Shown here: positions 1-64,000 of the stretch, piece after piece
Numbering within the stretch: position 1 is the first letter of the stretch
Layout of the letters: the number at the start of each line of letters is the position of its first letter
NCBI GenBank assembly: GCA_009780035.1
Contig: WRAU01000001.1
Coordinates: 186,001-250,000, forward strand
Direction: 5' to 3'
Origin: Alphaproteobacteria bacterium
GTDB taxonomy: Bacteria > Pseudomonadota > Alphaproteobacteria > WRAU01 > Hepatincolaceae
Length of the DNA: 64,000 bases
Notes under the pieces: model-generated
What the model was told of the DNA's origin: nothing
The model's database searches: none
Seen by the model: the letters and a program-made list of their open reading frames with translations, nothing else
Translations under genes and position numbers: made by a program

Positions 1-423
1 TTCTGCCATATGTGCTTTTCTTTTAAGAGTAATATTTTTTACTTCAACAAAACAGTTGCCGTCTAATAAAAAATCAATACGCGATGCCCCATACTTAACC
101 TCGGCTTGAATGCTGCTATAATTTTCTAAAGGCTTTATAAGTTTGCCGGCAAAACCCTCTGCAGCCAGTTTATTGGTAAGCTGTGTATTTACACCAACTA
201 AACTAGAGCCGTCATCAATAAGTTCTAGCTTGTATTTTAATTTATTATTAGGGTTTGCCGCCATGCTAAGATAAACATCAAAACCATCTTTAACAAGACC
301 CAGCATTGAACCGGAGTTTGCGCAATGAACGGTAGCTGTTTCACCATTTTCTAGCAAAACATCACAGAGGAATCTTTTATATCTTTTTATTAATTTAGCT
401 TTGATAAGTGCAGGATGTTTCAT
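1..423 (-). CDS. sfsA: SfsA family protein (partial, C-terminus beyond the left edge)
   Basis: About 141 N-terminal residues are visible, reading leftward from an ATG at 423. The translation carries the family landmarks: RYKRFLCDV near the start, HCANSGSM around residue 33, a central VGVNT, and EVKYGASRIDFLLDG followed by FVEVKNITL near the edge. SfsA was named for stimulating sugar fermentation in E. coli and is described as a DNA-binding protein; the acidic and lysine residues of the last motif resemble a nuclease-type core. Its start lies two bases after the stop of the methyltransferase gene at 426, so the two are probably co-transcribed. The gene is cut by the window edge, so its integrity cannot be judged. 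Confidence 0.9.
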   Translation of the reverse strand, partial: MKHPALIKAKLIKRYKRFLCDVLLENGETATVHCANSGSMLGLVKDGFDVYLSMAANPNNKLKYKLELIDDGSSLVGVNTQLTNKLAAEGFAGKLIKPLENYSSIQAEVKYGASRIDFLLDGNCFVEVKNITLKRKAHMAE

Positions 424-425
424 GT

Positions 426-1241
426 TTATTTCCAGGCAATCAAATTAGCAAATTCAATAATAATAGGATAACAGCCGCTGCTTAGGTCTATATATTTTTG
501 GAATTTAGCGTCAACTTCTTTAAAAAAACTCTTTCCAATATATTTCTTATTGCGATTAATAAGGATATTATTTTGTCCTGTATTTTTTAAATCTTCAAAT
601 ATTTTTGCCACGCTGCTATACATAATTTCAATTTTGTCTTTGTCGGCTGTAATTTCTTTAAAACCGGCAGCCTGCACTAAATTGCCTAGTGTTGTAATAT
701 CTACAAAAGGATGCACGCGAGGTGAAACCCCGTTGAATAATCTCATTTCAGTTTCAAATAAAATTTCATTCAAAGGATAAAGCGTGCCGACAATGGGAAT
801 GCTTATTAAAAAAGCTCCTTCAGGCTTTAGTATTCTATAGATATTTCTAAAAACAGTTTCAGGGCTATTAATATTATGCAAAGAAAAGTTGCTAAGCACA
901 ATATCAAAAGAACTATCTTGCATAGAGATATTCTCAGCATCGCATAAAATTTTATTAGGATAAGGGTTATGGTTCAAAAAATTAATTGAGGAATCCATCT
1001 GCCATAATTTGCTGATTTTCTGCGGATTGTAAAATTTGCTATCGGGGCTGTATAGGCTGTTATAAAATTCACCAACCCCCGATCCTATCTCAATTCCAAT
1101 ATTAAAGTTATTTTTTAGCTCACTTAGTTTTTCAGCAGTTCTTAAGCAAATTTCAGTCCTTAAAAAATTAGGCTCTTGCAAATGCTTATTTAACAAATTG
1201 TTTGCTCTTATGTGCAATAATTCTCTATCAAAAACTTTCAT
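426..1241 (-). CDS. SAM-dependent methyltransferase, NDUFAF5/BioC-like
   Basis: A class I methyltransferase of 271 residues. The SAM-binding loop IEIGSGVGEF is at about residues 51-60, an acidic residue follows in WQMDSS, and the post-motif stretch FDIVLSNFSLHNINSP is typical of the BioC/NDUFAF5 group. The opening VFDRELLHIR also matches this group, in which alphaproteobacterial and mitochondrial members assist respiratory complex I assembly. That function is inferred from family only. The ATG at 1241 is preferred over an upstream TTG. It is divergent from comF and lies just upstream of sfsA. BioC is the alternative, but no biotin genes are nearby. Confidence 0.75.
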   Translation of the reverse strand: MKVFDRELLHIRANNLLNKHLQEPNFLRTEICLRTAEKLSELKNNFNIGIEIGSGVGEFYNSLYSPDSKFYNPQKISKLWQMDSSINFLNHNPYPNKILCDAENISMQDSSFDIVLSNFSLHNINSPETVFRNIYRILKPEGAFLISIPIVGTLYPLNEILFETEMRLFNGVSPRVHPFVDITTLGNLVQAAGFKEITADKDKIEIMYSSVAKIFEDLKNTGQNNILINRNKKYIGKSFFKEVDAKFQKYIDLSSGCYPIIIEFANLIAWK

Positions 1242-1310
1242 CAATGCTTATACTATCTAAATTAAAATATATTAAAAAATACCATTAAAATTTAATTTTT
1301 GCAAAAAGTT

Positions 1311-2039
1311 ATGCTTTTACAGTCAATAGTTTTAAAACTGCTTAATTTTATTTACCCTCCGCATTGCTATCTTTGTGATGTTTCTGTTGCTGCCGAAGGA
1401 GTGTGCGGCAATTGCTTTAACAAACTGCAATCAGCTTACAAAAATTGCTGCAGTATGTGCGGGATAGAATTACAAACAGGTGATATATGTTTAGACTGTT
1501 TAGCAAAGCCCAAAATATTTGATTCTGCATCCTATTGTTTTATTTATAACTCAGAAATATTTAAGCTGATATCTGGGTTTAAGAATCATGATAAAACTTA
1601 TATGAGCAAATTTATCAGCAGTTTTTTAATTAAAAAAGTTTATGAAAAAGCATTGGCAGATAAAATAGATGTAATAATTCCAGTGCCGATACATTACCGC
1701 AAATTAATTAAAAGAAAATATAATCATACGGCTATGTTAGCTTATGAAATTGCCAAGTATTTTCATAAACCTTTAATTTGTAGGGCATTAAAGAAAAATA
1801 AAAAAACTGACGACCAAATTAAATTAGGCGGTCAAAAAAGAATAATAAATGTAAAAGGGGCTTTTAATATAAATAAAAACAATTTGAAATTTATAAAAGG
1901 AAAAAATATTTTACTGGTAGATGATGTGCTAACTACAGGAGCTACTATTAATGAATGTGCAATGGTTCTTAAAAAGTCTGGTTGCCGCACCGTTCATGTA
2001 TTATGCTTTTCCCGCGTTGATGGCGCGCTAAAAGTTTAA
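1311..2039 (+). CDS. comF: ComF family phosphoribosyltransferase-like protein
   Basis: About 242 residues. The N-terminus has the ComF zinc finger, with paired cysteines in CYLCD, CGNC, CSMCG and CLDC. The C-terminal half is a phosphoribosyltransferase fold with the PRPP loop LLVDDVLTTGAT near residue 200 and the IPVPIHYRKLIKRKYN segment typical of the family. ComF proteins are linked to DNA uptake and transformation in several bacteria, and dprA, another transformation gene, lies at 52.6 kb. The start is uncertain: an in-frame TTG at 1299 would add four residues, and neither has a clear ribosome-binding site. The gene is divergent from the methyltransferase. Confidence 0.88.
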   Translation: MLLQSIVLKLLNFIYPPHCYLCDVSVAAEGVCGNCFNKLQSAYKNCCSMCGIELQTGDICLDCLAKPKIFDSASYCFIYNSEIFKLISGFKNHDKTYMSKFISSFLIKKVYEKALADKIDVIIPVPIHYRKLIKRKYNHTAMLAYEIAKYFHKPLICRALKKNKKTDDQIKLGGQKRIINVKGAFNINKNNLKFIKGKNILLVDDVLTTGATINECAMVLKKSGCRTVHVLCFSRVDGALKV

Positions 2040-2042
2040 TAT

Positions 2043-2123
2043 TTTGAGTTTCTATAGCGTCGCTTTGGTGCTCATATATGTTTATATGCTTAGTGCCAAA
2101 ATTCCTAATATAAATCTCAAACT
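2043..2123. repeat. Degenerate palindromic intergenic repeat
   Basis: Just after comF. The outer arms TTTGAG and CTCAAA pair, an inner arm TTTGG pairs with CCAAA, and the centre is a TATA-rich stem. The stretch TTTCTATAGCGTCGCTTT on the left resembles the left sides of the elements at 55856 and 63291, so this looks like a decayed member of that family. It may also act as the comF terminator. Confidence 0.45.
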
Positions 2124-2260
2124 ATTAAACTTTCTATAAGAGCATAATATTTTGAATTTACTACTTTTCCCCTTCCCATACAATAAAACAGTAGTATTGT
2201 AGGAAAGTATCACAGATAGAATCATGCCATTGAAAGTTAAAGAAGAATTCCCAACTTTTA

Positions 2261-2524
2261 TTATTTTTTATCCACTAACATTTTATCTAATTCACCTGCG
2301 GCGTCTAAGGCTGATAAATTATCAAACCCTCCCACTAAAACATCGTTAATAAAAATTTGCGGAACGGTTTTTGCTCCCTGGGTTCTTTGCAGAAAATCTC
2401 TTCTTTTACTTGGATCAGTTTCGATATTATATTCAATAATATTTTTAACTCCTTTCATATTAAGCAAATTTTTTGCTTTAGTGCAATAAGGGCATGTGGT
2501 TTTTGTAAACATCTCTACTTTCAT
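2261..2524 (-). CDS. grxC: Glutaredoxin 3 (dithiol, CPYC)
   Basis: 87 residues, the normal length for GrxC. The redox motif CPYC is at residues 11-14, the cis-proline TVPQIF at about 53-58, and the glutathione-binding GGFDNL follows it. It reduces protein disulfides and glutathione mixed disulfides in the cytoplasm. A GAGG-type ribosome-binding site lies just upstream of the ATG. It is transcribed in the same direction as ubiG, about 80 bases downstream of that gene. Confidence 0.93.
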   Translation of the reverse strand: MKVEMFTKTTCPYCTKAKNLLNMKGVKNIIEYNIETDPSKRRDFLQRTQGAKTVPQIFINDVLVGGFDNLSALDAAGELDKMLVDKK

Positions 2525-2607
2525 TTTTCCTCCTATATAAGTTTAATCTTTTTGATTTCTACTTTGTCGCTTTACCCCTTACATTTTTTTTCATAAATCT
2601 TATTATA

Positions 2608-3315
2608 TCAATTTTTTACAGCATAGCCAATGTAGTTAATATCAGGAATATTAGAAATTTTCCAGTCTCTGCTTAAAGGATGCAGTTTAATTCCCTTAAC
2701 ATCAGCAATTTTTACAGAATTTTTTACAAGCATATTATTAAGCTCTGCCGGCTTTAAAAACTTTGCATGATCGTGAGTTCCTTTAGGAACCCAATTTAAA
2801 ATATACTCTGCCGTCCATTTGGCTAAAATTAAGGATTTTAAGTTTCTATTGATGGTTGAAAAAAACAACAGTCCGCCTTCTTCTAAAAATTGCGATACGG
2901 TGTTAAGAAAGTCTATAGCGGAATTAACATGCTCGATAATCTCCATAACGAAAATAACTTTAAATTTTTTATGAGGGTTTTGCGCAAGGAAATCTTCCGG
3001 CAGAATATTAATATATTCTATATTTAAAGAATTCTCCTCAGCGTGCTTTTTAGCAGCCGCTATACTAGCACTAGAGGCATCAATTCCCGTAATTTTATAA
3101 CCTAGTTTTGCAAAACTTTCCGATAAAATTCCGCCGCCGCAGCCTACATCTAATATTTCAATGTTAGATAGATTATGCTGGTTTAAAATATCTGCAATAT
3201 AATCAACTCTAACTTTATTAAAGTTATGAAGGATTTTAAACTTTCCGCCATCCTTCCACCAATCCTCAGCGATACTTGAGAATCTTTCTATTTCAGAATC
3301 TATGCTAGATTTCAT
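2608..3315 (-). CDS. ubiG: Ubiquinone biosynthesis O-methyltransferase UbiG
   Basis: About 235 residues. The N-terminal FSSIAEDWWKDGGKFKILHNFNKVR-type segment is diagnostic of UbiG, followed by the SAM loop LDVGCGGGILSE near residue 55 and the late motif GTHDHAKFLKPAEL. UbiG does both O-methylations in ubiquinone synthesis at the inner membrane. I place the start at the ATG at 3315, because the GGTGG ribosome-binding site sits about nine bases before it but directly abuts the upstream in-frame ATG at 3324. Its presence implies a ubiquinone-based respiratory chain. Confidence 0.93.
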   Translation of the reverse strand: MKSSIDSEIERFSSIAEDWWKDGGKFKILHNFNKVRVDYIADILNQHNLSNIEILDVGCGGGILSESFAKLGYKITGIDASSASIAAAKKHAEENSLNIEYINILPEDFLAQNPHKKFKVIFVMEIIEHVNSAIDFLNTVSQFLEEGGLLFFSTINRNLKSLILAKWTAEYILNWVPKGTHDHAKFLKPAELNNMLVKNSVKIADVKGIKLHPLSRDWKISNIPDINYIGYAVKN

Positions 3316-3451
3316 TATTAACATCCACCCTAATTTTGTTAAAGAATAACATAATTTTTTTTAAAAAGTAATAAATTAATCTTGTATTTATTGATTATTG
3401 ATAATAATATATTAATTATATGATTACTATATATTTTTATGGAATAATTTT

Positions 3452-4456
3452 ATGAGCGCAAACAGCAAGTTAGAATCTTTATGGGAAGTAGGAAAGAAGT
3501 TTTTAGGGGTTGACTATCCAATTATGGGCGGGGCTATGTCGTGGATTTCGGAAAGCAATTTAGTAGCGGCAGTTTCAAATGCTGGAGCATTTGGTGTAAT
3601 TGCCAGTGGCTCTATGGATGCTCCTCTTTTAAAAGACATGATTATCAAAACTAAAGAAAAAACTAAAAAACCCTTTGGCGTTAATCTGATAGTTATGAAT
3701 CCTCATCTTGATTCTCTCATTGATGTTTGTATTGAACAACAATCAACGCATGTAATTTTTGCCGGCGGCTTTCCTAGTGTGGAAGTAATTACAAAATTAA
3801 AAGATAAAAATATCAAAACTTTAGGTTTTGCACCAAATTTATCATTAGGTAAAAGGCTTATTAAAAATGGTATAGACGCCTTAATTATTGAAGGATCTGA
3901 AGCTGGCGGGCATATTGGTCCGGTATCTACTTCCGTTTTAGTTCAGGAAATTCTGCCGAATATTAAAGAAGTTCCAGTTTTTGTAGCTGGCGGTATTGGC
4001 AGAGGCGAAGTTTTAGCCAACTATTTAGAACTGGGTGCCGCTGGAGTGCAAATCGGCACATCGTTAGTATGTGCTGCTGAATGTATCGCACACGATAATT
4101 TCAAGCAGTCGTTTATTAAAGCATCAGCAAGAGATGCACAGTCAACGCAGCAGGTTGACAACGATTTTACAGTAATTCCAGTGCGGGCAATTATTAATAA
4201 AGGTTCAAAAGATTTCTTAGATTTCCAGAAAGAAGTAATTGCCGATTATAAAGCAGGAAGTTTAACTAAATACGATGCGCAAATGAAAATAGAGCATTAT
4301 TGGGTTGGGGCTCTTAGACGCGCAGTAGTAGACGGCGATGTTGAAAATGGATCGCTTATGGCGGGGCAAAGTGTTGGTTTGGTAAATTCTATTCGTCCTA
4401 CGGCACAAATTATTGAAGAGCTAATTACTCAAGCAAAAGAATATTTAAATAAATAA
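3452..4456 (+). CDS. FabK-like enoyl-ACP reductase / nitronate monooxygenase family flavoprotein
   Basis: 334 residues, a TIM-barrel FMN enzyme. It opens with the PIMGGAMSWIS segment and has SNAGAFGVIASGS near residue 47, IEGSEAGGHIG near 147 with the conserved His, GGIGRGE near 180, and LGAAGVQIGT for phosphate binding. The C-terminal LMAGQSVGLVNSIRP is close to FabK-type enoyl-ACP reductases, which reduce the enoyl intermediate of fatty acid synthesis. Nitronate monooxygenase is the alternative. The sequence alone does not decide between these two well-known members of the superfamily. It lies 23 bases upstream of the rodZ-like gene, probably in one transcript. Confidence 0.78.
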   Translation: MSANSKLESLWEVGKKFLGVDYPIMGGAMSWISESNLVAAVSNAGAFGVIASGSMDAPLLKDMIIKTKEKTKKPFGVNLIVMNPHLDSLIDVCIEQQSTHVIFAGGFPSVEVITKLKDKNIKTLGFAPNLSLGKRLIKNGIDALIIEGSEAGGHIGPVSTSVLVQEILPNIKEVPVFVAGGIGRGEVLANYLELGAAGVQIGTSLVCAAECIAHDNFKQSFIKASARDAQSTQQVDNDFTVIPVRAIINKGSKDFLDFQKEVIADYKAGSLTKYDAQMKIEHYWVGALRRAVVDGDVENGSLMAGQSVGLVNSIRPTAQIIEELITQAKEYLNK

Positions 4457-4479
4457 GTAGAAAATGAGGAGCTAAAGAC

Positions 4480-5667
4480 ATGGAAAATGCTGGCTTAGGA
4501 CAGCTTCTACAAAAAAGTAGAGAGAAAAAAGGACTAAGTATTGATGATGTGGTTAGAATCACAAGAATAAGAAAAGAATTTCTAACCGCCTTAGAAAAGG
4601 AAGATTATGCTAAACTGCCAGAAAGAACCTATGCTTTAGGTTACTTTAGGTCGTATGCAAATTTTTTAGAAATAGAGAATATTGAAGAGTTAGTAGCTAG
4701 GTTAGATAAAACTTATTATTTTGAAAGACCTAGATACTCTAACCAAAAAGGTCAAGTTTTCTTAGATGATGAATATGGCTTAGTAAATACTATTAAAAAG
4801 AAATTCAGCGGCGATTCACAGCAGGAAGAAACTGAAGTTCACAGTGTAGATTCTAAACAAGAAAGCTCTAAAAAGACAAAAGCTGCAAAATCAAGCAGAG
4901 AATCTTCTCAAGAAAGTGCTGGAGAATCTTTACACTCTAAAGGCGATAGAAAAGAAGCCCGCGAGGAAGGTGGCTTTTCTTCACATGGCAAGCTGATTAT
5001 TGTTTTATGCGTCTTTTTGTTTATATTCTTATTTTTAGGATATAAATTAATATTCAGTGGTTCATCTAAAGATAGCGAGGATTCTATTGCCGCAACTCAA
5101 GCAAGTGAAGACAGCAAAAAAATTGATTCTATTATTGAAAATAATTATGTGGTAGTTGAGAACAATAAGGCAGAAAATACTCAAGCTAATAAAGTGCCTA
5201 ATCAGCAGCTTACAATTAAATCGCAAAATCCTCAAGATATAACAGCAAGAGATGCCGATAATATTAATATTCATGAAGGAACGCAGAATAATCAAGCAAA
5301 TGAGCAAAATCAAAATGCTGCGCAATCGGCAAATGAAGCTGAGAAACCTAAAATAGAAATAAGAGCATTCCCGCGTTCAACTAGAAATTATCAAATATCT
5401 ATTGCTTTTGCCGAAGATGTTTGGATACAAATTTATAAGCAAGATGATCCAAATGTGGTTTATTTAGATAAAATTTTTAAAGCCGGTGATATTTTTGATG
5501 TGCCTAAAGTAGATAATATTGCTATGAATGTAGGAAACTATCGCGGGATTAAAATTCTTGTGGATAATAAAGAAGTTGCGCTAAGCAGTTCCAGAAGAAA
5601 CAGCGTAGTTTTAAACAATATTGTTTTAGAAAAAAATTCGCTTTTAGAAAAATATCAAGCTAATTAG
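4480..5667 (+). CDS. rodZ: RodZ-like helix-turn-helix membrane protein (HTH_25 / DUF4115)
   Basis: 395 residues. An N-terminal helix-turn-helix domain (about residues 8-75, with LSIDDVVRITRIRKEFLTALE) is followed by a Ser/Glu/Lys-rich linker, one membrane helix at about 172-192 (IIVLCVFLFIFLFLGYKLIF), a long Gln/Asn-rich periplasmic linker, and a C-terminal DUF4115-type beta domain at about 295-390 (VWIQIY, LDKIFKAGDIFDVP). RodZ anchors the MreB cell-shape machinery in rods; whether MreB is present cannot be seen here. The position immediately before ispG is common in alphaproteobacteria. A GAGGAG ribosome-binding site precedes the ATG. Confidence 0.85.
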   Translation: MENAGLGQLLQKSREKKGLSIDDVVRITRIRKEFLTALEKEDYAKLPERTYALGYFRSYANFLEIENIEELVARLDKTYYFERPRYSNQKGQVFLDDEYGLVNTIKKKFSGDSQQEETEVHSVDSKQESSKKTKAAKSSRESSQESAGESLHSKGDRKEAREEGGFSSHGKLIIVLCVFLFIFLFLGYKLIFSGSSKDSEDSIAATQASEDSKKIDSIIENNYVVVENNKAENTQANKVPNQQLTIKSQNPQDITARDADNINIHEGTQNNQANEQNQNAAQSANEAEKPKIEIRAFPRSTRNYQISIAFAEDVWIQIYKQDDPNVVYLDKIFKAGDIFDVPKVDNIAMNVGNYRGIKILVDNKEVALSSSRRNSVVLNNIVLEKNSLLEKYQAN

Positions 5668-5676
5668 GGTGGTTAG

Positions 5677-5790
5677 ATAAAAGCAAAGATTTATACACTC
5701 CTTGAACTTCAATGTCGTGAATTCGTAAGCCTTAAACTTTTTACCATCGCCATAATTCAGTTCAAGGAGTATATAAATCTTTGCTTTTAT
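5677..5790. repeat. Long intergenic palindrome, copy 1 (32-bp arms, 50-base centre)
   Basis: The left arm 5677-5708 pairs with the right arm 5759-5790 at 31 of 32 positions. The centre has a core shared with the palindrome at 6972-7097: both read CTTGA, A or G, CTTCAA at the left core edge and CGCCATAATTCAG at the right. The outer arm sequences of the two copies are unrelated. It fills the gap between the rodZ-like gene and ispG, ending about 25 bases before the ispG ATG, and could fold in RNA as a terminator or processing site. Confidence 0.9.
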
Positions 5791-5815
5791 TGATTTGTGG
5801 TATAGGGAAAAATTT

Positions 5816-6916
5816 ATGCAATATGATTATAAAATCAGCAGACGCAAATCTAAGGTAATTTCTGTCGGCAATGTAAAGGTTGGAGGAGATAATCCTATAT
5901 CTGTGCAGTCTATGACTAATACTCCAACAGTTGATTATGCCGCTACTATTAAACAAATCCAAAAGCTAGAAGAAGCAGGTGTAGATATGGTTCGGGTTTC
6001 TTGTCCCGATAGCGAATCTACAGCCAACTTTGATAAAATTGTAAAATCGGTAAATGTTCCAATTATTGCAGATATTCATTTTCATTATCGCCGTGGCATT
6101 GAGGCGGCAGAGAAAGGAGCTTCTTGTTTGCGAATCAATCCCGGCAATATTGGTTCAAGGGAAAAAGTTTTAGAGTTAGTGCGAGTCGCAAAAGATAACA
6201 ACTGCTCAATGCGTATTGGTGTTAATAGCGGTTCTTTGGAAGAAAATTTAATTGAAAAATATAAAAGCCCAACGCCCGAAGCTATGTTAGAAAGCGCAAT
6301 GACGCATATGAAAATTTTAGAAGATGCCGATTTTACTAACTTTAAAATTAGTGTGAAATCTTCTAATGTATTTTTAGCGGTCCGATCTTACCAGCTGTTG
6401 GCAGAATCTTGCGATTATCCTTTGCATTTAGGCATTACTGAAGCCGGCGGGCAAAGGGCAGGCACAGTGCTTTCTTCTATTGGCTTAGGCAATTTATTGT
6501 GGCAGGGTATTGGCGATACCCTGCGGGTTTCGTTATCTGCCGATCCTACTGAGGAAGTTAAGGTAGGTTTTGATATATTAAAGTCGCTGAATTTGAGGGA
6601 TAGGGGAGTAAAGATAATTTCTTGCCCTTCGTGCGCGCGGCAGGGCTATGATGTGGTAAAAGTGGTAGCTGAGGTAGAGAATCGCTTATCGCATATCAAA
6701 ACTCCCATTAAAATTTCAATGCTTGGCTGTGTGGTAAATGGCATCGGCGAGGCAACATACACAGATATTGGTTTAGTTGGTATTAGTAATAAAGAAAATG
6801 TTATTTATATCAATGGCGTTAAAGATCACAAAGTTTCTAATGATGAAATTGTTGAGCATATTGTGAAGTTAGTTGAAGAAAAAGTAAAAGAAATAGAGCG
6901 TAGTTATAAGCAATAA
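5816..6916 (+). CDS. ispG: 4-hydroxy-3-methylbut-2-en-1-yl diphosphate synthase IspG
   Basis: 366 residues. The N-terminal TIM barrel opens with [18 protein letters not shown] and contains [12 protein letters not shown] and LRINPGNIG. The C-terminal iron-sulfur domain has [11 protein letters not shown] and [12 protein letters not shown], which supply the 4Fe-4S cysteines. It catalyses the penultimate step of the MEP isoprenoid pathway, which is completed in part by dxs and ispA at 25.5-28.2 kb. The ATG at 5816 is preferred because an AGGGA ribosome-binding site precedes it; an upstream in-frame ATG at 5795 has none. Long palindromes flank the gene on both sides. Confidence 0.96.
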
Positions 6917-6971
6917 CTGTTTTAGTTTCAATGGCGTAATCCGTAAAACTTTTATTTTCTCTACAAACAAT

Positions 6972-7097
6972 GCAAACAAGGAAAGAAATCCTAAAATACC
7001 TTCTTGAGCTTCAACGGCGTGAGTCGTATAGATGTTTCATTATACGCCGCCATAATTCAGCTCAAGAAGGTATTTTAGGATTTCTTTCCTTGTTTGC
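6972..7097. repeat. Long intergenic palindrome, copy 2 (perfect 39-bp arms)
   Basis: The left arm 6972-7010 is the exact reverse complement of the right arm 7059-7097, a perfect 39-bp inverted repeat around a 48-base centre that itself has a GGCG/CGCC stem. The core 7003-7066 is homologous to 5701-5766 in copy 1, while the outer 31 bases of each arm are not. It sits between the convergent genes ispG and dctA, where it would serve as a two-way terminator. A weaker half copy of the core (TTTCAATGGCGTAATCCGTA) lies at about 6926-6945. Confidence 0.95.
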
Positions 7098-7104
7098 TAC
7101 ACCA

Positions 7105-8373
7105 TTACCCATCAGGATTATCTAAAGCCTTTTTCAGCTGTTCAGTATCTAGCTGCCCGGTCCATTTAGCCGTTACTATAGTAGCTACGCCATTACCGAT
7201 TAAATTAGTCAATGCCCGTGCCTCGCTCATAAAGCGGTCAATCCCAAAAATAATTGCCACGCTTTCTGGTGGAATTGTGCCAAGTGAACCGATAGTTCCT
7301 GCTAATACAATAAAAGCGCCTCCGGTTACGGCAGCAGCTCCTTTACTGGCTATTAGCATAATACCTAGTAAAATCAACTGGTCTCCCCAGCTCATTTGGG
7401 CATTAGTTGCCTGTGCCAAGAATACGCCAGCCATGGTTAAATAAATTGCTGTTCCTATTAAATTAAAAGAATAGCCGGCAGGAATTACTAAATCAACCAC
7501 AGATTTACGGCAGCCGGCTTTTTCCATTTTCTTAAGCATATTCGGCAATACTGATTCAGAAGAAGATGTGCCGACAACAATCAATAACTCACTGCGAATA
7601 TAGCGGATAAATTTTATAATGCTAAAGCCGCACGCTCTTGATAATGCACCAAGCCCTACTAAAATAACCAAAAAGGCAGTTAGATAGAAATCAACAATTA
7701 ATTTTCCAAGAGAAACCAGTGAGCCTAACCCTTCCTTACCAATTGTAAAGGCAATTGCTCCAAAAGCTCCAATGGGTGCTACTTTCATGATGATATTAAT
7801 CATATGAAAAATAACTTGAGCAACACTGTCAATTAGATTGTAAACAATTTTACCTTTTGCTCCGGTATGATGAAGGGCAAAGGCAAATAGAATTGCCACA
7901 AAAAGCACCTGTAAAATTTCACCGCTGGTGAATGCTGTAACCATTGTTTTTGGAATAATATTCATTACAAAATTAACAAAACCGGCAGCTTCTGCTTTGT
8001 GGGCATATTCAGCTACTAAAGCCTTGTCGCTATCGCCAAAACTGCTGACATCAATATTTAGTCCAGCTCCTGGCTGCGAAATATTTACAACAATCAAACC
8101 AATAATTAAAGCCAACGTTGTCATAACTAAAAATAAAAGTAAGGCGATGCCTCCGGTTTTGCCAACGGCTTTTAAATTCCCCATGCCTGCAATCCCTGTA
8201 ACCACAGTGCAGAAAATAATTGGTGCAATAACCATTTTTATTAAGTTAATAAATGCTGTTCCCAGCGGACGCATTTCAACAGCTAAATTTGGATAGTAGT
8301 ATCCAAGCAATATACCAATCGCAATTGCAATTAATACTTGAACATATAGGATTTTTAGAAATTTAAAACTCAT
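7105..8373 (-). CDS. dctA: C4-dicarboxylate/proton or sodium symporter DctA
   Basis: 422 residues of the DAACS family, about eight membrane helices plus two re-entrant hairpins. Landmarks are the first hairpin [10 protein letters not shown], the following [19 protein letters not shown], the second hairpin [13 protein letters not shown], and the substrate-binding helix [18 protein letters not shown] with its Asp, Arg and Asn. The SSSESVLP and GYSFNL forms point to DctA rather than a glutamate carrier. It imports succinate, fumarate or malate across the inner membrane. The stop lies eight bases from the palindrome at 6972-7097. Confidence 0.88.
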
Positions 8374-8606
8374 GCGGGCTCCTAATCTTTATTGATTGCA
8401 ATATGTTTTCATGTTTAGTCTTTTTGCAACTATTTAACACAAATATTATCTGTTGATTATAATAAAAATAATGTAATGATGCAACATAAAATTTTTAAGC
8501 CGTTATGGTTATAAAATAGATAATATTTAGAAAAATATTAATTAATTGCCAATTCTTTAATTCTAATTTAGAATAAGTGGTTAAGAAAATAAATTATAGA
8601 AAAATT

Positions 8607-9851
8607 ATGGCAGATTATCAAAATGTTAGAGGCACTCACGATTTATATGGTGAGTCTTTGCAGAAATTTCTGCAGGTGGAAAGCATTGCTAAAAAATTAG
8701 CATACTATTATAACTTCAAAGAGATTCGAACACCGATTTTAGAATTCTCGCAGGTTTTTGAAAAAAACATTGGCGAAGAAACTGATATTATCGGCAAAGA
8801 AATGTATAATTTTACCGATAGAAGCGGCGACAGCATAGTGCTGCGTCCCGAAGGCACAGCTCCAGTGGTGCGTGCCATAATTTCCAACGGGCTTACCCAT
8901 ACTCTGCCTTTAAAATATTTTTATATGGGAGCGATGTTCCGCTACGAACGGCCGCAAAAAGGACGCCAGCGGCAGTTTCATCAGCTGGGTTTTGAGTATT
9001 TAGGCACTAATCATTATAGCAGCGATGTAGAAATGATTAATTTGGCTTTAGATATTATTAAAAATCTTGGCATAGCTTCTTATAAACTGCATATAAATTC
9101 GCTGGGCAGCACCCAATCGCTTAATGCTTATAAAAAAGCCTTAGTAGATTTTTTAAATTCGCAGAAAGATAAGCTATCCGCAGATTCTCTTGCCAGACTG
9201 CTGAAAAACCCATTGCGGATTTTAGATTCTAAAGCAGACAGTGATAAAGAAATTATTAAAAACGCTCCTAAAATTGCAGATTATTTGTCTGACAGTGATA
9301 AAACTTTTTTTGATAATGTTAAAAAATCTCTTAGTGATTTGGGAATCAGCTATGTTGAAGATAATAACTTGGTGCGCGGGCTAGATTATTATACCCATAC
9401 GGTTTTTGAAATTATTACAAATGATTTAGGCGCGCAGGGCACATTAATTGCAGGCGGACGCTATAATAATTTAATTAAGCAGATGGGCGGTGTTGATGCC
9501 GGAGCTTTTGGTTTTGCCGCCGGTATTGAACGGCTTAGCATGATGCTTAATAAAACTGAAGAATATCCTAAAAGCATTGCCATAATTACAGCAAATGAGG
9601 AATATAATCAGTTTGCTTTATGTATGGCGAAAAAACTGCGGAATGCCAACTTTGGGGCAAGTTTAGTGCTTGGCAAAGATGTGTCTAGCAAATTAAAAAA
9701 AGTATCAGCTGAAAGTTTCTTTTGCAGTATAATTGTGGAAGATAATAGCAATCTAACCATTAAAGATGTAAACACTCGCCAGCAGCATAAAATCAGCGAA
9801 GAAAATATTGAGGAGTTTTTGAATTCTCAATATAGTAAATACAAAATATAA
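8607..9851 (+). CDS. hisS: Histidyl-tRNA synthetase
   Basis: About 414 residues of a class II synthetase. It opens with VRGTHDLYG, has motif 2 at FRYERPQKGRQRQFHQLGFEYLG, the histidine-specific loops GLDYYTHTVFE and GGRYNNLI, and motif 3 near FGFAAGIERL. The C-terminal anticodon-binding domain is normal. I start at the ATG at 8607, since family members begin just before the VRGTHDL motif; an in-frame GTG at 8577 would add ten residues. Nine bases separate it from prfA, so hisS-prfA-prmC-DUF488 reads as one operon. Confidence 0.95.
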   Translation: MADYQNVRGTHDLYGESLQKFLQVESIAKKLAYYYNFKEIRTPILEFSQVFEKNIGEETDIIGKEMYNFTDRSGDSIVLRPEGTAPVVRAIISNGLTHTLPLKYFYMGAMFRYERPQKGRQRQFHQLGFEYLGTNHYSSDVEMINLALDIIKNLGIASYKLHINSLGSTQSLNAYKKALVDFLNSQKDKLSADSLARLLKNPLRILDSKADSDKEIIKNAPKIADYLSDSDKTFFDNVKKSLSDLGISYVEDNNLVRGLDYYTHTVFEIITNDLGAQGTLIAGGRYNNLIKQMGGVDAGAFGFAAGIERLSMMLNKTEEYPKSIAIITANEEYNQFALCMAKKLRNANFGASLVLGKDVSSKLKKVSAESFFCSIIVEDNSNLTIKDVNTRQQHKISEENIEEFLNSQYSKYKI

Positions 9852-9860
9852 GGTAAGTCA

Positions 9861-10943
9861 ATGAGTTTTGAAGATAATTTAAAATCTTTAGTTAATAAGC
9901 ATAAAGAATTGGGAGATAAGCTGGCAGAAGGAGTATCTAATGTTGAAGAATATTCTAATGATTCTAAAGAATATACCAATCTTACGCCGATTGTTGAGCT
10001 AATTAAAAACCTTTGGGATAAAAAAGCAGAGCTTAAGGATCTAAGTGAAATTATTGATTCATCGGATTCTGAAATTGAAATTAAGCACATGGCGCGGGAA
10101 GAGTATCCTAATGTGAAAGAAGCGGTTGAAAAACTTGAAAGCGATTTAAAAATTGTGCTGCTGCCTAAAGATAAAGACGATGAAAAAAGCGTTATCATAG
10201 AACTTCGCGCCGGCACAGGAGGAGACGAGGCTGCGCTGTTCGCTGCCGATTTATTCCGCATGTATTCTCGCTATGCCGAAGGACGCAAATGGAAGGTTGA
10301 GGTAATGTCTATGAGCGAAAACGGTGTTGGCGGCTACAAAGAAATTATTGCGGCTATATCTGGCAATAATGTTTTTGCAAGACTGAAATTTGAATCGGGC
10401 GTGCATCGGGTGCAAAGAGTTCCAACCACTGAGGCTAATGGAAGGGTTCATACCAGTGCCGCCACAGTGGCAGTATTGCCAGAGGCAGAAGAAGTTGACA
10501 TTCAAATTGATGAAAAAGATTTAAGAATAGATATTTATCGCTCATCAGGAGCGGGCGGTCAGCATGTGAATACTACCGATAGTGCGGTGCGGATTACCCA
10601 TATTCCTACGGGGATTGTGGTAGCACAGCAAGACGAACGGTCGCAGCATAAAAATAAAGCGAAAGCTATGAAAATTCTAATGTCAAGAATTTATGAACAG
10701 CAAAGAATGGAGCTAGATCAAAAAAGGTCTGCCGATAGAAAATCTCAGGTAGGCAGCGGCGATAGAAGTGAAAGAATAAGAACTTATAATTTTCCGCAGG
10801 GAAGGGTTTCTGACCATCGTATTAATTTAACCCTGTATAAACTTGATAGATTTATGGAAGGCGAGTTGGACGAAATGATAGACGCACTAACCGCAGCCGA
10901 TCAAGCCCTTAAATTAGCCAATGCTGAAGGATTAATGGATTGA
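9861..10943 (+). CDS. prfA: Peptide chain release factor 1
   Basis: 360 residues, the standard length. The GGQ motif that triggers peptide release is at residues 232-234 ([13 protein letters not shown]), and [23 protein letters not shown] precedes it, as in RF1. It recognises UAA and UAG. Its GGQ glutamine is the substrate of PrmC, encoded next. The stop overlaps the TTG start of prmC by four bases, which suggests translational coupling. It is distinguished from RF2 by its intact full-length N-terminus without a programmed frameshift. Confidence 0.96.
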
Positions 10944-11755
10944 GCTTAAAAGAGATTTTTGCTTATTATTCGTCTAAATTGCAAAACGATTTAGAAACAA
11001 GGCTAATTCTGCAGCATGTGCTGGGCATTGATAGCAATGCTTTTATAATAAATCCTAATTTAGAAATTACTAAACAAGCAGCATTGGAAGAAATCTTTAG
11101 CAAAAGAATACAAGGTGTTCCGTTGGCTTATCTTTTAAACCAGGAATTTTTTTGGAAACATAATTTTTATGTGAATGAAAATGTGCTAATCCCGCGGCAA
11201 GACAGTGAAACGCTAATAACGGCATTTTTAGAATACATTCCTGCAAATGCGGAGATAAATATTTTAGAAATCGGTATCGGCAGCGGCTGCCTGTTGCTAT
11301 CTTTACTGCATGAATATCAAAATGCGATAGGGCAAGGGGTAGATATATCGGCAGAAGCCCTAAATGTTAGCTTAATAAATGCTAAAAATCTGCAGGTTGC
11401 AAGCCGTTTAAAATTATCGCAGTCTAATATTTTTAGCAGTGTAAAAGATAGTTTTGATATAATAATCAGCAATCCGCCTTATATTGCAGAAAATGACCCA
11501 GATATTGCCCGTGATGTCCGAAATTTTGAACCTTCAATAGCACTTTTTGCTGCAAATAATGGTTTATTTTTTTATGAAGAAATTTTATCGCAAGCACAGA
11601 AATATCTTAAAAAAGATGGCATGATATTTTTAGAAATCGGCTATAAGCAGAATGCCGATGTTATAAGTATTGCTAAATCTAATGGTTTACAATATTTAGA
11701 AACTAAAAAAGATATGTCTCGCAGGGATAGAGTAGTAATTTTAAAAAAGGCGTAA
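10940..11755 (+). CDS. prmC: Release factor glutamine methyltransferase PrmC (HemK)
   Basis: 271 residues. An N-terminal helical domain is followed by PRQDSETLI near residue 90, the SAM loop [10 protein letters not shown] near 116, and the catalytic ISNPPYIAE near 182. PrmC methylates the GGQ glutamine of RF1 and RF2. Translation probably starts at TTG 10940, which overlaps the prfA stop (TTGA); no ATG lies near the expected N-terminus. The substrate gene is immediately upstream and DUF488 follows after one base. Confidence 0.95.
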
Positions 11756-11756
11756 T

Positions 11757-12197
11757 ATGCTTTATACCATCGGGCACAGCAATGTTGATTTAGAATATTT
11801 CTTAAATGTGCTGCAAAAATATGAAATTAATATTTTGTGTGATATTCGCATAACGCCTTATTCTGCCTATGTGCCGCATTTTAATAAAGAAAATTTAGCG
11901 GCAGCGGCTAAGCGGGCTGGCATTATATATATCCATAAAACAGAATTGGGCAGTGTTAATGTTTATCCGCTGGTAGAGCCTACAGAGGCTATATTAAATA
12001 TTTTAGAAAAAATTGCATTAACCTCTCAAACTAAAAATGTGGTTTTGATGTCAGACGGTTGGGATTATAAAAACTGCCACCGCACAATTTTAGCAGATTG
12101 GATAGAATATCATTTTAACACCGTCAGCAAGGCTATTAATATTAAAAATGCTGAGCTATTCAGTAAAAAGCAATCGCAGTTGAATATTTTTAATTAG
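11757..12197 (+). CDS. DUF488 family protein
   Basis: 146 residues, shorter than many members (about 170-200). The family signatures are visible: YTIGHSN at the start, ILCDIRITPYSAYVPHFNKE around residue 30, GIIYIHKTELG, and a C-terminal NCHR. The usual cysteine two or three residues after VVLM is replaced here (MSDGWDYKNCHR). The biochemical role of the family is not established. The start is one base after prmC, so it shares that operon. It is the last gene before the outer-membrane-protein operon. Confidence 0.75.
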   Translation: MLYTIGHSNVDLEYFLNVLQKYEINILCDIRITPYSAYVPHFNKENLAAAAKRAGIIYIHKTELGSVNVYPLVEPTEAILNILEKIALTSQTKNVVLMSDGWDYKNCHRTILADWIEYHFNTVSKAINIKNAELFSKKQSQLNIFN

Positions 12198-12258
12198 TTG
12201 TAAAATTATCAATAAAGATACAAATACCGCAATAATATATCAATATCTTAATAAAAAC

Positions 12259-12286
12259 TTGCCTTACCCCCCCCCCATGATATTCT
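12259..12286 (+). promoter_or_regulatory. Promoter with a ten-C homopolymer in the -35/-10 spacer
   Basis: TTGCCT at 12259-12264 and TATTCT at 12281-12286 are separated by 16 bases, ten of which are an unbroken C run (12267-12276). The GTG start of the first outer-membrane gene is 30 bases beyond. The same layout, with a shorter C run, precedes the paralogous operon at 41335. Twenty bases after the C run are identical between the two copies. Slippage in the run would alter spacer length. The hexamer assignment is by eye. Confidence 0.55.
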
Positions 12287-12316
12287 AGGTTTTATAGGTG
12301 TTTATAGGGTATTATA

Positions 12317-13285
12317 GTGGTACGATCTGTATTATTTGTAACGGTATTTATTATTTTTTTGCTTATTAGCAAGTCTTATGCAGAATTTTATTTTTCTGTT
12401 GGCGGTTCATTAAATCAAACCGATAAACTAAAATATAAAGCTGTATCACAGAAGCCGCTTTTTGAAAACTTCAGCATTACTAATACTTTTGCCCCTGTTG
12501 ATGAAATTGTTTGCCCCAGCTGTGTTTATGGCGCCGGAGCAGTAAGATGGGATATTCATAAAGTAGTTTCCATAAGCGAATCCCTAAACTATACCCAGTT
12601 AGATAATAATTTAGATATCTCTTCAAAATTAAGCAATCAAGGAATTCCATCGTATAACCTAGCGGTTGGCTATAAAATTAGGAATTTTAGAATTGAAAGT
12701 GAGTTTAAATACACGGCTTTTAATAGTAATTTAGTATCATTAAATACAAATATTAATGTTAATAATAATACAAGCATTGCAAGTGAGTTTTATTGCGTAG
12801 CCGCAGCAGGAAGCAGCAATAATGATCAATTTCTTGATAGGTGTAATGCCGAATATTCCGCATATAACTCTACAGAAAATATTTCTAGCAATTATAATAT
12901 TTATGCCGATTTACTAGAATTTACAACATTTGGAGAAGCTCCTTATGTTAATGCAGCCAGCAAAGTTATGTATAGTTTTATTAATTTTTTATATGATGTG
13001 CCTCTATCACAATCTTTTGGACTTTTTACCGGCGTAGGCCTGGGAGCAGCATATTATAAATTAATAACTGCCACCAACTTGCCGCTTAACTTAAATGGCA
13101 ATGCCACAGCGATGGCTTATCAGTATAAACTTGGTGCTTACTATAATATTTTAGGCTACGATAATTTTCGTTTTTTGGTATCGCTTACGAAAATTAATTC
13201 TGCAAAATTTAAGTTTAAAAATTTTGAAGCTGCTCCAATAAACAGCCGTAGTGTTGATTTTGGCTTAATGTATATTATCGGGTGA
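12317..13285 (+). CDS. Outer-membrane beta-barrel protein A1 (paralogue of 40385-41335)
   Basis: 322 residues with a signal peptide (hydrophobic to about residue 20, then SYAEFYFSVGGSL). Alternating short strands and Asn-rich loops, plus a C-terminal VDFGLMYIIG strand, indicate a barrel. It aligns along its length with the protein at 40385-41335: shared features are AEFYFS/AEIYFS after the signal, a CPSC/CSKC pair near residue 55, a YC...C loop, and SFGLFTGVGLG-like strands near the end. It distantly recalls rickettsial P44/Msp2 surface antigens, but that is only an impression. GTG start with AGGG upstream; four-base overlap with the next gene. Confidence 0.75.
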   Translation: MVRSVLFVTVFIIFLLISKSYAEFYFSVGGSLNQTDKLKYKAVSQKPLFENFSITNTFAPVDEIVCPSCVYGAGAVRWDIHKVVSISESLNYTQLDNNLDISSKLSNQGIPSYNLAVGYKIRNFRIESEFKYTAFNSNLVSLNTNINVNNNTSIASEFYCVAAAGSSNNDQFLDRCNAEYSAYNSTENISSNYNIYADLLEFTTFGEAPYVNAASKVMYSFINFLYDVPLSQSFGLFTGVGLGAAYYKLITATNLPLNLNGNATAMAYQYKLGAYYNILGYDNFRFLVSLTKINSAKFKFKNFEAAPINSRSVDFGLMYIIG

Positions 13286-14406
13286 ACATAGTGAAAAATA
13301 TTGTAATTATTTTTGTTATTTGCTTTCCCGCATTCTTAAACGCTGCCGGTTTTTATATCAGCGTAGGGACAGGCTATAGTATTTCTGGCAGCAGCGATAT
13401 AAATGTTGGCAATATTGGGCTGAGGGACACTTCCATTAGCCGCAGTAGCACAGTGGTAGATAAAACGATTCTAGCAGATACAGATGGTATAGATACCGGC
13501 ATTGATGGGGCAGTTAGAATGGTGATAGATACCGCCACCGCTACGCACTATTCTAGCCTGTTAAAAGCAGCTTCTTATAATAAAGCAATAAAAAATACAG
13601 CTTATTCTGGCAGCATAGGCTGGGCTTTTAAAAATATGCGGATAGAAGCAGAGCTAAAAAATGCGGTTTTACAAATACAGCCAAAAAGTTCTGTTTATGA
13701 TGTAATTATGAGCAGAGATTGGGAGAGCCTAATAACCAGTTATTGCGTAGTAGGACACCAAACTGGCACTACCGCTTCTTCATGCGCAAAGAATGGAATG
13801 CAAGTTGATATTAGTGAATGCCCTGATTTAAGCAATCTTGGTCCTACACATAATCCTACATGCCATAAAAATGAAACAACTATGAGCGGACAAACAGGGG
13901 ATACCGCTATTAACGATATTATTGTAGATGGCAATAATGCCGATTTTGCTTTTAAAGCTGCCAATATAAATATGAATAACTATTTAGGTTTTATGAATTT
14001 TATATACGAATTACCGGTAAGTAAAAGTTTTACTTTATTTACCGGAGTTGGTTTTGGCTATGGAAGTTCCTCCATTAGCGGAGCAGTATTGCCGAAAACT
14101 AAACAAGCATTTTCTTATCCTGCTTATCAATATAAAATGGGAATGTATTATTCTATGACATCACATATAGATATAACTATTAATTACGCTAATATTAATA
14201 TGATTGGGACTGTGAAAAGGACAGATATTATTATTAAAGATACGGCTTTGCAATCTATCGACTTTGGTTTGCGGTATAATTTTTCTAAACGCAGCCCTAC
14301 TTTCTTTGAGGACTATAACTATAAAAAAATAGCGCAAAAATATGTAGATATTTTTTCTCTTCCAGCCCTAGATAATAATGGAAGTAAAAGAATAAAAAAA
14401 TATTAA
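13282..14406 (+). CDS. Outer-membrane beta-barrel protein B1 (paralogue of 39312-40379)
   Basis: 374 residues. A signal peptide ends near ALNAAGFYISVG. The rest is barrel-like, closing with a near-terminal strand DFGLRYNFSKRSPTFFEDYNY that is almost identical in the paralogue at 39312-40379. The middle holds a cysteine-containing variable loop (YCVVG...SCAKNG...ECPDL). Other shared blocks are SSVYDVIM/SSIYDVIL, FMNFIYELPVSKSFTLFTGVGFGYG-like strands and YPAYQYKMGMYYSMTS. It starts with GTG overlapping the A1 stop (GTGA), so the two are translationally coupled. Confidence 0.75.
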   Translation: MNIVKNIVIIFVICFPAFLNAAGFYISVGTGYSISGSSDINVGNIGLRDTSISRSSTVVDKTILADTDGIDTGIDGAVRMVIDTATATHYSSLLKAASYNKAIKNTAYSGSIGWAFKNMRIEAELKNAVLQIQPKSSVYDVIMSRDWESLITSYCVVGHQTGTTASSCAKNGMQVDISECPDLSNLGPTHNPTCHKNETTMSGQTGDTAINDIIVDGNNADFAFKAANINMNNYLGFMNFIYELPVSKSFTLFTGVGFGYGSSSISGAVLPKTKQAFSYPAYQYKMGMYYSMTSHIDITINYANINMIGTVKRTDIIIKDTALQSIDFGLRYNFSKRSPTFFEDYNYKKIAQKYVDIFSLPALDNNGSKRIKKY

Positions 14407-14413
14407 AATATGC

Positions 14414-14442
14414 TTGACAAACTATAAAAATATGGCAATAAT
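14414..14442 (+). promoter_or_regulatory. Sigma-70-type promoter of rplM-rpsI
   Basis: A perfect -35 TTGACA (14414-14419), a 17-base spacer and AATAAT (14437-14442), about 45 bases before the rplM ATG. It follows directly after the stop of the upstream barrel gene. Confidence 0.7.
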
Positions 14443-14487
14443 ACACTTTGTTATTGAAATATATATTGTAAAAAAATGGTAGAAAAA

Positions 14488-14946
14488 ATGAAGACATACT
14501 CGCCAAAACTTGCTGAGATTGAAAACAAATGGTATGTGGTTGATGCTAAAGATGTTGTTCTTGGTAGATTAGCAGTTATTCTGGCTAACAGAATCAGAGG
14601 CAAACATAAGCCCACCTTTGCTCCTCACATGGATTGCGGTGATAATATCGTAGTTATTAATGCCGAGAAAGTAAAATTAACCGGCAATAAAAAAGCTCAA
14701 GGAAAATTCATCTGGCATACAAATCATCCCGGCGGAATTAAAGAAAAATCTTGGGCTGATATTATTGATGGCAAACATCCGGAAAGATTAATCTCTAAAG
14801 CGGTAGAAAGAATGATTTCTAAAGGAGTTTTAAGACGCAATCAAATGAGAAGGCTGCATATTTATGCAGGGGAATCTCATCCTCACGAAGCACAGGCTCC
14901 AGAAGTTTTAGATGTTTCTGTTTTTAATGCTAAAAATAAAAGGTAA
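14488..14946 (+). CDS. rplM: 50S ribosomal protein L13
   Basis: 152 residues. The start [19 protein letters not shown], then [20 protein letters not shown] and [23 protein letters not shown] are all classic L13. I choose the ATG at 14488, with GGTAG seven bases upstream, over an ATG at 14476 with no ribosome-binding site. It binds 23S rRNA early in 50S assembly. rpsI follows after six bases, the usual bacterial pairing. Confidence 0.97.
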
Positions 14947-14952
14947 AATAAT

Positions 14953-15444
14953 ATGACTCAAAAAATTGAAAACCTTCAAGATTTAGGTGCATCTGTAGAA
15001 TTAGAAGCTGTTAGTGGTTTAGCTAAGCCTATTGTATATGAAAGAAAAGTAGATGCAAAAGGTCGTGCTTATGCTACTGGTAAGAAAAAAAGCTCAATAG
15101 CTAAAGTTTGGTTAAAAGCCGGCAGCGGTAAAATTACTATTAATAATCAAGATATAGAACAGTATTTAGTTCGTCCGGTATTGCGTATGATTGTTAATCA
15201 GCCGTTTGGTATTGTAAATGCTGAAAATCAATATGATGTTGTTATTACAGTTAGCGGCGGCGGACTATCAGGACAGGCTGATGCTATTAAACACGGAGTT
15301 TCTAAGGCTTTATTTGCTTTCAATCCTGAATATAGATCTACTTTGAAAAACGAAGGATTCTTAACCCGCGATAGCCGTGTGGTAGAAAGAAAGAAATATG
15401 GTAAAGCTAAAGCAAGAAGAAGCTACCAATTCTCGAAAAGATAG
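14953..15444 (+). CDS. rpsI: 30S ribosomal protein S9
   Basis: 163 residues. An extension of about 30 residues precedes the core, as in other alphaproteobacteria. The core has [49 protein letters not shown], and the conserved basic tail ending [16 protein letters not shown], whose last Lys-Arg reaches the P-site tRNA. It is co-transcribed with rplM and followed by a clear terminator. Confidence 0.97.
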
Positions 15445-15477
15445 TTTTTTCAAAATTATCTATGGCAAGATAAATTT

Positions 15478-15508
15478 AGGGAGTATATTAAAATATACTC
15501 CCTTTTTT
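15478..15508 (+). terminator. Rho-independent terminator of rplM-rpsI
   Basis: An eleven-base stem beginning GGGAGTATA pairs with TATACTCCC and is followed by six T residues, 34 bases after the rpsI stop. Confidence 0.9.
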
Positions 15509-15623
15509 ATTGTATCCTATACCTATCCGTTATGCGGTGCTTGACACGGCATGATGATTGAGAGGTTTATATGCGCTCCTATTTTAAATCGTATATCTGT
15601 TTTATAAATATTAATCTTTCTTA

Positions 15624-15652
15624 TTGACAAATATTTTACATCAAACTATATT
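15624..15652 (+). promoter_or_regulatory. Sigma-70-type promoter of the oxidoreductase gene
   Basis: TTGACA (15624-15629), a 17-base spacer and TATATT (15647-15652), about 57 bases before the ATG at 15710. A good AAGAGG ribosome-binding site follows. Confidence 0.65.
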
Positions 15653-15709
15653 TAATATAGTTGATATACAATACAACGCCTATTTAAAATTAAAACTTAA
15701 GAGGAAGAT

Positions 15710-16225
15710 ATGAAAAGAACTTTAGTAGTAGTTGGTCATCAAAATTATGAAAAATCTAATTATAATAAAAAACTGGTTGAATCTTTAAAAGATTTGCCTA
15801 ATGTTGATGTGCATGTTATAAAAGAGAATTTTGATGTATCTCAAGAGCAAAAACTTTTGGCAGAACATGACAATATAGTTTTTCAATTTCCGTTTACTTG
15901 GTATAATCTTTCTCCGCTTTTTAAATCTTGGTTTGATAAAGTATTTGTTAGAGGTTTTGCTTACGGCGATGGCGGCAATAAATTAGAGGGTAAAAACTTT
16001 GCAATTGCTATTACAACATCTTCATTTGCCGAAGCCTATACTCATTCGGGGCATAATAAATATACAGTTGATGAGTTTTTAACTCCAACTAAAGCAACCA
16101 TTAATTTTGCAAGAGGGAATTTAAAAGGAATTTTTGCTTTGCATGGTTGTATGCCTAATGGAATATCTGAAAATGAACTGGCTAAAAAACTTAAAGAGTA
16201 TAAAAGTTTTGTAGCTGCCCTATAA
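15710..16225 (+). CDS. NAD(P)H oxidoreductase, flavodoxin_2 / KefF-MdaB family
   Basis: 171 residues of a flavodoxin-like fold. An N-terminal VVVGHQNYEKSNYNKKLVESL phosphate loop is followed by NIVFQFPFTWYNLSPLFKSWFDKVFVRGFAYG, the FMN-contacting segment that defines the quinone reductase/KefF family. Members transfer two electrons from NAD(P)H to quinones or regulate the KefC potassium channel; no kef channel gene is adjacent. It has its own promoter and is monocistronic, ending at a GC-rich hairpin shared with the convergent lipoprotein gene. Confidence 0.85.
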   Translation: MKRTLVVVGHQNYEKSNYNKKLVESLKDLPNVDVHVIKENFDVSQEQKLLAEHDNIVFQFPFTWYNLSPLFKSWFDKVFVRGFAYGDGGNKLEGKNFAIAITTSSFAEAYTHSGHNKYTVDEFLTPTKATINFARGNLKGIFALHGCMPNGISENELAKKLKEYKSFVAAL

Positions 16226-16249
16226 TACTTTTAGTTATAACTGCGAAAA

Positions 16250-16275
16250 GCCATGCTGTGTTTACACGGCATGGC
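16250..16275. terminator. Hairpin between convergent genes
   Basis: GCCATGC pairs with GCATGGC around a small TGTG/CACG inner stem, midway between the stops at 16225 and 16289. It lacks a clear T run on either side, so termination is inferred from stem strength and position. Confidence 0.55.
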
Positions 16276-16288
16276 AAGGTAGGTAAAA

Positions 16289-16750
16289 TTAGCAGTGCTG
16301 GTGGCTAATTTTAATATCTTCATTCTTTGCCAAATTTTCAAAAAGTTTATTTATACTGCAGGTTAAAACTTCTTCATTATCTAGCGGATTAGATTCTTTA
16401 AAAATTATTTTTCCTAAAAATACAGTTTTTAAATTGTTGCTAGTATTATCTAAAATAGTAATTTGCAATGTTTTATGCGAACCATTTTCTTTATAGTTTA
16501 TGCTTACTAAATAGTTTGCTGTTGTTTGAGAGTTTTTATCTTTTAATTTAATAAAATCGCGGGCGATTAAATTTTTATCTAAAATATTTTCCATTTGAGG
16601 CGTTAAATTAGGAGAACTAATAATATAATAAGTTCCTGAATTTCTTAGGTGGTTTTCCATCTCTATTGATGATGTAGAATGATTTTGTATATTGCACCCA
16701 GCAATTAACAACAGAAGTCCTATCGCAAAAATTTTCACAAAAATAACCAT
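16289..16750 (-). CDS. Small predicted lipoprotein, unknown function
   Basis: 153 residues. A hydrophobic N-terminus (VKIFAIGLLLLIAGC) ends in a good lipobox with the acylated cysteine near residue 19, so the protein should be tethered to a membrane facing the periplasm. The remainder is a small alpha/beta-looking domain with Asn/Lys-rich stretches and three later cysteines, including the C-terminal residue. I do not recognise a family. It lies downstream of feoAB in the same direction, 56 bases after the feoB stop. Confidence 0.6.
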   Translation of the reverse strand: MVIFVKIFAIGLLLLIAGCNIQNHSTSSIEMENHLRNSGTYYIISSPNLTPQMENILDKNLIARDFIKLKDKNSQTTANYLVSINYKENGSHKTLQITILDNTSNNLKTVFLGKIIFKESNPLDNEEVLTCSINKLFENLAKNEDIKISHQHC

Positions 16751-16806
16751 AATTTGATTTTAAACAATAGGATTATATCTAATATTTTAATAACTGGCAA
16801 GGATTC

Positions 16807-18867
16807 TTAATCTGGAGTTTTTTTAGTAAAAACAAAATTACTTTCCCAAAGTTTAGTATTTTTTAATCCAATCCGTTTAAAAATAAAAAATATTGCTGTA
16901 TAGCTTAAGATAAAAATAATACTAAAAATTATGCCGCCGTATAAATTTGTAGCGATTTGATAAAATAGGGCAGCAATCATAAAGGCATTGAATGTTGACC
17001 AAGTTCCTACTATCCAAGCCCATTTTTTATTGATTTCTAAGGATATTGCCCGCATAGCACTTAAACAAGGCGAGTAGATTAAAATAAATAATAAAAAGGC
17101 AAAAATTCCAGCAAAACCATTGAACTTTTCATACATAATTTGGGTTTTGCTATCCATATTGTTTAATAGGGAATAGCTGGAAGCTATGTCAAACATATCA
17201 AAATAGTTTTTATCAATCAGCTGATTTTTAAAATCCACAAGAGCGTTTTCAATTTCTGCTAAAATAAGCACTTCTGTATTTTCCTGCTGAGAGTTGATGT
17301 TTGGAAAATATACGGCATCTAAGGTAGCAACAACCATTTCTTTAGCTAAAAATCCAGTAATAATGCTTAAGGTAGCTTGCCAATTATCTTCCTTAATGCC
17401 TAATGGGGATAAAACTGGAGTTATACTACGGCTGGCTGCAGAAAGAATGCTTTTGTTAGAATCAATGGGAACAATTTCTCCTTTAAAAGAAACTGAAGAT
17501 AATAGGGTTAAAAAAGCAATAATTGGGATAATTATTTTCCCTAAGCCAATTACAAAATTTTTAACTCTTATCAGCGAATTTTTTAAGATATATAAAAAAT
17601 TAGGCAGCATATAATCGGGCAAATCCATAATAAAGGGTAAAGATTTTCCATTATTGAATAAACTTCTTGATAGAAATATGCCATTGATAACTGTAAGGGT
17701 TATCCCTAGAAAGTATAGTAAAAAAACCATATTTAACGCCATTGTGCCGAATGCCAAAAAGCATAAATAAACATACACGGGCAGCTTAGCCGAGCAGGAT
17801 ATTGTAGGCGCCATCATCAGCGACAGCCTTCTATCACTTTCTCTTTCTAATGTTCGGCAGCCGCTAGAGCAGGCAGCAGTGCAGCCTAAGCCCATAATTA
17901 GAGCAATAAAAGCCTTGCCCGGCAATCCTAATTTTTGCATTATGCCGTCAGTAATAAAGGCTTGTCTTGCCATATAACCGCTTTGTTCTAAAATTCCTAA
18001 TAGGAAAAATAGAGTGAAAATAATAGGAACGAAAGTTAGCATGGTTTGAATGCCTCCGCCAATTCCATTGGCTAAAACTATTAGAATAATTTCTGGAAGG
18101 AATGACAGGTATTTGTTTGGCAAATCTACAAAAATAATTTCACCTAGGGCATCTATAAAACCCGAGAAAATAATATGAATATTTAAAGTTATTAAAAGGA
18201 TTGCATAAATGATTATAGCAAATAAAGGAATCGCCAAAATTTTATTTAGCAATACCGCATCTAAAATTGTGGTAATTTTAGTAGCTTTAGAAGTTAATTT
18301 CGGCAGCTGTTGGGTTATAGATTTAATTAGCTTAATATGATCGATAGTTTGCCGGCTAATTGTATTTTCTTGAGGGTGGTAATTTTTAATGGCAGCTTTA
18401 AGCTGTTCTAGTCCAGTTTTCTTTTTGGCAGAAAACATTATAACTGGAACTTTTAAAGTATCTTCTAAAGTTTTTTGAACTTGACTGATTTCTGTAAGCG
18501 AAAGTTGAACCATATCAACCATATTAACTACGATAATTGTGTTAAGTTTGCGGGATATGGCGTTGAGGGTTAATAATAAATTTCTTTGCAGATGGGTAAT
18601 ATCTATAACATTTATATATAAATCATTAGGGTTAGCTTGAATATATTCACTAACTACAGTTTCATCTTTAGAATCTGAAAATGAAGATAAGGAATTAATT
18701 CCTGGTAAATCTATAAGAGTATAGTTTTTATTATCAATAGAAAAGTTGCCTTCATACGAATCAACTGTAACTCCAGAAAAATTAGCAACTTTCCTGTTTT
18801 GTGAAGTTAGCATGTTAAAAACTGAAGTTTTTCCAGCGTTAGGATATCCTAATAAACTAACTCTCAT
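16807..18867 (-). CDS. feoB: Ferrous iron transporter FeoB
   Basis: 686 residues. The N-terminal G-domain has G1 GYPNAGKTS at about residues 7-15, the G3 element LIDLPG and G4 NMVDM. The membrane part contains the Gate repeats, including LGCTAACSSGCRTLE and FLAKEMVV, with helices to the C-terminus. FeoB imports Fe(II) through the inner membrane and implies iron acquisition under reducing conditions. It is somewhat shorter than E. coli FeoB (773). Its start overlaps feoA by 11 bases. Confidence 0.95.
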   Translation of the reverse strand: MRVSLLGYPNAGKTSVFNMLTSQNRKVANFSGVTVDSYEGNFSIDNKNYTLIDLPGINSLSSFSDSKDETVVSEYIQANPNDLYINVIDITHLQRNLLLTLNAISRKLNTIIVVNMVDMVQLSLTEISQVQKTLEDTLKVPVIMFSAKKKTGLEQLKAAIKNYHPQENTISRQTIDHIKLIKSITQQLPKLTSKATKITTILDAVLLNKILAIPLFAIIIYAILLITLNIHIIFSGFIDALGEIIFVDLPNKYLSFLPEIILIVLANGIGGGIQTMLTFVPIIFTLFFLLGILEQSGYMARQAFITDGIMQKLGLPGKAFIALIMGLGCTAACSSGCRTLERESDRRLSLMMAPTISCSAKLPVYVYLCFLAFGTMALNMVFLLYFLGITLTVINGIFLSRSLFNNGKSLPFIMDLPDYMLPNFLYILKNSLIRVKNFVIGLGKIIIPIIAFLTLLSSVSFKGEIVPIDSNKSILSAASRSITPVLSPLGIKEDNWQATLSIITGFLAKEMVVATLDAVYFPNINSQQENTEVLILAEIENALVDFKNQLIDKNYFDMFDIASSYSLLNNMDSKTQIMYEKFNGFAGIFAFLLFILIYSPCLSAMRAISLEINKKWAWIVGTWSTFNAFMIAALFYQIATNLYGGIIFSIIFILSYTAIFFIFKRIGLKNTKLWESNFVFTKKTPD

Positions 18868-19117
18868 GAGCTCCTTCCTGTAATAATATGTTATCCGCTT
18901 CTTTTTTTCTAATAACTAAATTACTGCCGACAATATTTACTTCAAATGTGTTGCCCATAATTGATTTTCTAATAATTCTTAGAGAGTTTCCAATAACAAA
19001 TCCGTAAGAAGCTAATCTATCTTTTTCATGCAATGAAAGATTATCTGAAAATCCTATAATAGTATAATCCTTACCCTCATGGGCTTTAGATAAAAAAATT
19101 GCTGTTAAATTTTCCAT
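18857..19117 (-). CDS. feoA: Ferrous iron transport accessory protein FeoA
   Basis: 86 residues with an SH3-like FeoA fold: YTIIGFSDNLSLHEKDRLASYGFVIGNSLRIIRKS matches the family pattern of a regulator acting on FeoB. It is the first gene of feoAB and overlaps feoB by 11 bases. No feoC is visible. The 276 bases upstream hold no gene and no convincing Fur box by eye. Confidence 0.9.
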   Translation of the reverse strand: MENLTAIFLSKAHEGKDYTIIGFSDNLSLHEKDRLASYGFVIGNSLRIIRKSIMGNTFEVNIVGSNLVIRKKEADNILLQEGAHES

Positions 19118-19330
19118 AGGTTTCTTCTATTTCTGTCTGTATATATATCCTACTAAATTACTAAGATATATTCTATATAACACACATTATAGCATACAAA
19201 ATTCTTATTGCAAATACTTAGTATAATCAAAGTTATATGTAATTTTAATAGATGCAGCTTTCTAACGGCATGACGAAAAGGGTAAGGTTATGGTTAAACT
19301 CTTAAGTAATAGAATAGATAGGGTTAGCAG

Positions 19331-19363
19331 CAAAAAACCCGCTTTCACATGTAAAAGCGGGTT
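19331..19363 (-). terminator. Rho-independent terminator of porin gene 19394-20500
   Basis: On the minus strand, AACCCGCTTT pairs with AAAGCGGGTT and is followed by a T run, about 30 bases beyond the porin stop. Confidence 0.9.
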
Positions 19364-19393
19364 GATTGTCTTAAAAATAAATTGCAATAATTA

Positions 19394-20500
19394 TTAGAAG
19401 TTATATTTAATAACTGCTGCTAATTCACTAGAATTACTATCACTAGCATCTAAAATTGCATTTTTGCTTCTTAAATCATGTCTGTATTCTATAGCCGTTG
19501 TTAATGATTTATTAAACGAATATTGCGAACCAATAGCTGCATAATTAAGAGTTGTATAATTATTATTTTTACTAGTATGACTATCATTAACGGTTAATCT
19601 TTGGAAATTGTTACCAACATAAATTGCTACCGGTTGTATAGGTTTATAAGCAATATAGCTTTCTTGTCCTATAATACTAGACTTATCCCACCAATTACTA
19701 GCTGATTGAGCATGATAAGAACCTGTTAAAGCAAAGTCAAACATATCAGATGTATAAGAAACACCAGCAATACCAGAAGCTAATCCTAATGTATCTGAAG
19801 TATCCACTTTATCGTTGAAGGCAACATAGTTACCAGCAATACCTATTTTAACGCCAGTAGCTACAGTGCTAATTACTGATGCTCCAAAAGCATATTTTCT
19901 TGACATATCAGTAATAAACGCATTACTTGAAGTGTATTGTCCAGAATCTTTAGTAGTGTATTGCACGCCTATAGAAGTTCCTCCAAAGGCTTTATCGTAT
20001 CTAAAAGTTGAGTCTGGTCTTAAAAGAGTAATAAAATCATTACTGCCGAATAACTGGCTACTGCCTATTAGGTTAGCCTCACCGCCATTTATGTTAAACA
20101 TATCTGTGAAAGCTTCTACATCATAATAAGTAGAATATTGTTTACCATAGGTAATTTTGCCAAATTTATTGCTGTCAATTCCGGCAAAACCTAAACGATT
20201 TTTACCCCAAAATCCAGTATTACTTTGAGTATCAAATGCCCATTGAACTTTACCGAATACTTTCATATCATCATTAACTTGATCTGTTCCAGAAAATTCA
20301 ATTCTTGATCCGTTATCGTAGCCGGTTACACTATCAAATTTATTACTGGTAGGGTCAGAATTTTGATTAGTATGTATTCCCATATCTACTCTACCGCCAA
20401 CAGAAAAAGTTTTGCCGTCTTGGTTATATAGATCCGTAGCGCTAGCTGCACCAGTCATTAATAGAGAAGCACCGATAATGCTTAAAGATTTTTTTAACAT
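19394..20500 (-). CDS. Outer-membrane porin (general diffusion type)
   Basis: About 368 residues. Signal peptide LKKSLSIIGASLLMTGAASA, then a 16-strand-type porin body: YNQDGKTFSVGGRVDMG, VFGKVQWAFDTQ, NRLGFAGIDSNKFGKITYGKQ, repeated Gly/aromatic strands and a C-terminal phenylalanine (AAVIKYNF), the signal for barrel assembly. The FGKITYGKQ block is typical of gammaproteobacterial-style Porin_4 proteins. Translation starts at the ATG at 20500, with GGAGAAAG upstream. The neighbouring gene encodes a close relative; each has its own terminator, so they are separate transcripts. Confidence 0.9.
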   Translation of the reverse strand: MLKKSLSIIGASLLMTGAASATDLYNQDGKTFSVGGRVDMGIHTNQNSDPTSNKFDSVTGYDNGSRIEFSGTDQVNDDMKVFGKVQWAFDTQSNTGFWGKNRLGFAGIDSNKFGKITYGKQYSTYYDVEAFTDMFNINGGEANLIGSSQLFGSNDFITLLRPDSTFRYDKAFGGTSIGVQYTTKDSGQYTSSNAFITDMSRKYAFGASVISTVATGVKIGIAGNYVAFNDKVDTSDTLGLASGIAGVSYTSDMFDFALTGSYHAQSASNWWDKSSIIGQESYIAYKPIQPVAIYVGNNFQRLTVNDSHTSKNNNYTTLNYAAIGSQYSFNKSLTTAIEYRHDLRSKNAILDASDSNSSELAAVIKYNF

Positions 20501-20674
20501 CAACTTTCTCCTTTGAAAAAATAAATAATTTTAAACTACTACTGATTGATAGTATAAACGAAAATTAAAAAAATGTTAATAAATTTTTAATTATAAGACA
20601 AAAAGCAAGATATAGCTTAATTATCACATATTTTGTTTTTTAGTAAAAAATGTGCAGGCAAGCGAATCGATATA

Positions 20675-20709
20675 GAAAAAAGAGGTGTATGAAAATTACA
20701 CCTCTTTTT
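20675..20709 (-). terminator. Rho-independent terminator of porin gene 20719-21876
   Basis: On the minus strand, AAAGAGGTGTA pairs with TACACCTCTTT, followed by a T run, ten bases from the porin stop. Confidence 0.9.
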
Positions 20710-20718
20710 AATTAATAA

Positions 20719-21876
20719 TTAGAAATCGTATCTAAAAATAGCGCCTATTTGGCTGGCATTAGCTTTGTTCCATGAGTTATTAATATCAGATTTACCTCTT
20801 AAATCATAAGAATACTCTACAGATACATAGGCTTGCGGGGTAAAGTAGTTTCTAGCTCCTACAGATACATAGTTGTATTCTGTAGTGCTTTTTGTGTTCC
20901 CTTTGTTGGCATACAAACCAGCATCATTTGTTTTATAAGAAGTTGTTTGGAAATTGTTTCCTATAAAAACTTGTTGATTTTGGGCAACTTTTACTGCAAA
21001 GAAGGCTTCTTCACCTATTGAAGCAGTTTCTGGAGCGACACCAGTGTTAGCAAGAAGTTGATACAAGTTAGTATTATACGAGCCAGTTAAACCAAAAGAA
21101 AAGCGGTCATCATTATAAGAAATCCCAAGAATACCGTCCATTCTATCTACTTTTTCACCAGATAATGAAGTAACATCTAATTTAGCAAAGTTAAATGCTC
21201 CCCCAATTTTTAAGCCTTGAGCAACATCGCCAATAACTACGGCACCAGCAGAGTAGTCTCTATCAACAACCCCAGTTGAATAAGTAGAATGAGCTTGATA
21301 TTGGAAACCGTAAGCAACAGGACCATCTTTTCTATCGTATCTAGCGGCACCATCTGCTCTGCCAACGCCTGTAAATCCACCATCGCCAGCTTGACCGCTA
21401 GTGCCATTAAATATTGAAGTATATGGTGCAACACCATTTGTGCCGGTTAAATCAAATTTTTCTGTAAAGGCTGAAACATCATGATAAACCCCAACTTGTT
21501 TACCAAAAGTAAATTTACCGAAAGTTTTATGGTCAACCCCTGCAAATCCTTGGCGAGGTGTGAAGAAATCTTTTTGATCAGTGCCGTCATTCTTAGTAGC
21601 TAACGGGTTGATACCCCATTCATAAGTAGCAAAAACTTTCATATCATCATTAACTGCACGCGTGCCTGTAATGCTTAGTTTTGAAGATTTGTTTTTATCT
21701 TGAGATACAAAAACAAGATTATTTGTATCAGAACCATTAGTTGTTGACTGATAGCCAAATTTCATAGTTCCGCCAATAGCAATAGTATTTCCATCATTAT
21801 TATAAATTTCAGTAGCATTAGATATTGACGCCACTAGCAAACTGCCAGCAACAATACTTAAAGATTTTTTTAGCAT
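20719..21876 (-). CDS. Outer-membrane porin, tandem paralogue
   Basis: 385 residues, clearly related to the porin at 19394: signal peptide LKKSLSIVAGSLLVASISNA, then IYNNDGNTIAIGG, MKVFATYEWG, RQGFAGVDHKTFGKFTFGKQVG, YDLRGKS and the terminal AIFRYDF. Loops differ in length and sequence, consistent with different pore or exposure properties. Two tandem porins suggest diverse small-molecule uptake across the outer membrane. Start at ATG 21876 with AAAGGA upstream. Confidence 0.9.
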   Translation of the reverse strand: MLKKSLSIVAGSLLVASISNATEIYNNDGNTIAIGGTMKFGYQSTTNGSDTNNLVFVSQDKNKSSKLSITGTRAVNDDMKVFATYEWGINPLATKNDGTDQKDFFTPRQGFAGVDHKTFGKFTFGKQVGVYHDVSAFTEKFDLTGTNGVAPYTSIFNGTSGQAGDGGFTGVGRADGAARYDRKDGPVAYGFQYQAHSTYSTGVVDRDYSAGAVVIGDVAQGLKIGGAFNFAKLDVTSLSGEKVDRMDGILGISYNDDRFSFGLTGSYNTNLYQLLANTGVAPETASIGEEAFFAVKVAQNQQVFIGNNFQTTSYKTNDAGLYANKGNTKSTTEYNYVSVGARNYFTPQAYVSVEYSYDLRGKSDINNSWNKANASQIGAIFRYDF

Positions 21877-21906
21877 TCTAATATTCCTTTAATTATACAT
21901 ATTATA

Positions 21907-21970
21907 TGTAATATAATTACATCACATTAGTATATAAAAAATAGTTAGCAATTAAATTGACAATAATCAA
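21907..21970. promoter_or_regulatory. Possible control region upstream of porin 20719-21876
   Basis: Two dyads lie 31-94 bases upstream of the porin ATG: TGTAATATAATTACA (21907-21921) and TTGACAATAATCAA (21957-21970). The second differs at one position from the FNR consensus TTGAT-N4-ATCAA. In sequence this AT-rich such matches arise by chance, so the assignment is tentative. Confidence 0.25.
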
Positions 21971-22122
21971 TTTATGACAAATAAAGGTAATTATATACAA
22001 AAAAGACCAAAAATTGTCATACAGACGAAAGTTGATACCCATAGAGCTTATTACATAAATGGAGGCTGTTCATTTGCTTCTATCTGCAAATGGATACCAA
22101 TTTTCTTCGGTATGACAGTATG

Positions 22123-22950
22123 TTATTTTTTAAATTTATCGAGATTCCTAACCCACTTGTATAAGTCTTCCTGCTGAATTTTTAGATGCTTACCGCGCAG
22201 ATTTTCTAAAGTAGGGCGCCGTGAAGAAAGGTCTGGAATTTTTTTATTAATAATTCCCCTAAAAATAACGCAAGATCCCATATGAAACAACCCATGCTGA
22301 TCAAAATGTGACCTTAAGATTCGCTGCAGATCGTTGGCAGAAAAATCTAGGTTAAACCACTCGCCTTGACTGTTTTTGTTCTTTATATAATTAAGGGCAT
22401 TTTTTTTATGATGCAAGCCAAGATATGGTGCGGATATGCCAAAAACAATTCCGCCGTCATTAAGAAGGTTCTTAATTTTTACCATAAATTCTTCTCGGCT
22501 TCCTTGTATTTTATCTAAAGCAAAATTTAGAGAAACCGAATCAAATTTCTTATTTGGCAGATGAGAGTAGTTAATATCAAAAACAGAGGTTTGGATTCGG
22601 CAAAAACTGCCGTCAAACATTTTTTTTATATCATCTAAAGAATCCATATCGCTATCAAGGGCGGTAATAATAGGAAAGCTATCCGATAAGCGATGGGCAT
22701 TTTTTATCATAAGTCCGTGAAAAGGAAAAACTTCTAAATGGTTCCCCCCCATAAACATATAGCTTTCCTGCATATTCTCTAAGGGGCAGTTAAGATTTGA
22801 TAAATTTTTAAAAGTTTTTCTGTGAATTACAGCCATAGCAATATCATCACGAAGCTGTATAAATCCTGCTCCTAATGAGGCGAATAAATCTTTAGAGTAT
22901 TTTAATCCATAGATTAATTTTGCAGGTGAAAGATTCTTAAAAATTTTCAT
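22123..22950 (-). CDS. Putative SAM-dependent methyltransferase-fold protein
   Basis: 275 residues. The layout resembles class I methyltransferases: an N-terminal helical part, a MFMGGNHLEVFP segment where the SAM loop would be, FPIITALDSDMDSLDDIKK for the second strand, FDSVSLNFALDKIQGSREEFMVKIKNLLNDGGIVFGIS as the post-motif region, and a C-terminal substrate lid. The usual GxGxG loop is degenerate, so activity is uncertain. It is convergent with nothing and ends in a 245-base gap before the porin promoter. A terminator of the upstream small gene separates the two. Confidence 0.55.
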   Translation of the reverse strand: MKIFKNLSPAKLIYGLKYSKDLFASLGAGFIQLRDDIAMAVIHRKTFKNLSNLNCPLENMQESYMFMGGNHLEVFPFHGLMIKNAHRLSDSFPIITALDSDMDSLDDIKKMFDGSFCRIQTSVFDINYSHLPNKKFDSVSLNFALDKIQGSREEFMVKIKNLLNDGGIVFGISAPYLGLHHKKNALNYIKNKNSQGEWFNLDFSANDLQRILRSHFDQHGLFHMGSCVIFRGIINKKIPDLSSRRPTLENLRGKHLKIQQEDLYKWVRNLDKFKK

Positions 22951-22960
22951 GTGTTTAAAA

Positions 22961-22990
22961 TTAAAAATAGCCCCTAAAAATTAGGAGCTA
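22961..22990 (-). terminator. Rho-independent terminator of gene 23003-23260
   Basis: On the minus strand, TAGCTCCTAA pairs with TTAGGGGCTA (one G-T pair) and runs into a T-rich stretch, twelve bases after the stop at 23003. Confidence 0.8.
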
Positions 22991-23002
22991 CTTTATACGG
23001 GC

Positions 23003-23260
23003 TTATTCAGATTTATTTAAGCCGGCTGCTTCTTGCATTTTAGCGATCATATCTTGATTTTTAGGATCGTTTGTAAACACAGCTAATGCGTAAATAAAAG
23101 TATTTACAGGCAAAGCAATAGTTTTAGTTGCTACAGGAAGATTTTTATTTTGCTGATCTGCAGCTACAGTAGCGTCTTGATTTCCCATAATTAATTTAAC
23201 AACACCGTTATTAATATTGATGGCAGTAATAGCATCGAAGTAAGAAATATCTTTATCCAT
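23003..23260 (-). CDS. Small conserved-looking cytoplasmic protein, unknown function
   Basis: 85 residues from the ATG at 23260, chosen because GAGGAATT lies just upstream; the longer reading frame to 23458 has no such signal and overlaps aspS. The sequence SYFDAITAININNGVVKLIMGNQ, then ATKTIALPVNTFIYALAVF and a Gln/Met-rich helix, resembles small alphaproteobacterial proteins of unknown role. There is no signal peptide. It is divergent from aspS and has its own terminator. Confidence 0.6.
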   Translation of the reverse strand: MDKDISYFDAITAININNGVVKLIMGNQDATVAADQQNKNLPVATKTIALPVNTFIYALAVFTNDPKNQDMIAKMQEAAGLNKSE

Positions 23261-23437
23261 TGTAATTCCTCTAAAAAGTTGTTTATTAAAAATAAATACA
23301 TTAACTATGTAGTATAAAAATTTTGTTTTGTCTATATGAATAAGTAAAAAAGATATAAAATGTATTGGACTAAAATTTAACATGGAATTATAATCTTCAT
23401 AAGAAATTCTTTTAATAATAAGTAGGATATAGGAAAA

Positions 23438-25231
23438 ATGCACAAGTTTAGGACTCATAATTGTGGGGAGTTAAGTGAAAAACATATAGGTGAAAGAGTT
23501 AAACTTTCAGGTTGGGTATTAAGAAAAAGAGATCATGGAAGCCTAGTTTTTATAGACTTAAGAGACCATTATGGGGTAACACAGTGTGTGATTGACAGTG
23601 ATTCGCCGCTGTTTTCAAGAGTGCAGGATACTAGAACCGAATCGGTTATAACAGTTGTAGGAGAAGTGGTTCGCCGCACTGAAGATACAATTAATGCTGA
23701 ATTAAAAACTGGCATGATTGAATTAACAATTGCTGAATTCTTAATGGAAAATCCGTCGCGGGTGCTGCCGTTTTTAGTAAATGAAGACGATAACAGCCCT
23801 GAAGATATGCGTCTTAAATACCGTTTTTTAGATTTGCGGCGCGAAAAAACTCATAATAATATTGTTATGCGTTCCCGTATTATTTCTTTTATCCGCAGAA
23901 AAATGGAATCTTTAGGATTCTTAGAAATGCAAACGCCAATTTTAACTGCAAGTTCCCCAGAGGGTGCAAGAGATTTTCTAGTGCCTGCCCGTAAGCATCC
24001 AGGCAAGTTTTACGCTTTGCCGCAGGCTCCGCAGCAGTTTAAGCAATTGCTTATGACCTCAGGCTTTGACAGATACTTCCAAATTGCGCCGTGTTTTAGA
24101 GATGAAGATGCACGGGCAGACAGAACTCCAGGCGAATTTTATCAGCTGGATTTTGAAATGGCTTATGTAGAACAGGAAGATGTATTTAAAGTTCTTGAAG
24201 ATGTTATGTATTCTACATTCAATGAGTTTGCTAATGGCAAAAAAGTTTCACCGCTGCCTTTTGTGCGGATTCCTTATAGAGAAAGTATGTTTAAATATGG
24301 CAGCGATAAGCCAGATTTAAGAAATCCTCTAGTAATTGTAGATGCTACAGAGGTTTTTAGGGGCAGCGATTTTTCTTTATTTGCCAGCCTGATAGAAAAA
24401 GGCAATTTTGTTCGGGCTATTAATACTAAAAATACAGCTAATCAGCCAAGAAGTTTTTTTGATAAGCTGAACGAATGGGCAAGAAAAGAAGGTCAAGGCG
24501 GTTTAGGATATATAATTTTTGATGCCGATGGCACAACCAAAGGTCCTATTGCTTCAAAATTATCTGCAGAGCGGATTGCTTTGGTAAAACAGCAAACAGG
24601 TGCAGAAAATGGCGACAGCGTATTCTTTATCTGCGGTAAAGAAAGCGGTGATTATAAAGATGTTAAATTTTGCGGAGCTGCCAGAACAAGAATTGCTGAA
24701 GAGTTAGATATTATTGAAAAAGATGTTTTCAAGTTCTGCTTAATTGTTGATTTCCCAATGTATGAAATTAATGAAGAAACCGGACAGGTAGATTTCTCGC
24801 ACAATCCATTCTCTATGCCGCAGGGTGGGTTAGAGGCTTTAACGAATATGGATCCTTTAGATATTTTAGCTTATCAGTATGATATTGTTTGTAATGGCAT
24901 AGAGCTTTCTAGCGGAGCGATTCGGAATCACCGCCCGGATATTATGGTAAAAGCCTTTGAAACTGCTGGTTATGGTCGTGATGAAATTGAGAAAAATTTT
25001 GCAGGAATGTTTAATGCCTTCCAATACGGAGCGCCTCCTCACGGTGGTTCAGCTCCGGGAATTGATAGAATTGTTATGCTTTTAACGGATTCTATCAATA
25101 TTAGGGAAATTATTGCGTTTCCATTAACTCAAACTGGAGAAGATTTAATGATGAACGCTCCTACCGAAGCTAAGCTAAAACATTTAAAGGAACTGCATAT
25201 AAGGGTTGAATTACCTAAAAATACTAAGTAG
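23438..25231 (+). CDS. aspS: Aspartyl-tRNA synthetase (bacterial type)
   Basis: 597 residues, the length of bacterial AspRS with the GAD insertion. Motif 1 lies around [17 protein letters not shown]. Motif 2 spans [28 protein letters not shown]. The insert domain has [11 protein letters not shown]. Motif 3 is [19 protein letters not shown]. It charges tRNA-Asp, and possibly tRNA-Asn if the species lacks AsnRS. AspRS is the target of processed microcin C, which is relevant to the cluster at 57.6 kb. It is the first gene of aspS-xseB-ispA-dxs. Confidence 0.97.
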
Positions 25232-25239
25232 GAATTTTC

Positions 25240-25467
25240 GTGAAAAAAATTGATATTAAAAGCATTACATCAAAAGAAGATCTGCAGAAGCTAGAGCTTT
25301 CATTTGAAGAGGTTTATTCGCAGCTGGAACAAATTGTTAATTTGCAGGAAAAAGGTGAAATCAGCTTGGAAGACAGCATTAAATTTTATAAAGCTGGCAA
25401 AATTTTAGCAGAATATGCTCAAGATATTTTAGCTAGCGCACGCGTGGAAGTAGAGAAAGTAAATTAG
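25240..25467 (+). CDS. xseB: Exodeoxyribonuclease VII small subunit
   Basis: 75 residues with the family core LSFEEVYSQLEQIVNLQEKGEISLEDSIKFYKAGKILAEY. It joins XseA to form exonuclease VII, which degrades single-stranded DNA. xseA is not in this window. GTG start with TAGGA upstream. The xseB-ispA-dxs order is widespread in proteobacteria. Confidence 0.93.
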   Translation: MKKIDIKSITSKEDLQKLELSFEEVYSQLEQIVNLQEKGEISLEDSIKFYKAGKILAEYAQDILASARVEVEKVN

Positions 25468-25490
25468 TAGGGTAAATGCAGTAGAATAGG

Positions 25491-26327
25491 ATGATTAATA
25501 AAATTGAAATGTCTAGGATAGCTTTAAAAATAGATAAATTATTCGATAGTTTTTTTACGCAGAATATTCCTTCAAAAAATTTACAGGCTGCAATGCGTTA
25601 TGCTACAATAGGCGGCGGTAAAAAACTTCGTCCCTACTTAATTTATACTATATCGCAAAAACTTAATGTAGCAGAAGAAACAGCGCTTTATGTAGGAGCC
25701 TGCATTGAAATGCTGCATGCTTATACTCTTATCCACGATGATTTGCCAAGTATGGATAATGATGATACCCGCCGCGGCAAGCCGTCTGTTCATATTAAGT
25801 TTAACGAGTTTACTGCTATATTGGCAGGAGATGCTTTGCAAACTGAGGCTTTTTATTTATTATCTAGTGATAATTTTAAAATAGATCCGCAGATAAAATT
25901 AAAAATTATTAAGCAAACTGCTGAAACTATGGGGGCTGGCAATCTTATCAGCGGGCAGATGTTTGATTTAGAATTTGCTAAAAATATTAGCGCAGATATG
26001 GCAACCATAAAGCAGATTCATGCCCTTAAAACTGCAAAATTAATCAGTTTATGCACGGCTATTCCCGCAATTTTAGCTAATAAAGATAATGAATTTATAA
26101 ATAAACTGTCAGTTTATGGTGAAAATTTAGGTTTAATTTATCAGATTGTTGATGATATTAAAGATAGCAACAAAAACGAGGAAACCAATGTTGTTAATAT
26201 CTTAGGCAGAGAGGAAGCTATCAATAAAATAAGAAAATTAGATTCTTCATGCAGACATATTTTAAAAGATCTAAACCTAAGTGAAATTTCTAGCATTAAT
26301 AATTATATCCTGGTGGGGATTTTATGA
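25491..26327 (+). CDS. ispA: Farnesyl/geranyl diphosphate synthase (short-chain polyprenyl synthase)
   Basis: 278 residues. GGGKKLRPYL is followed by the first aspartate-rich motif in HDDLPSMDNDDTRRGKPSVH, GDALQTEAF, and the second motif QIVDDIKD. It condenses IPP with DMAPP or GPP to make farnesyl diphosphate, which feeds undecaprenyl and ubiquinone side chains. The usual DDILD-type second motif is kept, so activity is likely. Its stop overlaps the dxs start by four bases (ATGA). Confidence 0.94.
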   Translation: MINKIEMSRIALKIDKLFDSFFTQNIPSKNLQAAMRYATIGGGKKLRPYLIYTISQKLNVAEETALYVGACIEMLHAYTLIHDDLPSMDNDDTRRGKPSVHIKFNEFTAILAGDALQTEAFYLLSSDNFKIDPQIKLKIIKQTAETMGAGNLISGQMFDLEFAKNISADMATIKQIHALKTAKLISLCTAIPAILANKDNEFINKLSVYGENLGLIYQIVDDIKDSNKNEETNVVNILGREEAINKIRKLDSSCRHILKDLNLSEISSINNYILVGIL

Positions 26328-28180
26328 AATATATCCATAAACTAAATGAAAATTTTAACTTAAAATCTTTAAATTCATCTGAGTTAGAAATTCTTGCCCG
26401 TGAAATTAGAGAGTTTATTATAGATTCTGTTAGTAAAACAGGAGGGCATCTAGGATCTTCTTTAGGAACAGTAGAACTTACTTTAGCTTTGCATTATGTT
26501 TTTAATTTTCCTAATGATAAATTAGTTTGGGATATAGGACATCAGTCTTATACTCATAAAATTTTAAGCCGCCGCAAAGATAAATTTCATACTCTCCGTC
26601 AAAAAAATGGAATTTCGGGATTTTCGTGTCCAAATGAAAGTGAATACGATACTTTCATTGGCGGTCATAGCTCTACTTCTATTTCCAGTGGTTTTGGTCT
26701 AAAATTAGGACTGCAAATGCAGGGAGACTATGCACATGTTATTTCAGTAATCGGTGATTCTTCCATTGCCAGCGGTATGGCGCTTGAGGGAGTGAATCAT
26801 ATGGGAAGCGTTAAATCTAAAATGATAGTGGTGCTTAACGATAATGAAATGTCTATCTCTAAACCGCAAGGAGCGCTTAGCAAGTATTTTGTTAAGATAA
26901 AATCTTCAACTCCTTTTTCTTATATTAAAGATTTGCTGCATAATAATATTGCCGATAAATTGCCGCGTCCGCTGAGTTTTCTAGTTGAGAAGGCTGATTC
27001 TTTTACACGGTTGACTAAAGAAGCAAACATTTTTGAAGCGCTTGGTTTTTCTTATGTTGGCGTATTAGATGGACACGACTTAGATACTTTAATTGAGGTT
27101 TTAGAAAACATAAAAGATTATGATTCAAACAAACCAATCCTTTTGCATGTTATTACTAAAAAAGGCAAGGGTTATGCAAAAGCTGAGGAATCCCGCGACT
27201 GCATGCACGGAGTGGAAGGGATTAATGGAAAGTTGCAGCAGCAGGACAGTTTAAATTTAACGGCTAATACTGTTGTCTTTTCGCAATCCTTAATAAAACA
27301 AGCTGCTGCTGATAATAAAATTGTAGCAATTACCGCCGGCATGCCTACAGGAACGGGGCTTGATAAATTTGAATCTGCTTATAAGGACAGATTTTTTGAT
27401 GTAGGCATAGCAGAACAGCATGCGGTTACCTTTGCAGCAGGATTAGCTAAAGCCGGTTTAAAACCTTTTGTTTGCATATACTCAACATTTATGCAAAGAG
27501 CCTACGATCAAGTGGTGCATGATGTAGCAATTTCACACCTACCTGTGCGGTTTATTATGGATAGAGGAGGTTTTGTTGGTGCTGATGGCGCTACGCATCA
27601 TGGGTTGCTAGATTATTCTATGTTTTTGCCATTGCCGAATATTGTTTTTATGGCACCTTCTATGCAGAGCGATATTCCTAAAATGCTGGAGTTAATGGCT
27701 GAAATTAATGATAAGCCGTCTTTTATAAGGTTTTCAAAAGCGAAGTATCCCGGCAGCTCTTTGCCAGATGCTCCCTTAGTTTATGGCAAAGGAGTTTTAG
27801 TGCAGCAGGGCAGGGAGGTAGCGGTTTTATCTATTGGTGAGATTCTCCACGAGGTAATTCAGGCTGCAGATATGTTAAAAAAAGATAATATGAATATTAC
27901 CATAGCTGATGCTAAGTTTGCTAGACCAATTGATGAAGAGTTAATTATAAACTTAGCCAAAAATCATAAAACTTTAATTACAATTGAAGAGGGCTATGGC
28001 AGGGCTTTCAGCGGATTAGTATTAGAAATTTTAGAAAAGCATAATTTATTAAGTGGGCTTAATTTTAAAAGTATAACAGCCCCTGCAATATTCATAGAAC
28101 AAGCATCCATTGCCGAGCAGAGGCAGCAGGCAGGGCTGGATTTTTTATCAATCTATAAGTTTATCAAAGAGGAGCTTTGA
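26324..28180 (+). CDS. dxs: 1-deoxy-D-xylulose-5-phosphate synthase
   Basis: 618 residues, a transketolase-fold enzyme. The thiamine diphosphate motif is at VIGDSSIASGMALEGVNHMG. Other landmarks are VWDIGHQSYTHKIL, FDVGIAEQHAVTFAAGLAKAGLKPFV with the catalytic Glu, and DRGGFVGADGATHHG. It makes DXP from pyruvate and glyceraldehyde-3-phosphate, the first step of the MEP pathway. It is coupled to ispA by a four-base overlap. The thiamine motif reads GDSSIASG where GDGAITAG is common. Confidence 0.96.
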   Translation: MKYIHKLNENFNLKSLNSSELEILAREIREFIIDSVSKTGGHLGSSLGTVELTLALHYVFNFPNDKLVWDIGHQSYTHKILSRRKDKFHTLRQKNGISGFSCPNESEYDTFIGGHSSTSISSGFGLKLGLQMQGDYAHVISVIGDSSIASGMALEGVNHMGSVKSKMIVVLNDNEMSISKPQGALSKYFVKIKSSTPFSYIKDLLHNNIADKLPRPLSFLVEKADSFTRLTKEANIFEALGFSYVGVLDGHDLDTLIEVLENIKDYDSNKPILLHVITKKGKGYAKAEESRDCMHGVEGINGKLQQQDSLNLTANTVVFSQSLIKQAAADNKIVAITAGMPTGTGLDKFESAYKDRFFDVGIAEQHAVTFAAGLAKAGLKPFVCIYSTFMQRAYDQVVHDVAISHLPVRFIMDRGGFVGADGATHHGLLDYSMFLPLPNIVFMAPSMQSDIPKMLELMAEINDKPSFIRFSKAKYPGSSLPDAPLVYGKGVLVQQGREVAVLSIGEILHEVIQAADMLKKDNMNITIADAKFARPIDEELIINLAKNHKTLITIEEGYGRAFSGLVLEILEKHNLLSGLNFKSITAPAIFIEQASIAEQRQQAGLDFLSIYKFIKEEL

Positions 28181-28268
28181 CCTATTGGCTTTCTACTTTA
28201 CTTTACAAGGCTGCTCATGTATTAAAATACACTAGCCGTAATAATTTCACATATAAACCTCAACCTAT
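28181..28268. repeat. Degenerate palindromic intergenic repeat
   Basis: Begins at the dxs stop. GGCT pairs with AGCC and TGTATT with AATACA around the centre. The left side (GGCTTTCTACTTTACTTTAC) and right side (CACATATAAACCTCAACC) resemble the elements at 55856 and 63291. It probably also serves as the dxs terminator. Confidence 0.45.
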
Positions 28269-28371
28269 CAAATTAAGTAAAATTAATATTTACTTAATAT
28301 ATTTTTTTTGCTAAACTATAAATTAGGAATTTTTACATTATTCTAGTGAAATTTTAGAGTTTATATAAGGC

Positions 28372-29619
28372 ATGTCTAAATTTAAGTTGTTTTATTTACC
28401 ATTACTGGCATTATTTTTATTACTACCTAACTATTCAAAGGCGGATACAAGTGATAGCGTGTCTGGTGGTAAAGTTATTTTTGAAGGCGATGTCAATGGC
28501 AGTAATCAAAGCAGTGGCGTGCAGCAGGGAGAATCAGAACAAACTATTGAAGCAGGGGATTTATCCTCAGATACGCAGGATTCTACCAAAGAAAACATCA
28601 AGAAAAATATCAAAAGAGATAAAAGAGAAGCAGCTCTTGATGATATTACTATGTTTAAGCCAGATCAAGCGCAAAACCTTTATAACATCAATGTTTTAGT
28701 GTTAAGAATTAATGTTAAAAGAGATAAAGTTGGCAGAGTATTAGGTTTATTGCCAGAAGGTCAAGAACAGCCAACAACTTTTATTAACAATAGAAATAAT
28801 CCGGATTATTTTCTTAATTTAGCAATGGGTGGCGGCAGGGATACCGAATATGCAAATGTGGCGTTATATGAAACACACAAAGCATTGTTAAAATCTTTTG
28901 TGCAAAAAGTTCCGAAAGATCAAGATGCGATAATCCTTATGTATGTTAATGGCTCTAATTTAAAAACTCATTTTGATAGGGAAATGCAATTAGAAAAAAC
29001 TATCTATTCGCAGTTTGTTACAGATTTTCTTTATAGAAATAAAAGAAAATTAATTATTGAGAAAAGATATATTGACGATATTCCTGAAGATGAAATTTTC
29101 TTAGTTATTTCTCGTTTTGAAGGCAATACCCCTCCAAATGTTTATAATTCATCTAAGGGCAATATTCTTCAATGGCTAGCTAGATATAAAGAGCTTGAAA
29201 GACAAAATGTTCAAAGTGCTAATAGTGCTAGAGCTGATTTAGAGAATAGTTTAAATTCTACAACCTCTACTAAAAGTTCATCATTCTTATCTACTCCTGT
29301 AAAAAGAGAAATTCAGGAAGAGAATAATTTTATGAGTATTAATGAGAATGCACTTTTCCAAAGAACTCGGGATGTTAAAGCAAGACCAAATCCTAATGGC
29401 GATAATGGTGGACCAAGAAGGGTTGCTCCAAGACCAGAAGTTCAAAACAATGCTGTTTCTGAAGCAGATATACAAGCTGATGAAAGTGCACAATTAAATC
29501 AAGAAAATCAAGCAATTGAGGCACAAACTACGGTTGAAGAAAACGCTGCGGCAGGAGCAGCTAATACTACACAAAATACAGGAAATACAGCTGAGTCTAT
29601 TCCTTCTGAGGTGCCATAA
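28372..29619 (+). CDS. Exported protein of unknown function with disordered tail
   Basis: 415 residues. A clear signal peptide (FKLFYLPLLALFLLLPNYSKA) is followed by a Ser/Gln-rich linker, a folded-looking domain at about residues 95-270 (IDDIPEDEIFLVISRFEG, NGSNLKTHFDREMQLEKTIYSQFVTDFLYRNKRKLIIEKRY), and a long Gln/Asn/Ala-rich C-terminal tail that should be disordered. I recognise no family. Absence of a barrel or lipobox suggests a periplasmic or secreted protein. It is followed by a hairpin and then the membrane-anchored gene at 29694. Confidence 0.6.
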   Translation: MSKFKLFYLPLLALFLLLPNYSKADTSDSVSGGKVIFEGDVNGSNQSSGVQQGESEQTIEAGDLSSDTQDSTKENIKKNIKRDKREAALDDITMFKPDQAQNLYNINVLVLRINVKRDKVGRVLGLLPEGQEQPTTFINNRNNPDYFLNLAMGGGRDTEYANVALYETHKALLKSFVQKVPKDQDAIILMYVNGSNLKTHFDREMQLEKTIYSQFVTDFLYRNKRKLIIEKRYIDDIPEDEIFLVISRFEGNTPPNVYNSSKGNILQWLARYKELERQNVQSANSARADLENSLNSTTSTKSSSFLSTPVKREIQEENNFMSINENALFQRTRDVKARPNPNGDNGGPRRVAPRPEVQNNAVSEADIQADESAQLNQENQAIEAQTTVEENAAAGAANTTQNTGNTAESIPSEVP

Positions 29620-29629
29620 CGGTAATAAA

Positions 29630-29670
29630 TTTAGAATAAATAATCTGATTATTGGATTATTTATTCTAAA
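29630..29670. repeat. Perfect 16-bp inverted repeat between two unknown genes
   Basis: TTTAGAATAAATAATC (29630-29645) is exactly inverted at 29655-29670 around nine bases. It starts eleven bases after one stop and ends 23 bases before the next ATG. With no GC and no T run after it, it is more likely a protein-binding dyad or an RNA-processing hairpin than a terminator. Confidence 0.7.
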
Positions 29671-29693
29671 TAATCGAACCAATTAAACTTAAT

Positions 29694-30383
29694 ATGAATC
29701 ATAGAAATTTAAAAATTTTTTTAATAATCTCTGTTGTGATTGGAGGCTGGTATTTAGTAAGAATAATACCGGGTTATAGCAGCTATGGTAATAATTTTAT
29801 CAAGACTCAAGTTGATAGTTATATAAATAATCTTAATACCAATAGTTGCAGCGATGAAGTTGCTGTTTGTGAAAGTGAGTTCGTATATTTATATAATATA
29901 CGAGAGGGGATTCTTTCAAATTTAGCAAGTCATAATTTTGAACAAAGCAATACTTCTCAAGAATCTGAAAATATGTATCAGGTTTTATTAAGTTTGATAA
30001 ATTTTCAAGGATATTTTATCAAAAGGCTGAGTAATAAAATTAAAGGACAAACAGAAGAAACTAAACAAATTTATATGAAATGTTATAATCTCTTACATAC
30101 TTTAGATTCATCAAGATATAAAAATTCCGATGTAAATGTAGCAAGAGCTGAAGAAATTCAACAGAATATTGTAAGAGAGGAAGTTAGCTATATTAGCAGA
30201 CGAGCATCAATACAAGATAAGCAAAAGCAAATAACCGTTTTTGTCAATGAGGGCAACTCAATTGATAATTTAAAAAAAGCCATATTGCTTCAAGCAGAAA
30301 TTATAGAAAGTCAAAAAGAAATGATTAGGCTGCAAAACCTAAGAAATACCTATTATATAGAGCAATATAATAAAATCAGATAA
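29694..30383 (+). CDS. Membrane-anchored protein of unknown function
   Basis: 229 residues. One N-terminal membrane helix (IFLIISVVIGGWYLVRIIPGY) acts as an anchor, and the rest is mostly helical and Asn/Gln/Glu-rich, with a predicted coiled coil toward the C-terminus (KAILLQAEIIESQKEMIRLQNLRNTYY). Two cysteines in NSCSDEVAVCES could form a periplasmic disulfide. No family is recognised. It may form a pair with the exported protein at 28372, with which it shares direction, but the hairpin between them leaves this open. Confidence 0.55.
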   Translation: MNHRNLKIFLIISVVIGGWYLVRIIPGYSSYGNNFIKTQVDSYINNLNTNSCSDEVAVCESEFVYLYNIREGILSNLASHNFEQSNTSQESENMYQVLLSLINFQGYFIKRLSNKIKGQTEETKQIYMKCYNLLHTLDSSRYKNSDVNVARAEEIQQNIVREEVSYISRRASIQDKQKQITVFVNEGNSIDNLKKAILLQAEIIESQKEMIRLQNLRNTYYIEQYNKIR

Positions 30384-30482
30384 TTTATTTTTCTTATTTT
30401 CTATAATTACCTGCAGGCAGAAATGTTGTTATTTAGGATTAAATAATACACTTTATACAGTATAATTTTTATTTTCTAACTG

Positions 30483-32117
30483 CTAAAAGTCAATATTTTT
30501 AATTAATTTTTCACCAATTTTTTTATTTTTCATTTTTTCTCTTAAAGATTTATAATCATCGCCTTCCCAAAAAATCATGCAGCCATTGCAGCCTTTAGAG
30601 CAGCATGGTTTTAATAGGGTTTTATCTTTGCTCTGTGATTTATCCCATTTCTCCCTCTTTAAAACATCAACTTTTTCTTGCAAATTATCTAAAACTCCTC
30701 TACTAGCGGTGCCAGTTTCCACGCCGAATGATACTTTATTGTGCTTAAAGAAAGTTTCATACATGGGTTCAATGTAAACTTTCCGCACTACACTAAACTC
30801 TGGAAGCATTTCCTTTAGCTTATCTTTTTCTTCGTTATGAAATAGCGATAGTGGAATTTTTATAGCTTGATTAGCTTTTCCTGCAGAGATCTTCTGTTTT
30901 ATATAACCGTCATTAGCATCAATAAATTCATAAAGTCTCAGACGAATTGGCTCTAATACAAAAGGTGAAATGAATTCTAAAATATCGTCGGATTTTAAAA
31001 GATTCCGCACTTCCATTAAAATACAATCCTCGCCGTTAGAATCTTTTTCATAGCCGATAATAATTCCTGCATAGGCATAGTCGCTGATAGTTTTAGTTAA
31101 ATCGTAATTATGAGCTAAATTAGTTAGTCTGCCATCATGAAAAGCCATAGTATAACCACGGTTTTGAATGGTATAAAGCTCATTAAGGTAAGGCTTGTAA
31201 TTAAAATTTTGCGGATCTGTATAATAAGAATCAATAGCTAAACGATAAGCGCGTGCTGTTATGGCTGCATAGTATTCACTTTTATTGCGTCCCTCTATTT
31301 TTAAAGTATCAATACCGATTTCTAAATAATCTTTTAAAACCGGCATTAAACAAAGGTCTTTGGAGTTTAAAATATATGCTCCCATTTCATCTTCTTGAAT
31401 TTCAAAAAGTTCATCTTCGCGAAATTCTTCTTCTAAATAATATTGGAATAAATCCATATTTTCTTCATTGATTTCTAAATCAAAAAGGCTGTCATCTTTG
31501 AGCTTAACCTTAAGTTTATAATTCCAACGGCAGCTGTTGGCACAGCTTCCTTGATTTGCACCTCTTTCTGCCATAAAGTTAGAAAGCAGGCAGCGTCCTG
31601 AATAGGTCATGCACATACTGCCATGAATAAAGGCTTCTATTTTAATGCCATCGCATTGTTCTTTAATTTCTTTAAGCTCGTTGAATGATACTTCGCGGGC
31701 TAAGACGCATAAGGCGGCTCCTTGCTTTTTCCAAAACTGGACTGAAATGCTTGAACATACATTGGCTTGAGTAGAAATATGAATGTTGATATTTGGAAGG
31801 TGCTCTTTTACATAGTCAAAAATTCCTACATCGGCAACCAAAATACCATCGGGCTGCACCTGTTTAATAGTTTCCACAAATCGCGGCAATTTTTCAATAT
31901 CTTTGTTATGGGAAAATAAATTAAGCGTTAAATAAAACTTCTTATTATTGCTGCGGCAGATTCGTGCTACCTCAAGCAAATCTTCCATAGTAATTTCAGA
32001 TTTAGTCCGCAAAGATAAATCAGGCGTTCCTAAATATACAGCATCTGCTCCGTAAAGCAGCGCAGTTTTAATTTTTCTAAGGCTGCCGCCGGGAGATAAT
32101 AATTCAGCTTTTTTCAT
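30483..32117 (-). CDS. U32 peptidase-family protein (TrhP/RlhA-like RNA hydroxylase)
   Basis: 544 residues. N-terminal ELLSPGGSLRKIKTALLYGADAVYLG and the U32 signature EAFIHGSMCMTYSGRCLLSNFMAERGANQGSCANSCRW are unmistakable. The C-terminus carries a cysteine cluster, CCSKGCNGC. E. coli relatives TrhP and RlhA hydroxylate tRNA and 23S rRNA using prephenate-linked chemistry; a true peptidase role is doubtful. It is longer than TrhP (about 450), with an extra domain around residues 350-470. The dCMP deaminase gene lies one base upstream, so they are co-transcribed. Confidence 0.82.
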   Translation of the reverse strand: MKKAELLSPGGSLRKIKTALLYGADAVYLGTPDLSLRTKSEITMEDLLEVARICRSNNKKFYLTLNLFSHNKDIEKLPRFVETIKQVQPDGILVADVGIFDYVKEHLPNINIHISTQANVCSSISVQFWKKQGAALCVLAREVSFNELKEIKEQCDGIKIEAFIHGSMCMTYSGRCLLSNFMAERGANQGSCANSCRWNYKLKVKLKDDSLFDLEINEENMDLFQYYLEEEFREDELFEIQEDEMGAYILNSKDLCLMPVLKDYLEIGIDTLKIEGRNKSEYYAAITARAYRLAIDSYYTDPQNFNYKPYLNELYTIQNRGYTMAFHDGRLTNLAHNYDLTKTISDYAYAGIIIGYEKDSNGEDCILMEVRNLLKSDDILEFISPFVLEPIRLRLYEFIDANDGYIKQKISAGKANQAIKIPLSLFHNEEKDKLKEMLPEFSVVRKVYIEPMYETFFKHNKVSFGVETGTASRGVLDNLQEKVDVLKREKWDKSQSKDKTLLKPCCSKGCNGCMIFWEGDDYKSLREKMKNKKIGEKLIKNIDF

Positions 32118-32118
32118 T

Positions 32119-32583
32119 TTAATAAATAGTTTGTTGATTTAATACAGTTAGTTCAATGCCTGCTTTTTTGAACATATTTTTAGATTCCATTGAGGACTGA
32201 TATTCATACTTTGCCACTACTCGTTTAATACCGCTGGCAATAATTAACATGCTGCAGGCATTGCAAGGAATCATTGTGCAGTAAAGTGTAGCATCTTTAA
32301 TGCTAACACCATAACGGGCGGCGTAAACAATGGCGTTTTGTTCGGCATGAATGGTTCTAACGCAATGTTGTTTTAACTCGCCATTTTCATATTTAACCTC
32401 GCGCAGCAAGTGTCCGGCTTCGTCGCACGATGGCAGTCCTGCCGGTGCACCAACATATCCTGTAGAGAGAATACGATTATCTAAGGTAATAATGCACCCT
32501 GACTTGCCTCTATCGCATGTTGCCCTTGCTGATACGGCATCTAAAATATTTAAGAAGTATTCATCCCAAGATGGTCTTTGCAT
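32119..32583 (-). CDS. Deoxycytidylate (dCMP) deaminase family protein
   Basis: 154 residues. The zinc site is HAE at residues 79-81 with CNAC at 107-110. The N-terminal RPSWDEYFLNILDAVSARATCDRGKSGCII is the ComEB/dCMP deaminase signature, and further cysteine/histidine residues in SCDEAGHLL suggest the second zinc site of that group. It makes dUMP for thymidylate synthesis. It sits in a three-gene minus-strand run with a putative exported protein and the U32 gene. Confidence 0.88.
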   Translation of the reverse strand: MQRPSWDEYFLNILDAVSARATCDRGKSGCIITLDNRILSTGYVGAPAGLPSCDEAGHLLREVKYENGELKQHCVRTIHAEQNAIVYAARYGVSIKDATLYCTMIPCNACSMLIIASGIKRVVAKYEYQSSMESKNMFKKAGIELTVLNQQTIY

Positions 32584-32587
32584 AGCT

Positions 32588-33187
32588 CTACCTTTTAAAA
32601 TAAACTCCTGAGAGGGTTTCTAAATTAATGAAATCTTCCATGAAGAAAGATAAATTCATTGAAACTACTTCGCCTTTGTATATAATTTCGCCGTCTTTAG
32701 GCAAGCGAATATTGATGCTTAAATCTTTCTTAAAAAGCGTCTCATCGGTTTTATTATTATGGATTAAAACGAAGTATGGAACTTTAATACTTTTAATATC
32801 TATAGATTCTGTAGGCAGAAGTTTTTTAACTCTAAAGAACAAACGAAAATTTCCTTTAAAATAAAGTTTCGGCTTGAAATTTTTAGTAATGTAATTACGC
32901 TCAGTGATAGGAAGATTTTTTGCAAATACTACCTTATCTCTCTGCCAGGCACAGTTGCCTTCGCTGCCATAAATTTCTATGATATAAACGACATCACCTT
33001 TGGCATTTTTTAAATAAACAGTATCAATCCCTTTGATTGCTAGGGGAATAAAACACGCAAGATTATCTTTTTCACGAGTTAGCTTATATTGTTTACCTAA
33101 GGCTTTCTCTAAATCTAGCTCAACTGCCGAAGATATGCCAAGAAAGCTAATGCTAAAAAATAAAAACCAAGATAGATATTTTTTCAT
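32588..33187 (-). CDS. Exported protein of unknown function
   Basis: 199 residues. The N-terminus (KKYLSWFLFFSISFLGISSAVE) is a signal peptide with a likely cleavage at SSA-VE. The remainder is beta-rich, with a cysteine pair (LACFIPLAI and GNCAWQRDKVVF) that could be oxidised in the periplasm. No family was recognised. The stop is four bases before the deaminase start, implying co-transcription, although there is no obvious functional link. Confidence 0.6.
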   Translation of the reverse strand: MKKYLSWFLFFSISFLGISSAVELDLEKALGKQYKLTREKDNLACFIPLAIKGIDTVYLKNAKGDVVYIIEIYGSEGNCAWQRDKVVFAKNLPITERNYITKNFKPKLYFKGNFRLFFRVKKLLPTESIDIKSIKVPYFVLIHNNKTDETLFKKDLSINIRLPKDGEIIYKGEVVSMNLSFFMEDFINLETLSGVYFKR

Positions 33188-33262
33188 AAAGTCTGCTCTT
33201 TTAAAATTTCAATTATTGATTATACTATAATATAAAACAAAATTAAATATTTATATAAAATT

Positions 33263-33739
33263 ATGAAATCTATAGAAATTTATACCGATGGCGGCTGCAG
33301 TCATAACCCCGGGGAGGGCGGCATTGGTATTTTAATGCTTTATAAAGACAGCAGAAAAACTCTTCATGGTTATGTGCCGCATACAACCAATAATCAAATG
33401 GAGCTTTTAGCAGTTATTGTAGCTCTGGATAGTTTAAAATTTCCCTGCCATATTAAACTTTATACAGATAGCAAATACCTGCAGGACGGCATTACCAAAT
33501 GGATAAATAATTGGAAGCAGAATAATTGGAAATCAGCCAACAAAAAAACTATTAAAAACCAAGCGCTATGGAAAAAATTAGATGATATGATAAAAGTGCA
33601 CAAGATAGAATTTCTATGGGTTAAAGGGCATGCAGGCAATGAGGGCAATGAGGAAGTTGACAGCTTAGTGCAAAAAGCTATTGCTGAAAAATCGCCAGTT
33701 TTAAACAATTATTTGCATTTGATTCAACAAGATGTATAA
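33263..33739 (+). CDS. rnhA: Ribonuclease HI
   Basis: 158 residues, normal length. The catalytic carboxylates are D9 (IYTDGG), E47 (NNQMELLA), D69 (LYTDSKY) and D133 (EEVDSL), with the flexible-loop H123 (KGHAGNEGNE). It cuts RNA in RNA-DNA hybrids. The basic protrusion WINNWKQNNWKSANKK is present. It is divergent from the exported-protein gene, with a TATAAT-like element upstream. Confidence 0.96.
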   Translation: MKSIEIYTDGGCSHNPGEGGIGILMLYKDSRKTLHGYVPHTTNNQMELLAVIVALDSLKFPCHIKLYTDSKYLQDGITKWINNWKQNNWKSANKKTIKNQALWKKLDDMIKVHKIEFLWVKGHAGNEGNEEVDSLVQKAIAEKSPVLNNYLHLIQQDV

Positions 33740-33775
33740 TTTTTATAGTAATTAAACTTAAACATTAGATAACTC

Positions 33776-34387
33776 ATGAATAAAAACAATTTCAGCCATA
33801 TATCAATTAATTCCTTAATGGGTAAGCTGCTTATATCCAGCCCGGCAATCTCTGATAACCGGTTCTATAAATCAGTTATCTTAATTACTAATCATAATAA
33901 AAATGGGGCAACAGGAGTAGTTTTAAATAAAATTTCCGCTCATAAATTTTCTCATATAATAAAAAGTATTAATACAAATATTGACGAAAACTCTACAGAT
34001 TTAGGAGAGCAAAATATTAGTATTGTTTTGGGCGGACCTGTTAATGCCAATAGTTTATATATTATTCACTCTAATGATTACCATAGGGCAGATACTCAAA
34101 AAATTACGGATTCCATCTATATGACCAATCATAGCAGTATTATTGAAGATATTGCAAAAAAAAGCGGCGCACAAAATTCAATTATTTCCATAGGCTGTGC
34201 CACTTGGACTGCTAATCAGCTAGAGTATGAGCTTTTGGGAAATATTTGGTTTATTACTGAAGCTGAAAAATCTTCCATTTTTGAAATTCCTACCATAAAA
34301 CTCTATGATGAATTATTTAAAAAAACTGGCTTTAAGGAAAATGAAAATAATCCTGCGATGTTTTTGAGTAAATCGTTTAGGTGCTAA
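33776..34387 (+). CDS. yqgE: YqgE/AlgH family protein
   Basis: 203 residues of the UPF0301 family: GKLLISSPAISDNRFYKSVILITNHNKNGATGVVLNK at the N-terminus, LGGPVNANSLYIIHS in the middle and ISIGCATWTANQLEYELLGNIWF near the end, where most relatives read GYAGW. The molecular function is not established. It starts 36 bases after rnhA. The region after its stop holds a T-rich 60-base gap before the convergent M23 peptidase gene. Confidence 0.88.
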   Translation: MNKNNFSHISINSLMGKLLISSPAISDNRFYKSVILITNHNKNGATGVVLNKISAHKFSHIIKSINTNIDENSTDLGEQNISIVLGGPVNANSLYIIHSNDYHRADTQKITDSIYMTNHSSIIEDIAKKSGAQNSIISIGCATWTANQLEYELLGNIWFITEAEKSSIFEIPTIKLYDELFKKTGFKENENNPAMFLSKSFRC

Positions 34388-34451
34388 TTAAGTTTCTACT
34401 TATAGATACTTGCAGCAACACCATAATTCTCAGCATTTACTTTTTATCTAA

Positions 34452-36719
34452 TTACTGAGAAATCGTCTCAAAATTACCATTAAAACTCTCGCCCAATGGT
34501 GAAACAATTTTTCCACGCGTGCTAATTTTAATTGCCACATTATTAAAAGTAGCTTTATAGTTATTAAACTCCTGTAATTTATCAGCATCTAGTTTCATAG
34601 CCGATGGCATTTTTACAGTTAAAGGATTAACCTGTTTGCCATTAATTAATATTTCATAATGTAAATGCGGTCCTGTAGCAATACCTGTAGCTCCTACATA
34701 ACCAATTAGCTGCCACTGGCTTACTTTATCGCCCACTTTAAGTCCCTTAGCAAAACCGCTCATATGTGCATAAGCAGAAGATAAATAAGGATTATGGCGA
34801 ATTCTTATATAATTGCCGTAAGATGCTGATCTATACATCATTTCAATAGTTCCTACTCCTGAGGCATATATTGGTGTTCCAGTAGGCGCAGCAAAATCAA
34901 CACCCTTATGGACAGCAGTATATCCCATAACCGGATGCGTTCTAAGTCCGAAAGATGAACTTAATCTGGCATTATTAATTGGGGTTTTAACTAAAGTTTT
35001 TACTACGCTGCGTCCGCTTTCATGATAATATCCGCCATTAAATTTATAAAAAGATGTGGTTCTATCTCCAACTATTGAGGCAAATAGAATATTATCACAA
35101 GTAACCAGCTCGCCATTTTCATTATAAATACATTCAAAAATAACTTCTAAGGTGTTATTTTCTTTAATTTCCCTTTGGAAGTCAATATCCCAAGAAAGCA
35201 CTTTAAATACTTCCATAGCGATGTTCGGGCTAATTCCAGCACTCACAGCCGAAGCATAAATACTGTCTTTAACTAGAGTTTTTCTTCTTAGCATATAGCG
35301 GGTTAGTTTTTTTTCTTGCTTATAAGCCATATAGTTAAAATTTTTATCAGCTTCTACAATTAAATCAATCCTATTGTCTATAGGCATAGTTAATTTTTGA
35401 ATTTTTTTACTATCCCATTCTGTTGAAGAAACAACCACTGTGTTAATTATCCAGTTAGGATTAATTTTTCTTAAATCAAAAGATCCTTTTAAAGTATCTA
35501 CAACCTCAGAGGCATTATCAACATTAATGCCTTTTTCTAAAAGAGAATTATACAAGTTGCTGCCGCTATCAACTTTAATAAATTCTTTATAATAAACCAA
35601 AGGCTGAAATAATTCACTTCTTCTAATTTCGCTAAGAAGGTTAGGAGTATTAAGAACAAAGAAAGCATCAGCATGCTTTTTAGTTAACTTATCAAATTGA
35701 GTAGGGTAAAAAGCCATTAAAACAAAGCCATACATCAAAAAAAACATAAAAACTAATGTTGCAGAAGTTTTTATGAGATTATTTTTTATATACATACCCA
35801 TTTTTTTAAAATTCAAAATATCCAACCATACAAATAACAATAAACTTCTAATAAAAATCATACTGTGCTTTATAAAAATCCGGCTTTCAAAATAGCTTCT
35901 TTTTAACAACTTTTTAAGAAATATTCTTAGATTATATATCCAATTAAAAAAGTTATCCCAAAAATTATTCCAAAAACTTTTACTAAAAATAGAAATAATA
36001 GCTAAAAATGATGATTTTAATAATAAAGACAGCATTAATATTAAATTGGCTATAAAAGATCCGACATTTTTTATAGCATAATAGATGTTATAAATAACTT
36101 TCTTAAAAATCAAGATTATTTTGAAAATAAATAATTTAATAAAGATAAAAATTTCTTGCAAAGTTCTTTTTATACTTATGATAAAGGCAGTAATCTTGTT
36201 CCAAATATGGTTTTTTAAATAGTGTTTATACTTAGACTGATGCTTAAAGAAAGACCATCTTCTAGCGCGAAATGATTTTTTTAGTTTTTGAAAGAAAATA
36301 GTTTGTTTTTCTATAAAATAAAAATAAAAATAACAGGCTCTAAAAGGCAGGCTAACTAAAAAAGGAATTATGCTGTAAATAAAATTTTTAATGAAATTAA
36401 AAGTAAAATGTAATAACTGATAAACAGAGCAGACAACAGCATTTAAACTATAGACTATAAAAACAGCTGTTTTATAAACTAAAGATATAACAAAATTAAT
36501 TACTACAGATGCAATATAATAAAAGGTTTTTCCGAAGAATACTGCCGCATCGAATAACCCGGTAAAAGCCTTCTGCATAAGCAAAGTAATACCAGCAGCT
36601 ATAGTATCTATTATTTTAACAAATAAAACTGATAAGCTATAACCAATATAAGAAAAAACCTTGATAAATAGGGTTATTAAATTATAAAACCCTTGTAAAA
36701 TTAGTTTTATTTTTTCCAT
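34452..36719 (-). CDS. M23 metallopeptidase with an unusually long, hydrophobic N-terminal half
   Basis: 755 residues. The C-terminal LytM/M23 domain has the zinc ligands H604 and D608 (HKGVDFAAP) and H687 (HLHYE), so it is probably an active murein endopeptidase, or a murein hydrolase activator. Before it lies a LysM-less periplasmic part of about 250 residues. The first 340 residues are packed with aromatic-hydrophobic and Lys/Arg-rich segments (SVLFVKIIDTIAAGITLLM, KTFYYIASVVINFVISLVY, and so on) and a final helix ATLVFMFFLMYGFVLMAF. Ordinary M23 proteins have one anchor helix. It is transcribed upstream of nothing and convergent with yqgE. Confidence 0.88.
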   Translation of the reverse strand: MEKIKLILQGFYNLITLFIKVFSYIGYSLSVLFVKIIDTIAAGITLLMQKAFTGLFDAAVFFGKTFYYIASVVINFVISLVYKTAVFIVYSLNAVVCSVYQLLHFTFNFIKNFIYSIIPFLVSLPFRACYFYFYFIEKQTIFFQKLKKSFRARRWSFFKHQSKYKHYLKNHIWNKITAFIISIKRTLQEIFIFIKLFIFKIILIFKKVIYNIYYAIKNVGSFIANLILMLSLLLKSSFLAIISIFSKSFWNNFWDNFFNWIYNLRIFLKKLLKRSYFESRIFIKHSMIFIRSLLLFVWLDILNFKKMGMYIKNNLIKTSATLVFMFFLMYGFVLMAFYPTQFDKLTKKHADAFFVLNTPNLLSEIRRSELFQPLVYYKEFIKVDSGSNLYNSLLEKGINVDNASEVVDTLKGSFDLRKINPNWIINTVVVSSTEWDSKKIQKLTMPIDNRIDLIVEADKNFNYMAYKQEKKLTRYMLRRKTLVKDSIYASAVSAGISPNIAMEVFKVLSWDIDFQREIKENNTLEVIFECIYNENGELVTCDNILFASIVGDRTTSFYKFNGGYYHESGRSVVKTLVKTPINNARLSSSFGLRTHPVMGYTAVHKGVDFAAPTGTPIYASGVGTIEMMYRSASYGNYIRIRHNPYLSSAYAHMSGFAKGLKVGDKVSQWQLIGYVGATGIATGPHLHYEILINGKQVNPLTVKMPSAMKLDADKLQEFNNYKATFNNVAIKISTRGKIVSPLGESFNGNFETISQ

Positions 36720-36758
36720 ATTCTTAAAAATTTTTTTACTAAAGATTGTAGCATAAAA

Positions 36759-37997
36759 TTATTTTTTAGCAAAATAAATCATAATCTCTAAATGCGGTGA
36801 GTATATAAATTGATCTAATACTTTAATTTCTTGTATTTGTAAATCCAGTCCATTTTTTAATATCATTAAATCTCTGACTATACTAGATGCGCTGCAGTAA
36901 ACCATTGCTGCTTTTTTTATATTAGATTTAGCAATCTCGCGAACCTGAGCCAAAGCACCATCACGGGGCGGGTTAAGAATAACGCTGTCAAAATTATTTA
37001 TAAAATCTGCACTGAGAGGATTTTTAAATAAGTTTCTAATTTCTGCCTGCATTTTAGGTGAGGCATATTTCTGCATGGCTTTAACTGCCCCTGCAGATAC
37101 ATCAACTGCGTAGATTTTTTCTGCATTGGCTTTACTTAAAAGTGAGAAAGTATATCCGCCAAACCCGCAGAATAAATCTAAAATTTTAGCAGAATTTTTT
37201 AAATTATTTAATACAAAGTTAATTAAAACATCTTCACCGAATTTTTCTGGCTGTAGAAATCCGCCCGACACAAAAGGAATTTGATACTTGCCATAGGTTA
37301 AACTAATTTCGTCCTTAGTAATTAGCAGCTCATTAGCCCATGTAATTTTTTTTATAAGCGGGTAAGTGAAAGCCTCTTGCATGGCTTCAATTACATCACG
37401 GTTAATTTTAATTTTGGCATTAATATCAACATCAATATTGCCATTAACATCACTAATAATTATTTCAACAATCTTCAGTTTATGATTAAATTTTTCTACA
37501 ACATTTCTTAGAATAGGAATAATTTTATTGATATTCTCTGTAGCAATGGAACAGAGATTAATATCTATTATTGTGTTAGAACGGTAAGCCTTAAAGCCTA
37601 GCTGCTTGCCATTGCAGCTTAAAATTATTCTGCGGCGGTGTCCTGCATCGCCATAATGATGAATAATTTCTATAGGTTTTGGGTAAGAAATATTATTAAC
37701 TTCTAGCAGATGCACTAAATTCGCAATTTTTTGTTCTAAATACATGCTCTCAGGAAAATGCTGTGCTTTGCAGCCGCCGCATTTTGTAAAATAGGGACAA
37801 ACCGGTGCAGTCCTATTATGTGAGTATTCAAGGATATTAAAATCAACCGCTACGCCTACTTTATTGCTGGCATCAATTTTATTGATATTAACCGTTTCAG
37901 ACGGTAATGTGAAGGGAACTTTAATAGCTTGATTTTGCTGATTAAAAACTAAACCATCAAAATCCTTGTCTATTTTTTCAATTCTATATGTTGTCAT
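36759..37997 (-). CDS. 23S rRNA m5U methyltransferase, RlmD/TrmA family
   Basis: 412 residues. A TRAM-like N-terminus (IDKDFDGLVFN) is followed by the 4Fe-4S motif CPYFTKCGGCKAQH, typical of RlmD/RlmC-type enzymes. The C-terminal SAM domain has LDLFCGFGGYTFSL, LNPPRDGA, the catalytic cysteine in VYCSASSIVRD, and the closing DQFIYSPHLEIMIYF. It makes 5-methyluridine in 23S rRNA. The gene is divergent from the M16 protease, and 39 bases separate it from the M23 start downstream. Confidence 0.9.
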   Translation of the reverse strand: MTTYRIEKIDKDFDGLVFNQQNQAIKVPFTLPSETVNINKIDASNKVGVAVDFNILEYSHNRTAPVCPYFTKCGGCKAQHFPESMYLEQKIANLVHLLEVNNISYPKPIEIIHHYGDAGHRRRIILSCNGKQLGFKAYRSNTIIDINLCSIATENINKIIPILRNVVEKFNHKLKIVEIIISDVNGNIDVDINAKIKINRDVIEAMQEAFTYPLIKKITWANELLITKDEISLTYGKYQIPFVSGGFLQPEKFGEDVLINFVLNNLKNSAKILDLFCGFGGYTFSLLSKANAEKIYAVDVSAGAVKAMQKYASPKMQAEIRNLFKNPLSADFINNFDSVILNPPRDGALAQVREIAKSNIKKAAMVYCSASSIVRDLMILKNGLDLQIQEIKVLDQFIYSPHLEIMIYFAKK

Positions 37998-38055
37998 AAG
38001 TATTTATATAATATATTATATAGAAATACACAATAGAATTTTTAAAGGAAATATC

Positions 38056-39294
38056 ATGATTGCTCCGCGCGTAATAAAATTAGAAAATAATTTAACTGTG
38101 GTTATGGATTATATTCCGCATATTGAATCAGCAACGGTTGGCATTTGGAGCAATATCGGTTCGCGGGTAGAGAATGTAGAAGATAACGGTATTTGCCATT
38201 TTTTAGAGCATATGGTTTTTAAGGGCACTAAAAACAGAACTTCATTTGAAATTAATGAAATTTTAGAAAATAAAGGCGGCTATATTAATGCGTGGACATC
38301 TAAAGAAAAAACTGCATGGTATGCTAAAGTTTTGAAGAATGATGTTAATCTTGCTTTTGAAGTATTGCTGGATATTTTAAGAAACTCTACTTTCCCAGCC
38401 GAAGAGCTAGAAAAAGAAAGAGGAGTAATTATTGAAGAAATTAAAATGTATCAAGATGATCCCAGCGATGTAGCCTATAATCTTTACGATAAACTGGTGT
38501 ATGGCGAACATGCACTAGGTTTTCCTATTATTGGCAACGAGGGCAATATCCGCAGATTTTCTCAAGATACTTTTTTTAAGCACATGCAGAAGTATTACTA
38601 TCCTTCGCAAATGGTGGTGGTAATTTCAGGGAATTTTAATGAGGAAAGTTTTTTAGAGCAAGTTAAAAAATTAACCCATGATTGGCAAGATAAAAGTATT
38701 AGCTTAGATAAAGGAAATCCAGCATTTAACGGCAAGTGTGAGCTGATTGTTAAAAAAGAAATCGAGCAGACTAATCTTATTTTAGGCTGGCAGGGTGTTT
38801 CTTATGTGGCTGAAGACTATCATAAATATTCCTTAGCAGCCACAATTTTTGGCGGCGGTATGTCTTCAAGATTATTTACTGAAATTCGGGAAAAAAGAGG
38901 TTTAGCTTATTCTATCAACAGTTTTCTTAATGCTTTTGCCGATTGCGGCACACTGGCAGTTTCTGCGGGTTGTTCTCACGATAAAGCTATAGAGGTTATA
39001 AATTTAGTTAAAGAAGAATTGCAGAAAGTTGCATTTGGCGTAGAAGATAAAGAGCTTGAGCGGGCAAAAAATTTATTGAAAAGTTCTATCGTAATGTCGC
39101 TAGAAAGCAGTTATAATCGGGCATCTAACTTTGCCGGCAATATTTTAAACTTCGGTAAAATTAGAGATGTCAACGAGCTTATCAGTAAAATTGATAGGGT
39201 AGAAAAAGAGGAAATTATTGGTATTTTTCAAAGCCTGCTAAAATCGCAGGAAACTATTGCGGTTGTTAGTAATGCAGGAATTAAGGGGTTTTAG
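38056..39294 (+). CDS. M16 family zinc protease (processing-peptidase-like)
   Basis: 412 residues from the ATG at 38056, which follows AAAGGAA; a longer in-frame start at 37966 overlaps the divergent gene and is unlikely. The inverted zinc motif HFLEH is at residues 48-52, with the downstream glutamate in EEIKMYQDDPSDVA. The C-terminal half has the usual R/Y motif in FTEIREKRGLAYSINSF. It is a single-domain PepR/MPP-beta-like protein, a type shared by rickettsial bacteria and mitochondria. It is probably cytoplasmic, with no signal peptide. Confidence 0.93.
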   Translation: MIAPRVIKLENNLTVVMDYIPHIESATVGIWSNIGSRVENVEDNGICHFLEHMVFKGTKNRTSFEINEILENKGGYINAWTSKEKTAWYAKVLKNDVNLAFEVLLDILRNSTFPAEELEKERGVIIEEIKMYQDDPSDVAYNLYDKLVYGEHALGFPIIGNEGNIRRFSQDTFFKHMQKYYYPSQMVVVISGNFNEESFLEQVKKLTHDWQDKSISLDKGNPAFNGKCELIVKKEIEQTNLILGWQGVSYVAEDYHKYSLAATIFGGGMSSRLFTEIREKRGLAYSINSFLNAFADCGTLAVSAGCSHDKAIEVINLVKEELQKVAFGVEDKELERAKNLLKSSIVMSLESSYNRASNFAGNILNFGKIRDVNELISKIDRVEKEEIIGIFQSLLKSQETIAVVSNAGIKGF

Positions 39295-39311
39295 GAAAAA
39301 CTTGCAGATAA

Positions 39312-40379
39312 CTACTTTTTAAGCAAAGGCAGACTGAAGATTTTTCTATAGTTATAGTCTTCAAAAAAAGTAGGGCTTCTGCTTGAAAAGTTATATCTTA
39401 TGCCAAGTTCTACAGATTGAATATTGTAATCGGCTACAGATAGATTAGCCTTTTGAACTTTTCCTATCATGTTAATGTTAGAATAGTTTAAAGTAATATC
39501 AGTATTACTTGTTAAAGAATAATATATGCCCGCTTTATACTGATAAGCAGGATAAGTAATTTGCCGCGATTCTATTGAAGCTATGCCGTATCCTAAGCCG
39601 ATGCCATTATATATGGCGATGTTTTTGCTAAGCGCTAATTCATATATAAAATTAGCAAAAACTAAAATGTTATTGCTATTTATATTTGCGGTGCTAAAAA
39701 TTGCTGAATCTACATCAGCAGAAAACATTGGACTGCCTGAATGATTTATTGTTATATTATCAAAATTGTAGGAATTTTCTTCAGATATATTTGTAATTTT
39801 AAGCCAGCATTCAGAGATAGTTGCAGATTCAGATGTAGGGCAGTTTGCATAGTTCGAATCTGACGGATCAACTTGAGTGCCATTCGGCAATCCTCCTGAT
39901 CTGCAAGGAGTCATCAAACTGCCTTGATACGCCGAGCAGTAAGCTGATATAATTTCACTATAGTTTTTTTGTAAAATAACATCATAAATAGAACTTTTAG
40001 GTTTTATTTTTAAAATAGTATATTTTAATTCGCTCTCAAAACGCAAATTTTTAAAAGCATAACCGATGTTTAAACCAATAATAGGGGCAATTGTAAAATC
40101 GCTATAAGAAATTTCTTTTAATATGGAAGTATAATCACTAACTGTAGCAGCATCTTGAATTATTCTAGTTGCTGACCTATTCTCTTGATAAATAGTATCA
40201 TCACTATGGTTTGTAATAGTTTGCTGATAAGTAGTCTGCTGATTAAGATTGCTTACTTTAATATTGTTATTACTGCTTAAAGAAGCCCCTGCAGAACCGC
40301 CGACATAAAAACCATTGGCATTTAGAGCTGAGCTTATGGGGATAACTAAAAGCATTATAAAGAATATACAAGTTTTCAT
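39312..40379 (-). CDS. Outer-membrane beta-barrel protein B2 (paralogue of 13282-14406)
   Basis: 355 residues. Signal peptide ends near SALNANGFYVGGSAG. It matches B1 in SSIYDVIL, FANFIYELALSKNIAIYNGIGLGYG, ITYPAYQYKAGIYYSLTSNTDITLNYSNINMIG and the closing strand LGIRYNFSSRSPTFFEDYNYR. The central loop with four cysteines (YCSAYQGSLMTPCRSGG ... NCPTSESATISECW) differs from B1 and may be surface-exposed. It is five bases downstream of A2 and convergent with the M16 gene, 17 bases between stops. Confidence 0.75.
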   Translation of the reverse strand: MKTCIFFIMLLVIPISSALNANGFYVGGSAGASLSSNNNIKVSNLNQQTTYQQTITNHSDDTIYQENRSATRIIQDAATVSDYTSILKEISYSDFTIAPIIGLNIGYAFKNLRFESELKYTILKIKPKSSIYDVILQKNYSEIISAYCSAYQGSLMTPCRSGGLPNGTQVDPSDSNYANCPTSESATISECWLKITNISEENSYNFDNITINHSGSPMFSADVDSAIFSTANINSNNILVFANFIYELALSKNIAIYNGIGLGYGIASIESRQITYPAYQYKAGIYYSLTSNTDITLNYSNINMIGKVQKANLSVADYNIQSVELGIRYNFSSRSPTFFEDYNYRKIFSLPLLKK

Positions 40380-40384
40380 TTTCC

Positions 40385-41335
40385 CTACAGCAAATACATT
40401 AAATTAAAATCAATACTATTGTGCGAAATAGGCTGCATGGTAAAATTACTAAATTTAATATCTCCTATGGTATTAATGTGGGTAAAAGACAGCAGTAAAC
40501 GAAAACTATCACTAATGTTATAATAAGCACCTGTTTTATACTGATAAGCAGGGGCGGCGGCATTTCCTTTTAAATCTATTTCTAAATTAGAAGAGGTGTT
40601 CAATTTTATTTGAGCGTATCCAATACCTAATCCTCCAAAAAAACCAAAATAATTACGGAAAACAGGAGCATCATAGAAAAAGTTCAAAAAGTAATAACTA
40701 ATATTATTGGCAAAATTAATATAAGAAGCCTCGCCATTGCTTTGCGGAATTAAGCTGAATAAATCCTCAGAAAAATTGAAGCTGTTTTCATAAGTTGTTG
40801 TGGAATTTAGCACTGAATAATTGTTTCTGCAAATATCTGGATCATCACCAAGTCCGCCTTCGCAATAGTGCATGTTGTTTATAATTATAGACTGCTTAGC
40901 ATTAAAATTAGTTGGCAAACTATTGAATTGTTTTTTAGAATTTGCCAGTCTATATTCTCCCTCAATTCTAAAATTTTGTTTAACCCTATAGCCCATGGCA
41001 AAACTATAAGCATAGCTGGCAGGAAGATTTATTTGAAAACCAGATGCAGAGTAATTGCTGGTTTCATTTTTGATAGTTTGTCTGTATATTATAAAGTCAT
41101 GCGTATCGGTGCTTACCCCATTACCCCCTGTGCATTTACTGCAAATTACTATGGGATTTTCAGTAATAGAAGACATGCTGGTAAAATCTTTATATAGTTT
41201 TACATCATCTTTAGCATTTATTTCTAAATTATTAGTTTTGTATAAAGAAGCTCCAGCAGAAAAATAAATTTCAGCAAAAGATTCACTTATCATTAAAATA
41301 ATGAAAGCCATTATAAACAATATAAATCTAGCCAT
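40385..41335 (-). CDS. Outer-membrane beta-barrel protein A2 (paralogue of 12317-13285)
   Basis: 316 residues. Signal peptide up to about SESFAEIYFSAGASL. It matches A1 over most of its length (AEIYFSAGASLYKTNNLE versus AEFYFSVGGSLNQTDKLK, a CSKC versus CPSC pair, YQYKTGAYYNI versus YQYKLGAYYNI, and a final FNLMYLL strand). Extracellular-loop-like parts are the most divergent. It is the first gene of the second two-gene operon and has the C-tract promoter described at 41364-41390. Confidence 0.75.
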   Translation of the reverse strand: MARFILFIMAFIILMISESFAEIYFSAGASLYKTNNLEINAKDDVKLYKDFTSMSSITENPIVICSKCTGGNGVSTDTHDFIIYRQTIKNETSNYSASGFQINLPASYAYSFAMGYRVKQNFRIEGEYRLANSKKQFNSLPTNFNAKQSIIINNMHYCEGGLGDDPDICRNNYSVLNSTTTYENSFNFSEDLFSLIPQSNGEASYINFANNISYYFLNFFYDAPVFRNYFGFFGGLGIGYAQIKLNTSSNLEIDLKGNAAAPAYQYKTGAYYNISDSFRLLLSFTHINTIGDIKFSNFTMQPISHNSIDFNLMYLL

Positions 41336-41363
41336 AAAAATCCTAAAAATGCTTATAAAACCT

Positions 41364-41390
41364 AGAATATCATAGGAGGGGGGAGAGCAA
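41364..41390 (-). promoter_or_regulatory. Promoter with a C run in the spacer (copy 2)
   Basis: On the minus strand TTGCTC (41390-41385) and TATTCT (41369-41364) are 15 bases apart. The spacer holds six consecutive C residues within a longer pyrimidine stretch, plus ATGA next to the -10. The 20 bases at 41354-41373 are identical to 12277-12296 upstream of the first operon, and a CAATAATATATCAATAT block 5' of the -35 is also shared. The ATG of A2 is about 28 bases beyond the -10. Confidence 0.55.
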
Positions 41391-41522
41391 CTTTTTTTCT
41401 AATATTGATATATTATTGCAGTATTTTTATTATAATATAACACCATTGCAAATATTTTTAAATTTGATAAAATTATATGGCAGAGGGCGTAGGCAGGGCA
41501 TTAAAATAAAAATGGTGGGAAT

Positions 41523-41867
41523 ATGTGGACGGTATCTTTAGTAGCATTATTATTTATATGCTCTAATACAATTATGAGCTTTGCTTGGTATGGCAATCTT
41601 AAAACATTTCCAAATACCTCTCTGATTTTCGTAATTGTGGTAAGCTGGACAATAGCCTTTTTTGAGTATGTTTTTGTAATTCCGGCGAATCGCATTGGTT
41701 TTGAAAACGGACTCAATCTTTTTCAGCTAAAAATCATGCAAGAAGTAATCTCGTTGGCGGTATTCGCCCCGTTTGCCGTGTTTTATATGAAACAGTCTTT
41801 CAATATTAACTTTATTTATGCTTCCATATGTATGGTCGGTGCTATCTATTTCATGTTTAAGAATTAA
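41523..41867 (+). CDS. DUF486 family small membrane protein
   Basis: 114 residues with four membrane helices. The DUF486 hallmarks are NTIMSFAWYGNLK, SWTIAFFEYVFVIPANRIGF and the closing FIYASICMVGAIYFMF. The family belongs to the drug/metabolite transporter superfamily; the substrate is unknown. It is divergent from the second barrel-protein operon. A degenerate palindromic repeat follows the stop. Confidence 0.88.
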   Translation: MWTVSLVALLFICSNTIMSFAWYGNLKTFPNTSLIFVIVVSWTIAFFEYVFVIPANRIGFENGLNLFQLKIMQEVISLAVFAPFAVFYMKQSFNINFIYASICMVGAIYFMFKN

Positions 41868-41872
41868 TCTCT

Positions 41873-41940
41873 TGGCTTTCTATGTCGTTGTTTTGCTATA
41901 TTATTTAGTATAGCAACTTAGAATTGCTGATATATATAAT
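41873..41940. repeat. Degenerate palindromic intergenic repeat
   Basis: TTGCTATA (41893-41900) pairs with TATAGCAA (41909-41916). The preceding GGCTTTCTATGTCGTTG matches the left side of the repeat family seen at 2043, 28181, 55856 and 63291. Confidence 0.4.
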
Positions 41941-42027
41941 TTCATTGCATTTTAATGAATATTCTACTAATATCAAGCAATATCGTTTGTTATAAAAGTT
42001 ATAATTTTATATTTTGGAAGTAATTTC

Positions 42028-43338
42028 TTGTATAAATATATTGTTTTTGCAATTATTATTTTTATGGAGCTAACTTTTAACTCAAAAGCAGTAGAATCTA
42101 ATCAGTATTATTACGATACTACAGTTCTGGGAGAAATAGGCAGATCAAATTTAGAAAAAATAGGCAGATATAATACAAATCCATATACAAACGATAATAA
42201 CTATCAAAATTCTTTAATGCTTAACATTGGCGGAATTAGCAATAATACAATTATAGCTAGCAGATATTCCAATCAAACATATTCTAACAATAGCAACAAT
42301 GAAGCAAATCAGTTCAAGTTAACCAGTAATTATGGTGTAGCGTATTTAAGGAAAGTTTCAGATAACCTATCTTTAGGTATTGAAATTAGCGTGTTTAATG
42401 TTAGCCGTTATGCTGTAAATGAAAATCTTTTAGCAGCAAAAATAAATGCTTATGCTAAACAGCAAAATCCGGATTTTAGATTAAGTTTAAATTATGGTGA
42501 TGATGTATGTAGCTATAACCCAATACAAAGCCAAGCAGTGCAAGATTTTTGTAACGATGGCGGAGGTAAATACACCACATGCTCCCTTTTAAATTTTTTA
42601 TGGGGAGACCTTATATGTGATGGTGCTGGTTATGTTAATAATGTTAGCCTTTGTAATAATTTACCATCAGAGTATTCTTATTTATGCAGCAATGGAGTAT
42701 TAAATGAAGCTCAATTTTGTAGTGATATAATAGGAGGGCAGCTTGACGGTAATAGAAGATGTATTTTTAATAATGGCAACACTATCAACCAGCCTAATTT
42801 CTGTGATATTCACCCTGCTGATATATCATGCCAGCCAACGCCGCCAGATATATGTGATACTAACCCTAATGACCCATCATGCCTTCCTCCTCCAGATATA
42901 TGCGATATAGATCCTAATGATCCTTCATGTTCAACTGATCCTGGTGGCGGAGGTAATGGCAGTAATAATACTAGCAACAATATAAGCATAACTTCTAATT
43001 CTTACACTGCCATGTTTTTAGCTAATTATGAAGTTTATAGAACAAATTATATCGGTTTATCTATAGAAAGCGGAATAGGAGCAAATTACCGTGAAATGCA
43101 AATAAGAGGAGCTGTTTCTGGAGGTGGTGCAAACACAGTCTTAACAGGCAAAATCGGGATAATAGGAAGCTATTACTTTGCTGATAATTTTGCTCTAGGT
43201 ATTGGGACTCATTATTTATATTTAGGAGAACACCAATTTAAAGAACTAGGTAAAACAAATAATTTCTCAGGGTATGATTTTATAATAAAAAGCTCAGCAA
43301 CTATAGCTTATAATTTACAATTAAGATATTTCTTCTAG
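42028..43338 (+). CDS. Outer-membrane barrel protein with a Cys/Pro/Asp repeat
   Basis: 436 residues. TTG start at 42028 with GGAAG eight bases upstream; signal peptide ends near NSKAVESNQ. N- and C-terminal parts look like beta strands, ending in NLQLRYFF with a terminal Phe, the barrel-assembly signal. Between them is a cysteine-rich region (about residues 155-310) that finishes in three related units of the type DICDxNPNDPSC separated by Pro-rich spacers, then a Gly/Asn linker. The Asp-rich units resemble calcium-binding repeats, but no family is recognised. The rest of the gene is distantly like the A and B barrel proteins. Confidence 0.65.
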   Translation: MYKYIVFAIIIFMELTFNSKAVESNQYYYDTTVLGEIGRSNLEKIGRYNTNPYTNDNNYQNSLMLNIGGISNNTIIASRYSNQTYSNNSNNEANQFKLTSNYGVAYLRKVSDNLSLGIEISVFNVSRYAVNENLLAAKINAYAKQQNPDFRLSLNYGDDVCSYNPIQSQAVQDFCNDGGGKYTTCSLLNFLWGDLICDGAGYVNNVSLCNNLPSEYSYLCSNGVLNEAQFCSDIIGGQLDGNRRCIFNNGNTINQPNFCDIHPADISCQPTPPDICDTNPNDPSCLPPPDICDIDPNDPSCSTDPGGGGNGSNNTSNNISITSNSYTAMFLANYEVYRTNYIGLSIESGIGANYREMQIRGAVSGGGANTVLTGKIGIIGSYYFADNFALGIGTHYLYLGEHQFKELGKTNNFSGYDFIIKSSATIAYNLQLRYFF

Positions 43339-43354
43339 GCTAAAAATTGAATAT

Positions 43355-43418
43355 CTTGATTTTTTATGTTGTCGCAAAGCCGCTTATGTATTTGTTATAC
43401 ATGGCACAGCTTAGCTCC
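43355..43418. repeat. Degenerate palindromic intergenic repeat
   Basis: ATGTAT (43386-43391) pairs with ATACAT (43397-43402), and an upstream TTTTATGTTGTCGCAAAGC resembles the left side of the family. It lies between the convergent stops at 43338 and 43445 and could terminate both genes. Confidence 0.4.
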
Positions 43419-43444
43419 TAGTAAATATTAATTTTTTGTATTTT

Positions 43445-43750
43445 CTAATACTTTTTATAAATTTCACGACCAGTATTAGGATTAATAATTAAAATAGAGG
43501 AACATTTTTTAGAATTAATGGCGATGTAGTTTTCTCTGTATTCTATGGTTAAAGGCTGGCAGTCTGTAGAAAAATTATCATTAATAGCGCTAGATGCTAC
43601 AAGATTTGTCATACTGTCTTCATTTTTGTTCCCAAATTTAGATTTTACGCCATAGGCAATAACTAGGGCAATTACTCCCATAACAAGAGTTATTCCTAAC
43701 AGCACCACTAATCTTATAAGATGTTTATTAAGATTTTTATTATCAAGCAT
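43445..43750 (-). CDS. DUF6476-like small membrane protein
   Basis: 101 residues with one membrane helix (LVVLLGITLVMGVIALVIAYG) and a small periplasmic domain holding two cysteines and INPNTGREIY near the end. Divergent placement beside rluD, with a 43-base gap, is common in alphaproteobacteria for DUF6476 proteins. Function is unknown; the call rests on context and size as much as on sequence. Confidence 0.6.
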   Translation of the reverse strand: MLDNKNLNKHLIRLVVLLGITLVMGVIALVIAYGVKSKFGNKNEDSMTNLVASSAINDNFSTDCQPLTIEYRENYIAINSKKCSSILIINPNTGREIYKKY

Positions 43751-43793
43751 TTTGAATCTTCCATTAATTTAAAATCTATTCTATTATACAAGT

Positions 43794-44774
43794 ATGCGTG
43801 AAGAAAAACAAGTAATAGCCACAGCAGCCGATGCTAATCAAAGAGTTGACAGCTTTTTAGCAGCATCTCTTGCAGATTTTAGCAGATCTAAAATAAAAAA
43901 TCTTATTTTATCTGGAAATATTTGCATTATTCGTAATGATGCAAAAACTATCCTGCATGATATTTCACAAAAGGTAATAGCTGGAGATATTTATATTATT
44001 ACCGATTATATTGAACCTACATCACTAATTCCTAAAGAAATTCCTCTGCAAGTTCTTTATGAAGATGAATTTTTATTGGTAATTAATAAACAGGCTGGGC
44101 TTGTAGTGCATCCTGGAGCTGGAAATTTTAAAGATACTCTAGTTAATGGTTTGCTGTTTAAGTATAAAGACAGTTTATCAAGCATGAACGGAGAAGTTCG
44201 TCCGGGCATAGTCCACAGGCTAGATAAAGATACCAGCGGCGTATTGGTAATTGCTAAAGATGATAATACCCACGCTATTTTGGCAAAACAGTTTGAAGAA
44301 CATAGCATTGATAGATGCTATAGGGCTTTAGTGTGGGGAAGATTTGCTAAATCGGTGGGGAGCATTGAATCTTATATTAGCCGCTCACCTCATAATCGTT
44401 TAAAAATGGCGATAAGCAGCAAAGGGAAATTTGCTAAAACAGATTATGAGGTGCTGGATTCTTATAATGGGGCAGTTTCTTTAGTAAAACTTACCCTACA
44501 TACAGGAAGAACCCATCAAATTAGGGTTCATTTAAGTTCACAAGGGCATTCCGTAGTAGCTGACGCCTTGTATGGCAGCAACTATATGAAATATCTTAAT
44601 AAACTTGACGGCGATATTCAAACACTAATTAAAAATCTCAGCCGGCAGGCTCTTCATGCTTATAAATTAGGGTTTAACCATCCGCAAACGCAAGAATACA
44701 TTTTAATAGAAAAAGAAGAACCGCAAGAACTGTTAGAATTATATCATAAATTAGGATTTACTAAAAAATATTAG
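43794..44774 (+). CDS. rluD: 23S rRNA pseudouridine synthase RluD family
   Basis: 326 residues. An N-terminal S4 domain (RVDSFLAASLADFSRSKIKNLILSGNI) precedes the RluA-type catalytic domain, with HRLDKDTSG at residues 141-149 (catalytic D144), VVHPGAGN, CYRALVWGR, and the RTHQIRVHL segment. It converts uridines in helix 69 of 23S rRNA to pseudouridine. RluD rather than RluA is favoured by the S4 domain and length. Confidence 0.93.
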   Translation: MREEKQVIATAADANQRVDSFLAASLADFSRSKIKNLILSGNICIIRNDAKTILHDISQKVIAGDIYIITDYIEPTSLIPKEIPLQVLYEDEFLLVINKQAGLVVHPGAGNFKDTLVNGLLFKYKDSLSSMNGEVRPGIVHRLDKDTSGVLVIAKDDNTHAILAKQFEEHSIDRCYRALVWGRFAKSVGSIESYISRSPHNRLKMAISSKGKFAKTDYEVLDSYNGAVSLVKLTLHTGRTHQIRVHLSSQGHSVVADALYGSNYMKYLNKLDGDIQTLIKNLSRQALHAYKLGFNHPQTQEYILIEKEEPQELLELYHKLGFTKKY

Positions 44775-44825
44775 CTTATGGCGGAATTTCATCATTTTAA
44801 TTTTTTATAAATATATCAAAAAACA

Positions 44826-44853
44826 AAACCTCCAAATTAATATCTGGAGGTTT
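44826..44853 (-). terminator. Rho-independent terminator of gene 44890-46011
   Basis: On the minus strand AAACCTCCA pairs with TGGAGGTTT and is followed by a T run. It lies about 37 bases after the stop at 44890; no comparable T run exists for the plus-strand rluD transcript. Confidence 0.85.
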
Positions 44854-44889
44854 GCTTTACTGTTGAATTACATTATAATGTTTTGCTAA

Positions 44890-46011
44890 TTATCTTCTAA
44901 ACCAAGATTTTTTTGCAGGACGAGGCGCATCTTCGCTTATGTTATCATTCTTTTTAGATCTTTCTATTTCTTCAGGCTGAATAACATTATAATTCTCATG
45001 TGCTTGTCCTTTAGTTTGCAAGATTTTTTCATTAGGAACTTTATTTTTTACTTCCTCTGGCACGGGAGTTTCATGGTAATTTTCTTCGGTGTAGGTTTCT
45101 TCTGGAGTTACTTCATTCTCTTGATTTACATCTTTCTCTGGGCTGGCTTCCTCACTAACTTCTGGTTTTGGCTCTATTGGATTGGTATCTAATTTATCAT
45201 TAGCCGTTGTTTCTTGAGAATCTTCTTTAACTATAGCTGTTTCCGCATTAGATTTTTCATCATCAGTATTTTCTTGTGGGGCAGGGGTGTTATTATTTTT
45301 TTGCGGTGCAATAAGCTCTTTTTGTTTAAATGATTCTATATAGGGATTATTTGTTGCTTTACTGGTTTCTTCTTCATCAACCGAATCAAAATTTTCTGTA
45401 TCATCTGCAGCAGGCGGAGCTGTTTCTGCATTATTCTCTGCAGATTTGGTGTCTGCGGCAAGTTTAAACTGATTTTTATAATTCATAGCTATCTTTTTAT
45501 TTAAAGAATCGCTTAGTTCTTTATCTTCATTAGTTAATACATAGCTTTCTGTATTTGAATAATTTGCAAAAATTCTTATTGTCTGCAGATAAATTGATTG
45601 ATTTTCTTGATTGATGCTTACTTTAGCAAGAAATTGAATATTTTTATTTAGAATGTAATCTTTAGAATTAATTTGTTCCCAAAGATTTGGAGAAATTAGC
45701 ATGTTGCTGATGATATTATCATCTTGAAATACAAATAAATCTTTTCCATTAAGACTTTGCACTAGCTTTCCCCTTAATAAAACAAGCTGGTTAGGAGTAG
45801 GGCTTGCAAAAATTTCTCCTAGTTTTTGATATTTAGCTACACTTTGCTCATCGCTTGCACTGTCAACAATAGTCCGCAATTTTTTGATATTTTGATCGTT
45901 GCTCTTATTGTGTTCTAAAACTACCTCAGTCATTTCACTAGGGTCGGCAAATCCAATACTGATTTGGAAAAACCCCATAGTTAAAAAAATACAGAAATAG
46001 AATGGCTTCAT
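44890..46011 (-). CDS. Exported protein with a BOF-like OB-fold and acidic disordered tail
   Basis: 373 residues. Signal peptide FYFCIFLTMGFFQISIGFA. A segment at about residues 75-145 (VLLRGKLVQSLNGKDLFVFQDDNII, then WEQINSKDYILNKNIQFLAKV) has the pattern of BOF/YgiW-type periplasmic OB-fold proteins, although one lacking the usual Asp-Gly turn. The rest is a long Glu/Pro/Asn/Thr-rich tail (EKPEV, EETYTEENY) ending in a basic KKSWFRR. The BOF match is moderate and the tail seems unique. A 12-bp perfect dyad lies in its upstream region. Confidence 0.55.
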   Translation of the reverse strand: MKPFYFCIFLTMGFFQISIGFADPSEMTEVVLEHNKSNDQNIKKLRTIVDSASDEQSVAKYQKLGEIFASPTPNQLVLLRGKLVQSLNGKDLFVFQDDNIISNMLISPNLWEQINSKDYILNKNIQFLAKVSINQENQSIYLQTIRIFANYSNTESYVLTNEDKELSDSLNKKIAMNYKNQFKLAADTKSAENNAETAPPAADDTENFDSVDEEETSKATNNPYIESFKQKELIAPQKNNNTPAPQENTDDEKSNAETAIVKEDSQETTANDKLDTNPIEPKPEVSEEASPEKDVNQENEVTPEETYTEENYHETPVPEEVKNKVPNEKILQTKGQAHENYNVIQPEEIERSKKNDNISEDAPRPAKKSWFRR

Positions 46012-46030
46012 AATAATAAATTCCTTACTA

Positions 46031-46059
46031 AGTATAAATTAGTTTTACTAATTTATACT
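46031..46059. promoter_or_regulatory. Perfect 12-bp inverted repeat upstream of gene 44890-46011
   Basis: AGTATAAATTAG (46031-46042) is exactly inverted at 46048-46059 around five bases, 20 bases before the ATG at 46011. It could be an operator or a leader hairpin. Confidence 0.5.
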
Positions 46060-46113
46060 ACTATTACATAATAAAGTAAATTATAATTTTAATAAACATA
46101 GAAAAAATACGCC

Positions 46114-46434
46114 ATGAAACTACAAAATATCGCACTTTTATTAAGTGAAAGAAATTTAGAAACTATAGAATCCATCTTAAAAAATTCTAATTACTTTTAT
46201 GAAATAACAAAAAATGCCAAAATAAAAACTGATATTTTAATTACAGAATCTAACTACCTTAATGAAGAGATGAAATTAAATAATTTTCATAAAATTATTT
46301 GCATAATTCCTAAGCACTACTTAGGTTTTATTTCTAACAAATTTAAAACCAAGAAAATTGTATTTCTTGAACTGCCAATTACATATGCAAAATTAATTAA
46401 GATTATAGAAGACTCCACAGATAGTGAAGTCTAA
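46114..46434 (+). CDS. Small protein of unknown function
   Basis: 106 residues, cytoplasmic (no signal or helix). The alternation of beta-like (NIALLLSE, KTDILITES, KIICIIPKH, KIVFLELPIT) and helical segments resembles a compact Rossmann-type or receiver-like fold, but without the phosphorylatable Asp in the expected context. No family recognised. It is convergent with rpmG, with 13 bases between the stops, and divergent from the BOF-like gene. Confidence 0.5.
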   Translation: MKLQNIALLLSERNLETIESILKNSNYFYEITKNAKIKTDILITESNYLNEEMKLNNFHKIICIIPKHYLGFISNKFKTKKIVFLELPITYAKLIKIIEDSTDSEV

Positions 46435-46447
46435 TTAAGCTGAAATT

Positions 46448-46615
46448 TTATTTTAATTTAGTTTCTTTAAATTCCACATGTTTTCTAACACGAGGATCAT
46501 ATTTATTTACAACTAATTTTTCAGCGGAGTTTTTTGGATTTTTATTAGCAATATAGTAATATCCAGTTCCAGCGCTGCTTTCTAACTTAATTAAAGTTTT
46601 TACTTTTTTAGCCAT
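46448..46615 (-). CDS. rpmG: 50S ribosomal protein L33
   Basis: 55 residues: [20 protein letters not shown], then [31 protein letters not shown], the classic L33 sequence. The cysteine pairs seen in zinc-binding forms are absent, so this is the C-minus type, which is not dependent on zinc. It is an isolated gene with a GTAAG ribosome-binding signal. Confidence 0.96.
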
Positions 46616-46684
46616 TTTTCTTACCTTATTGTTTTTAACTAATGGTTAATCTATATTAAAAATTAAGAAAAAGCAATATTTTTT

Positions 46685-47152
46685 TTACTTCCTATTTTCT
46701 GCTTCTGCTAATTGTTTAAGTTTTTTAAGCTGTGCTGAGATTGATGTTTTAATAAAAGGAGCATAAAATAAGGGGTAATTAAGCATCATAGTTATTTTTA
46801 AGATAAGGCTTTTAATACGATATACTGCTACATAGCTTAATTTTGTTGTGTTTGCATCTATGCTGCTTAAATAGTATAAATTTTCTATTGATAATTTGTT
46901 TGATTCTACCTCAATGGTAAAATGTTTAAAAACAGGGTTTTGTTTATTAAGCAGATAGCCTTTATATTCTTTAACCTCTAAACCTTCTTGCATTTTCAAT
47001 AAAAACGGTTCACCGCTTTGAAATTTTTCTCGCGGCAAAGGGATTATTTCAATAAAATTTGCTAACCATAATTTTTGTTTTAAATTATCGTCTAAATAAG
47101 TAAAAACCTTGTTTATATCTGCATGAATATTGATAGAATAGGTTAGTTTCAT
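46685..47152 (-). CDS. SRPBCC (polyketide-cyclase-like) family protein
   Basis: 155 residues. LTYSINIHADINKVFTYLDDNLKQKLWLANFIEIIPLP is the start of a START/SRPBCC ligand-binding fold, with a beta-rich middle and a long C-terminal helix. It is a paralogue of the next gene upstream (47149-47592), with which it overlaps by four bases (ATGA). The ligand is unknown; the family often binds lipids or coenzyme Q-like molecules. Confidence 0.72.
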   Translation of the reverse strand: MKLTYSINIHADINKVFTYLDDNLKQKLWLANFIEIIPLPREKFQSGEPFLLKMQEGLEVKEYKGYLLNKQNPVFKHFTIEVESNKLSIENLYYLSSIDANTTKLSYVAVYRIKSLILKITMMLNYPLFYAPFIKTSISAQLKKLKQLAEAENRK

Positions 47153-47592
47153 TGCTTAGATTTTTCAACTAATTTTTTTAAAGCATCAAACTGTTTTCTC
47201 ATTATGCTTTTTGTAAATGGTGTGAAAATTGCATATATAATTTTAAATATCAAAGCATTAGAGGATACTTCACACTCATAATCTATTTTTGTGATATTTT
47301 CCGCCATCTTTTTTAAATAATATTTTATTTCCATAGAGAATTTAGAATCTCCTACATAAACATGAAGGAATTTAGGTTTTTCAACAGCAATAGTTCTTCC
47401 AGCATAATCTACAATTTTATTGCCTTGCTTCATTTTCATTGTAAAAGGTTCGCCTTTCTCATCTTTTTTATCAGGATGAGGAATCATATCAACTACATCT
47501 TTAAGCCAAAGTTTTTGTTTTGAAGGCTCTTCTATGTATGAAAAAACTTTATTAATATCAGCATTAAGTTCAAGAGAGTAGGTTATTTTCAT
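47149..47592 (-). CDS. SRPBCC family protein, tandem paralogue
   Basis: 147 residues. ITYSLELNADINKVFSYIEEPSKQKLWLKDVVDMIPHP parallels the neighbouring SRPBCC gene, with EPFTMKMKQG and a C-terminal helix. It starts right where the rnr stop ends (rnr stop at 47593-47595), so topA-rnr-SRPBCC-SRPBCC are probably one transcript. Function unknown beyond the fold. Confidence 0.72.
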   Translation of the reverse strand: MKITYSLELNADINKVFSYIEEPSKQKLWLKDVVDMIPHPDKKDEKGEPFTMKMKQGNKIVDYAGRTIAVEKPKFLHVYVGDSKFSMEIKYYLKKMAENITKIDYECEVSSNALIFKIIYAIFTPFTKSIMRKQFDALKKLVEKSKQ

Positions 47593-50199
47593 TTATCTTC
47601 TTCTTTTAGGCTTTTTTACCATGTTGTCTTCATCAATTATAAAGGTTAGCAAGCCTCGCATACTGTCTGCTTCTTTAATAATAATTGGAATTTTATCACC
47701 TAAATTAAAAGTTCTGCCAGAGTGTCTGTCTATAATCATATTTTTCTTTAAATCAACTTGGGCAAAACCTCGGGATATTGTTCGCATAGGAATTAGACCA
47801 GATGCTCCAATATCAACTAAATTAACAAACATTCCAGCATTTGTGATTGTAGATACTTCGCTCATAAAAGATTCACCAATCTGCGAGGATAGCCATTTGG
47901 CGAATGCTCGGTTATCTGCACTCCTTTCTGCATTAAAGGCTAGCCTTTCGCTCATGGAAATAGATTTAGCAATATTTGCCACTAATGCAGATGAATACTG
48001 GAATGTTTCTTTATTAATAATTGACAGCACAAGGCGGTGAATCATTAAATCGGAGTATCTGCGGATAGGCGATGTAAAATGGCAGTATTCTTTTAAGGCT
48101 AAGCCAAAATGCCCGATATTTTCGTTGGCATATTCAGCTTGTGATTGTGAACGCAAAACAGCTTCGTTCAACGCATTAAAAAAAGGCTTGTCAGAAAATT
48201 CATGCAATAAATCATTGAAAAAGCTGCTTTTAATATTAACAGGAGGTTTAACCATTAATCCAAAAGATTTTAAAGTATTGGTAAAAGCCATAATTTTTTC
48301 CGGCGATGGTTTAGCATGCACCCTATATATAGCTAAGCCGCTTAAATTTAACCCTGCGCGTGTAATTAACTTTGCAGTTGCTACATTGGCAGCAATCATA
48401 AATTCTTCAACAATTTTATGAGAGATTAGGCTTTCTCTAAGTTTAACATCTAAAATATTGTTGTTTTTATCAAGAATAAATTTAGCTTCAGGGGATTCTA
48501 GCTCAATAGCATTTCTTTTTTTACGGGCAGAATCTAATAAATAAAAAGCCTCTCGCAGCGGATGAATAACATTTTCCATTAATGGCTGCAAGTCTTCAGA
48601 TACTTCACCGTCTAGGGCATTAGCTACTTTAGTATAAGTAAGGCGGGCATGTGATTTCATAAGCCCGCGATAAAATTCAAAACTTTCAAGCTCGCCATTA
48701 TGGTTAATAATTCCTTCCATCACAAGACAACCTCTGTCTTCATTAGGATTAAGCGAACACCAGCCGTTAGATAATTCTTTTGGCAGCATGGGAATAGTTA
48801 AGCCGGGTAAATAAACCGAATTGCCGCGCAGCTGGGCTTCCATATCTAAGGCGTCATTAGGCTTTACATACCAAGAAACATCAGCAATTGCTACATAAAT
48901 TTTATAGGTGTTTTCGCGTCCTTCAATTTTTTTAGCAAAAATAGCATCATCAAAATCTTTAGCATCGTCATCATCAATGGTTACAAGAGGAATATCGCGA
49001 ATATCTCTGCGATTTGCAGGATCTACCGCCTCAAAACTTTTTGCTAGGCTTTTAATTTCAGCAGAAAACTCATTCCGTAAATTATACTGATAAACCGATA
49101 GCATAGAAACACTGGTGGCAGAGTTGTCTTGTGCTATTATTCTGCTGAAAGTAGCTTCATCATTACCATCTAATACTGCTTCAACTATAGCTCCGGCATT
49201 AAGATTTTTAGGAACATTAAGCAGATAAAGATTATTTCTGGATTTATAATTTAGTGGAATTAAAAAATCGGTGTTATCGTAAATCTGATACACTCCCCTT
49301 AGTAAATCATTACTTTGGATTTGAGGCTGAGGATTATTAATTTCCCTAAGATAAAATAAAGGGGTAGCGATAATTTTTTCTTCCTGCACAGTTATTTTTG
49401 CTAAAATGATTCTATCTTTAAGATTTTCTTTGAGATTTTCAATTATTACTTCTTCTTCTCCATGTGGCTTTTTGTTTAGTGAAGAAATTTGAACGAAATA
49501 ATGGTTGCCAATCAAAGAAGATTTAATTTTAAGATAAGAAAATTCTGATATGCCCTGACTTGCTTCATCTAAATTTAGTTTGAAAGTATCTTCATCTATT
49601 TGCTTAACTACATCATTTTTTAGTAAAAGATTAATTTTAGAAAGAAACATCTCTGCGTTATTTTGCAAAGCTAATAAATTGGTAGTTTCATGCTGCTGGA
49701 AATAATCTAAAACATACTCAAGAGATACGCCGTTCTTATTAGGAAGGGTGGGGATATCTTTAGGAATTCTTGAGGAGTTTTTACCCCAGCTGGCATTCCC
49801 TTTAAATTTTCCTCCTCTAAAGCTCCTATTATTAGAGGTTTCTATATTATCATTGAATTTTTTTCTGCCAAAAAACTTTTTATTTCCTTGAGAATCTCTT
49901 TCTTCTTTTTCTCTAAACGGACGATTGCTGTTGAATGGCTTTCCATTGCCGCCAAAGGTTTTTTTACCGCCAAAAGAACCTCTGCTGCTAAAAAGATTTC
50001 TACTTTTAAATCCATCTTTAAAAGATCTTTCATCACCATCTTTTGACGATTCTCTATTGCCGAAAGGATTATTATTTCCAAAAGATTTTTTAAAACTTTT
50101 GTTGCCAGAGGAATCTTGAAAATCAAAAGAAGATTTTTTCCTGCCAAAACTTTTTTCTCTTTTAAACCTATTTCCGGAGGTGTTTTTGTTAAAAGACAT
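47593..50199 (-). CDS. rnr: Ribonuclease R with an FG/RG-rich low-complexity N-terminus
   Basis: 868 residues. The catalytic RNB domain is complete, with the aspartate cluster DDDDAKDFDDA and, further on, VYLPGLTIPMLPKELSNGWCSLNP. A C-terminal S1 domain ends with a short basic tail KKPKRRR. The first 145 residues are Ser/Gly/Lys/Phe/Arg-rich with many FG, GN and KSF repeats, unlike the usual two cold-shock domains alone. It degrades structured RNA 3' to 5'. Overlap of one base with the topA stop implies coupling. Confidence 0.93.
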   Translation of the reverse strand: MSFNKNTSGNRFKREKSFGRKKSSFDFQDSSGNKSFKKSFGNNNPFGNRESSKDGDERSFKDGFKSRNLFSSRGSFGGKKTFGGNGKPFNSNRPFREKEERDSQGNKKFFGRKKFNDNIETSNNRSFRGGKFKGNASWGKNSSRIPKDIPTLPNKNGVSLEYVLDYFQQHETTNLLALQNNAEMFLSKINLLLKNDVVKQIDEDTFKLNLDEASQGISEFSYLKIKSSLIGNHYFVQISSLNKKPHGEEEVIIENLKENLKDRIILAKITVQEEKIIATPLFYLREINNPQPQIQSNDLLRGVYQIYDNTDFLIPLNYKSRNNLYLLNVPKNLNAGAIVEAVLDGNDEATFSRIIAQDNSATSVSMLSVYQYNLRNEFSAEIKSLAKSFEAVDPANRRDIRDIPLVTIDDDDAKDFDDAIFAKKIEGRENTYKIYVAIADVSWYVKPNDALDMEAQLRGNSVYLPGLTIPMLPKELSNGWCSLNPNEDRGCLVMEGIINHNGELESFEFYRGLMKSHARLTYTKVANALDGEVSEDLQPLMENVIHPLREAFYLLDSARKKRNAIELESPEAKFILDKNNNILDVKLRESLISHKIVEEFMIAANVATAKLITRAGLNLSGLAIYRVHAKPSPEKIMAFTNTLKSFGLMVKPPVNIKSSFFNDLLHEFSDKPFFNALNEAVLRSQSQAEYANENIGHFGLALKEYCHFTSPIRRYSDLMIHRLVLSIINKETFQYSSALVANIAKSISMSERLAFNAERSADNRAFAKWLSSQIGESFMSEVSTITNAGMFVNLVDIGASGLIPMRTISRGFAQVDLKKNMIIDRHSGRTFNLGDKIPIIIKEADSMRGLLTFIIDEDNMVKKPKRRR

Positions 50200-52622
50200 T
50201 AATTATCCTTTTGTGCGTCAATTATTTTTATAGCTGATTCTAAGTTAATAGTAGTATTTTTATATTCTTTAGGAATTTTGATATTTTTCTTATCATAAAA
50301 AATATATGCTCCCCATCTGCCGCTTTTTAAGGCAATTTCTTTTTGGCTTTTAGGATATACTCCTAAAACTATACCATTTTTTTTAGCAATAGTAGATTCA
50401 ATAATTTTTTCGGCCTCGCTAAGAGTAATGCTGAATAAATCTCCTTTAAGGGAAAAAAACTCTTTGCCTTTTTTTATATAAGGACCAAATCTGCCAATAG
50501 AGACACTAATCTCTTTATTTAATTTTAGCGGAAGATTCAAAAGGAAATCAGCTTGGGCTAATGTTAGTTCTTCGGGCTTAATGGTTTGCGGCAGAGAGAT
50601 TCTTTTAGGTTTTTTATCTTCAATTTTTTCCACATAAAAACCATAAGGACCTTTTTTTAGGAAAATATCTTGATTGTTTTTATCAACTCCAAGTAGTTTG
50701 GTATTATCATTAATCGGCACTAATTCCTCGCCATCTTTATTTACTTCTAACTGCTGAGTATAGGTGCATTCTGGATAGTTGGTACAGCCAATAAATGCAC
50801 CAAATTTAGAATTTTTAATGCTAAGATTGCCGCCGCATTTAGGGCATTTAGTATTTTCTCCCACAAATTGATGCAGGGCAGCTTTATTAATAACATCAAT
50901 AACTTCTGGAATAGTAATTTTTTCAGTATTTTTAATAGTTTCATTAAAGGCTGCCCAAAAATTATTCATAACATCAACCCAATTAGCTTCATTAGCAGAA
51001 ATTTTATCAAGAGATTGTTCTAAATCGGCGGTAAAACCGTATTCCACATATTTAGCAAAAAAGTTAGTTAGAAAAACATTTAAAATGCGCCCTCTTGGTT
51101 CAGGAATGAATCTTTTTTTCTCAATTCTTGTGTAGTTTCTTTCCTGCAGCACAGAAATTATACTTGCATAGGTTGAAGGGCGACCAATTCCCATTTCTTC
51201 TAATTTTTTTACAAGACTGGCTTCAGAGAATCTTGGCGGCGGTTCAGTAAAATGCTGTTTTGTAATAACTTCAAGAGGGTTAAGCAGAGTATGCAATGGC
51301 AGGTTCGGCAATATGCGATTAGAATCTTCATCGTTTTCTACTTTATAAACCTTATAAAAACCATCAAAACTTAAAATACTGCCGTTGGCTTTAAGCAGAA
51401 TTTTTTTGTCAGCGGATTCTATATCAAAAACCACTAAATCAAAAATAGCGCTTTCCATTTGTGAAGCAATGGTTCGTTTCCAAATTAGCTCATACAATTT
51501 AAAAGCATCATCTTCTAGGTAAGATTTAATTTTACTAGGCGGGCGACTAATATCAGTAGGGCGAATTGCCTCATGAGCCTCTTGCGCATTTTTTGCTTTA
51601 GTTTTATAAATTCTTGGCGATTTAGAAAGGTATTTATCGCCGAATTCGCTGGAAACATAATTACGAATTACTGGAATAAATGCCGAATCTATTTGCACGG
51701 CATCGGTTCTCATGTAGGTAATTAAACCAACAGTTTCGCCAGATACATTCATGCCCTCATAAAGTTTTTGTGCGATCTGCATGGTTTTTTTAGAGGTAAA
51801 TCCTAATTTATTAAAAGCATCTTGCTGCAGTGTAGAAGTAGTAAATGGTGCAAAAGGATTTTTGGTGAGTTTTTTATTTTCTATATTTATTAAGTTAAAT
51901 TTCTCTGCTTCAATTCTTGCTTTAATTTTATTAGCTTCAGTTTCAGTTTTTATATCCAGCTTTTCTAGCACTGCTCCATCTAGTGCGTGAAGTCTTGTGA
52001 ATAATTCATTTTTATTTTCATCAATTAAAGTTGGGAGAATAGACCAATACTCCTGCGATTTAAAAGCCTCAATTTCATTTTCCCGCTCGCAGATTACCCG
52101 CAAGGCTACCGACTGCACTCTTCCTGCTGATCTGCTGCCCGGCAGCTTCCTCCATAAAATAGGGGATATGCCGAATCCTACTAAATAATCTAAAGATACT
52201 CTTGTTAAATAAGCAGCAACTAAATCACCGTCAACATCTCGGGGATTCTTAAAAGCTGCAAGAATATTTTCCTTAGTAATTGAATTAAAAACTACTCTGC
52301 GGACAGTTTTATTTTTGAGGAGCTTTTTTTCTTTTAAGTATGAAACAATATGCCAAGAAATAGCTTCGCCTTCTCTATCAGGGTCGGTTGCTAAATATAA
52401 TTCATCGGCATTTTTTATACTTTGTGTAATTTCTTTAAGATGTTTTTTTGCCTGTGTAGTTTCTTCCCAAGTCATTGCAAAGTTATTGTCAGTATCTACT
52501 GACCCTTTTTTAGAAGGAAGCTGCCTTATATGTCCGTAAGAGGCAATAACTTTGTAATCTTTACCTAAGTATTTGTTGATGGTTTTCGCCTTTGATGGCG
52601 ACTCAACTATTACTAATTTCAT
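50199..52622 (-). CDS. topA: DNA topoisomerase I
   Basis: 807 residues. The TOPRIM domain runs from MKLVIVESPSKAKTI through LATDPDREGEAISWHI, and the active-site Tyr is Y303 in GLITYMRTD. At the C-terminus there is one clear zinc finger (CPKCGG ... CTNYPECTY) followed by TopA-C repeats and a final degenerate repeat. It relaxes negative supercoils. The same orientation and near-contact of dprA-topA-rnr-SRPBCC indicate one operon. Confidence 0.95.
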   Translation of the reverse strand: MKLVIVESPSKAKTINKYLGKDYKVIASYGHIRQLPSKKGSVDTDNNFAMTWEETTQAKKHLKEITQSIKNADELYLATDPDREGEAISWHIVSYLKEKKLLKNKTVRRVVFNSITKENILAAFKNPRDVDGDLVAAYLTRVSLDYLVGFGISPILWRKLPGSRSAGRVQSVALRVICERENEIEAFKSQEYWSILPTLIDENKNELFTRLHALDGAVLEKLDIKTETEANKIKARIEAEKFNLINIENKKLTKNPFAPFTTSTLQQDAFNKLGFTSKKTMQIAQKLYEGMNVSGETVGLITYMRTDAVQIDSAFIPVIRNYVSSEFGDKYLSKSPRIYKTKAKNAQEAHEAIRPTDISRPPSKIKSYLEDDAFKLYELIWKRTIASQMESAIFDLVVFDIESADKKILLKANGSILSFDGFYKVYKVENDEDSNRILPNLPLHTLLNPLEVITKQHFTEPPPRFSEASLVKKLEEMGIGRPSTYASIISVLQERNYTRIEKKRFIPEPRGRILNVFLTNFFAKYVEYGFTADLEQSLDKISANEANWVDVMNNFWAAFNETIKNTEKITIPEVIDVINKAALHQFVGENTKCPKCGGNLSIKNSKFGAFIGCTNYPECTYTQQLEVNKDGEELVPINDNTKLLGVDKNNQDIFLKKGPYGFYVEKIEDKKPKRISLPQTIKPEELTLAQADFLLNLPLKLNKEISVSIGRFGPYIKKGKEFFSLKGDLFSITLSEAEKIIESTIAKKNGIVLGVYPKSQKEIALKSGRWGAYIFYDKKNIKIPKEYKNTTINLESAIKIIDAQKDN

Positions 52623-52634
52623 GTAATGTTGTCC

Positions 52635-53768
52635 TTATGCCGTTAAATGAATTAAGCTGATTTTATTATTGGGATGTCTTTCAATTTTACCGATAAGTTC
52701 TAATTCTAAAATAGCTGCTGATATTTGGTTATAACTAAAGTTATTTTTATTGTGCTGCAAAATGCTGTCTATAGAAATTGGTGCAGAGGATAATATTTCC
52801 ATAAGATATTTCTTAACTTTATCCATATCTTCCATTTTAATATCATGAAGTTTTGGTGTATTATAGCTATATTTATCTTTAGCAATATCACTAAGAATTT
52901 TATGCTGCTTGATAATATTGATAATATCATCAATATTATCAGTTAAAACCGCCCCGTCTTTAATTAAAGAGTTAGTTCCTTGCGAACGCGGATCTCCTGG
53001 GCTTCCTGGTAAAGCAAAAACTTCTCTCCCTTGATCTAATGCTAAACGCGCAGTTATCATGCTTCCAGAATTTAGCGAGGCTTCTATTACTAGCACACCC
53101 CTAGAAATTCCTGATATAATACGGTTTCTTTTAGGAAAATGGTATGGCAGCGGAGCTGTGCCAGTGGGGAATTCTGAAATTATTGCACCGTTTTCAATAA
53201 TTTTTTCGTAAAGTTGTTTATTCTCACGAGGATAAACAATATCCACGCCGCAGCCTAAAACTGCCACAGTGCCTCTGCTAAGTGAACCATAGTGTGCAGA
53301 GGCATCAATCCCCTTAGCCATTCCGGAAATTACTAAAAATCCTTGTTCTCCTAGCTGGCTTGCAAAGTTAGACGCATTTTGCTGCCCCTGTATAGAGGCA
53401 GTTCGTGTCCCTACTATAGCAACAGCTGATTTTTTAAGAAGTTTGGCATTACCTTTAACAAATAGCACAGGAGGGAAGTTCTCTATTTGTTTAAGCAATG
53501 GCGGATACGAATCTTCTGTGAAATTAATAATTTCAATATTGTTTTTCTGTGCTAGTTCTATTTCTTTCATTGCATCAGCAATTGAAGGAATTTTTAGATT
53601 CTTTTTTGCATTTTTCATTATTGAGGTAATTCCCTCAATGGCAGCACTTGCCGTGCCAAAGTCTTCCATCATACGCGCGAAAGTAAGCTCAGTTACATGC
53701 TCGGTTCTTATTAATCTGATAATATCTATTAGGTTTTTATCTTGATTTTGTGTCATTCCTAATCGCAC
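52635..53768 (-). CDS. dprA: DNA processing protein DprA
   Basis: 377 residues. The Rossmann-type DprA core runs from VAIVGTRTASIQGQQNASNFAS through GMAKGIDASAH and GCGVDIVYPRENKQLYE, then FPKRNRIISGIS. A C-terminal winged-helix region follows. DprA loads RecA on incoming single-stranded DNA during transformation. comF at 1.3 kb is the other competence-type gene in this window. Either GTG 53768 or ATG 53756 could start it; the ATG follows TAGGA directly, which is too close, so I keep the GTG tentatively. topA follows after 13 bases. Confidence 0.9.
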   Translation of the reverse strand: MRLGMTQNQDKNLIDIIRLIRTEHVTELTFARMMEDFGTASAAIEGITSIMKNAKKNLKIPSIADAMKEIELAQKNNIEIINFTEDSYPPLLKQIENFPPVLFVKGNAKLLKKSAVAIVGTRTASIQGQQNASNFASQLGEQGFLVISGMAKGIDASAHYGSLSRGTVAVLGCGVDIVYPRENKQLYEKIIENGAIISEFPTGTAPLPYHFPKRNRIISGISRGVLVIEASLNSGSMITARLALDQGREVFALPGSPGDPRSQGTNSLIKDGAVLTDNIDDIINIIKQHKILSDIAKDKYSYNTPKLHDIKMEDMDKVKKYLMEILSSAPISIDSILQHNKNNFSYNQISAAILELELIGKIERHPNNKISLIHLTA

Positions 53769-53895
53769 ATCTTCTATTTTATTTTGCCTTCCTAATTATT
53801 ATAGTTATATTTTATTTACTTGCAACATTTGAGGAGTTTTTATTTTTATATGAGTTTTTTATAATTAAAAAAGTGTTGATTAATGCTGATTTTTC

Positions 53896-53924
53896 TTGAC
53901 AAAAACCATGATATATTGTATATT
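53896..53924 (+). promoter_or_regulatory. Consensus-like promoter for a short orphan transcript
   Basis: TTGACA (53896-53901), a 17-base spacer and TATATT (53919-53924) point rightward. No protein gene of normal size follows on this strand, only the hairpin at 53938-53991 and then the convergent Abi gene. Confidence 0.6.
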
Positions 53925-53930
53925 AATAGA

Positions 53931-54002
53931 TGTACATGGGCTTAGGGTCGTATAACTTGCTTGCAAGATTAAATATATTACCGCTAAGCCCCTTATTTTA
54001 TA
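53931..54002 (+). ncRNA. Candidate small RNA (hairpin with its own promoter)
   Basis: The predicted start falls near 53931. GGGCTTAG (53938-53945) pairs with CTAAGCCC (53984-53991), extended by GG/CC across a bulge, and an inner CTTG/CAAG stem closes the middle. A CTTATTTTAT tract follows, as in an intrinsic terminator. The span also contains a 30-codon open frame from ATG 53930 giving a hydrophobic peptide without a ribosome-binding site. No known RNA family was recognised, and the reverse strand ends the Abi gene. It may be just a terminator plus a chance promoter. Confidence 0.35.
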
Positions 54003-54026
54003 TATGTATTTCTTTTATTTGATTTT

Positions 54027-54872
54027 TTATATTATTAAAATATCTAGATATTTAATTTCTATATCTTTACTAAATACTTTTACAGCTATAGAGTATGTGT
54101 GTTTTTTATATTTACTACCACCGATAACTTCTAGCAAGTTAATGCAATTATTATAAACATCAAAAAATTCATTTAAAGATTTTATTATATTCTCATGATG
54201 GCAGCATCTATTTCTTAGATTCTTAATACGAAAAAAATAACTAATCCAGTCTTTTTCATATTTATTTTTATTATTTTTATATAGATTTAATGATATTAGT
54301 AAGTCATCTTTTAAATGGCAATCTTTAACTATATTACACCATACTCCAAAACTTAAATCACTTACAAGTAAATGTCCAAGATTAGCTTTTTCTAAATTGC
54401 TTAACTTCTTCTTTTTTCTAGAGATTTTACGATTGATTTTTTCAATATTTTCAGTAGTAGCCTTACCTTTTTCTAATTTTAAAATTTCTTTATTTAAAGA
54501 TTTTTCTTTTTCTTTATATTCTTGCAGCTGCTCTTTAATAATCTTTTTAGTTTCGCTAGAATAACAAGATTTCTGCAATATTCCTTCATACCAAAAATGA
54601 GTAATTTGTTTATTGTTTCCTAAAAATTTCATAATTTTGTAAAACAATTTTCTTAAGCTAGAAGACTTAACTTGTTTAGTGCTTTCTAAAAACTGATAAA
54701 TCTTATTCCTAAAAAGTAATTCAAAATTACTTAATACAGGGAATATAAGATAAGTTAATTGCTGATTAAGTAAATATAAAGATTCTATTTGTGATTGATT
54801 GTTTTGATCTTTTACATAATCTCTGTAGCTATCTACTTTTCTACTAGAGTGCCAATCAGTTAAATTATTCAT
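54027..54872 (-). CDS. Abi-like protein with a HEPN motif (predicted abortive-infection RNase)
   Basis: 281 residues. It has the Abi_2 family layout: WHSSRKVDSYRDYV at the N-terminus, SLYLLNQQLTYLIFPVLSNFELLFRNKIYQFL, a coiled-coil insert at about 105-165, LVSDLSFGVWCNIV, and LRNRCCHHENI at 219-229. The R220-x4-H225 pattern is the HEPN signature of metal-independent RNases. Members give phage protection by stopping growth of infected cells. The sequence is richer in Lys/Asn than neighbours, typical of mobile defence genes. It stands alone; a GGAT-type signal precedes the ATG. Confidence 0.75.
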   Translation of the reverse strand: MNNLTDWHSSRKVDSYRDYVKDQNNQSQIESLYLLNQQLTYLIFPVLSNFELLFRNKIYQFLESTKQVKSSSLRKLFYKIMKFLGNNKQITHFWYEGILQKSCYSSETKKIIKEQLQEYKEKEKSLNKEILKLEKGKATTENIEKINRKISRKKKKLSNLEKANLGHLLVSDLSFGVWCNIVKDCHLKDDLLISLNLYKNNKNKYEKDWISYFFRIKNLRNRCCHHENIIKSLNEFFDVYNNCINLLEVIGGSKYKKHTYSIAVKVFSKDIEIKYLDILII

Positions 54873-54995
54873 TATATTTATCCTTTATGTTTACTATTTG
54901 TAAAAAGTATAGCATAAGAATCTTGATAACCCTTTTATTTAGCCACTTTTTTGTATTAAAATATATCCGTAAGTTTATTATTTTGTAACTAAATT

Positions 54996-55032
54996 AATAG
55001 GCTGTTTATATTTATCATACAAACAGCCTATT
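54996..55032. terminator. Hairpin downstream of pepE
   Basis: AATAGGCTGTTT pairs exactly with AAACAGCCTATT, 64 bases after the pepE stop (minus strand). The T run after it is weak, so termination is probable but not certain. Confidence 0.5.
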
Positions 55033-55095
55033 ATTAAAATGTATAATTATATATGAATGTTTCGTATAGAACATTACACAACTAAAAAGATAAAA

Positions 55096-55830
55096 CTATT
55101 TATACCAGCCATTTAAAAGGTGGGTCATATCTTCACCTACAGAAAATTCCACAGGCTCGGTGTTATGTTTAAAGATTTTTAACTTATGGTTATGGTAAGA
55201 ATCGTAGCTTAGTTTGCCGTTTCTTAATTTAAGCCAAGAGCCTTCTCTTAATCCCACAACAGTTTGATGTTGATTTTTAGCTAAAAACTCGGCAATTCTG
55301 TCGTCGCGGCTTTCACCCATATGTCCGTCAATAGTTTTATCTATATAATGCGGATTAATTTGGAAAGGCACAAAGTTAAGGCTAGTGGTAATAACTGCAT
55401 TTACGATAGGCATATCGTTAGTAGTTAGCATAGTTGGAGCAGCAATATTAGTGCCGGCACTCCAGCCTACGAATGGTTTATTTTTCAATAAAACTTCTTC
55501 ACGGATGGTATTAACTAAATTAAAATCATGCAAACATTTATTTAAATACCAAGTATTGCCGCCGCTTACCGCAATACCATCGCATTCTTTAATAGCTGCA
55601 ATTGGGTCTGCAAAGTCAGAAATAGAGCTTACTTTTACATTCATATGTTTTAGGGTTGTCATCATATCGTTAGCACGATTTTGGTAGGTGTCTCTAATTA
55701 CAGCATAAGGTAATAAAACATAATGTTTAATGTTGTTTTCTTCAACTTGTCTTTGTAGATCTTTTAAGCCGTATTCTAGCAAAGTTTGTTCTTTATTGGC
55801 TTTGCCGTTACTAAATAATAATATATCCAT
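55096..55830 (-). CDS. pepE: Dipeptidase E (S51 aspartyl dipeptidase)
   Basis: 244 residues. The Salmonella PepE triad is conserved with a constant offset: Ser124 in GWSAGTN, Asp139 in TTNDM, and His161 in NPHYID. GGNTWYLNKCL and the C-terminal GREG-like segment also match. PepE hydrolyses dipeptides with an N-terminal aspartate and feeds amino acid catabolism. It is a neighbour of the DcuC-type gene, which fits aspartate/C4-acid use. It lies next to the microcin-like cluster, where an amidase of this kind could in principle act on an aspartyl-type product. Start ATG follows GAGGAT. Confidence 0.92.
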   Translation of the reverse strand: MDILLFSNGKANKEQTLLEYGLKDLQRQVEENNIKHYVLLPYAVIRDTYQNRANDMMTTLKHMNVKVSSISDFADPIAAIKECDGIAVSGGNTWYLNKCLHDFNLVNTIREEVLLKNKPFVGWSAGTNIAAPTMLTTNDMPIVNAVITTSLNFVPFQINPHYIDKTIDGHMGESRDDRIAEFLAKNQHQTVVGLREGSWLKLRNGKLSYDSYHNHKLKIFKHNTEPVEFSVGEDMTHLLNGWYK

Positions 55831-55855
55831 TTAATTATCCTCTTTTTATGTTGGG

Positions 55856-55957
55856 GGTTTGGTCTCGTTGCATTTCTATTCACTCGCTTTACTCCTTATA
55901 TACTAAGGGTATACTACGAAGTAAAGCTCATGATATAAAAGCAACAATCCTCAAACC
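55856..55957. repeat. Palindromic intergenic element, family 2 (copy a)
   Basis: 102 bases. GGTTTG pairs with CAAACC, TTGC with GCAA, GCTTTAC with GTAAAGC and TATAC with GTATA, giving a long interrupted stem. The element at 63291-63391 has the same architecture but different bases in the GCTTTAC/GTAAAGC arm, so pairing is kept by compensatory change. It lies between the DcuC-type stop and the pepE start. Confidence 0.8.
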
Positions 55958-55982
55958 GTGTTGAACTTAAACCTTTTAATTT

Positions 55983-57362
55983 TTAGGAGTATCTTATAAA
56001 AGCATACACTAAAGTTATTACTAAACTTGTTAAAACTGGCACCGCTGTTCTTTTAACAATTTCAAACGGAGTTAATTTTGCCATACCGGCTACTGTAATA
56101 ATAACTCCTGCCACTGGCGACATACTTCTGCCAACACCAGCTGCCATTAAAATCGGCACAAGAATAAGCAACGGATTCATATTAAATTGTTCCGATACAA
56201 TCGGCACTAAACTTACAAAGGCTAAAACAGGAGCATTGCCAGAACCTGTTATAAAAGCTGTAAGCAGAATAAATAAACAGAAAAACAAAGCTAAAACCAT
56301 TGGCGGCAAAGCAAAAGATTCTGCTGCAGCAAGTAAAGAAGAAATTGCTCCTACAGTTTCTAGCCCTTTAGCGAAAAATTCTGCCGCAACCATTAAAGTT
56401 ATAACGCTGGCAAATATCATTCCAGTGCCTTCTATCCACGCCTGAAAATGGGCGAAAGATTTTTTTACAGACTTAAATCTTATCATTTCAATAATCATGC
56501 AGACTGTAATGGTTGTCATCATTGCTACTGGAATGCTCATGGCAAAGCCTTCAAAAAACATTCCTGAAAAAGCAATTAGCAATACAAACGGAATTACTGG
56601 AAATAAAGCATAATAAGTTGGTGCTTCTTCTTTATCAGCTTGATTTTCTTCTAAGTTTTTAAGATAATTACCTTTATCGGCATCTGGATTAAAGCCGTCC
56701 CTTTTATCCATGTATCTTTGATAAAACATATTAAGGGCAGCAATTGCCAATACTACAATAATTTGTAAAGGAGTTTGATGCAGCAGAACATAAGTCATAG
56801 TATCTAAACCGATTGATTCTGCACCAACCGTTGCGTTAATTTGTCCTGGTCCATATTCCCAAGATGTTGGAATTACAATAGTTGCCGCCATGGTTTTGGC
56901 ACTTATCCCAGCATTTCTAAAAATTGGATACACTGTTGCCATTAAAAGCAGCGATAACGATGTAGCTCCAGTAATAAATATGTAAAGTATAGAAACTACA
57001 ACCAATGATACAAATAATAAAATATAGGGATTAGATATTTTTAAAATAAATTTTGATGTAGATTTAATAAGGCTGGCAGATGAGCCGATTTTATTTAAGT
57101 ATGTTGCCACACCAGCGATTGAAACTAAGGTTAAACCAATAGATGCTAAACGACCGTTGGTAACTTGGCTGAATTTATCCCATATATCAAAAAGTAAAAA
57201 ACCGTTAGATTTTTCAATGGCAACAGGACTAACTCCTAAAGTATAATAAGCTACTATAAAAAACACTACCCCAGCAGTCATCAAAACTGCCTGCGGATTA
57301 TATTGCTTCAGCATGCCGTAGGCAACCAAAACAACAACTAACAAAGTTATTACGATATTCAT
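55983..57362 (-). CDS. dcuC: DcuC-family C4-dicarboxylate transporter
   Basis: About 459 residues with some twelve hydrophobic segments. PTSWEYGPGQINATVGAE, ITGSGNAPVLAFVSLVP and ILMAAGVGRSMSPVAGVIITVAG are typical of DcuC, which exchanges or exports succinate, fumarate and aspartate during anaerobic growth. The ATG at 57362 has GAGGA six bases upstream and is preferred over a TTG two codons earlier. An FNR-like site lies upstream (57423). A long loop with an acidic stretch (ENQADKEEAP) separates the two halves. Confidence 0.9.
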   Translation of the reverse strand: MNIVITLLVVVLVAYGMLKQYNPQAVLMTAGVVFFIVAYYTLGVSPVAIEKSNGFLLFDIWDKFSQVTNGRLASIGLTLVSIAGVATYLNKIGSSASLIKSTSKFILKISNPYILLFVSLVVVSILYIFITGATSLSLLLMATVYPIFRNAGISAKTMAATIVIPTSWEYGPGQINATVGAESIGLDTMTYVLLHQTPLQIIVVLAIAALNMFYQRYMDKRDGFNPDADKGNYLKNLEENQADKEEAPTYYALFPVIPFVLLIAFSGMFFEGFAMSIPVAMMTTITVCMIIEMIRFKSVKKSFAHFQAWIEGTGMIFASVITLMVAAEFFAKGLETVGAISSLLAAAESFALPPMVLALFFCLFILLTAFITGSGNAPVLAFVSLVPIVSEQFNMNPLLILVPILMAAGVGRSMSPVAGVIITVAGMAKLTPFEIVKRTAVPVLTSLVITLVYAFIRYS

Positions 57363-57422
57363 AAACAATCCTCTACATATAAATAAATTATACTATAATA
57401 CAACATATTTTTATAATTTTTC

Positions 57423-57436
57423 TTGATTTATGTCAA
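57423..57436. promoter_or_regulatory. FNR-like site upstream of dcuC
   Basis: TTGAT-TTAT-GTCAA has one difference from the FNR consensus TTGAT-N4-ATCAA. If dcuC uses a TATTAT -10 at 57400-57395, the site is centred near -41.5, the usual position for activation. FNR control of dcuC is known in E. coli. An fnr gene is not in the window. Confidence 0.4.
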
Positions 57437-57455
57437 AATAAAATGCTTTTGCAGC

Positions 57456-57540
57456 ATTGTATAAATATATGTTGTGTTGGGTTTTATAAAATTAAATTAT
57501 GGCTTGATTTGTTTTTTTTTCGTGATATTGTATAAACATA
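57456..57540 (+). promoter_or_regulatory. Repeated promoter-like block upstream of the peptide gene
   Basis: ATTGTATAAAyATAT occurs twice in the leader (57456-57470 and 57526-57540), 70 bases apart. The second copy contains a plausible -10 with TTGATT (57504-57509) upstream, but spacing to TATAAA is 20 and to TTGTAT is 17, so the start point is uncertain. Duplicated elements could be binding sites or a second promoter. Confidence 0.35.
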
Positions 57541-57595
57541 TTAGAATTAATCTAATGTATTTAATTAATAAACAACAAATAAAGGAGTGATGGCT

Positions 57596-57649
57596 ATGAA
57601 TATTTTTTCATTTAAAGCTAGTTCTTCATCTCTTTCTGATGAAGGTTAG
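57596..57649 (+). CDS. 17-residue precursor peptide of a microcin C-like system
   Basis: MNIFSFKASSSSLSDEG. The ATG at 57596 is chosen since AAAGGAG at 57581-57587 lies eight bases upstream; an in-frame ATG at 57590 is only two bases from it. The product is Ser-rich with a basic Lys and an acidic end, and terminates in Gly, where MccA peptides end in Asn. A strong hairpin follows within nine bases, and an MccB-like gene starts 66 bases later. It is too short for gene finders. The evidence is context, ribosome-binding site and operon layout; expression is unproven. Confidence 0.7.
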   Translation: MNIFSFKASSSSLSDEG

Positions 57650-57657
57650 TTAAACAT

Positions 57658-57696
57658 TAGGAAGTAAATCGTTTATTAATGATTTACTTCCTTTTT
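57658..57696 (+). terminator. Attenuator-like terminator between peptide and adenylase genes
   Basis: GGAAGTAAATC (57660-57670) pairs exactly with GATTTACTTCC (57681-57691), followed by TTTTT. Its position, just after the short peptide frame and before mccB, matches the hairpin between mccA and mccB in E. coli that gives an excess of peptide mRNA. Partial read-through would be needed for the downstream genes. Confidence 0.85.
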
Positions 57697-57714
57697 ATAA
57701 AAAAGGCAAGGCAA

Positions 57715-58797
57715 ATGAAAATTAAACTAAAAGCCACTGTGCAAATGGTGGTTGATAAACAATATATTTATTTAAGAACTTCTTCATATATTCATAAAAT
57801 AGCTATTGATAATGACTATATATTAAAATTTTTTACGCTACTAAATGGAGAGTATACTGCAGAAGAAATTTACAATGCTTTAAAAAAAGAATATCAAGAT
57901 GTTGCAAAAGATAAAATTACAGAATATATCTCACAGTTAGATTCGCTATATTTACTAGAGTATGTAAAAGAAAATGATTTATTATCAGATTATGAAATTA
58001 ACAGATACCATAGGAATATAAATTTCTTTAATTCTTTTTTACATCTAAATGAAAATAAATACTTGATACAAAAAAAATTAAACGATGCTAGAGTTGTTTT
58101 ATTAGGGCTTGGAGGTTTAGGCTCTCATGTATTGTTTGATATGGCGGCAATGGGTATTCATCATATTAGAGCTGTTGAATTTGATAAAGTAGAAATATCT
58201 AACCTTAACAGGCAAATTCTATATAATGAAAGTAATATAGGTAGTTATAAAGCAGAGATAGCAGCAAAAAGAATCAAAGAATTTAATTCCAAACTTGATT
58301 TTGAGGTAATAAATACCAAAATTGAATCGCAACAGCAATTGCAAAATTTAATTAAAGGTTATGATGTTGTTGTATGCGTAGCCGATAGACCAAAAACACA
58401 AATAAGGTCGTGGTTGAATGAATCTTGTGTTAAAGAAGGTATTCCTTTTATAACAGGCGGGCTTGATACACAGGTAGCACGGTGGTATTCTTATATTCCT
58501 AAAATTTCTGGTTGCACGGAGTGTTGGCGAAAAACGATTGCTGAAAACGATAAGGAATCTGATTATATATTGAAAAAACATCAAGAAACTGAATTGAAGG
58601 GCGATAATGCAGCTTTTGTAGCGTTTGTATCGCTAATTGCAGGCTTCATAATTGCAGAATTAACTAAAATTATTACCAATATTGCCAAGCCTTTAGGAAT
58701 TAATAGGTGCATGGAAATTAATTTTAATAATATGGAAACATATATTGCAGAAACTTGGGGAAAAAGACCAAATTGCGATGTATGCGGTAATTCCTAA
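57715..58797 (+). CDS. mccB: MccB-like E1-type peptide adenylating enzyme
   Basis: 360 residues, close to E. coli MccB (350). An N-terminal RRE/peptide-clamp-type domain (about 1-85) precedes a ThiF/E1 domain: NRYHRNINFFNSF at 97-109 resembles NRYSRN of MccB, GLGGLG at 131-136 binds ATP, SNLNRQ at 162-167 and VADRP with D224 form the adenylation site, and zinc is held by C267/C270 and C354/C357 (CDVCGN). MccB, in E. coli, adenylates the Asn-ended heptapeptide to give a peptidyl-AMP phosphoramidate. ThiF/MoeB cofactor enzymes lack the N-terminal clamp. The start at ATG 57715 is backed by AAGG motifs. Confidence 0.88.
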   Translation: MKIKLKATVQMVVDKQYIYLRTSSYIHKIAIDNDYILKFFTLLNGEYTAEEIYNALKKEYQDVAKDKITEYISQLDSLYLLEYVKENDLLSDYEINRYHRNINFFNSFLHLNENKYLIQKKLNDARVVLLGLGGLGSHVLFDMAAMGIHHIRAVEFDKVEISNLNRQILYNESNIGSYKAEIAAKRIKEFNSKLDFEVINTKIESQQQLQNLIKGYDVVVCVADRPKTQIRSWLNESCVKEGIPFITGGLDTQVARWYSYIPKISGCTECWRKTIAENDKESDYILKKHQETELKGDNAAFVAFVSLIAGFIIAELTKIITNIAKPLGINRCMEINFNNMETYIAETWGKRPNCDVCGNS

Positions 58798-58837
58798 ATT
58801 TTAATAAATCATAATTTTATAAAATAAAGACACAAAA

Positions 58838-60034
58838 ATGGAAAAAAACTACAAATTATTTTTTATAGCATATGTGATTGCGAATGTTGGCGATTGGTTT
58901 TTTAAGCTAGCCATGCCGATTTATTTATTTGAAAAAACTGGTTCAGCATTATATATGGCGGTGGGTTATGCTCTATCGTTTTTACCATTTTTGCTGTTTA
59001 CTTTAGTGGGCGGAGTTTTAGCCGATATTTATGCTAGAAAGTATTTAATAGTGCTTGTAATGTTTTTAAGCTCAGCGATGGTTGTGTTAATATCTTATAT
59101 AATTCATATTGATGGCGGATTGATATTTATCTACATTTTCAGCTTTGTACTATCTTCGCTCACAACCGTAGGGCACCCAATTTTACAAAGCTATATTGTA
59201 GATATTGTGCCAGATAAAGCCAAACTTGCCAGCCGAAATAGTTTTTTATTAAGTGTTGATAATACTTTAGTGTTGGTTGCTCCCATCTTAAGCGGAGTTT
59301 TAATTTCTGTGCTAGGAACTAAACTATCTTTTATAATTAATGCGGGGGCATTGTTAGCTGCCACGGTTTTTATAATGTTAATAGATGTTAAGGGAGTTCG
59401 GGTTAATGTTTCTAAAAATGTAAAATCCATTGTTAATATGCTAAAAGAAGGCTTTTTAACTATTAAAGCCCAGCCTTTTTTACTGTATGGCTCGCTTTTA
59501 TTTTTCGGCACAAATTTTTCTACGAACTTTTTTAATGTGAATTTTGTATTTATTTTAAAAGAATATTTGCTGGCTAATTCAACACAAGTGGGAATATGTT
59601 TTGCGATTACTGGGATTGGGGCATTAGCGGGGTCTTTTGCGGGTCCATTCTTTTTAAAACGCATGCAAGAGGGCAGATTAATCGTAATAATGACAGTTTT
59701 TGCTGGAATATTTATGTTTGCTTTAATGCTTGCTAATAACTATATTCTATTAGGCTTAATTTGGGGATTAGTGAGCTTTTTTGGGTCTGTTAATGTGGTA
59801 GCATTTTTTACCTTACGGCAAAAAGTAGTGCCAAGTGAAATTTTAGGTCGCAGTGTGGCAATTACTAGAATGATTTCATACGCCAGTATTCCCCTAGCAG
59901 CTATTTTGGGAGGAATGACTTTGAATGCTACTAATAATGTTGTTTTAATTATATTAATTGCTGCAGTTATTAGAATTTTAATGGGGATTATGGCAATTTT
60001 TACACCGCTATTTAAAACCCATGCAAAAATTTAA
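58838..60034 (+). CDS. MFS exporter, MccC-like
   Basis: 398 residues with about twelve membrane helices and an MFS loop GVLADIYARKYL after helix 2. The pattern matches the MFS_3 (EntS/macrolide efflux) group, to which MccC (about 404 residues) belongs. It would export the modified peptide and confer self-protection. It starts 41 bases after mccB and its last 14 bases overlap the AlkA-type gene, so all are likely one transcript. The substrate is inferred from context only. Confidence 0.78.
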   Translation: MEKNYKLFFIAYVIANVGDWFFKLAMPIYLFEKTGSALYMAVGYALSFLPFLLFTLVGGVLADIYARKYLIVLVMFLSSAMVVLISYIIHIDGGLIFIYIFSFVLSSLTTVGHPILQSYIVDIVPDKAKLASRNSFLLSVDNTLVLVAPILSGVLISVLGTKLSFIINAGALLAATVFIMLIDVKGVRVNVSKNVKSIVNMLKEGFLTIKAQPFLLYGSLLFFGTNFSTNFFNVNFVFILKEYLLANSTQVGICFAITGIGALAGSFAGPFFLKRMQEGRLIVIMTVFAGIFMFALMLANNYILLGLIWGLVSFFGSVNVVAFFTLRQKVVPSEILGRSVAITRMISYASIPLAAILGGMTLNATNNVVLIILIAAVIRILMGIMAIFTPLFKTHAKI

Positions 60035-60836
60035 TTTATATTTCCATTTGCCTGCCATAAAAACAAACCTTAAAACCATTAATAGGGGTGCGGTTGATTG
60101 CCTTAATTATGCAGATAACCAGCAGTGGCAAAGAGTTTTAGAGAGCAGCAATATTTTAAGTTTAAATTTAAATAGCGGCGAATTGCAGGCTAGCCAAGAT
60201 ATTAGCTTATATAAAATTTATTCGCTTTTAGGACTGCAAGATAAACAATATATTTTTGAAGAATATAAATCGCACTTTAGTGATAATCAGTATCAAGCCT
60301 TGCGGAAATTTCAGCATATGTCTGTGCCGCAATATGATACGCCATTTGAGGGATTAACTCAAATTATTTTCGGTCAGCAAGTTGCTGTAGCCGTTGCTAA
60401 TAAACAGCGAATGAGTTTTGTGCAAGCAATGGGGATAAAATATAATGATAATTTATATCAATATCCGCAGCTCCAAAATATCCAAGAAGAGCAGGTTAAT
60501 GCTATGGCAATTAGCGGCAATAAAAAGAAATCGCTTTTGGCAATCACAGAATATTTTTTAAATAATAAGACAGAAAGTTTAGATATAAAACAATTGCAAG
60601 AACAGCTTATTGCTTTATTCGGCATTGGGCAGTGGAGCGTTGATTGGTTTTTGCTGCGGTGTGCTAGTCAAATACATATTATTCCCTCTGGAGATTTACA
60701 GATAAGAAAAGTGTTTGCCAAGTTTTTTAATAACCCAGACTTCATGGATTCTAAAAAATTAAAAGAGTTAGAAAAAACTTTTTATCCCATCGGCGGATTG
60801 TTAGCTCATTGTTTGCTATTAAATAATAATTGTTGA
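60021..60836 (+). CDS. AlkA-type DNA-3-methyladenine glycosylase (HhH-GPD)
   Basis: 271 residues. The FEGLTQIIFGQQVAVAVANKQ segment is typical of the family core, the helix-hairpin-helix is at ALFGIGQWSVDWF (198-210), and the catalytic aspartate is D225 in PSGDLQIRK. It excises alkylated bases in DNA repair. An N-terminal AlkA-like region is present. It overlaps the exporter by 14 bases and the convergent RpiR gene by 31, so it is probably transcribed with the microcin-like genes. A second role in self-protection is conceivable but unsupported. Confidence 0.82.
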   Translation: MQKFNLYFHLPAIKTNLKTINRGAVDCLNYADNQQWQRVLESSNILSLNLNSGELQASQDISLYKIYSLLGLQDKQYIFEEYKSHFSDNQYQALRKFQHMSVPQYDTPFEGLTQIIFGQQVAVAVANKQRMSFVQAMGIKYNDNLYQYPQLQNIQEEQVNAMAISGNKKKSLLAITEYFLNNKTESLDIKQLQEQLIALFGIGQWSVDWFLLRCASQIHIIPSGDLQIRKVFAKFFNNPDFMDSKKLKELEKTFYPIGGLLAHCLLLNNNC

Positions 60837-61582
60837 ATAAAAAAATCAATTATAAAAAAAATCATGCTGTTATAATTAATAGTATGTAATTTAGGGCTAG
60901 AATAGTTATTGGCAATTATTTTAATATTAATATCAGATATATTCGCCAAAGAATTAGGCTGATGCGTGGTTAAGGAAACAATAGGGAGGTGTAAATTATG
61001 GGCTTTTTTTGCTTTATTTATAACTGCATCGGTTTCTCCAGACTGCGATACTAAAATAATGCCGTCGCTATTTTTTAAATCAGCAGCTTCTCTTTCTTCA
61101 GAACTTACTAAATCAATATTATTAATTATTATTCCTATCTTTCCTAATTGAATGGCAAAATAACGGGCTATTAAATTAGAAATTCCCTCGCCGTAAATTA
61201 GTATTTTTTTCCTGCTAATTAATAATTCTGCCAAATTATTAAAATTTAAGGCGTTTAATTCAATATTTTTTTGAGATAAATAGTGAATCATTTTAGTATA
61301 ATCATTAATTTCCTGCTGTTTAGAAAATGAATTTTTTCCGCTAATAATATTAACAATGTATAGCTTAGTATCATTAAACCCATTGAAACCTATTTTTTTG
61401 CCGAATCTTACTAAAGATACACTAGAAATTTTAAGATAATTAGCACACTTTCTAACACTTAAGTCTGCAATATTGTTATTGCATGCGCACTTATATAAAT
61501 AGCTGCAGATTTTTACATCTTTTTCTTTAAATGGCTTAGGCGATAGTTCTTGCAGGTGGTTTATAAGCTCTTGCAGCTCCAT
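60806..61582 (-). CDS. RpiR-family transcriptional regulator (HTH plus SIS)
   Basis: 258 residues. The N-terminal helix-turn-helix (DLSVRKCANYLKISSVSLVRFGKKIGFNGFNDTKLYIV) is typical of RpiR, followed by an SIS sugar-phosphate-binding domain (ILIYGEGISNLIARYFAIQLGKIG, IILVSQSGETDAVINKAKKAH). It is divergent from the alpha-glucoside PTS gene and probably controls that operon through the palindrome at 61600-61620. GlvR/MalR-type repressors of the family bind sugar phosphates as inducers. The 3' end overlaps alkA. Confidence 0.88.
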   Translation of the reverse strand: MELQELINHLQELSPKPFKEKDVKICSYLYKCACNNNIADLSVRKCANYLKISSVSLVRFGKKIGFNGFNDTKLYIVNIISGKNSFSKQQEINDYTKMIHYLSQKNIELNALNFNNLAELLISRKKILIYGEGISNLIARYFAIQLGKIGIIINNIDLVSSEEREAADLKNSDGIILVSQSGETDAVINKAKKAHNLHLPIVSLTTHQPNSLANISDINIKIIANNYSSPKLHTINYNSMIFFIIDFFIQQLLFNSKQ

Positions 61583-61599
61583 AGCAGATCTCCTTTATA

Positions 61600-61620
61600 A
61601 ATATGAAACTGTTTCATATT
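61600..61620. promoter_or_regulatory. Likely RpiR operator
   Basis: A perfect palindrome, AATATGAAAC-T-GTTTCATATT in its core ten-base arms, lies 18 bases upstream of the rpiR ATG and about 108 before the PTS ATG. RpiR-family operators are typically TGAAA...TTTCA. A further TGAAAC half site lies at about 61636. Confidence 0.6.
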
Positions 61621-61727
61621 TAACATTCAAAAAATGAAACTATAAGCAAAACATAACGCATAATAGACATTTTAGCAAATAAATAGCACAATTAATGTAT
61701 TAGAAATTTAAACAAAAGGAGAAACAA

Positions 61728-63290
61728 ATGCTAGAGAAACTACAAAGATTCGGAGCAGCTATGTTTGTGCCAGTGCTATTGTTTCCTTTCGTTGGGATAC
61801 TTTTGGCGGTTCTTATTGTATTTCAAAATCCGCAGCTAGTTGGCAGCCTTGCCGATCCTGCTGGTATGGTTTTTAAAATTAATAAAGTGCTAGAAAGCGG
61901 CGCATGGGCGGTATTTATTCACATGCCTATACTTTTTGCCATCGGCTTGCCAATTATGCTGGCAAAAAAAGCTCAAGCCCGTGCAGTGTTGGTAGCTTTT
62001 ATTACTTTTATAACTTTTCAATATTTTATTAATGCTATCCTCACCATGTGGGGAAGCACTTTTGGGGTAGATTTTACGGCAGAGGTTGGCGGCACTAGCG
62101 GACTTACCTATATTGCCGGTATTAAAACATTAGATACCAGCATTATCGGCGGGATTGTTATTTCTGGTATTGTGGTTTGGTTGCATAACCGCTTTTTTGA
62201 TACTAAATTGCCAGATTTTTTGGGAATTTTTCAAGGAGCATCTTTTGTAACCATTGTCGCTTTTTTTGCCATGCTGCCAATGGCTCTTTTAACCTGTATT
62301 ATTTGGCCTATAATCCAGCATGGAATTTTAAATTTACAAGGTTTTTTAATTACCAGCGGCAGTCTAGGAGTATTTATTTACACATTTTTAGAAAGAATCT
62401 TAATTCCAACCGGATTGCACCATTTTATTTACGGACCTTTTATGTTCGGACCAGCAGTAGTAGAGGGCGGTATTGTGCAGTATTATTTGGCACATTTGCA
62501 AGAGTTTGCTAACTATCAAGGCAATCTTAAAGATATTTTTCCAGAAGGAGGTTTTGCATTGCATGGCAGCTCTAAACTTTGGGGGCTTCCAGGTGCGGCT
62601 TTGGCTATGTATTTTACCGCACGCCCAGAAAACCGCAAAATATTATCAGGGTTATTAATATCAGCCACATTAACCTCAGTGCTGGCAGGAATTACTGAAC
62701 CGATAGAATTTACCTTTCTTTTTGTTGCTCCTATTTTATTTGTGGTACATGCTTTTTTAGCAGCCATATTAGCAACAACCATGTATTATTTTGGCGTAGT
62801 TGGCAATATGAGTAATGGGATTATAGAAAACTTGGCGGTTAACTGGATTCCCATGTTTCATAATCATGCAGGTATGATTGCTACGCAGTTTATTATCGGA
62901 CTATCATTTACTGTCATTTATTATTTTGTTTTTAGATATATGATTTTAAAATTTAATCTGCAAACTCCTGGAAGAGGGGAAATGATTGATACGAAATTAT
63001 ATAAAAAGGACGATTATAAAAATAGATTGCAAGATAACAACCCCTTCCAAGAAAAAGCTGCTATTTATTTAGAGCTGCTTGGCGGAGTTGATAATATTGT
63101 AAGTGTATCTAATTGTGCTACCCGCTTGCGAGTAGCTGTGGGGGACGAAAAACTGGTAGCAGGCGAAGAAGATTTTAAAAAGGCAGGAGCTCATGGTTTG
63201 TATCAAAAAGGCAGTAGCGTTCAGGTAATAATTGGGTTGGATGTATCAAATATTAAGGAGGAATTCCAAAACCTAATAACTTATAAATAA
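61728..63290 (+). CDS. PTS alpha-glucoside transporter EIICB
   Basis: 520 residues. The EIIC membrane domain has about ten hydrophobic segments and the conserved GITEPIEFTFLF, and the C-terminal EIIB carries the phosphocysteine C463 in VSNCATRLRV. The order C-B and the GH4 hydrolase next to it match GlvC/MalP-type systems that import and phosphorylate maltose-like sugars. Ribosome-binding site AAAGGAG. No EIIA is seen in the window, so a shared EIIA must serve it. The stop abuts the palindromic element at 63291. Confidence 0.9.
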   Translation: MLEKLQRFGAAMFVPVLLFPFVGILLAVLIVFQNPQLVGSLADPAGMVFKINKVLESGAWAVFIHMPILFAIGLPIMLAKKAQARAVLVAFITFITFQYFINAILTMWGSTFGVDFTAEVGGTSGLTYIAGIKTLDTSIIGGIVISGIVVWLHNRFFDTKLPDFLGIFQGASFVTIVAFFAMLPMALLTCIIWPIIQHGILNLQGFLITSGSLGVFIYTFLERILIPTGLHHFIYGPFMFGPAVVEGGIVQYYLAHLQEFANYQGNLKDIFPEGGFALHGSSKLWGLPGAALAMYFTARPENRKILSGLLISATLTSVLAGITEPIEFTFLFVAPILFVVHAFLAAILATTMYYFGVVGNMSNGIIENLAVNWIPMFHNHAGMIATQFIIGLSFTVIYYFVFRYMILKFNLQTPGRGEMIDTKLYKKDDYKNRLQDNNPFQEKAAIYLELLGGVDNIVSVSNCATRLRVAVGDEKLVAGEEDFKKAGAHGLYQKGSSVQVIIGLDVSNIKEEFQNLITYK

Positions 63291-63391
63291 GTTTTGGTCT
63301 TTTTGCATTTCTATCACTTGCTGGACATCTCACATACTACGGGTATGCTACGATGTCCAGCTCATGATATGAAAGCAAAAATCCTCAAAAC
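63291..63391. repeat. Palindromic intergenic element, family 2 (copy b)
   Basis: Begins immediately after the PTS stop. GTTTTG pairs with CAAAAC, TTTTTGC with GCAAAAA, CTGGACATC with GATGTCCAG and CATAC with GTATG. Compared with 55856-55957 the loops and overall layout are shared (TTTCTAT on the left, CTCATGATAT on the right) but several arm bases differ in matched pairs. It may lower read-through into the downstream hydrolase gene. Confidence 0.82.
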
Positions 63392-63398
63392 TTGTTGA

Positions 63399-64000
<602 letters not shown>

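Follow-up and report, generated by a model that had tools for sequence, protein, structure and literature searches.

A ten-C tract in the promoter spacer of a paralogous outer-membrane operon: a candidate for slippage-driven surface variation in a probable Hepatincolaceae-like gut symbiont

The promoter of the Neisseria meningitidis gene opc contains a poly-C tract (Sarkari 1994, as cited in PMC5084427 and PMC3447861). Tracts of 11 and 12 Cs give different levels of opc expression, and the tract showed no variation among 89 colonies of a repair-proficient meningococcus but varied in a mutS strain (PMC3447861). For porA of N. meningitidis, expression varies with the spacing between the -35 and -10 elements, as the title of van der Ende 1995 (via PMC5084427) indicates. 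In Bordetella, the fim2, fim3, and fimX promoters combine a "fim box" with a C-stretch, and one extra base in the stretch accompanies a 3.8-fold reduction of the fimX transcript (PMC1891110). The PF01617 surface antigens of Ehrlichia and Anaplasma are multi-copy, with several copies intact, and vary by gene conversion or by differential expression of tandem copies (PMC4534519). Slippage-driven surface variation has mostly been studied in bacteria of vertebrates, which face antibodies.

The locus described here lies in a window of 64,000 nucleotides, the whole stretch of DNA that was analyzed, which is AT-rich (33% GC) and belongs to a genome of 1.42 Mb. The source is most likely a member of the Hepatincolaceae gut-symbiont lineage. 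"Candidatus Hepatincolaceae" (order and family WRAU01 in GTDB) live outside host cells as symbionts in the guts of arthropods and tardigrades; the HepAv genome has 1.34 Mbp and 29.5% GC, and sugar PTS transporters occur in the family (PMC9992710; PMC11724238). A PTS IIBC gene is present in the window, and a complete sister genome in the family has 1,340,442 bases and about 30% GC. In a limited check of the open-licence literature, no report of such variation was found for the lineage; the term "phase variation" is absent from PMC11724238 and "homopolymer" from PMC9992710. The outer-membrane operon promoter is a candidate for an opc/porA- and fim-like case in a lineage for which no report was found. 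If this holds in what is likely a symbiont of the arthropod gut, whose host lacks adaptive immunity, it would suggest selective pressures other than antibodies, for instance phage, innate immunity, or a change of niche.

The operon of interest (copy 1) comprises two genes on the forward strand. Gene A (12317..13285) starts with GTG and encodes 322 amino acids, with a signal-like N-terminal segment that was read from the sequence and ends in ...SKSYA/E. The product is a putative Surface_Ag_2-like outer-membrane protein, and its match to PF01617 (E 1.1e-4, 22.2 bits) lies barely over the cut-off of 22. Gene B (13282..14406) overlaps the end of gene A and encodes its operon partner, a putative beta-barrel outer-membrane protein whose match to OMP_b-brl (E 1.6e-4) falls under the Pfam cut-off. 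Gene B also shows weak paralogy to gene A. Four close paralogues of gene A (39-44% identical to that of copy 1) are present, and the A and B pair occurs five times in the genome: at 12317 and, on the minus strand, at 41335 of the window, once on contig 17 (copy 3), and twice on contig 2. In copy 2, the gene A paralogue (40385..41335, minus strand) is 40% identical to that of copy 1, and the gene B paralogue (39312..40379, minus strand), taken from the list of open reading frames, has a weak match at G000:C1:225393-225776. A sixth, more distant paralogue is a single gene (G000:C1:173,081-173,980). Outside this genome, protein and profile searches of named genomes, viral contigs, and 58 relatives returned no relatives of gene A except marginal fragments (E 6e-4 to 6e-6).

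Upstream of copy 1, a -35-like hexamer TTGCCT (12259..12264) precedes a spacer, TACCCCCCCCCCATGA, of 16 bases, which contains an uninterrupted run of ten Cs (C10; 12267..12276), as read directly from the letters. The spacer is followed by the hexamer TATTCT (12281-12286), and TGA stands ahead of it, forming an extended -10, TGA-TATTCT (12278..12286). A preliminary description of this DNA had reported the two hexamers 16 bases apart with ten Cs between them, and its coordinates and letters are exact. The sequence pattern suggests that TTGCCT and TATTCT serve as the working promoter of the copy 1 operon. Each hexamer matches the consensus at 4 of 6 positions (8 of 12 together), and both are therefore weak. 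A generic consensus scan did not list this promoter, and promoter-like sites in that scan were as frequent in shuffled DNA. Because the hexamers are weak and the scan omits them, the assignment relies on conservation among paralogues: four of the five pairs retain the pattern TTGYYY, and the extended -10 has the same sequence in copies 2 and 4. TATTCT was chosen as the -10 because the other candidate, TATGAT, would leave a spacer of just 10-13 bases. An RpoH-type promoter, in which CTTG stands 17-18 bases from its -10, does not fit the observed spacing of 12-15.

No C/G run in the window or in the entire genome is longer than C10; the second longest in the window is C7. Under first-order Markov statistics, 0.006 C/G runs of at least 10 are expected in the window and 0.14 in the genome. 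Genome-wide, 4 runs of at least 9 (0.72 expected) and 8 of at least 8 (3.7 expected) were observed under the same model. Stretches of 13 bases with at least 9 Cs make up about 2e-4 of those in the window, or roughly 2 in 10,000. Of the 8 runs of at least 8, 5 are intergenic (P ~2e-4 against a non-coding share of 8.8%, a figure from the window), and each of the 5 is flanked by promoter-like boxes oriented toward the gene that follows. Compared with random non-coding flanks, the p values of the box matches are 0.0155 (C10), 0.095, 0.072, 0.093, and 0.001, with a combined value of about 6e-5 for a small set (n=5) and a null that covers box matching only. The phasome work in Neisseria takes G/C homopolymers of 9 or more as slippable (PMC5953494), and the C10 between TTGCCT and TATTCT is above this length.

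The label "copy 1" in the preliminary description proved apt, since a second promoter lies on the minus strand at 41364..41390, where TTGCTC and TATTCT flank a 15-base spacer, TCCCCCCTCCTATGA, with an interrupted tract. All five pairs have a C-rich stretch between the -35-like and -10-like boxes, with 8-10 Cs within 15-18 bases. The stretches are C10 in copy 1, CCCCCCTCC in copy 2, CCCCCCCC in copy 3, CTCACCCCTCC in copy 4, and CCTCCCCTCCC in copy 5. Spacer lengths for copies 1 to 5 are 16, 15, 16 (an uncertain assignment for copy 3), 18, and 18; copy 5 has a poor -10, TAGTTA. Unbroken runs of at least 8 occur in only two copies, namely C10 in copy 1 and C8 in the contig-17 copy; the tracts of copies 2, 4, and 5 contain T or A interruptions, which should make them stable. 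Over 75 nucleotides, the promoters of copies 1, 2, 4, and 5 are 67-79% identical, which exceeds the identity of the coding DNA (56-61%) in five of six pairwise comparisons. The exception is the pair of copies 4 and 5, at 67% for the promoter and 71% for the coding DNA. The promoter of copy 3 is more diverged, and the distant single paralogue has a similar promoter that lacks the C-stretch.

A conserved box, CGCAATAATATATCAATAT (12228..12246, forward strand), lies 12 bases ahead of the -35 of copy 1 and is a candidate activator or UP-type site. Copy 2 carries the version TGCAATAATATATCAATAT (41402..41420, minus strand) with one mismatch. Within three mismatches of CGCAATAATATATCAATAT, the genome contains six sites, four at outer-membrane operon promoters and two away from them, and a reversed-pattern control gave two. 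The box is clear, 11-12 bases from the -35, in every pair but copy 3, which is diverged. Since this distance is fixed while the -35/-10 spacer ranges from 15 to 18 bases in copies 1, 2, 4, and 5, the variation in spacing resides mainly in the C-rich stretch. Just upstream of copy 3 (L003, contig 17), a palindrome, TTAGCAATATTATTGCTAA, replaces the box, and the GC-rich stretch GCCGGCTTGCGCCGGTATGACGG adjoining this palindrome resembles a dispersed repeat.

A C homopolymer inside the promoter of an outer-membrane protein is found in opc and, to judge by sequence, in copy 1. Unlike opc, copy 1 belongs to a family of two-gene operons with five paralogues and a conserved upstream box, is found in an AT-rich genome of another lineage, and encodes unrelated proteins. 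The likeness to porA lies in the proposed variation of expression through -35/-10 spacing. The porA tract is a poly-G, and porA is a single porin gene, whereas copy 1 is a two-gene operon with paralogues and an upstream box. As in the Bordetella fim genes, the promoters of a set of surface-type paralogues combine a common upstream box with C-stretches that differ in length from copy to copy. The Bordetella fim promoters depend on the activator BvgA. They differ from the promoters described here, which have a -35-like TTG box and drive genes for outer-membrane proteins rather than fimbrial subunits. Next to the analogy to opc and porA drawn in the preliminary description, the box and C-stretch of the Bordetella fim genes are an equally close parallel. 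Multi-copy PF01617-type surface proteins are shared with Ehrlichia and Anaplasma, with the caveat that the Pfam match here is just over the cut-off; unlike the tandem copies of those genera, the pairs here are dispersed and have C-rich promoters.

Slippage at C10 that alters the -35/-10 spacing, and hence the strength of the operon, is the best explanation of these features and, on balance, a fairly probable one. In this mechanism, slipped-strand mispairing during replication would add or remove Cs at C10, and the number of Cs would set the distance of the -35, and of the upstream box, from the extended -10. A change in this distance would alter the transcription of both surface-protein genes, producing graded surface variation. 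On this view, the length of C10 would vary within the population, and such variation would be predicted to alter expression. Switching would be strongest in copy 1 (C10), with the contig-17 copy (C8) switching less, and it is probably limited to these two because the tracts of the other three copies are interrupted. The on/off switching proposed earlier is therefore retained in part: a conserved promoter of a surface-antigen/beta-barrel-like operon does contain the tract, and other contingency-like G/C tracts occur in the genome, but graded levels are expected instead of a strict on/off state. Weighed against slippage are the three interrupted tracts, the weak hexamers, the finding of no more than marginal fragments of gene A relatives outside this genome, and intact mismatch repair, together with the constancy of the opc tract in the repair-proficient meningococcus. 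MutS and MutL are intact in the source genome, and both are found in all four genomes of the family. The long tracts are therefore not put down to defective mismatch repair, and slippage rates may be modest.

The C-richness that persists in the copies unable to slip suggests a further role besides slippage. Copies 2, 4, and 5 remain C-rich despite the T and A interruptions, and this would be expected if the spacer were a fixed regulatory or structural element common to the outer-membrane operons, either a regulator site or a special DNA shape, with the perfect C10 as one variant that switches little. The near-specificity of the upstream box for these promoters, which fits a regulon, and the intact mismatch repair agree with such an element. 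However, no fixed binding motif is kept in the C-rich spacers, since the interruption sites and the spacer lengths differ; the similar promoter of the sixth paralogue does without the C-stretch; and unrelated promoters of the source genome have runs of G, not C, at the equivalent position. A fixed element is a rather unlikely alternative to slippage. It is quite improbable that C10 arose by chance as a neutral homopolymer in non-coding DNA and that the flanking hexamers are not the promoter. The weakness of the hexamers and the equal frequency of promoter-like sites in shuffled sequence would suit chance, but the rarity of such runs under the Markov expectation, the retention of C-richness and boxes across paralogues, and the enrichment of runs in promoter spacers do not. 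An assembly or sequencing error in the length of the homopolymer has very little probability: homopolymer lengths are error-prone, but an error of one or two bases cannot create a C-rich spacer, independent copies agree, and long open reading frames fill the window.

Potentially slippable tracts elsewhere in the genome are consistent with slippage at C10. The reading frame of a GT8 glycosyltransferase gene changes precisely at a run of nine Gs (G9; G000:C8:43895-43903; L085:3396-3404), and its two halves match consecutive regions of PF01501 (1-27 and 53-128), making this tract a candidate switch for a surface glycan. Two further promoter-like arrangements carry G runs in the spacer: TTGATT-15-TAAACT with G9 (L084:3383-3391) precedes a multicopper oxidase gene, and TTGACT-18-TAGAAT with G8 (L082:3544-3551) precedes a gene for a 156-amino-acid protein without a Pfam match. 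An acyltransferase-3/SGNH gene has an in-frame G9 in its coding strand (L082:7006-7014), with GGG directly before YLGVDIFFV. In copy 5, the start ATG of gene A is out of frame with the remainder of the gene across a T9 in the signal-peptide region (L005, just upstream of 2418, minus strand; G000:C2 ~53.3 kb).

In the sister genomes G001-G003, type I and type III DNA methylase genes have G9-G11 tracts inside them or immediately upstream (L090, L097, L098, L099, and L100), and the frames of the L097 methylase gene meet at the G tract. These tracts are candidate phasevarions. In one sister genome, G8 occupies the spacer of TTGACA-14-TATACT, and no other intergenic run in the three sister genomes lies between good boxes. 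Taken together, the promoter-spacer runs, the split GT8 gene, and the methylase tracts suggest that slippable G/C tracts are in use in this lineage, and their pattern, on circumstantial grounds, resembles that of contingency loci. Tentatively, Hepatincolaceae-like symbionts of invertebrate guts might possess a full set of such loci, in which C-rich spacers form an expression ladder of outer-membrane operons, some slippable and some locked, alongside genes for glycosyltransferase, acyltransferase, and DNA methylase (phasevarion) that can be switched as well; this wider proposal is possible, if somewhat doubtful. Within the window, a C7 run on the forward strand (22744-22750), which is G7 in the coding strand, lies inside a methyltransferase-like open reading frame (22123-22950, minus strand).

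Follow-up and report, generated by a model that had tools for sequence, protein, structure and literature searches.

In a 64,000-nucleotide stretch of alphaproteobacterial DNA (the window), four genes on the same strand, spanning positions 57596 to 60836, encode a precursor peptide, an RRE-ThiF enzyme, an MFS protein and an AlkA-like protein (Table 1). We believe this four-gene unit to be a RiPP operon of a cross-phylum, MccB-like clade that is apparently undescribed and that is related to, yet distinct from, microcin C. The variant of MccB-like RiPPs that it represents is, in our view, real and apparently new to the literature, and the mechanism proposed below is plausible. A preliminary description of this DNA had recognised a gene of 17 codons preceded by a good ribosome-binding site, a hairpin with a T run, an MccB-like gene and an MFS gene, all in one direction and in the order of the E. 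coli mcc operon (short peptide, hairpin, RRE-ThiF, MFS), and all of these features were confirmed. However, the operon extends past 60034 into the AlkA-like gene, which that description lacked, and it had also missed that the precursor ends in Gly and not Asn.

Table 1. Features of the operon and its flanks, in window coordinates.
Feature	Position	Strand	Details
DcuC gene and PepE gene	PepE 55096-55830	opposite to operon	upstream of operon
Shine-Dalgarno AGGAG	57583-57587	+	8 nt ahead of precursor ATG
Precursor gene	57596-57649	+	17 aa, MNIFSFKASSSSLSDEG; ATG at 57596, TAG ends 57649; from sequence, with position and shape homologous in relatives
Predicted core S9-G17	57620-57646	+	Ser at -8 and C-terminal Gly, predicted ring-closing residues; invariant S/T(-8), putative bond
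Intrinsic-terminator-like hairpin between precursor and enzyme genes	57659-57692	+	15-pair stem, 4-nt loop, then T-rich tail
RRE-ThiF adenylating enzyme (predicted), MccB architecture	57715-58797	+	360 aa; ThiF profile 1.9e-48
MFS exporter (predicted)	58838-60034	+	398 aa; MFS profile 2.4e-32
AlkA-like HhH-GPD DNA glycosylase (alkyl-purine), proposed self-immunity gene	60021-60836	+	14-nt overlap with MFS stop
RpiR-type regulator gene			downstream of operon

The enzyme carries the motifs GLGGLG (residues 131-136) and SNLNRQ (162-167) and two zinc CxxC pairs (267/270 and 354/357), all invariant or nearly so among its relatives, in which the ATP-site residues R166, Q167, K179 and D224 and the four zinc cysteines are conserved. 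Its best sequence match in the PDB is E. coli MccB (7e-36), with PaaA second and MoeB and ThiF behind. The AlphaFold model (pLDDT 92.8) gives the same order, since its top fold match is full-length MccB, including the peptide-clamp/RRE domain (TM 0.81), and PaaA is next. Given the MccB fold, the conserved ATP-site residues and the zinc cysteines, adenylation of a peptide carboxylate is the reaction expected from homology, and the enzyme probably activates the C-terminus of the peptide.

For the precursor, the 17-codon start is preferred because a second in-frame ATG, at 57590, lies too close to the Shine-Dalgarno sequence (2 nt). In the related loci, precursors were chosen by a fixed, objective rule (start codon, Shine-Dalgarno, distance), which reproduces the S/T(-8) list throughout the clade; six clade loci were found later through the enzyme profile alone. 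All 17 distinct clade precursors have Ser (16) or Thr (1) at exactly -8 from the C-terminus. Position -6 is invariably A/S, Gly occupies -5 in 13 of the 17, and the last residue is Gly in 14 and Ala, Tyr or Ser in one each. With one representative per divergent lineage the S/T(-8) column holds in 12 of 12, and no such column appeared in 200,000 shuffles made within the peptides of these lineages. One hairpin follows the gene, against 0.0 +/- 0.1 in shuffled sequence; hairpins occur at the equivalent spot in most relatives and also between mccA and mccB of E. coli.

Relatives were gathered by tblastn in plasmids and by scanning 84,980 species genomes with a profile as guide. Scans of viral and genome contigs that started from a single protein returned zero relatives; the second genome scan, which succeeded, used a five-member alignment. 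The order peptide, hairpin, enzyme, MFS recurs in Pantoea, Salmonella, Pseudomonas and other gammaproteobacteria, Nostoc, Streptomyces, Nonomuraea and Pseudonocardiales; two gammaproteobacterial members (L027 and L117) have no adjacent MFS gene. This shared order in several phyla, together with a peptide gene in which, among Streptomyces paralogues, nonsynonymous differences per site are fewer than synonymous ones, argues that the association is more than chance. Members are sparse and turn up here and there in distant taxa and on plasmids, a pattern that a mobile weapon would be expected to show. When sampled genomes were searched with profiles, 394 Streptomyces genomes yielded five S8-type loci and 369 gammaproteobacteria three matches, the seed being counted each time, and the operon was seen in one of the four sampled genomes of its own family, that of the window. 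The enzyme was missing from 384 further genomes sampled in its class, the phages searched gave MoeB/ThiF-like matches only, and the E. coli genomes searched at the DNA level held no relative of the Salmonella operon.

In the enzyme tree, the window enzyme and those of its relatives form one clade (support 100/99, or 96/98 after addition of a second McC-type sequence), and it is exactly the S/T(-8) loci that share it. The nearest relative is G1082, for the enzyme by tree path and for the MFS protein by identity (40%; G1082/L118). A Firmicutes sister group (L004, L026 and L028) has precursors with a C-terminal Gly and no S/T at -8, and was left outside the clade.

Placement of the enzyme among MoeB and ThiF proteins, which the preliminary description had named among the outcomes that would refute its view, is not what we found. 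A housekeeping enzyme of MoeB/ThiF type with an unrelated MFS gene and a spurious short reading frame next to it would fit with the generic nature of the ThiF profile matches, but the protein scores far under the equivalog cut-offs (124 bits against 275 for ThiF and 113 against 266 for MoeB), it has the RRE/peptide-clamp architecture of MccB, the same genome encodes a separate MoeB/ThiF-type protein elsewhere, and the short reading frame recurs across phyla with invariant residues. Precursor conservation and the fold match leave this reading strongly disfavoured, and we give it almost no weight. We also think it improbable, though to a lesser degree, that the operon is of true microcin C type, its enzyme adding a nucleotide to yield a Trojan-horse inhibitor of an aminoacyl-tRNA synthetase. 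The gene order, the intergenic hairpin and the ATP-site residues are as in mcc, MccB is the best match by both sequence and fold, and, although the tree sets the window enzyme in the Ser(-8)/C-terminal-Gly clade apart from the very long MccB/McC branch, AU tests did not reject joining the two (p 0.22, 0.38). However, mcc precursors end in Asn and are usually 7 aa long, as at both mcc loci read for comparison (E. coli MRTGNAN and Borreliella MLGKNFN), whereas the window peptide is a 17-mer with Ser at -8 and a C-terminal Gly, and no clade precursor ends in Asn. MccB rearranges the C-terminal Asn of its peptide via a succinimide (PMC12250964); as Gly has no side-chain amide for this step, microcin C chemistry is not supported, and for that reason a stable product of +329 Da (AMP) is not expected, whereas one of -18 Da (ring closure) is. 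The window MFS protein has no significant similarity to MccC by BLAST (best E 2.8), the operon adds the AlkA-like gene, and there are no MccD, MccE or MccF genes among the operon neighbours, although the last point is weak evidence since a minimal three-gene mcc also does without them (PMC12250964). We asked whether the S51 peptidase gene next to the DcuC transporter gene could provide immunity in the manner of MccG and decided against this, because the protein passes the equivalog cut-off for PepE and E. coli PepE does not confer McC resistance or immunity (PMC9239234). What stands of the term "microcin C-like" is thus a modified-peptide operon with an exporter, an enzyme of MccB fold and the mcc gene order, while the chemistry that the term implies does not. 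Our distinction from microcin C rests on precursor chemistry and neighbouring genes, not on the tree alone.

Based on these observations, we propose a model for the pathway. The N-terminal RRE would hold residues 1 to ~8 of the 17-mer while its C-terminal Gly enters the ThiF-type active site, where, by homology, ATP/Mg would adenylate the C-terminal carboxylate. A C-terminal Gly is a good acyl donor for cyclisation. The hydroxyl of Ser9 would then attack the acyl-adenylate, AMP would leave and a nine-residue macrolactone would close with loss of 18 Da. We propose Ser9 as the nucleophile because, of the nucleophilic side chains, S/T(-8) alone is invariant at a set distance from the C-terminus; Lys(-10) was considered for the same role and rejected, as it is not conserved. 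A peptidase would next cut off the leader and the MFS protein would export the product, which, itself or in its intracellular form, would damage DNA bases, the AlkA-like glycosylase (and, in relatives, also Ada/Ogt-like proteins) shielding the producer. Taken as a whole, from adenylation and the Ser9 lactone through export to DNA damage and AlkA-like self-protection, the scheme is tentative, and we hold it slightly more apt to fail in some part than to be right in all. Peptidases of the M3 or S9 type lie beside several relatives: M3 peptidase genes adjoin several Streptomyces loci and the gammaproteobacterial OFTM154, and a prolyl oligopeptidase gene adjoins that of Nonomuraea. Haem-oxygenase-like (diiron-type) genes adjoin the Pseudomonas and Nostoc loci, and in two clade loci such a gene comes immediately after the MFS gene (L021, 6978-7715; L023, 7219-8097). 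These enzymes are candidates to remove the leader and tailor the peptide; the window operon has neither type of gene adjacent to it.

There are precedents for the first half of this model. ThiF-like RiPP enzymes adenylate a carboxylate and draw the attacking partner from the same peptide, namely Cys in GrcB, a backbone N in EnfB and the Trp indole in IndF, where the partner Trp is essential (PMC12250964, PMC12150305). IndF, which makes an indolylamide macrocycle in Streptococcus pneumoniae, is likewise a stand-alone RRE-ThiF enzyme that acts at the peptide C-terminus with a partner at fixed distance (Trp-x-x-Ile). In contrast, the window locus has Ser/Thr(-8) before a C-terminal Gly and MFS export, with neither a Trp three residues ahead of the C-terminus nor an M16 peptidase. 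GrcB also adenylates and then forms a (thio)ester macrocycle (a Glu-Cys thiolactone), but there is no Cys in the window precursor and no radical SAM gene beside it, and the predicted site of activation is the C-terminal carboxylate, not a Glu side chain. EnfB is an RRE-ThiF enzyme that activates the C-terminal carboxylate of the enterofaecin precursor (WWIVI); the window precursor lacks a C-terminal motif of this type, and loci with WWIII or WIIF peptides (L014 and L029) form a separate branch of the enzyme tree. As for PaaA of pantocin A, the second-best fold match, the window locus has no Glu-Glu-Asn core and no PaaB oxygenase.

The second half of the model derives from the AlkA-like gene and its counterparts. 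The window protein matches 3-methyladenine glycosylases in the PDB at 1.5e-8 and the catalytic Asp of the HhH-GPD fold occupies an invariant position in a four-protein alignment; it is a predicted AlkA-type member of the HhH-GPD fold family that scores below the curated AlkA cut-off. An AlkA-like gene directly follows the MFS gene at three loci, those of the window, G1082 and a Salmonella plasmid. At G1082 the gap is 2 nt and an Ogt/ATL-like gene comes next. At the Nostoc locus, Ada-like and AlkA genes lie downstream, also on the same strand, and in Streptomyces A0958 genes for AlkB and Tag lie ~1.7 kb upstream, where membership of the operon is not clear. In HMM searches, DNA-alkylation-repair genes were found at 5 of 19 clade loci and at 0 of 86 other ThiF-type loci (810 kb), a difference with a Fisher p of 1.2e-4 in a test that takes related loci as independent. 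Since the repair genes are confined in this comparison to the clade, the linkage suggests self-immunity by repair against a base-damaging product. Neither the AlkA nor the enzyme of the window had a match in three other genomes of the family. Self-resistance by DNA glycosylases, of the AlkZ/HTH_42 and AlkD types, is known from genotoxin clusters (PMC9040887, PMC8934636, PMC8626424), in which a glycosylase is likewise encoded beside the toxin biosynthesis genes (AlkZ, YtkR2, HedH4, TxnU2/4 and LldU1/5; PMC9040887, PMC8934636). Whereas those clusters use HTH_42 or AlkD types, here the proteins are of AlkA/Tag/Ogt type, the operon is a RiPP operon and the genotoxicity is putative. The weakest part of our proposal is the base damage ascribed to the product or to a derivative of it; the product may be a DNA-damaging peptide, but a lactone offers no obvious DNA-alkylating group, and the two halves of the model are not yet joined chemically.

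Each half has a competitor. The adenylated C-terminus of the same RiPP operon could react otherwise, by an EnfB-like attack of a backbone amide, by forming an amide with a small amine or as a lactam, with Ser/Thr(-8) serving as a recognition or spacing residue. EnfB turns its acyl-adenylate into a macrocyclic imide or amide (PMC12250964), the invariant A/S(-6) and the common Gly(-5) could be parts of a recognition motif, and the Firmicutes sister group is Gly-terminal without S/T(-8). Within the clade, however, no nucleophilic side chain other than S/T(-8) invariably keeps its position relative to the C-terminus, and we consider such other reactions unlikely, if well within reason. We lean only a little against a non-genotoxic product, a signalling peptide or other bacteriocin whose operon carries along an ordinary repair gene. 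In the sister locus on a Macrococcus bovicus plasmid (L004, 4961-5782), a regulator of the RNPP family, of peptide pheromone type, lies just upstream of the Gly-terminal ThiF/MFS operon, which suggests peptide-responsive control, and 14 of the 19 clade loci, Pantoea included, lack a repair gene in the sequence read around them. On the other hand, AlkA is the next same-strand gene at three loci although the three AlkA proteins are only 23-35% identical to one another, none of the 86 control loci has a repair gene, and the MFS and AlkA-like genes of the window overlap translationally. The Ser9 lactone with repair-based protection remains our preferred model. The broadest version, an undescribed RiPP class in at least three phyla in which a single RRE-ThiF enzyme forms a lactone between Ser/Thr and the C-terminus of very short peptides, yielding a weapon that alkylates DNA or damages its bases in another way, with operon-encoded alkyl-DNA repair as protection, we regard as rather doubtful.

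ThiF-like enzymes acting on peptides make phosphoramidates, thiolactones, imides and indolylamides. If our model is true, the serine-lactone clade would add a reaction type to this list, and the repair-gene linkage would be a rare hint at the target of a RiPP from its immunity gene. A search of open full-text literature, with most subscription journals and supplements outside its scope, found no paper on a ThiF-type RiPP with such lactones or with alkyl-DNA repair; RefSeq-wide RRE-ThiF similarity networks exist and may contain the clade unnamed (PMC12150305).

The flanking DcuC, PepE and RpiR-type genes look unrelated to the operon. The assembly from which the window comes contains no 16S rRNA. 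A promoter scan gave sites no commoner than expected by chance, and PADLOC anti-phage matches were discarded as generic E1 only. An Abi_2-like abortive-infection gene lies in a very AT-rich stretch (22% G+C) at 54027-54872 on the minus strand. Among the other loci read, plasmid p_lp25 of Borreliella garinii (L119, 3028-5369) carries the mcc-type locus for MLGKNFN, with a strong ribosome-binding site and an MFS gene; its MccB-like gene reads as two ORFs (3150-3473 and 3483-4184) and is possibly broken. Enterofaecin-like C-termini occur outside lactic acid bacteria, in Niallia (L014, 3655-3720, WWIII) and in the actinomycete Nonomuraea cypriaca (L029, 4342-4407, SWIIF). Tandem duplicated precursor genes precede a ThiF-like enzyme in L113/L125 and in L026, and a ThiF-associated precursor of Bacillus sp. 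SA1-12 (L031, 4410-4490) has a poly-Cys tail, MKIKAKKVEKIKPTVAAGCCCCCGCC.
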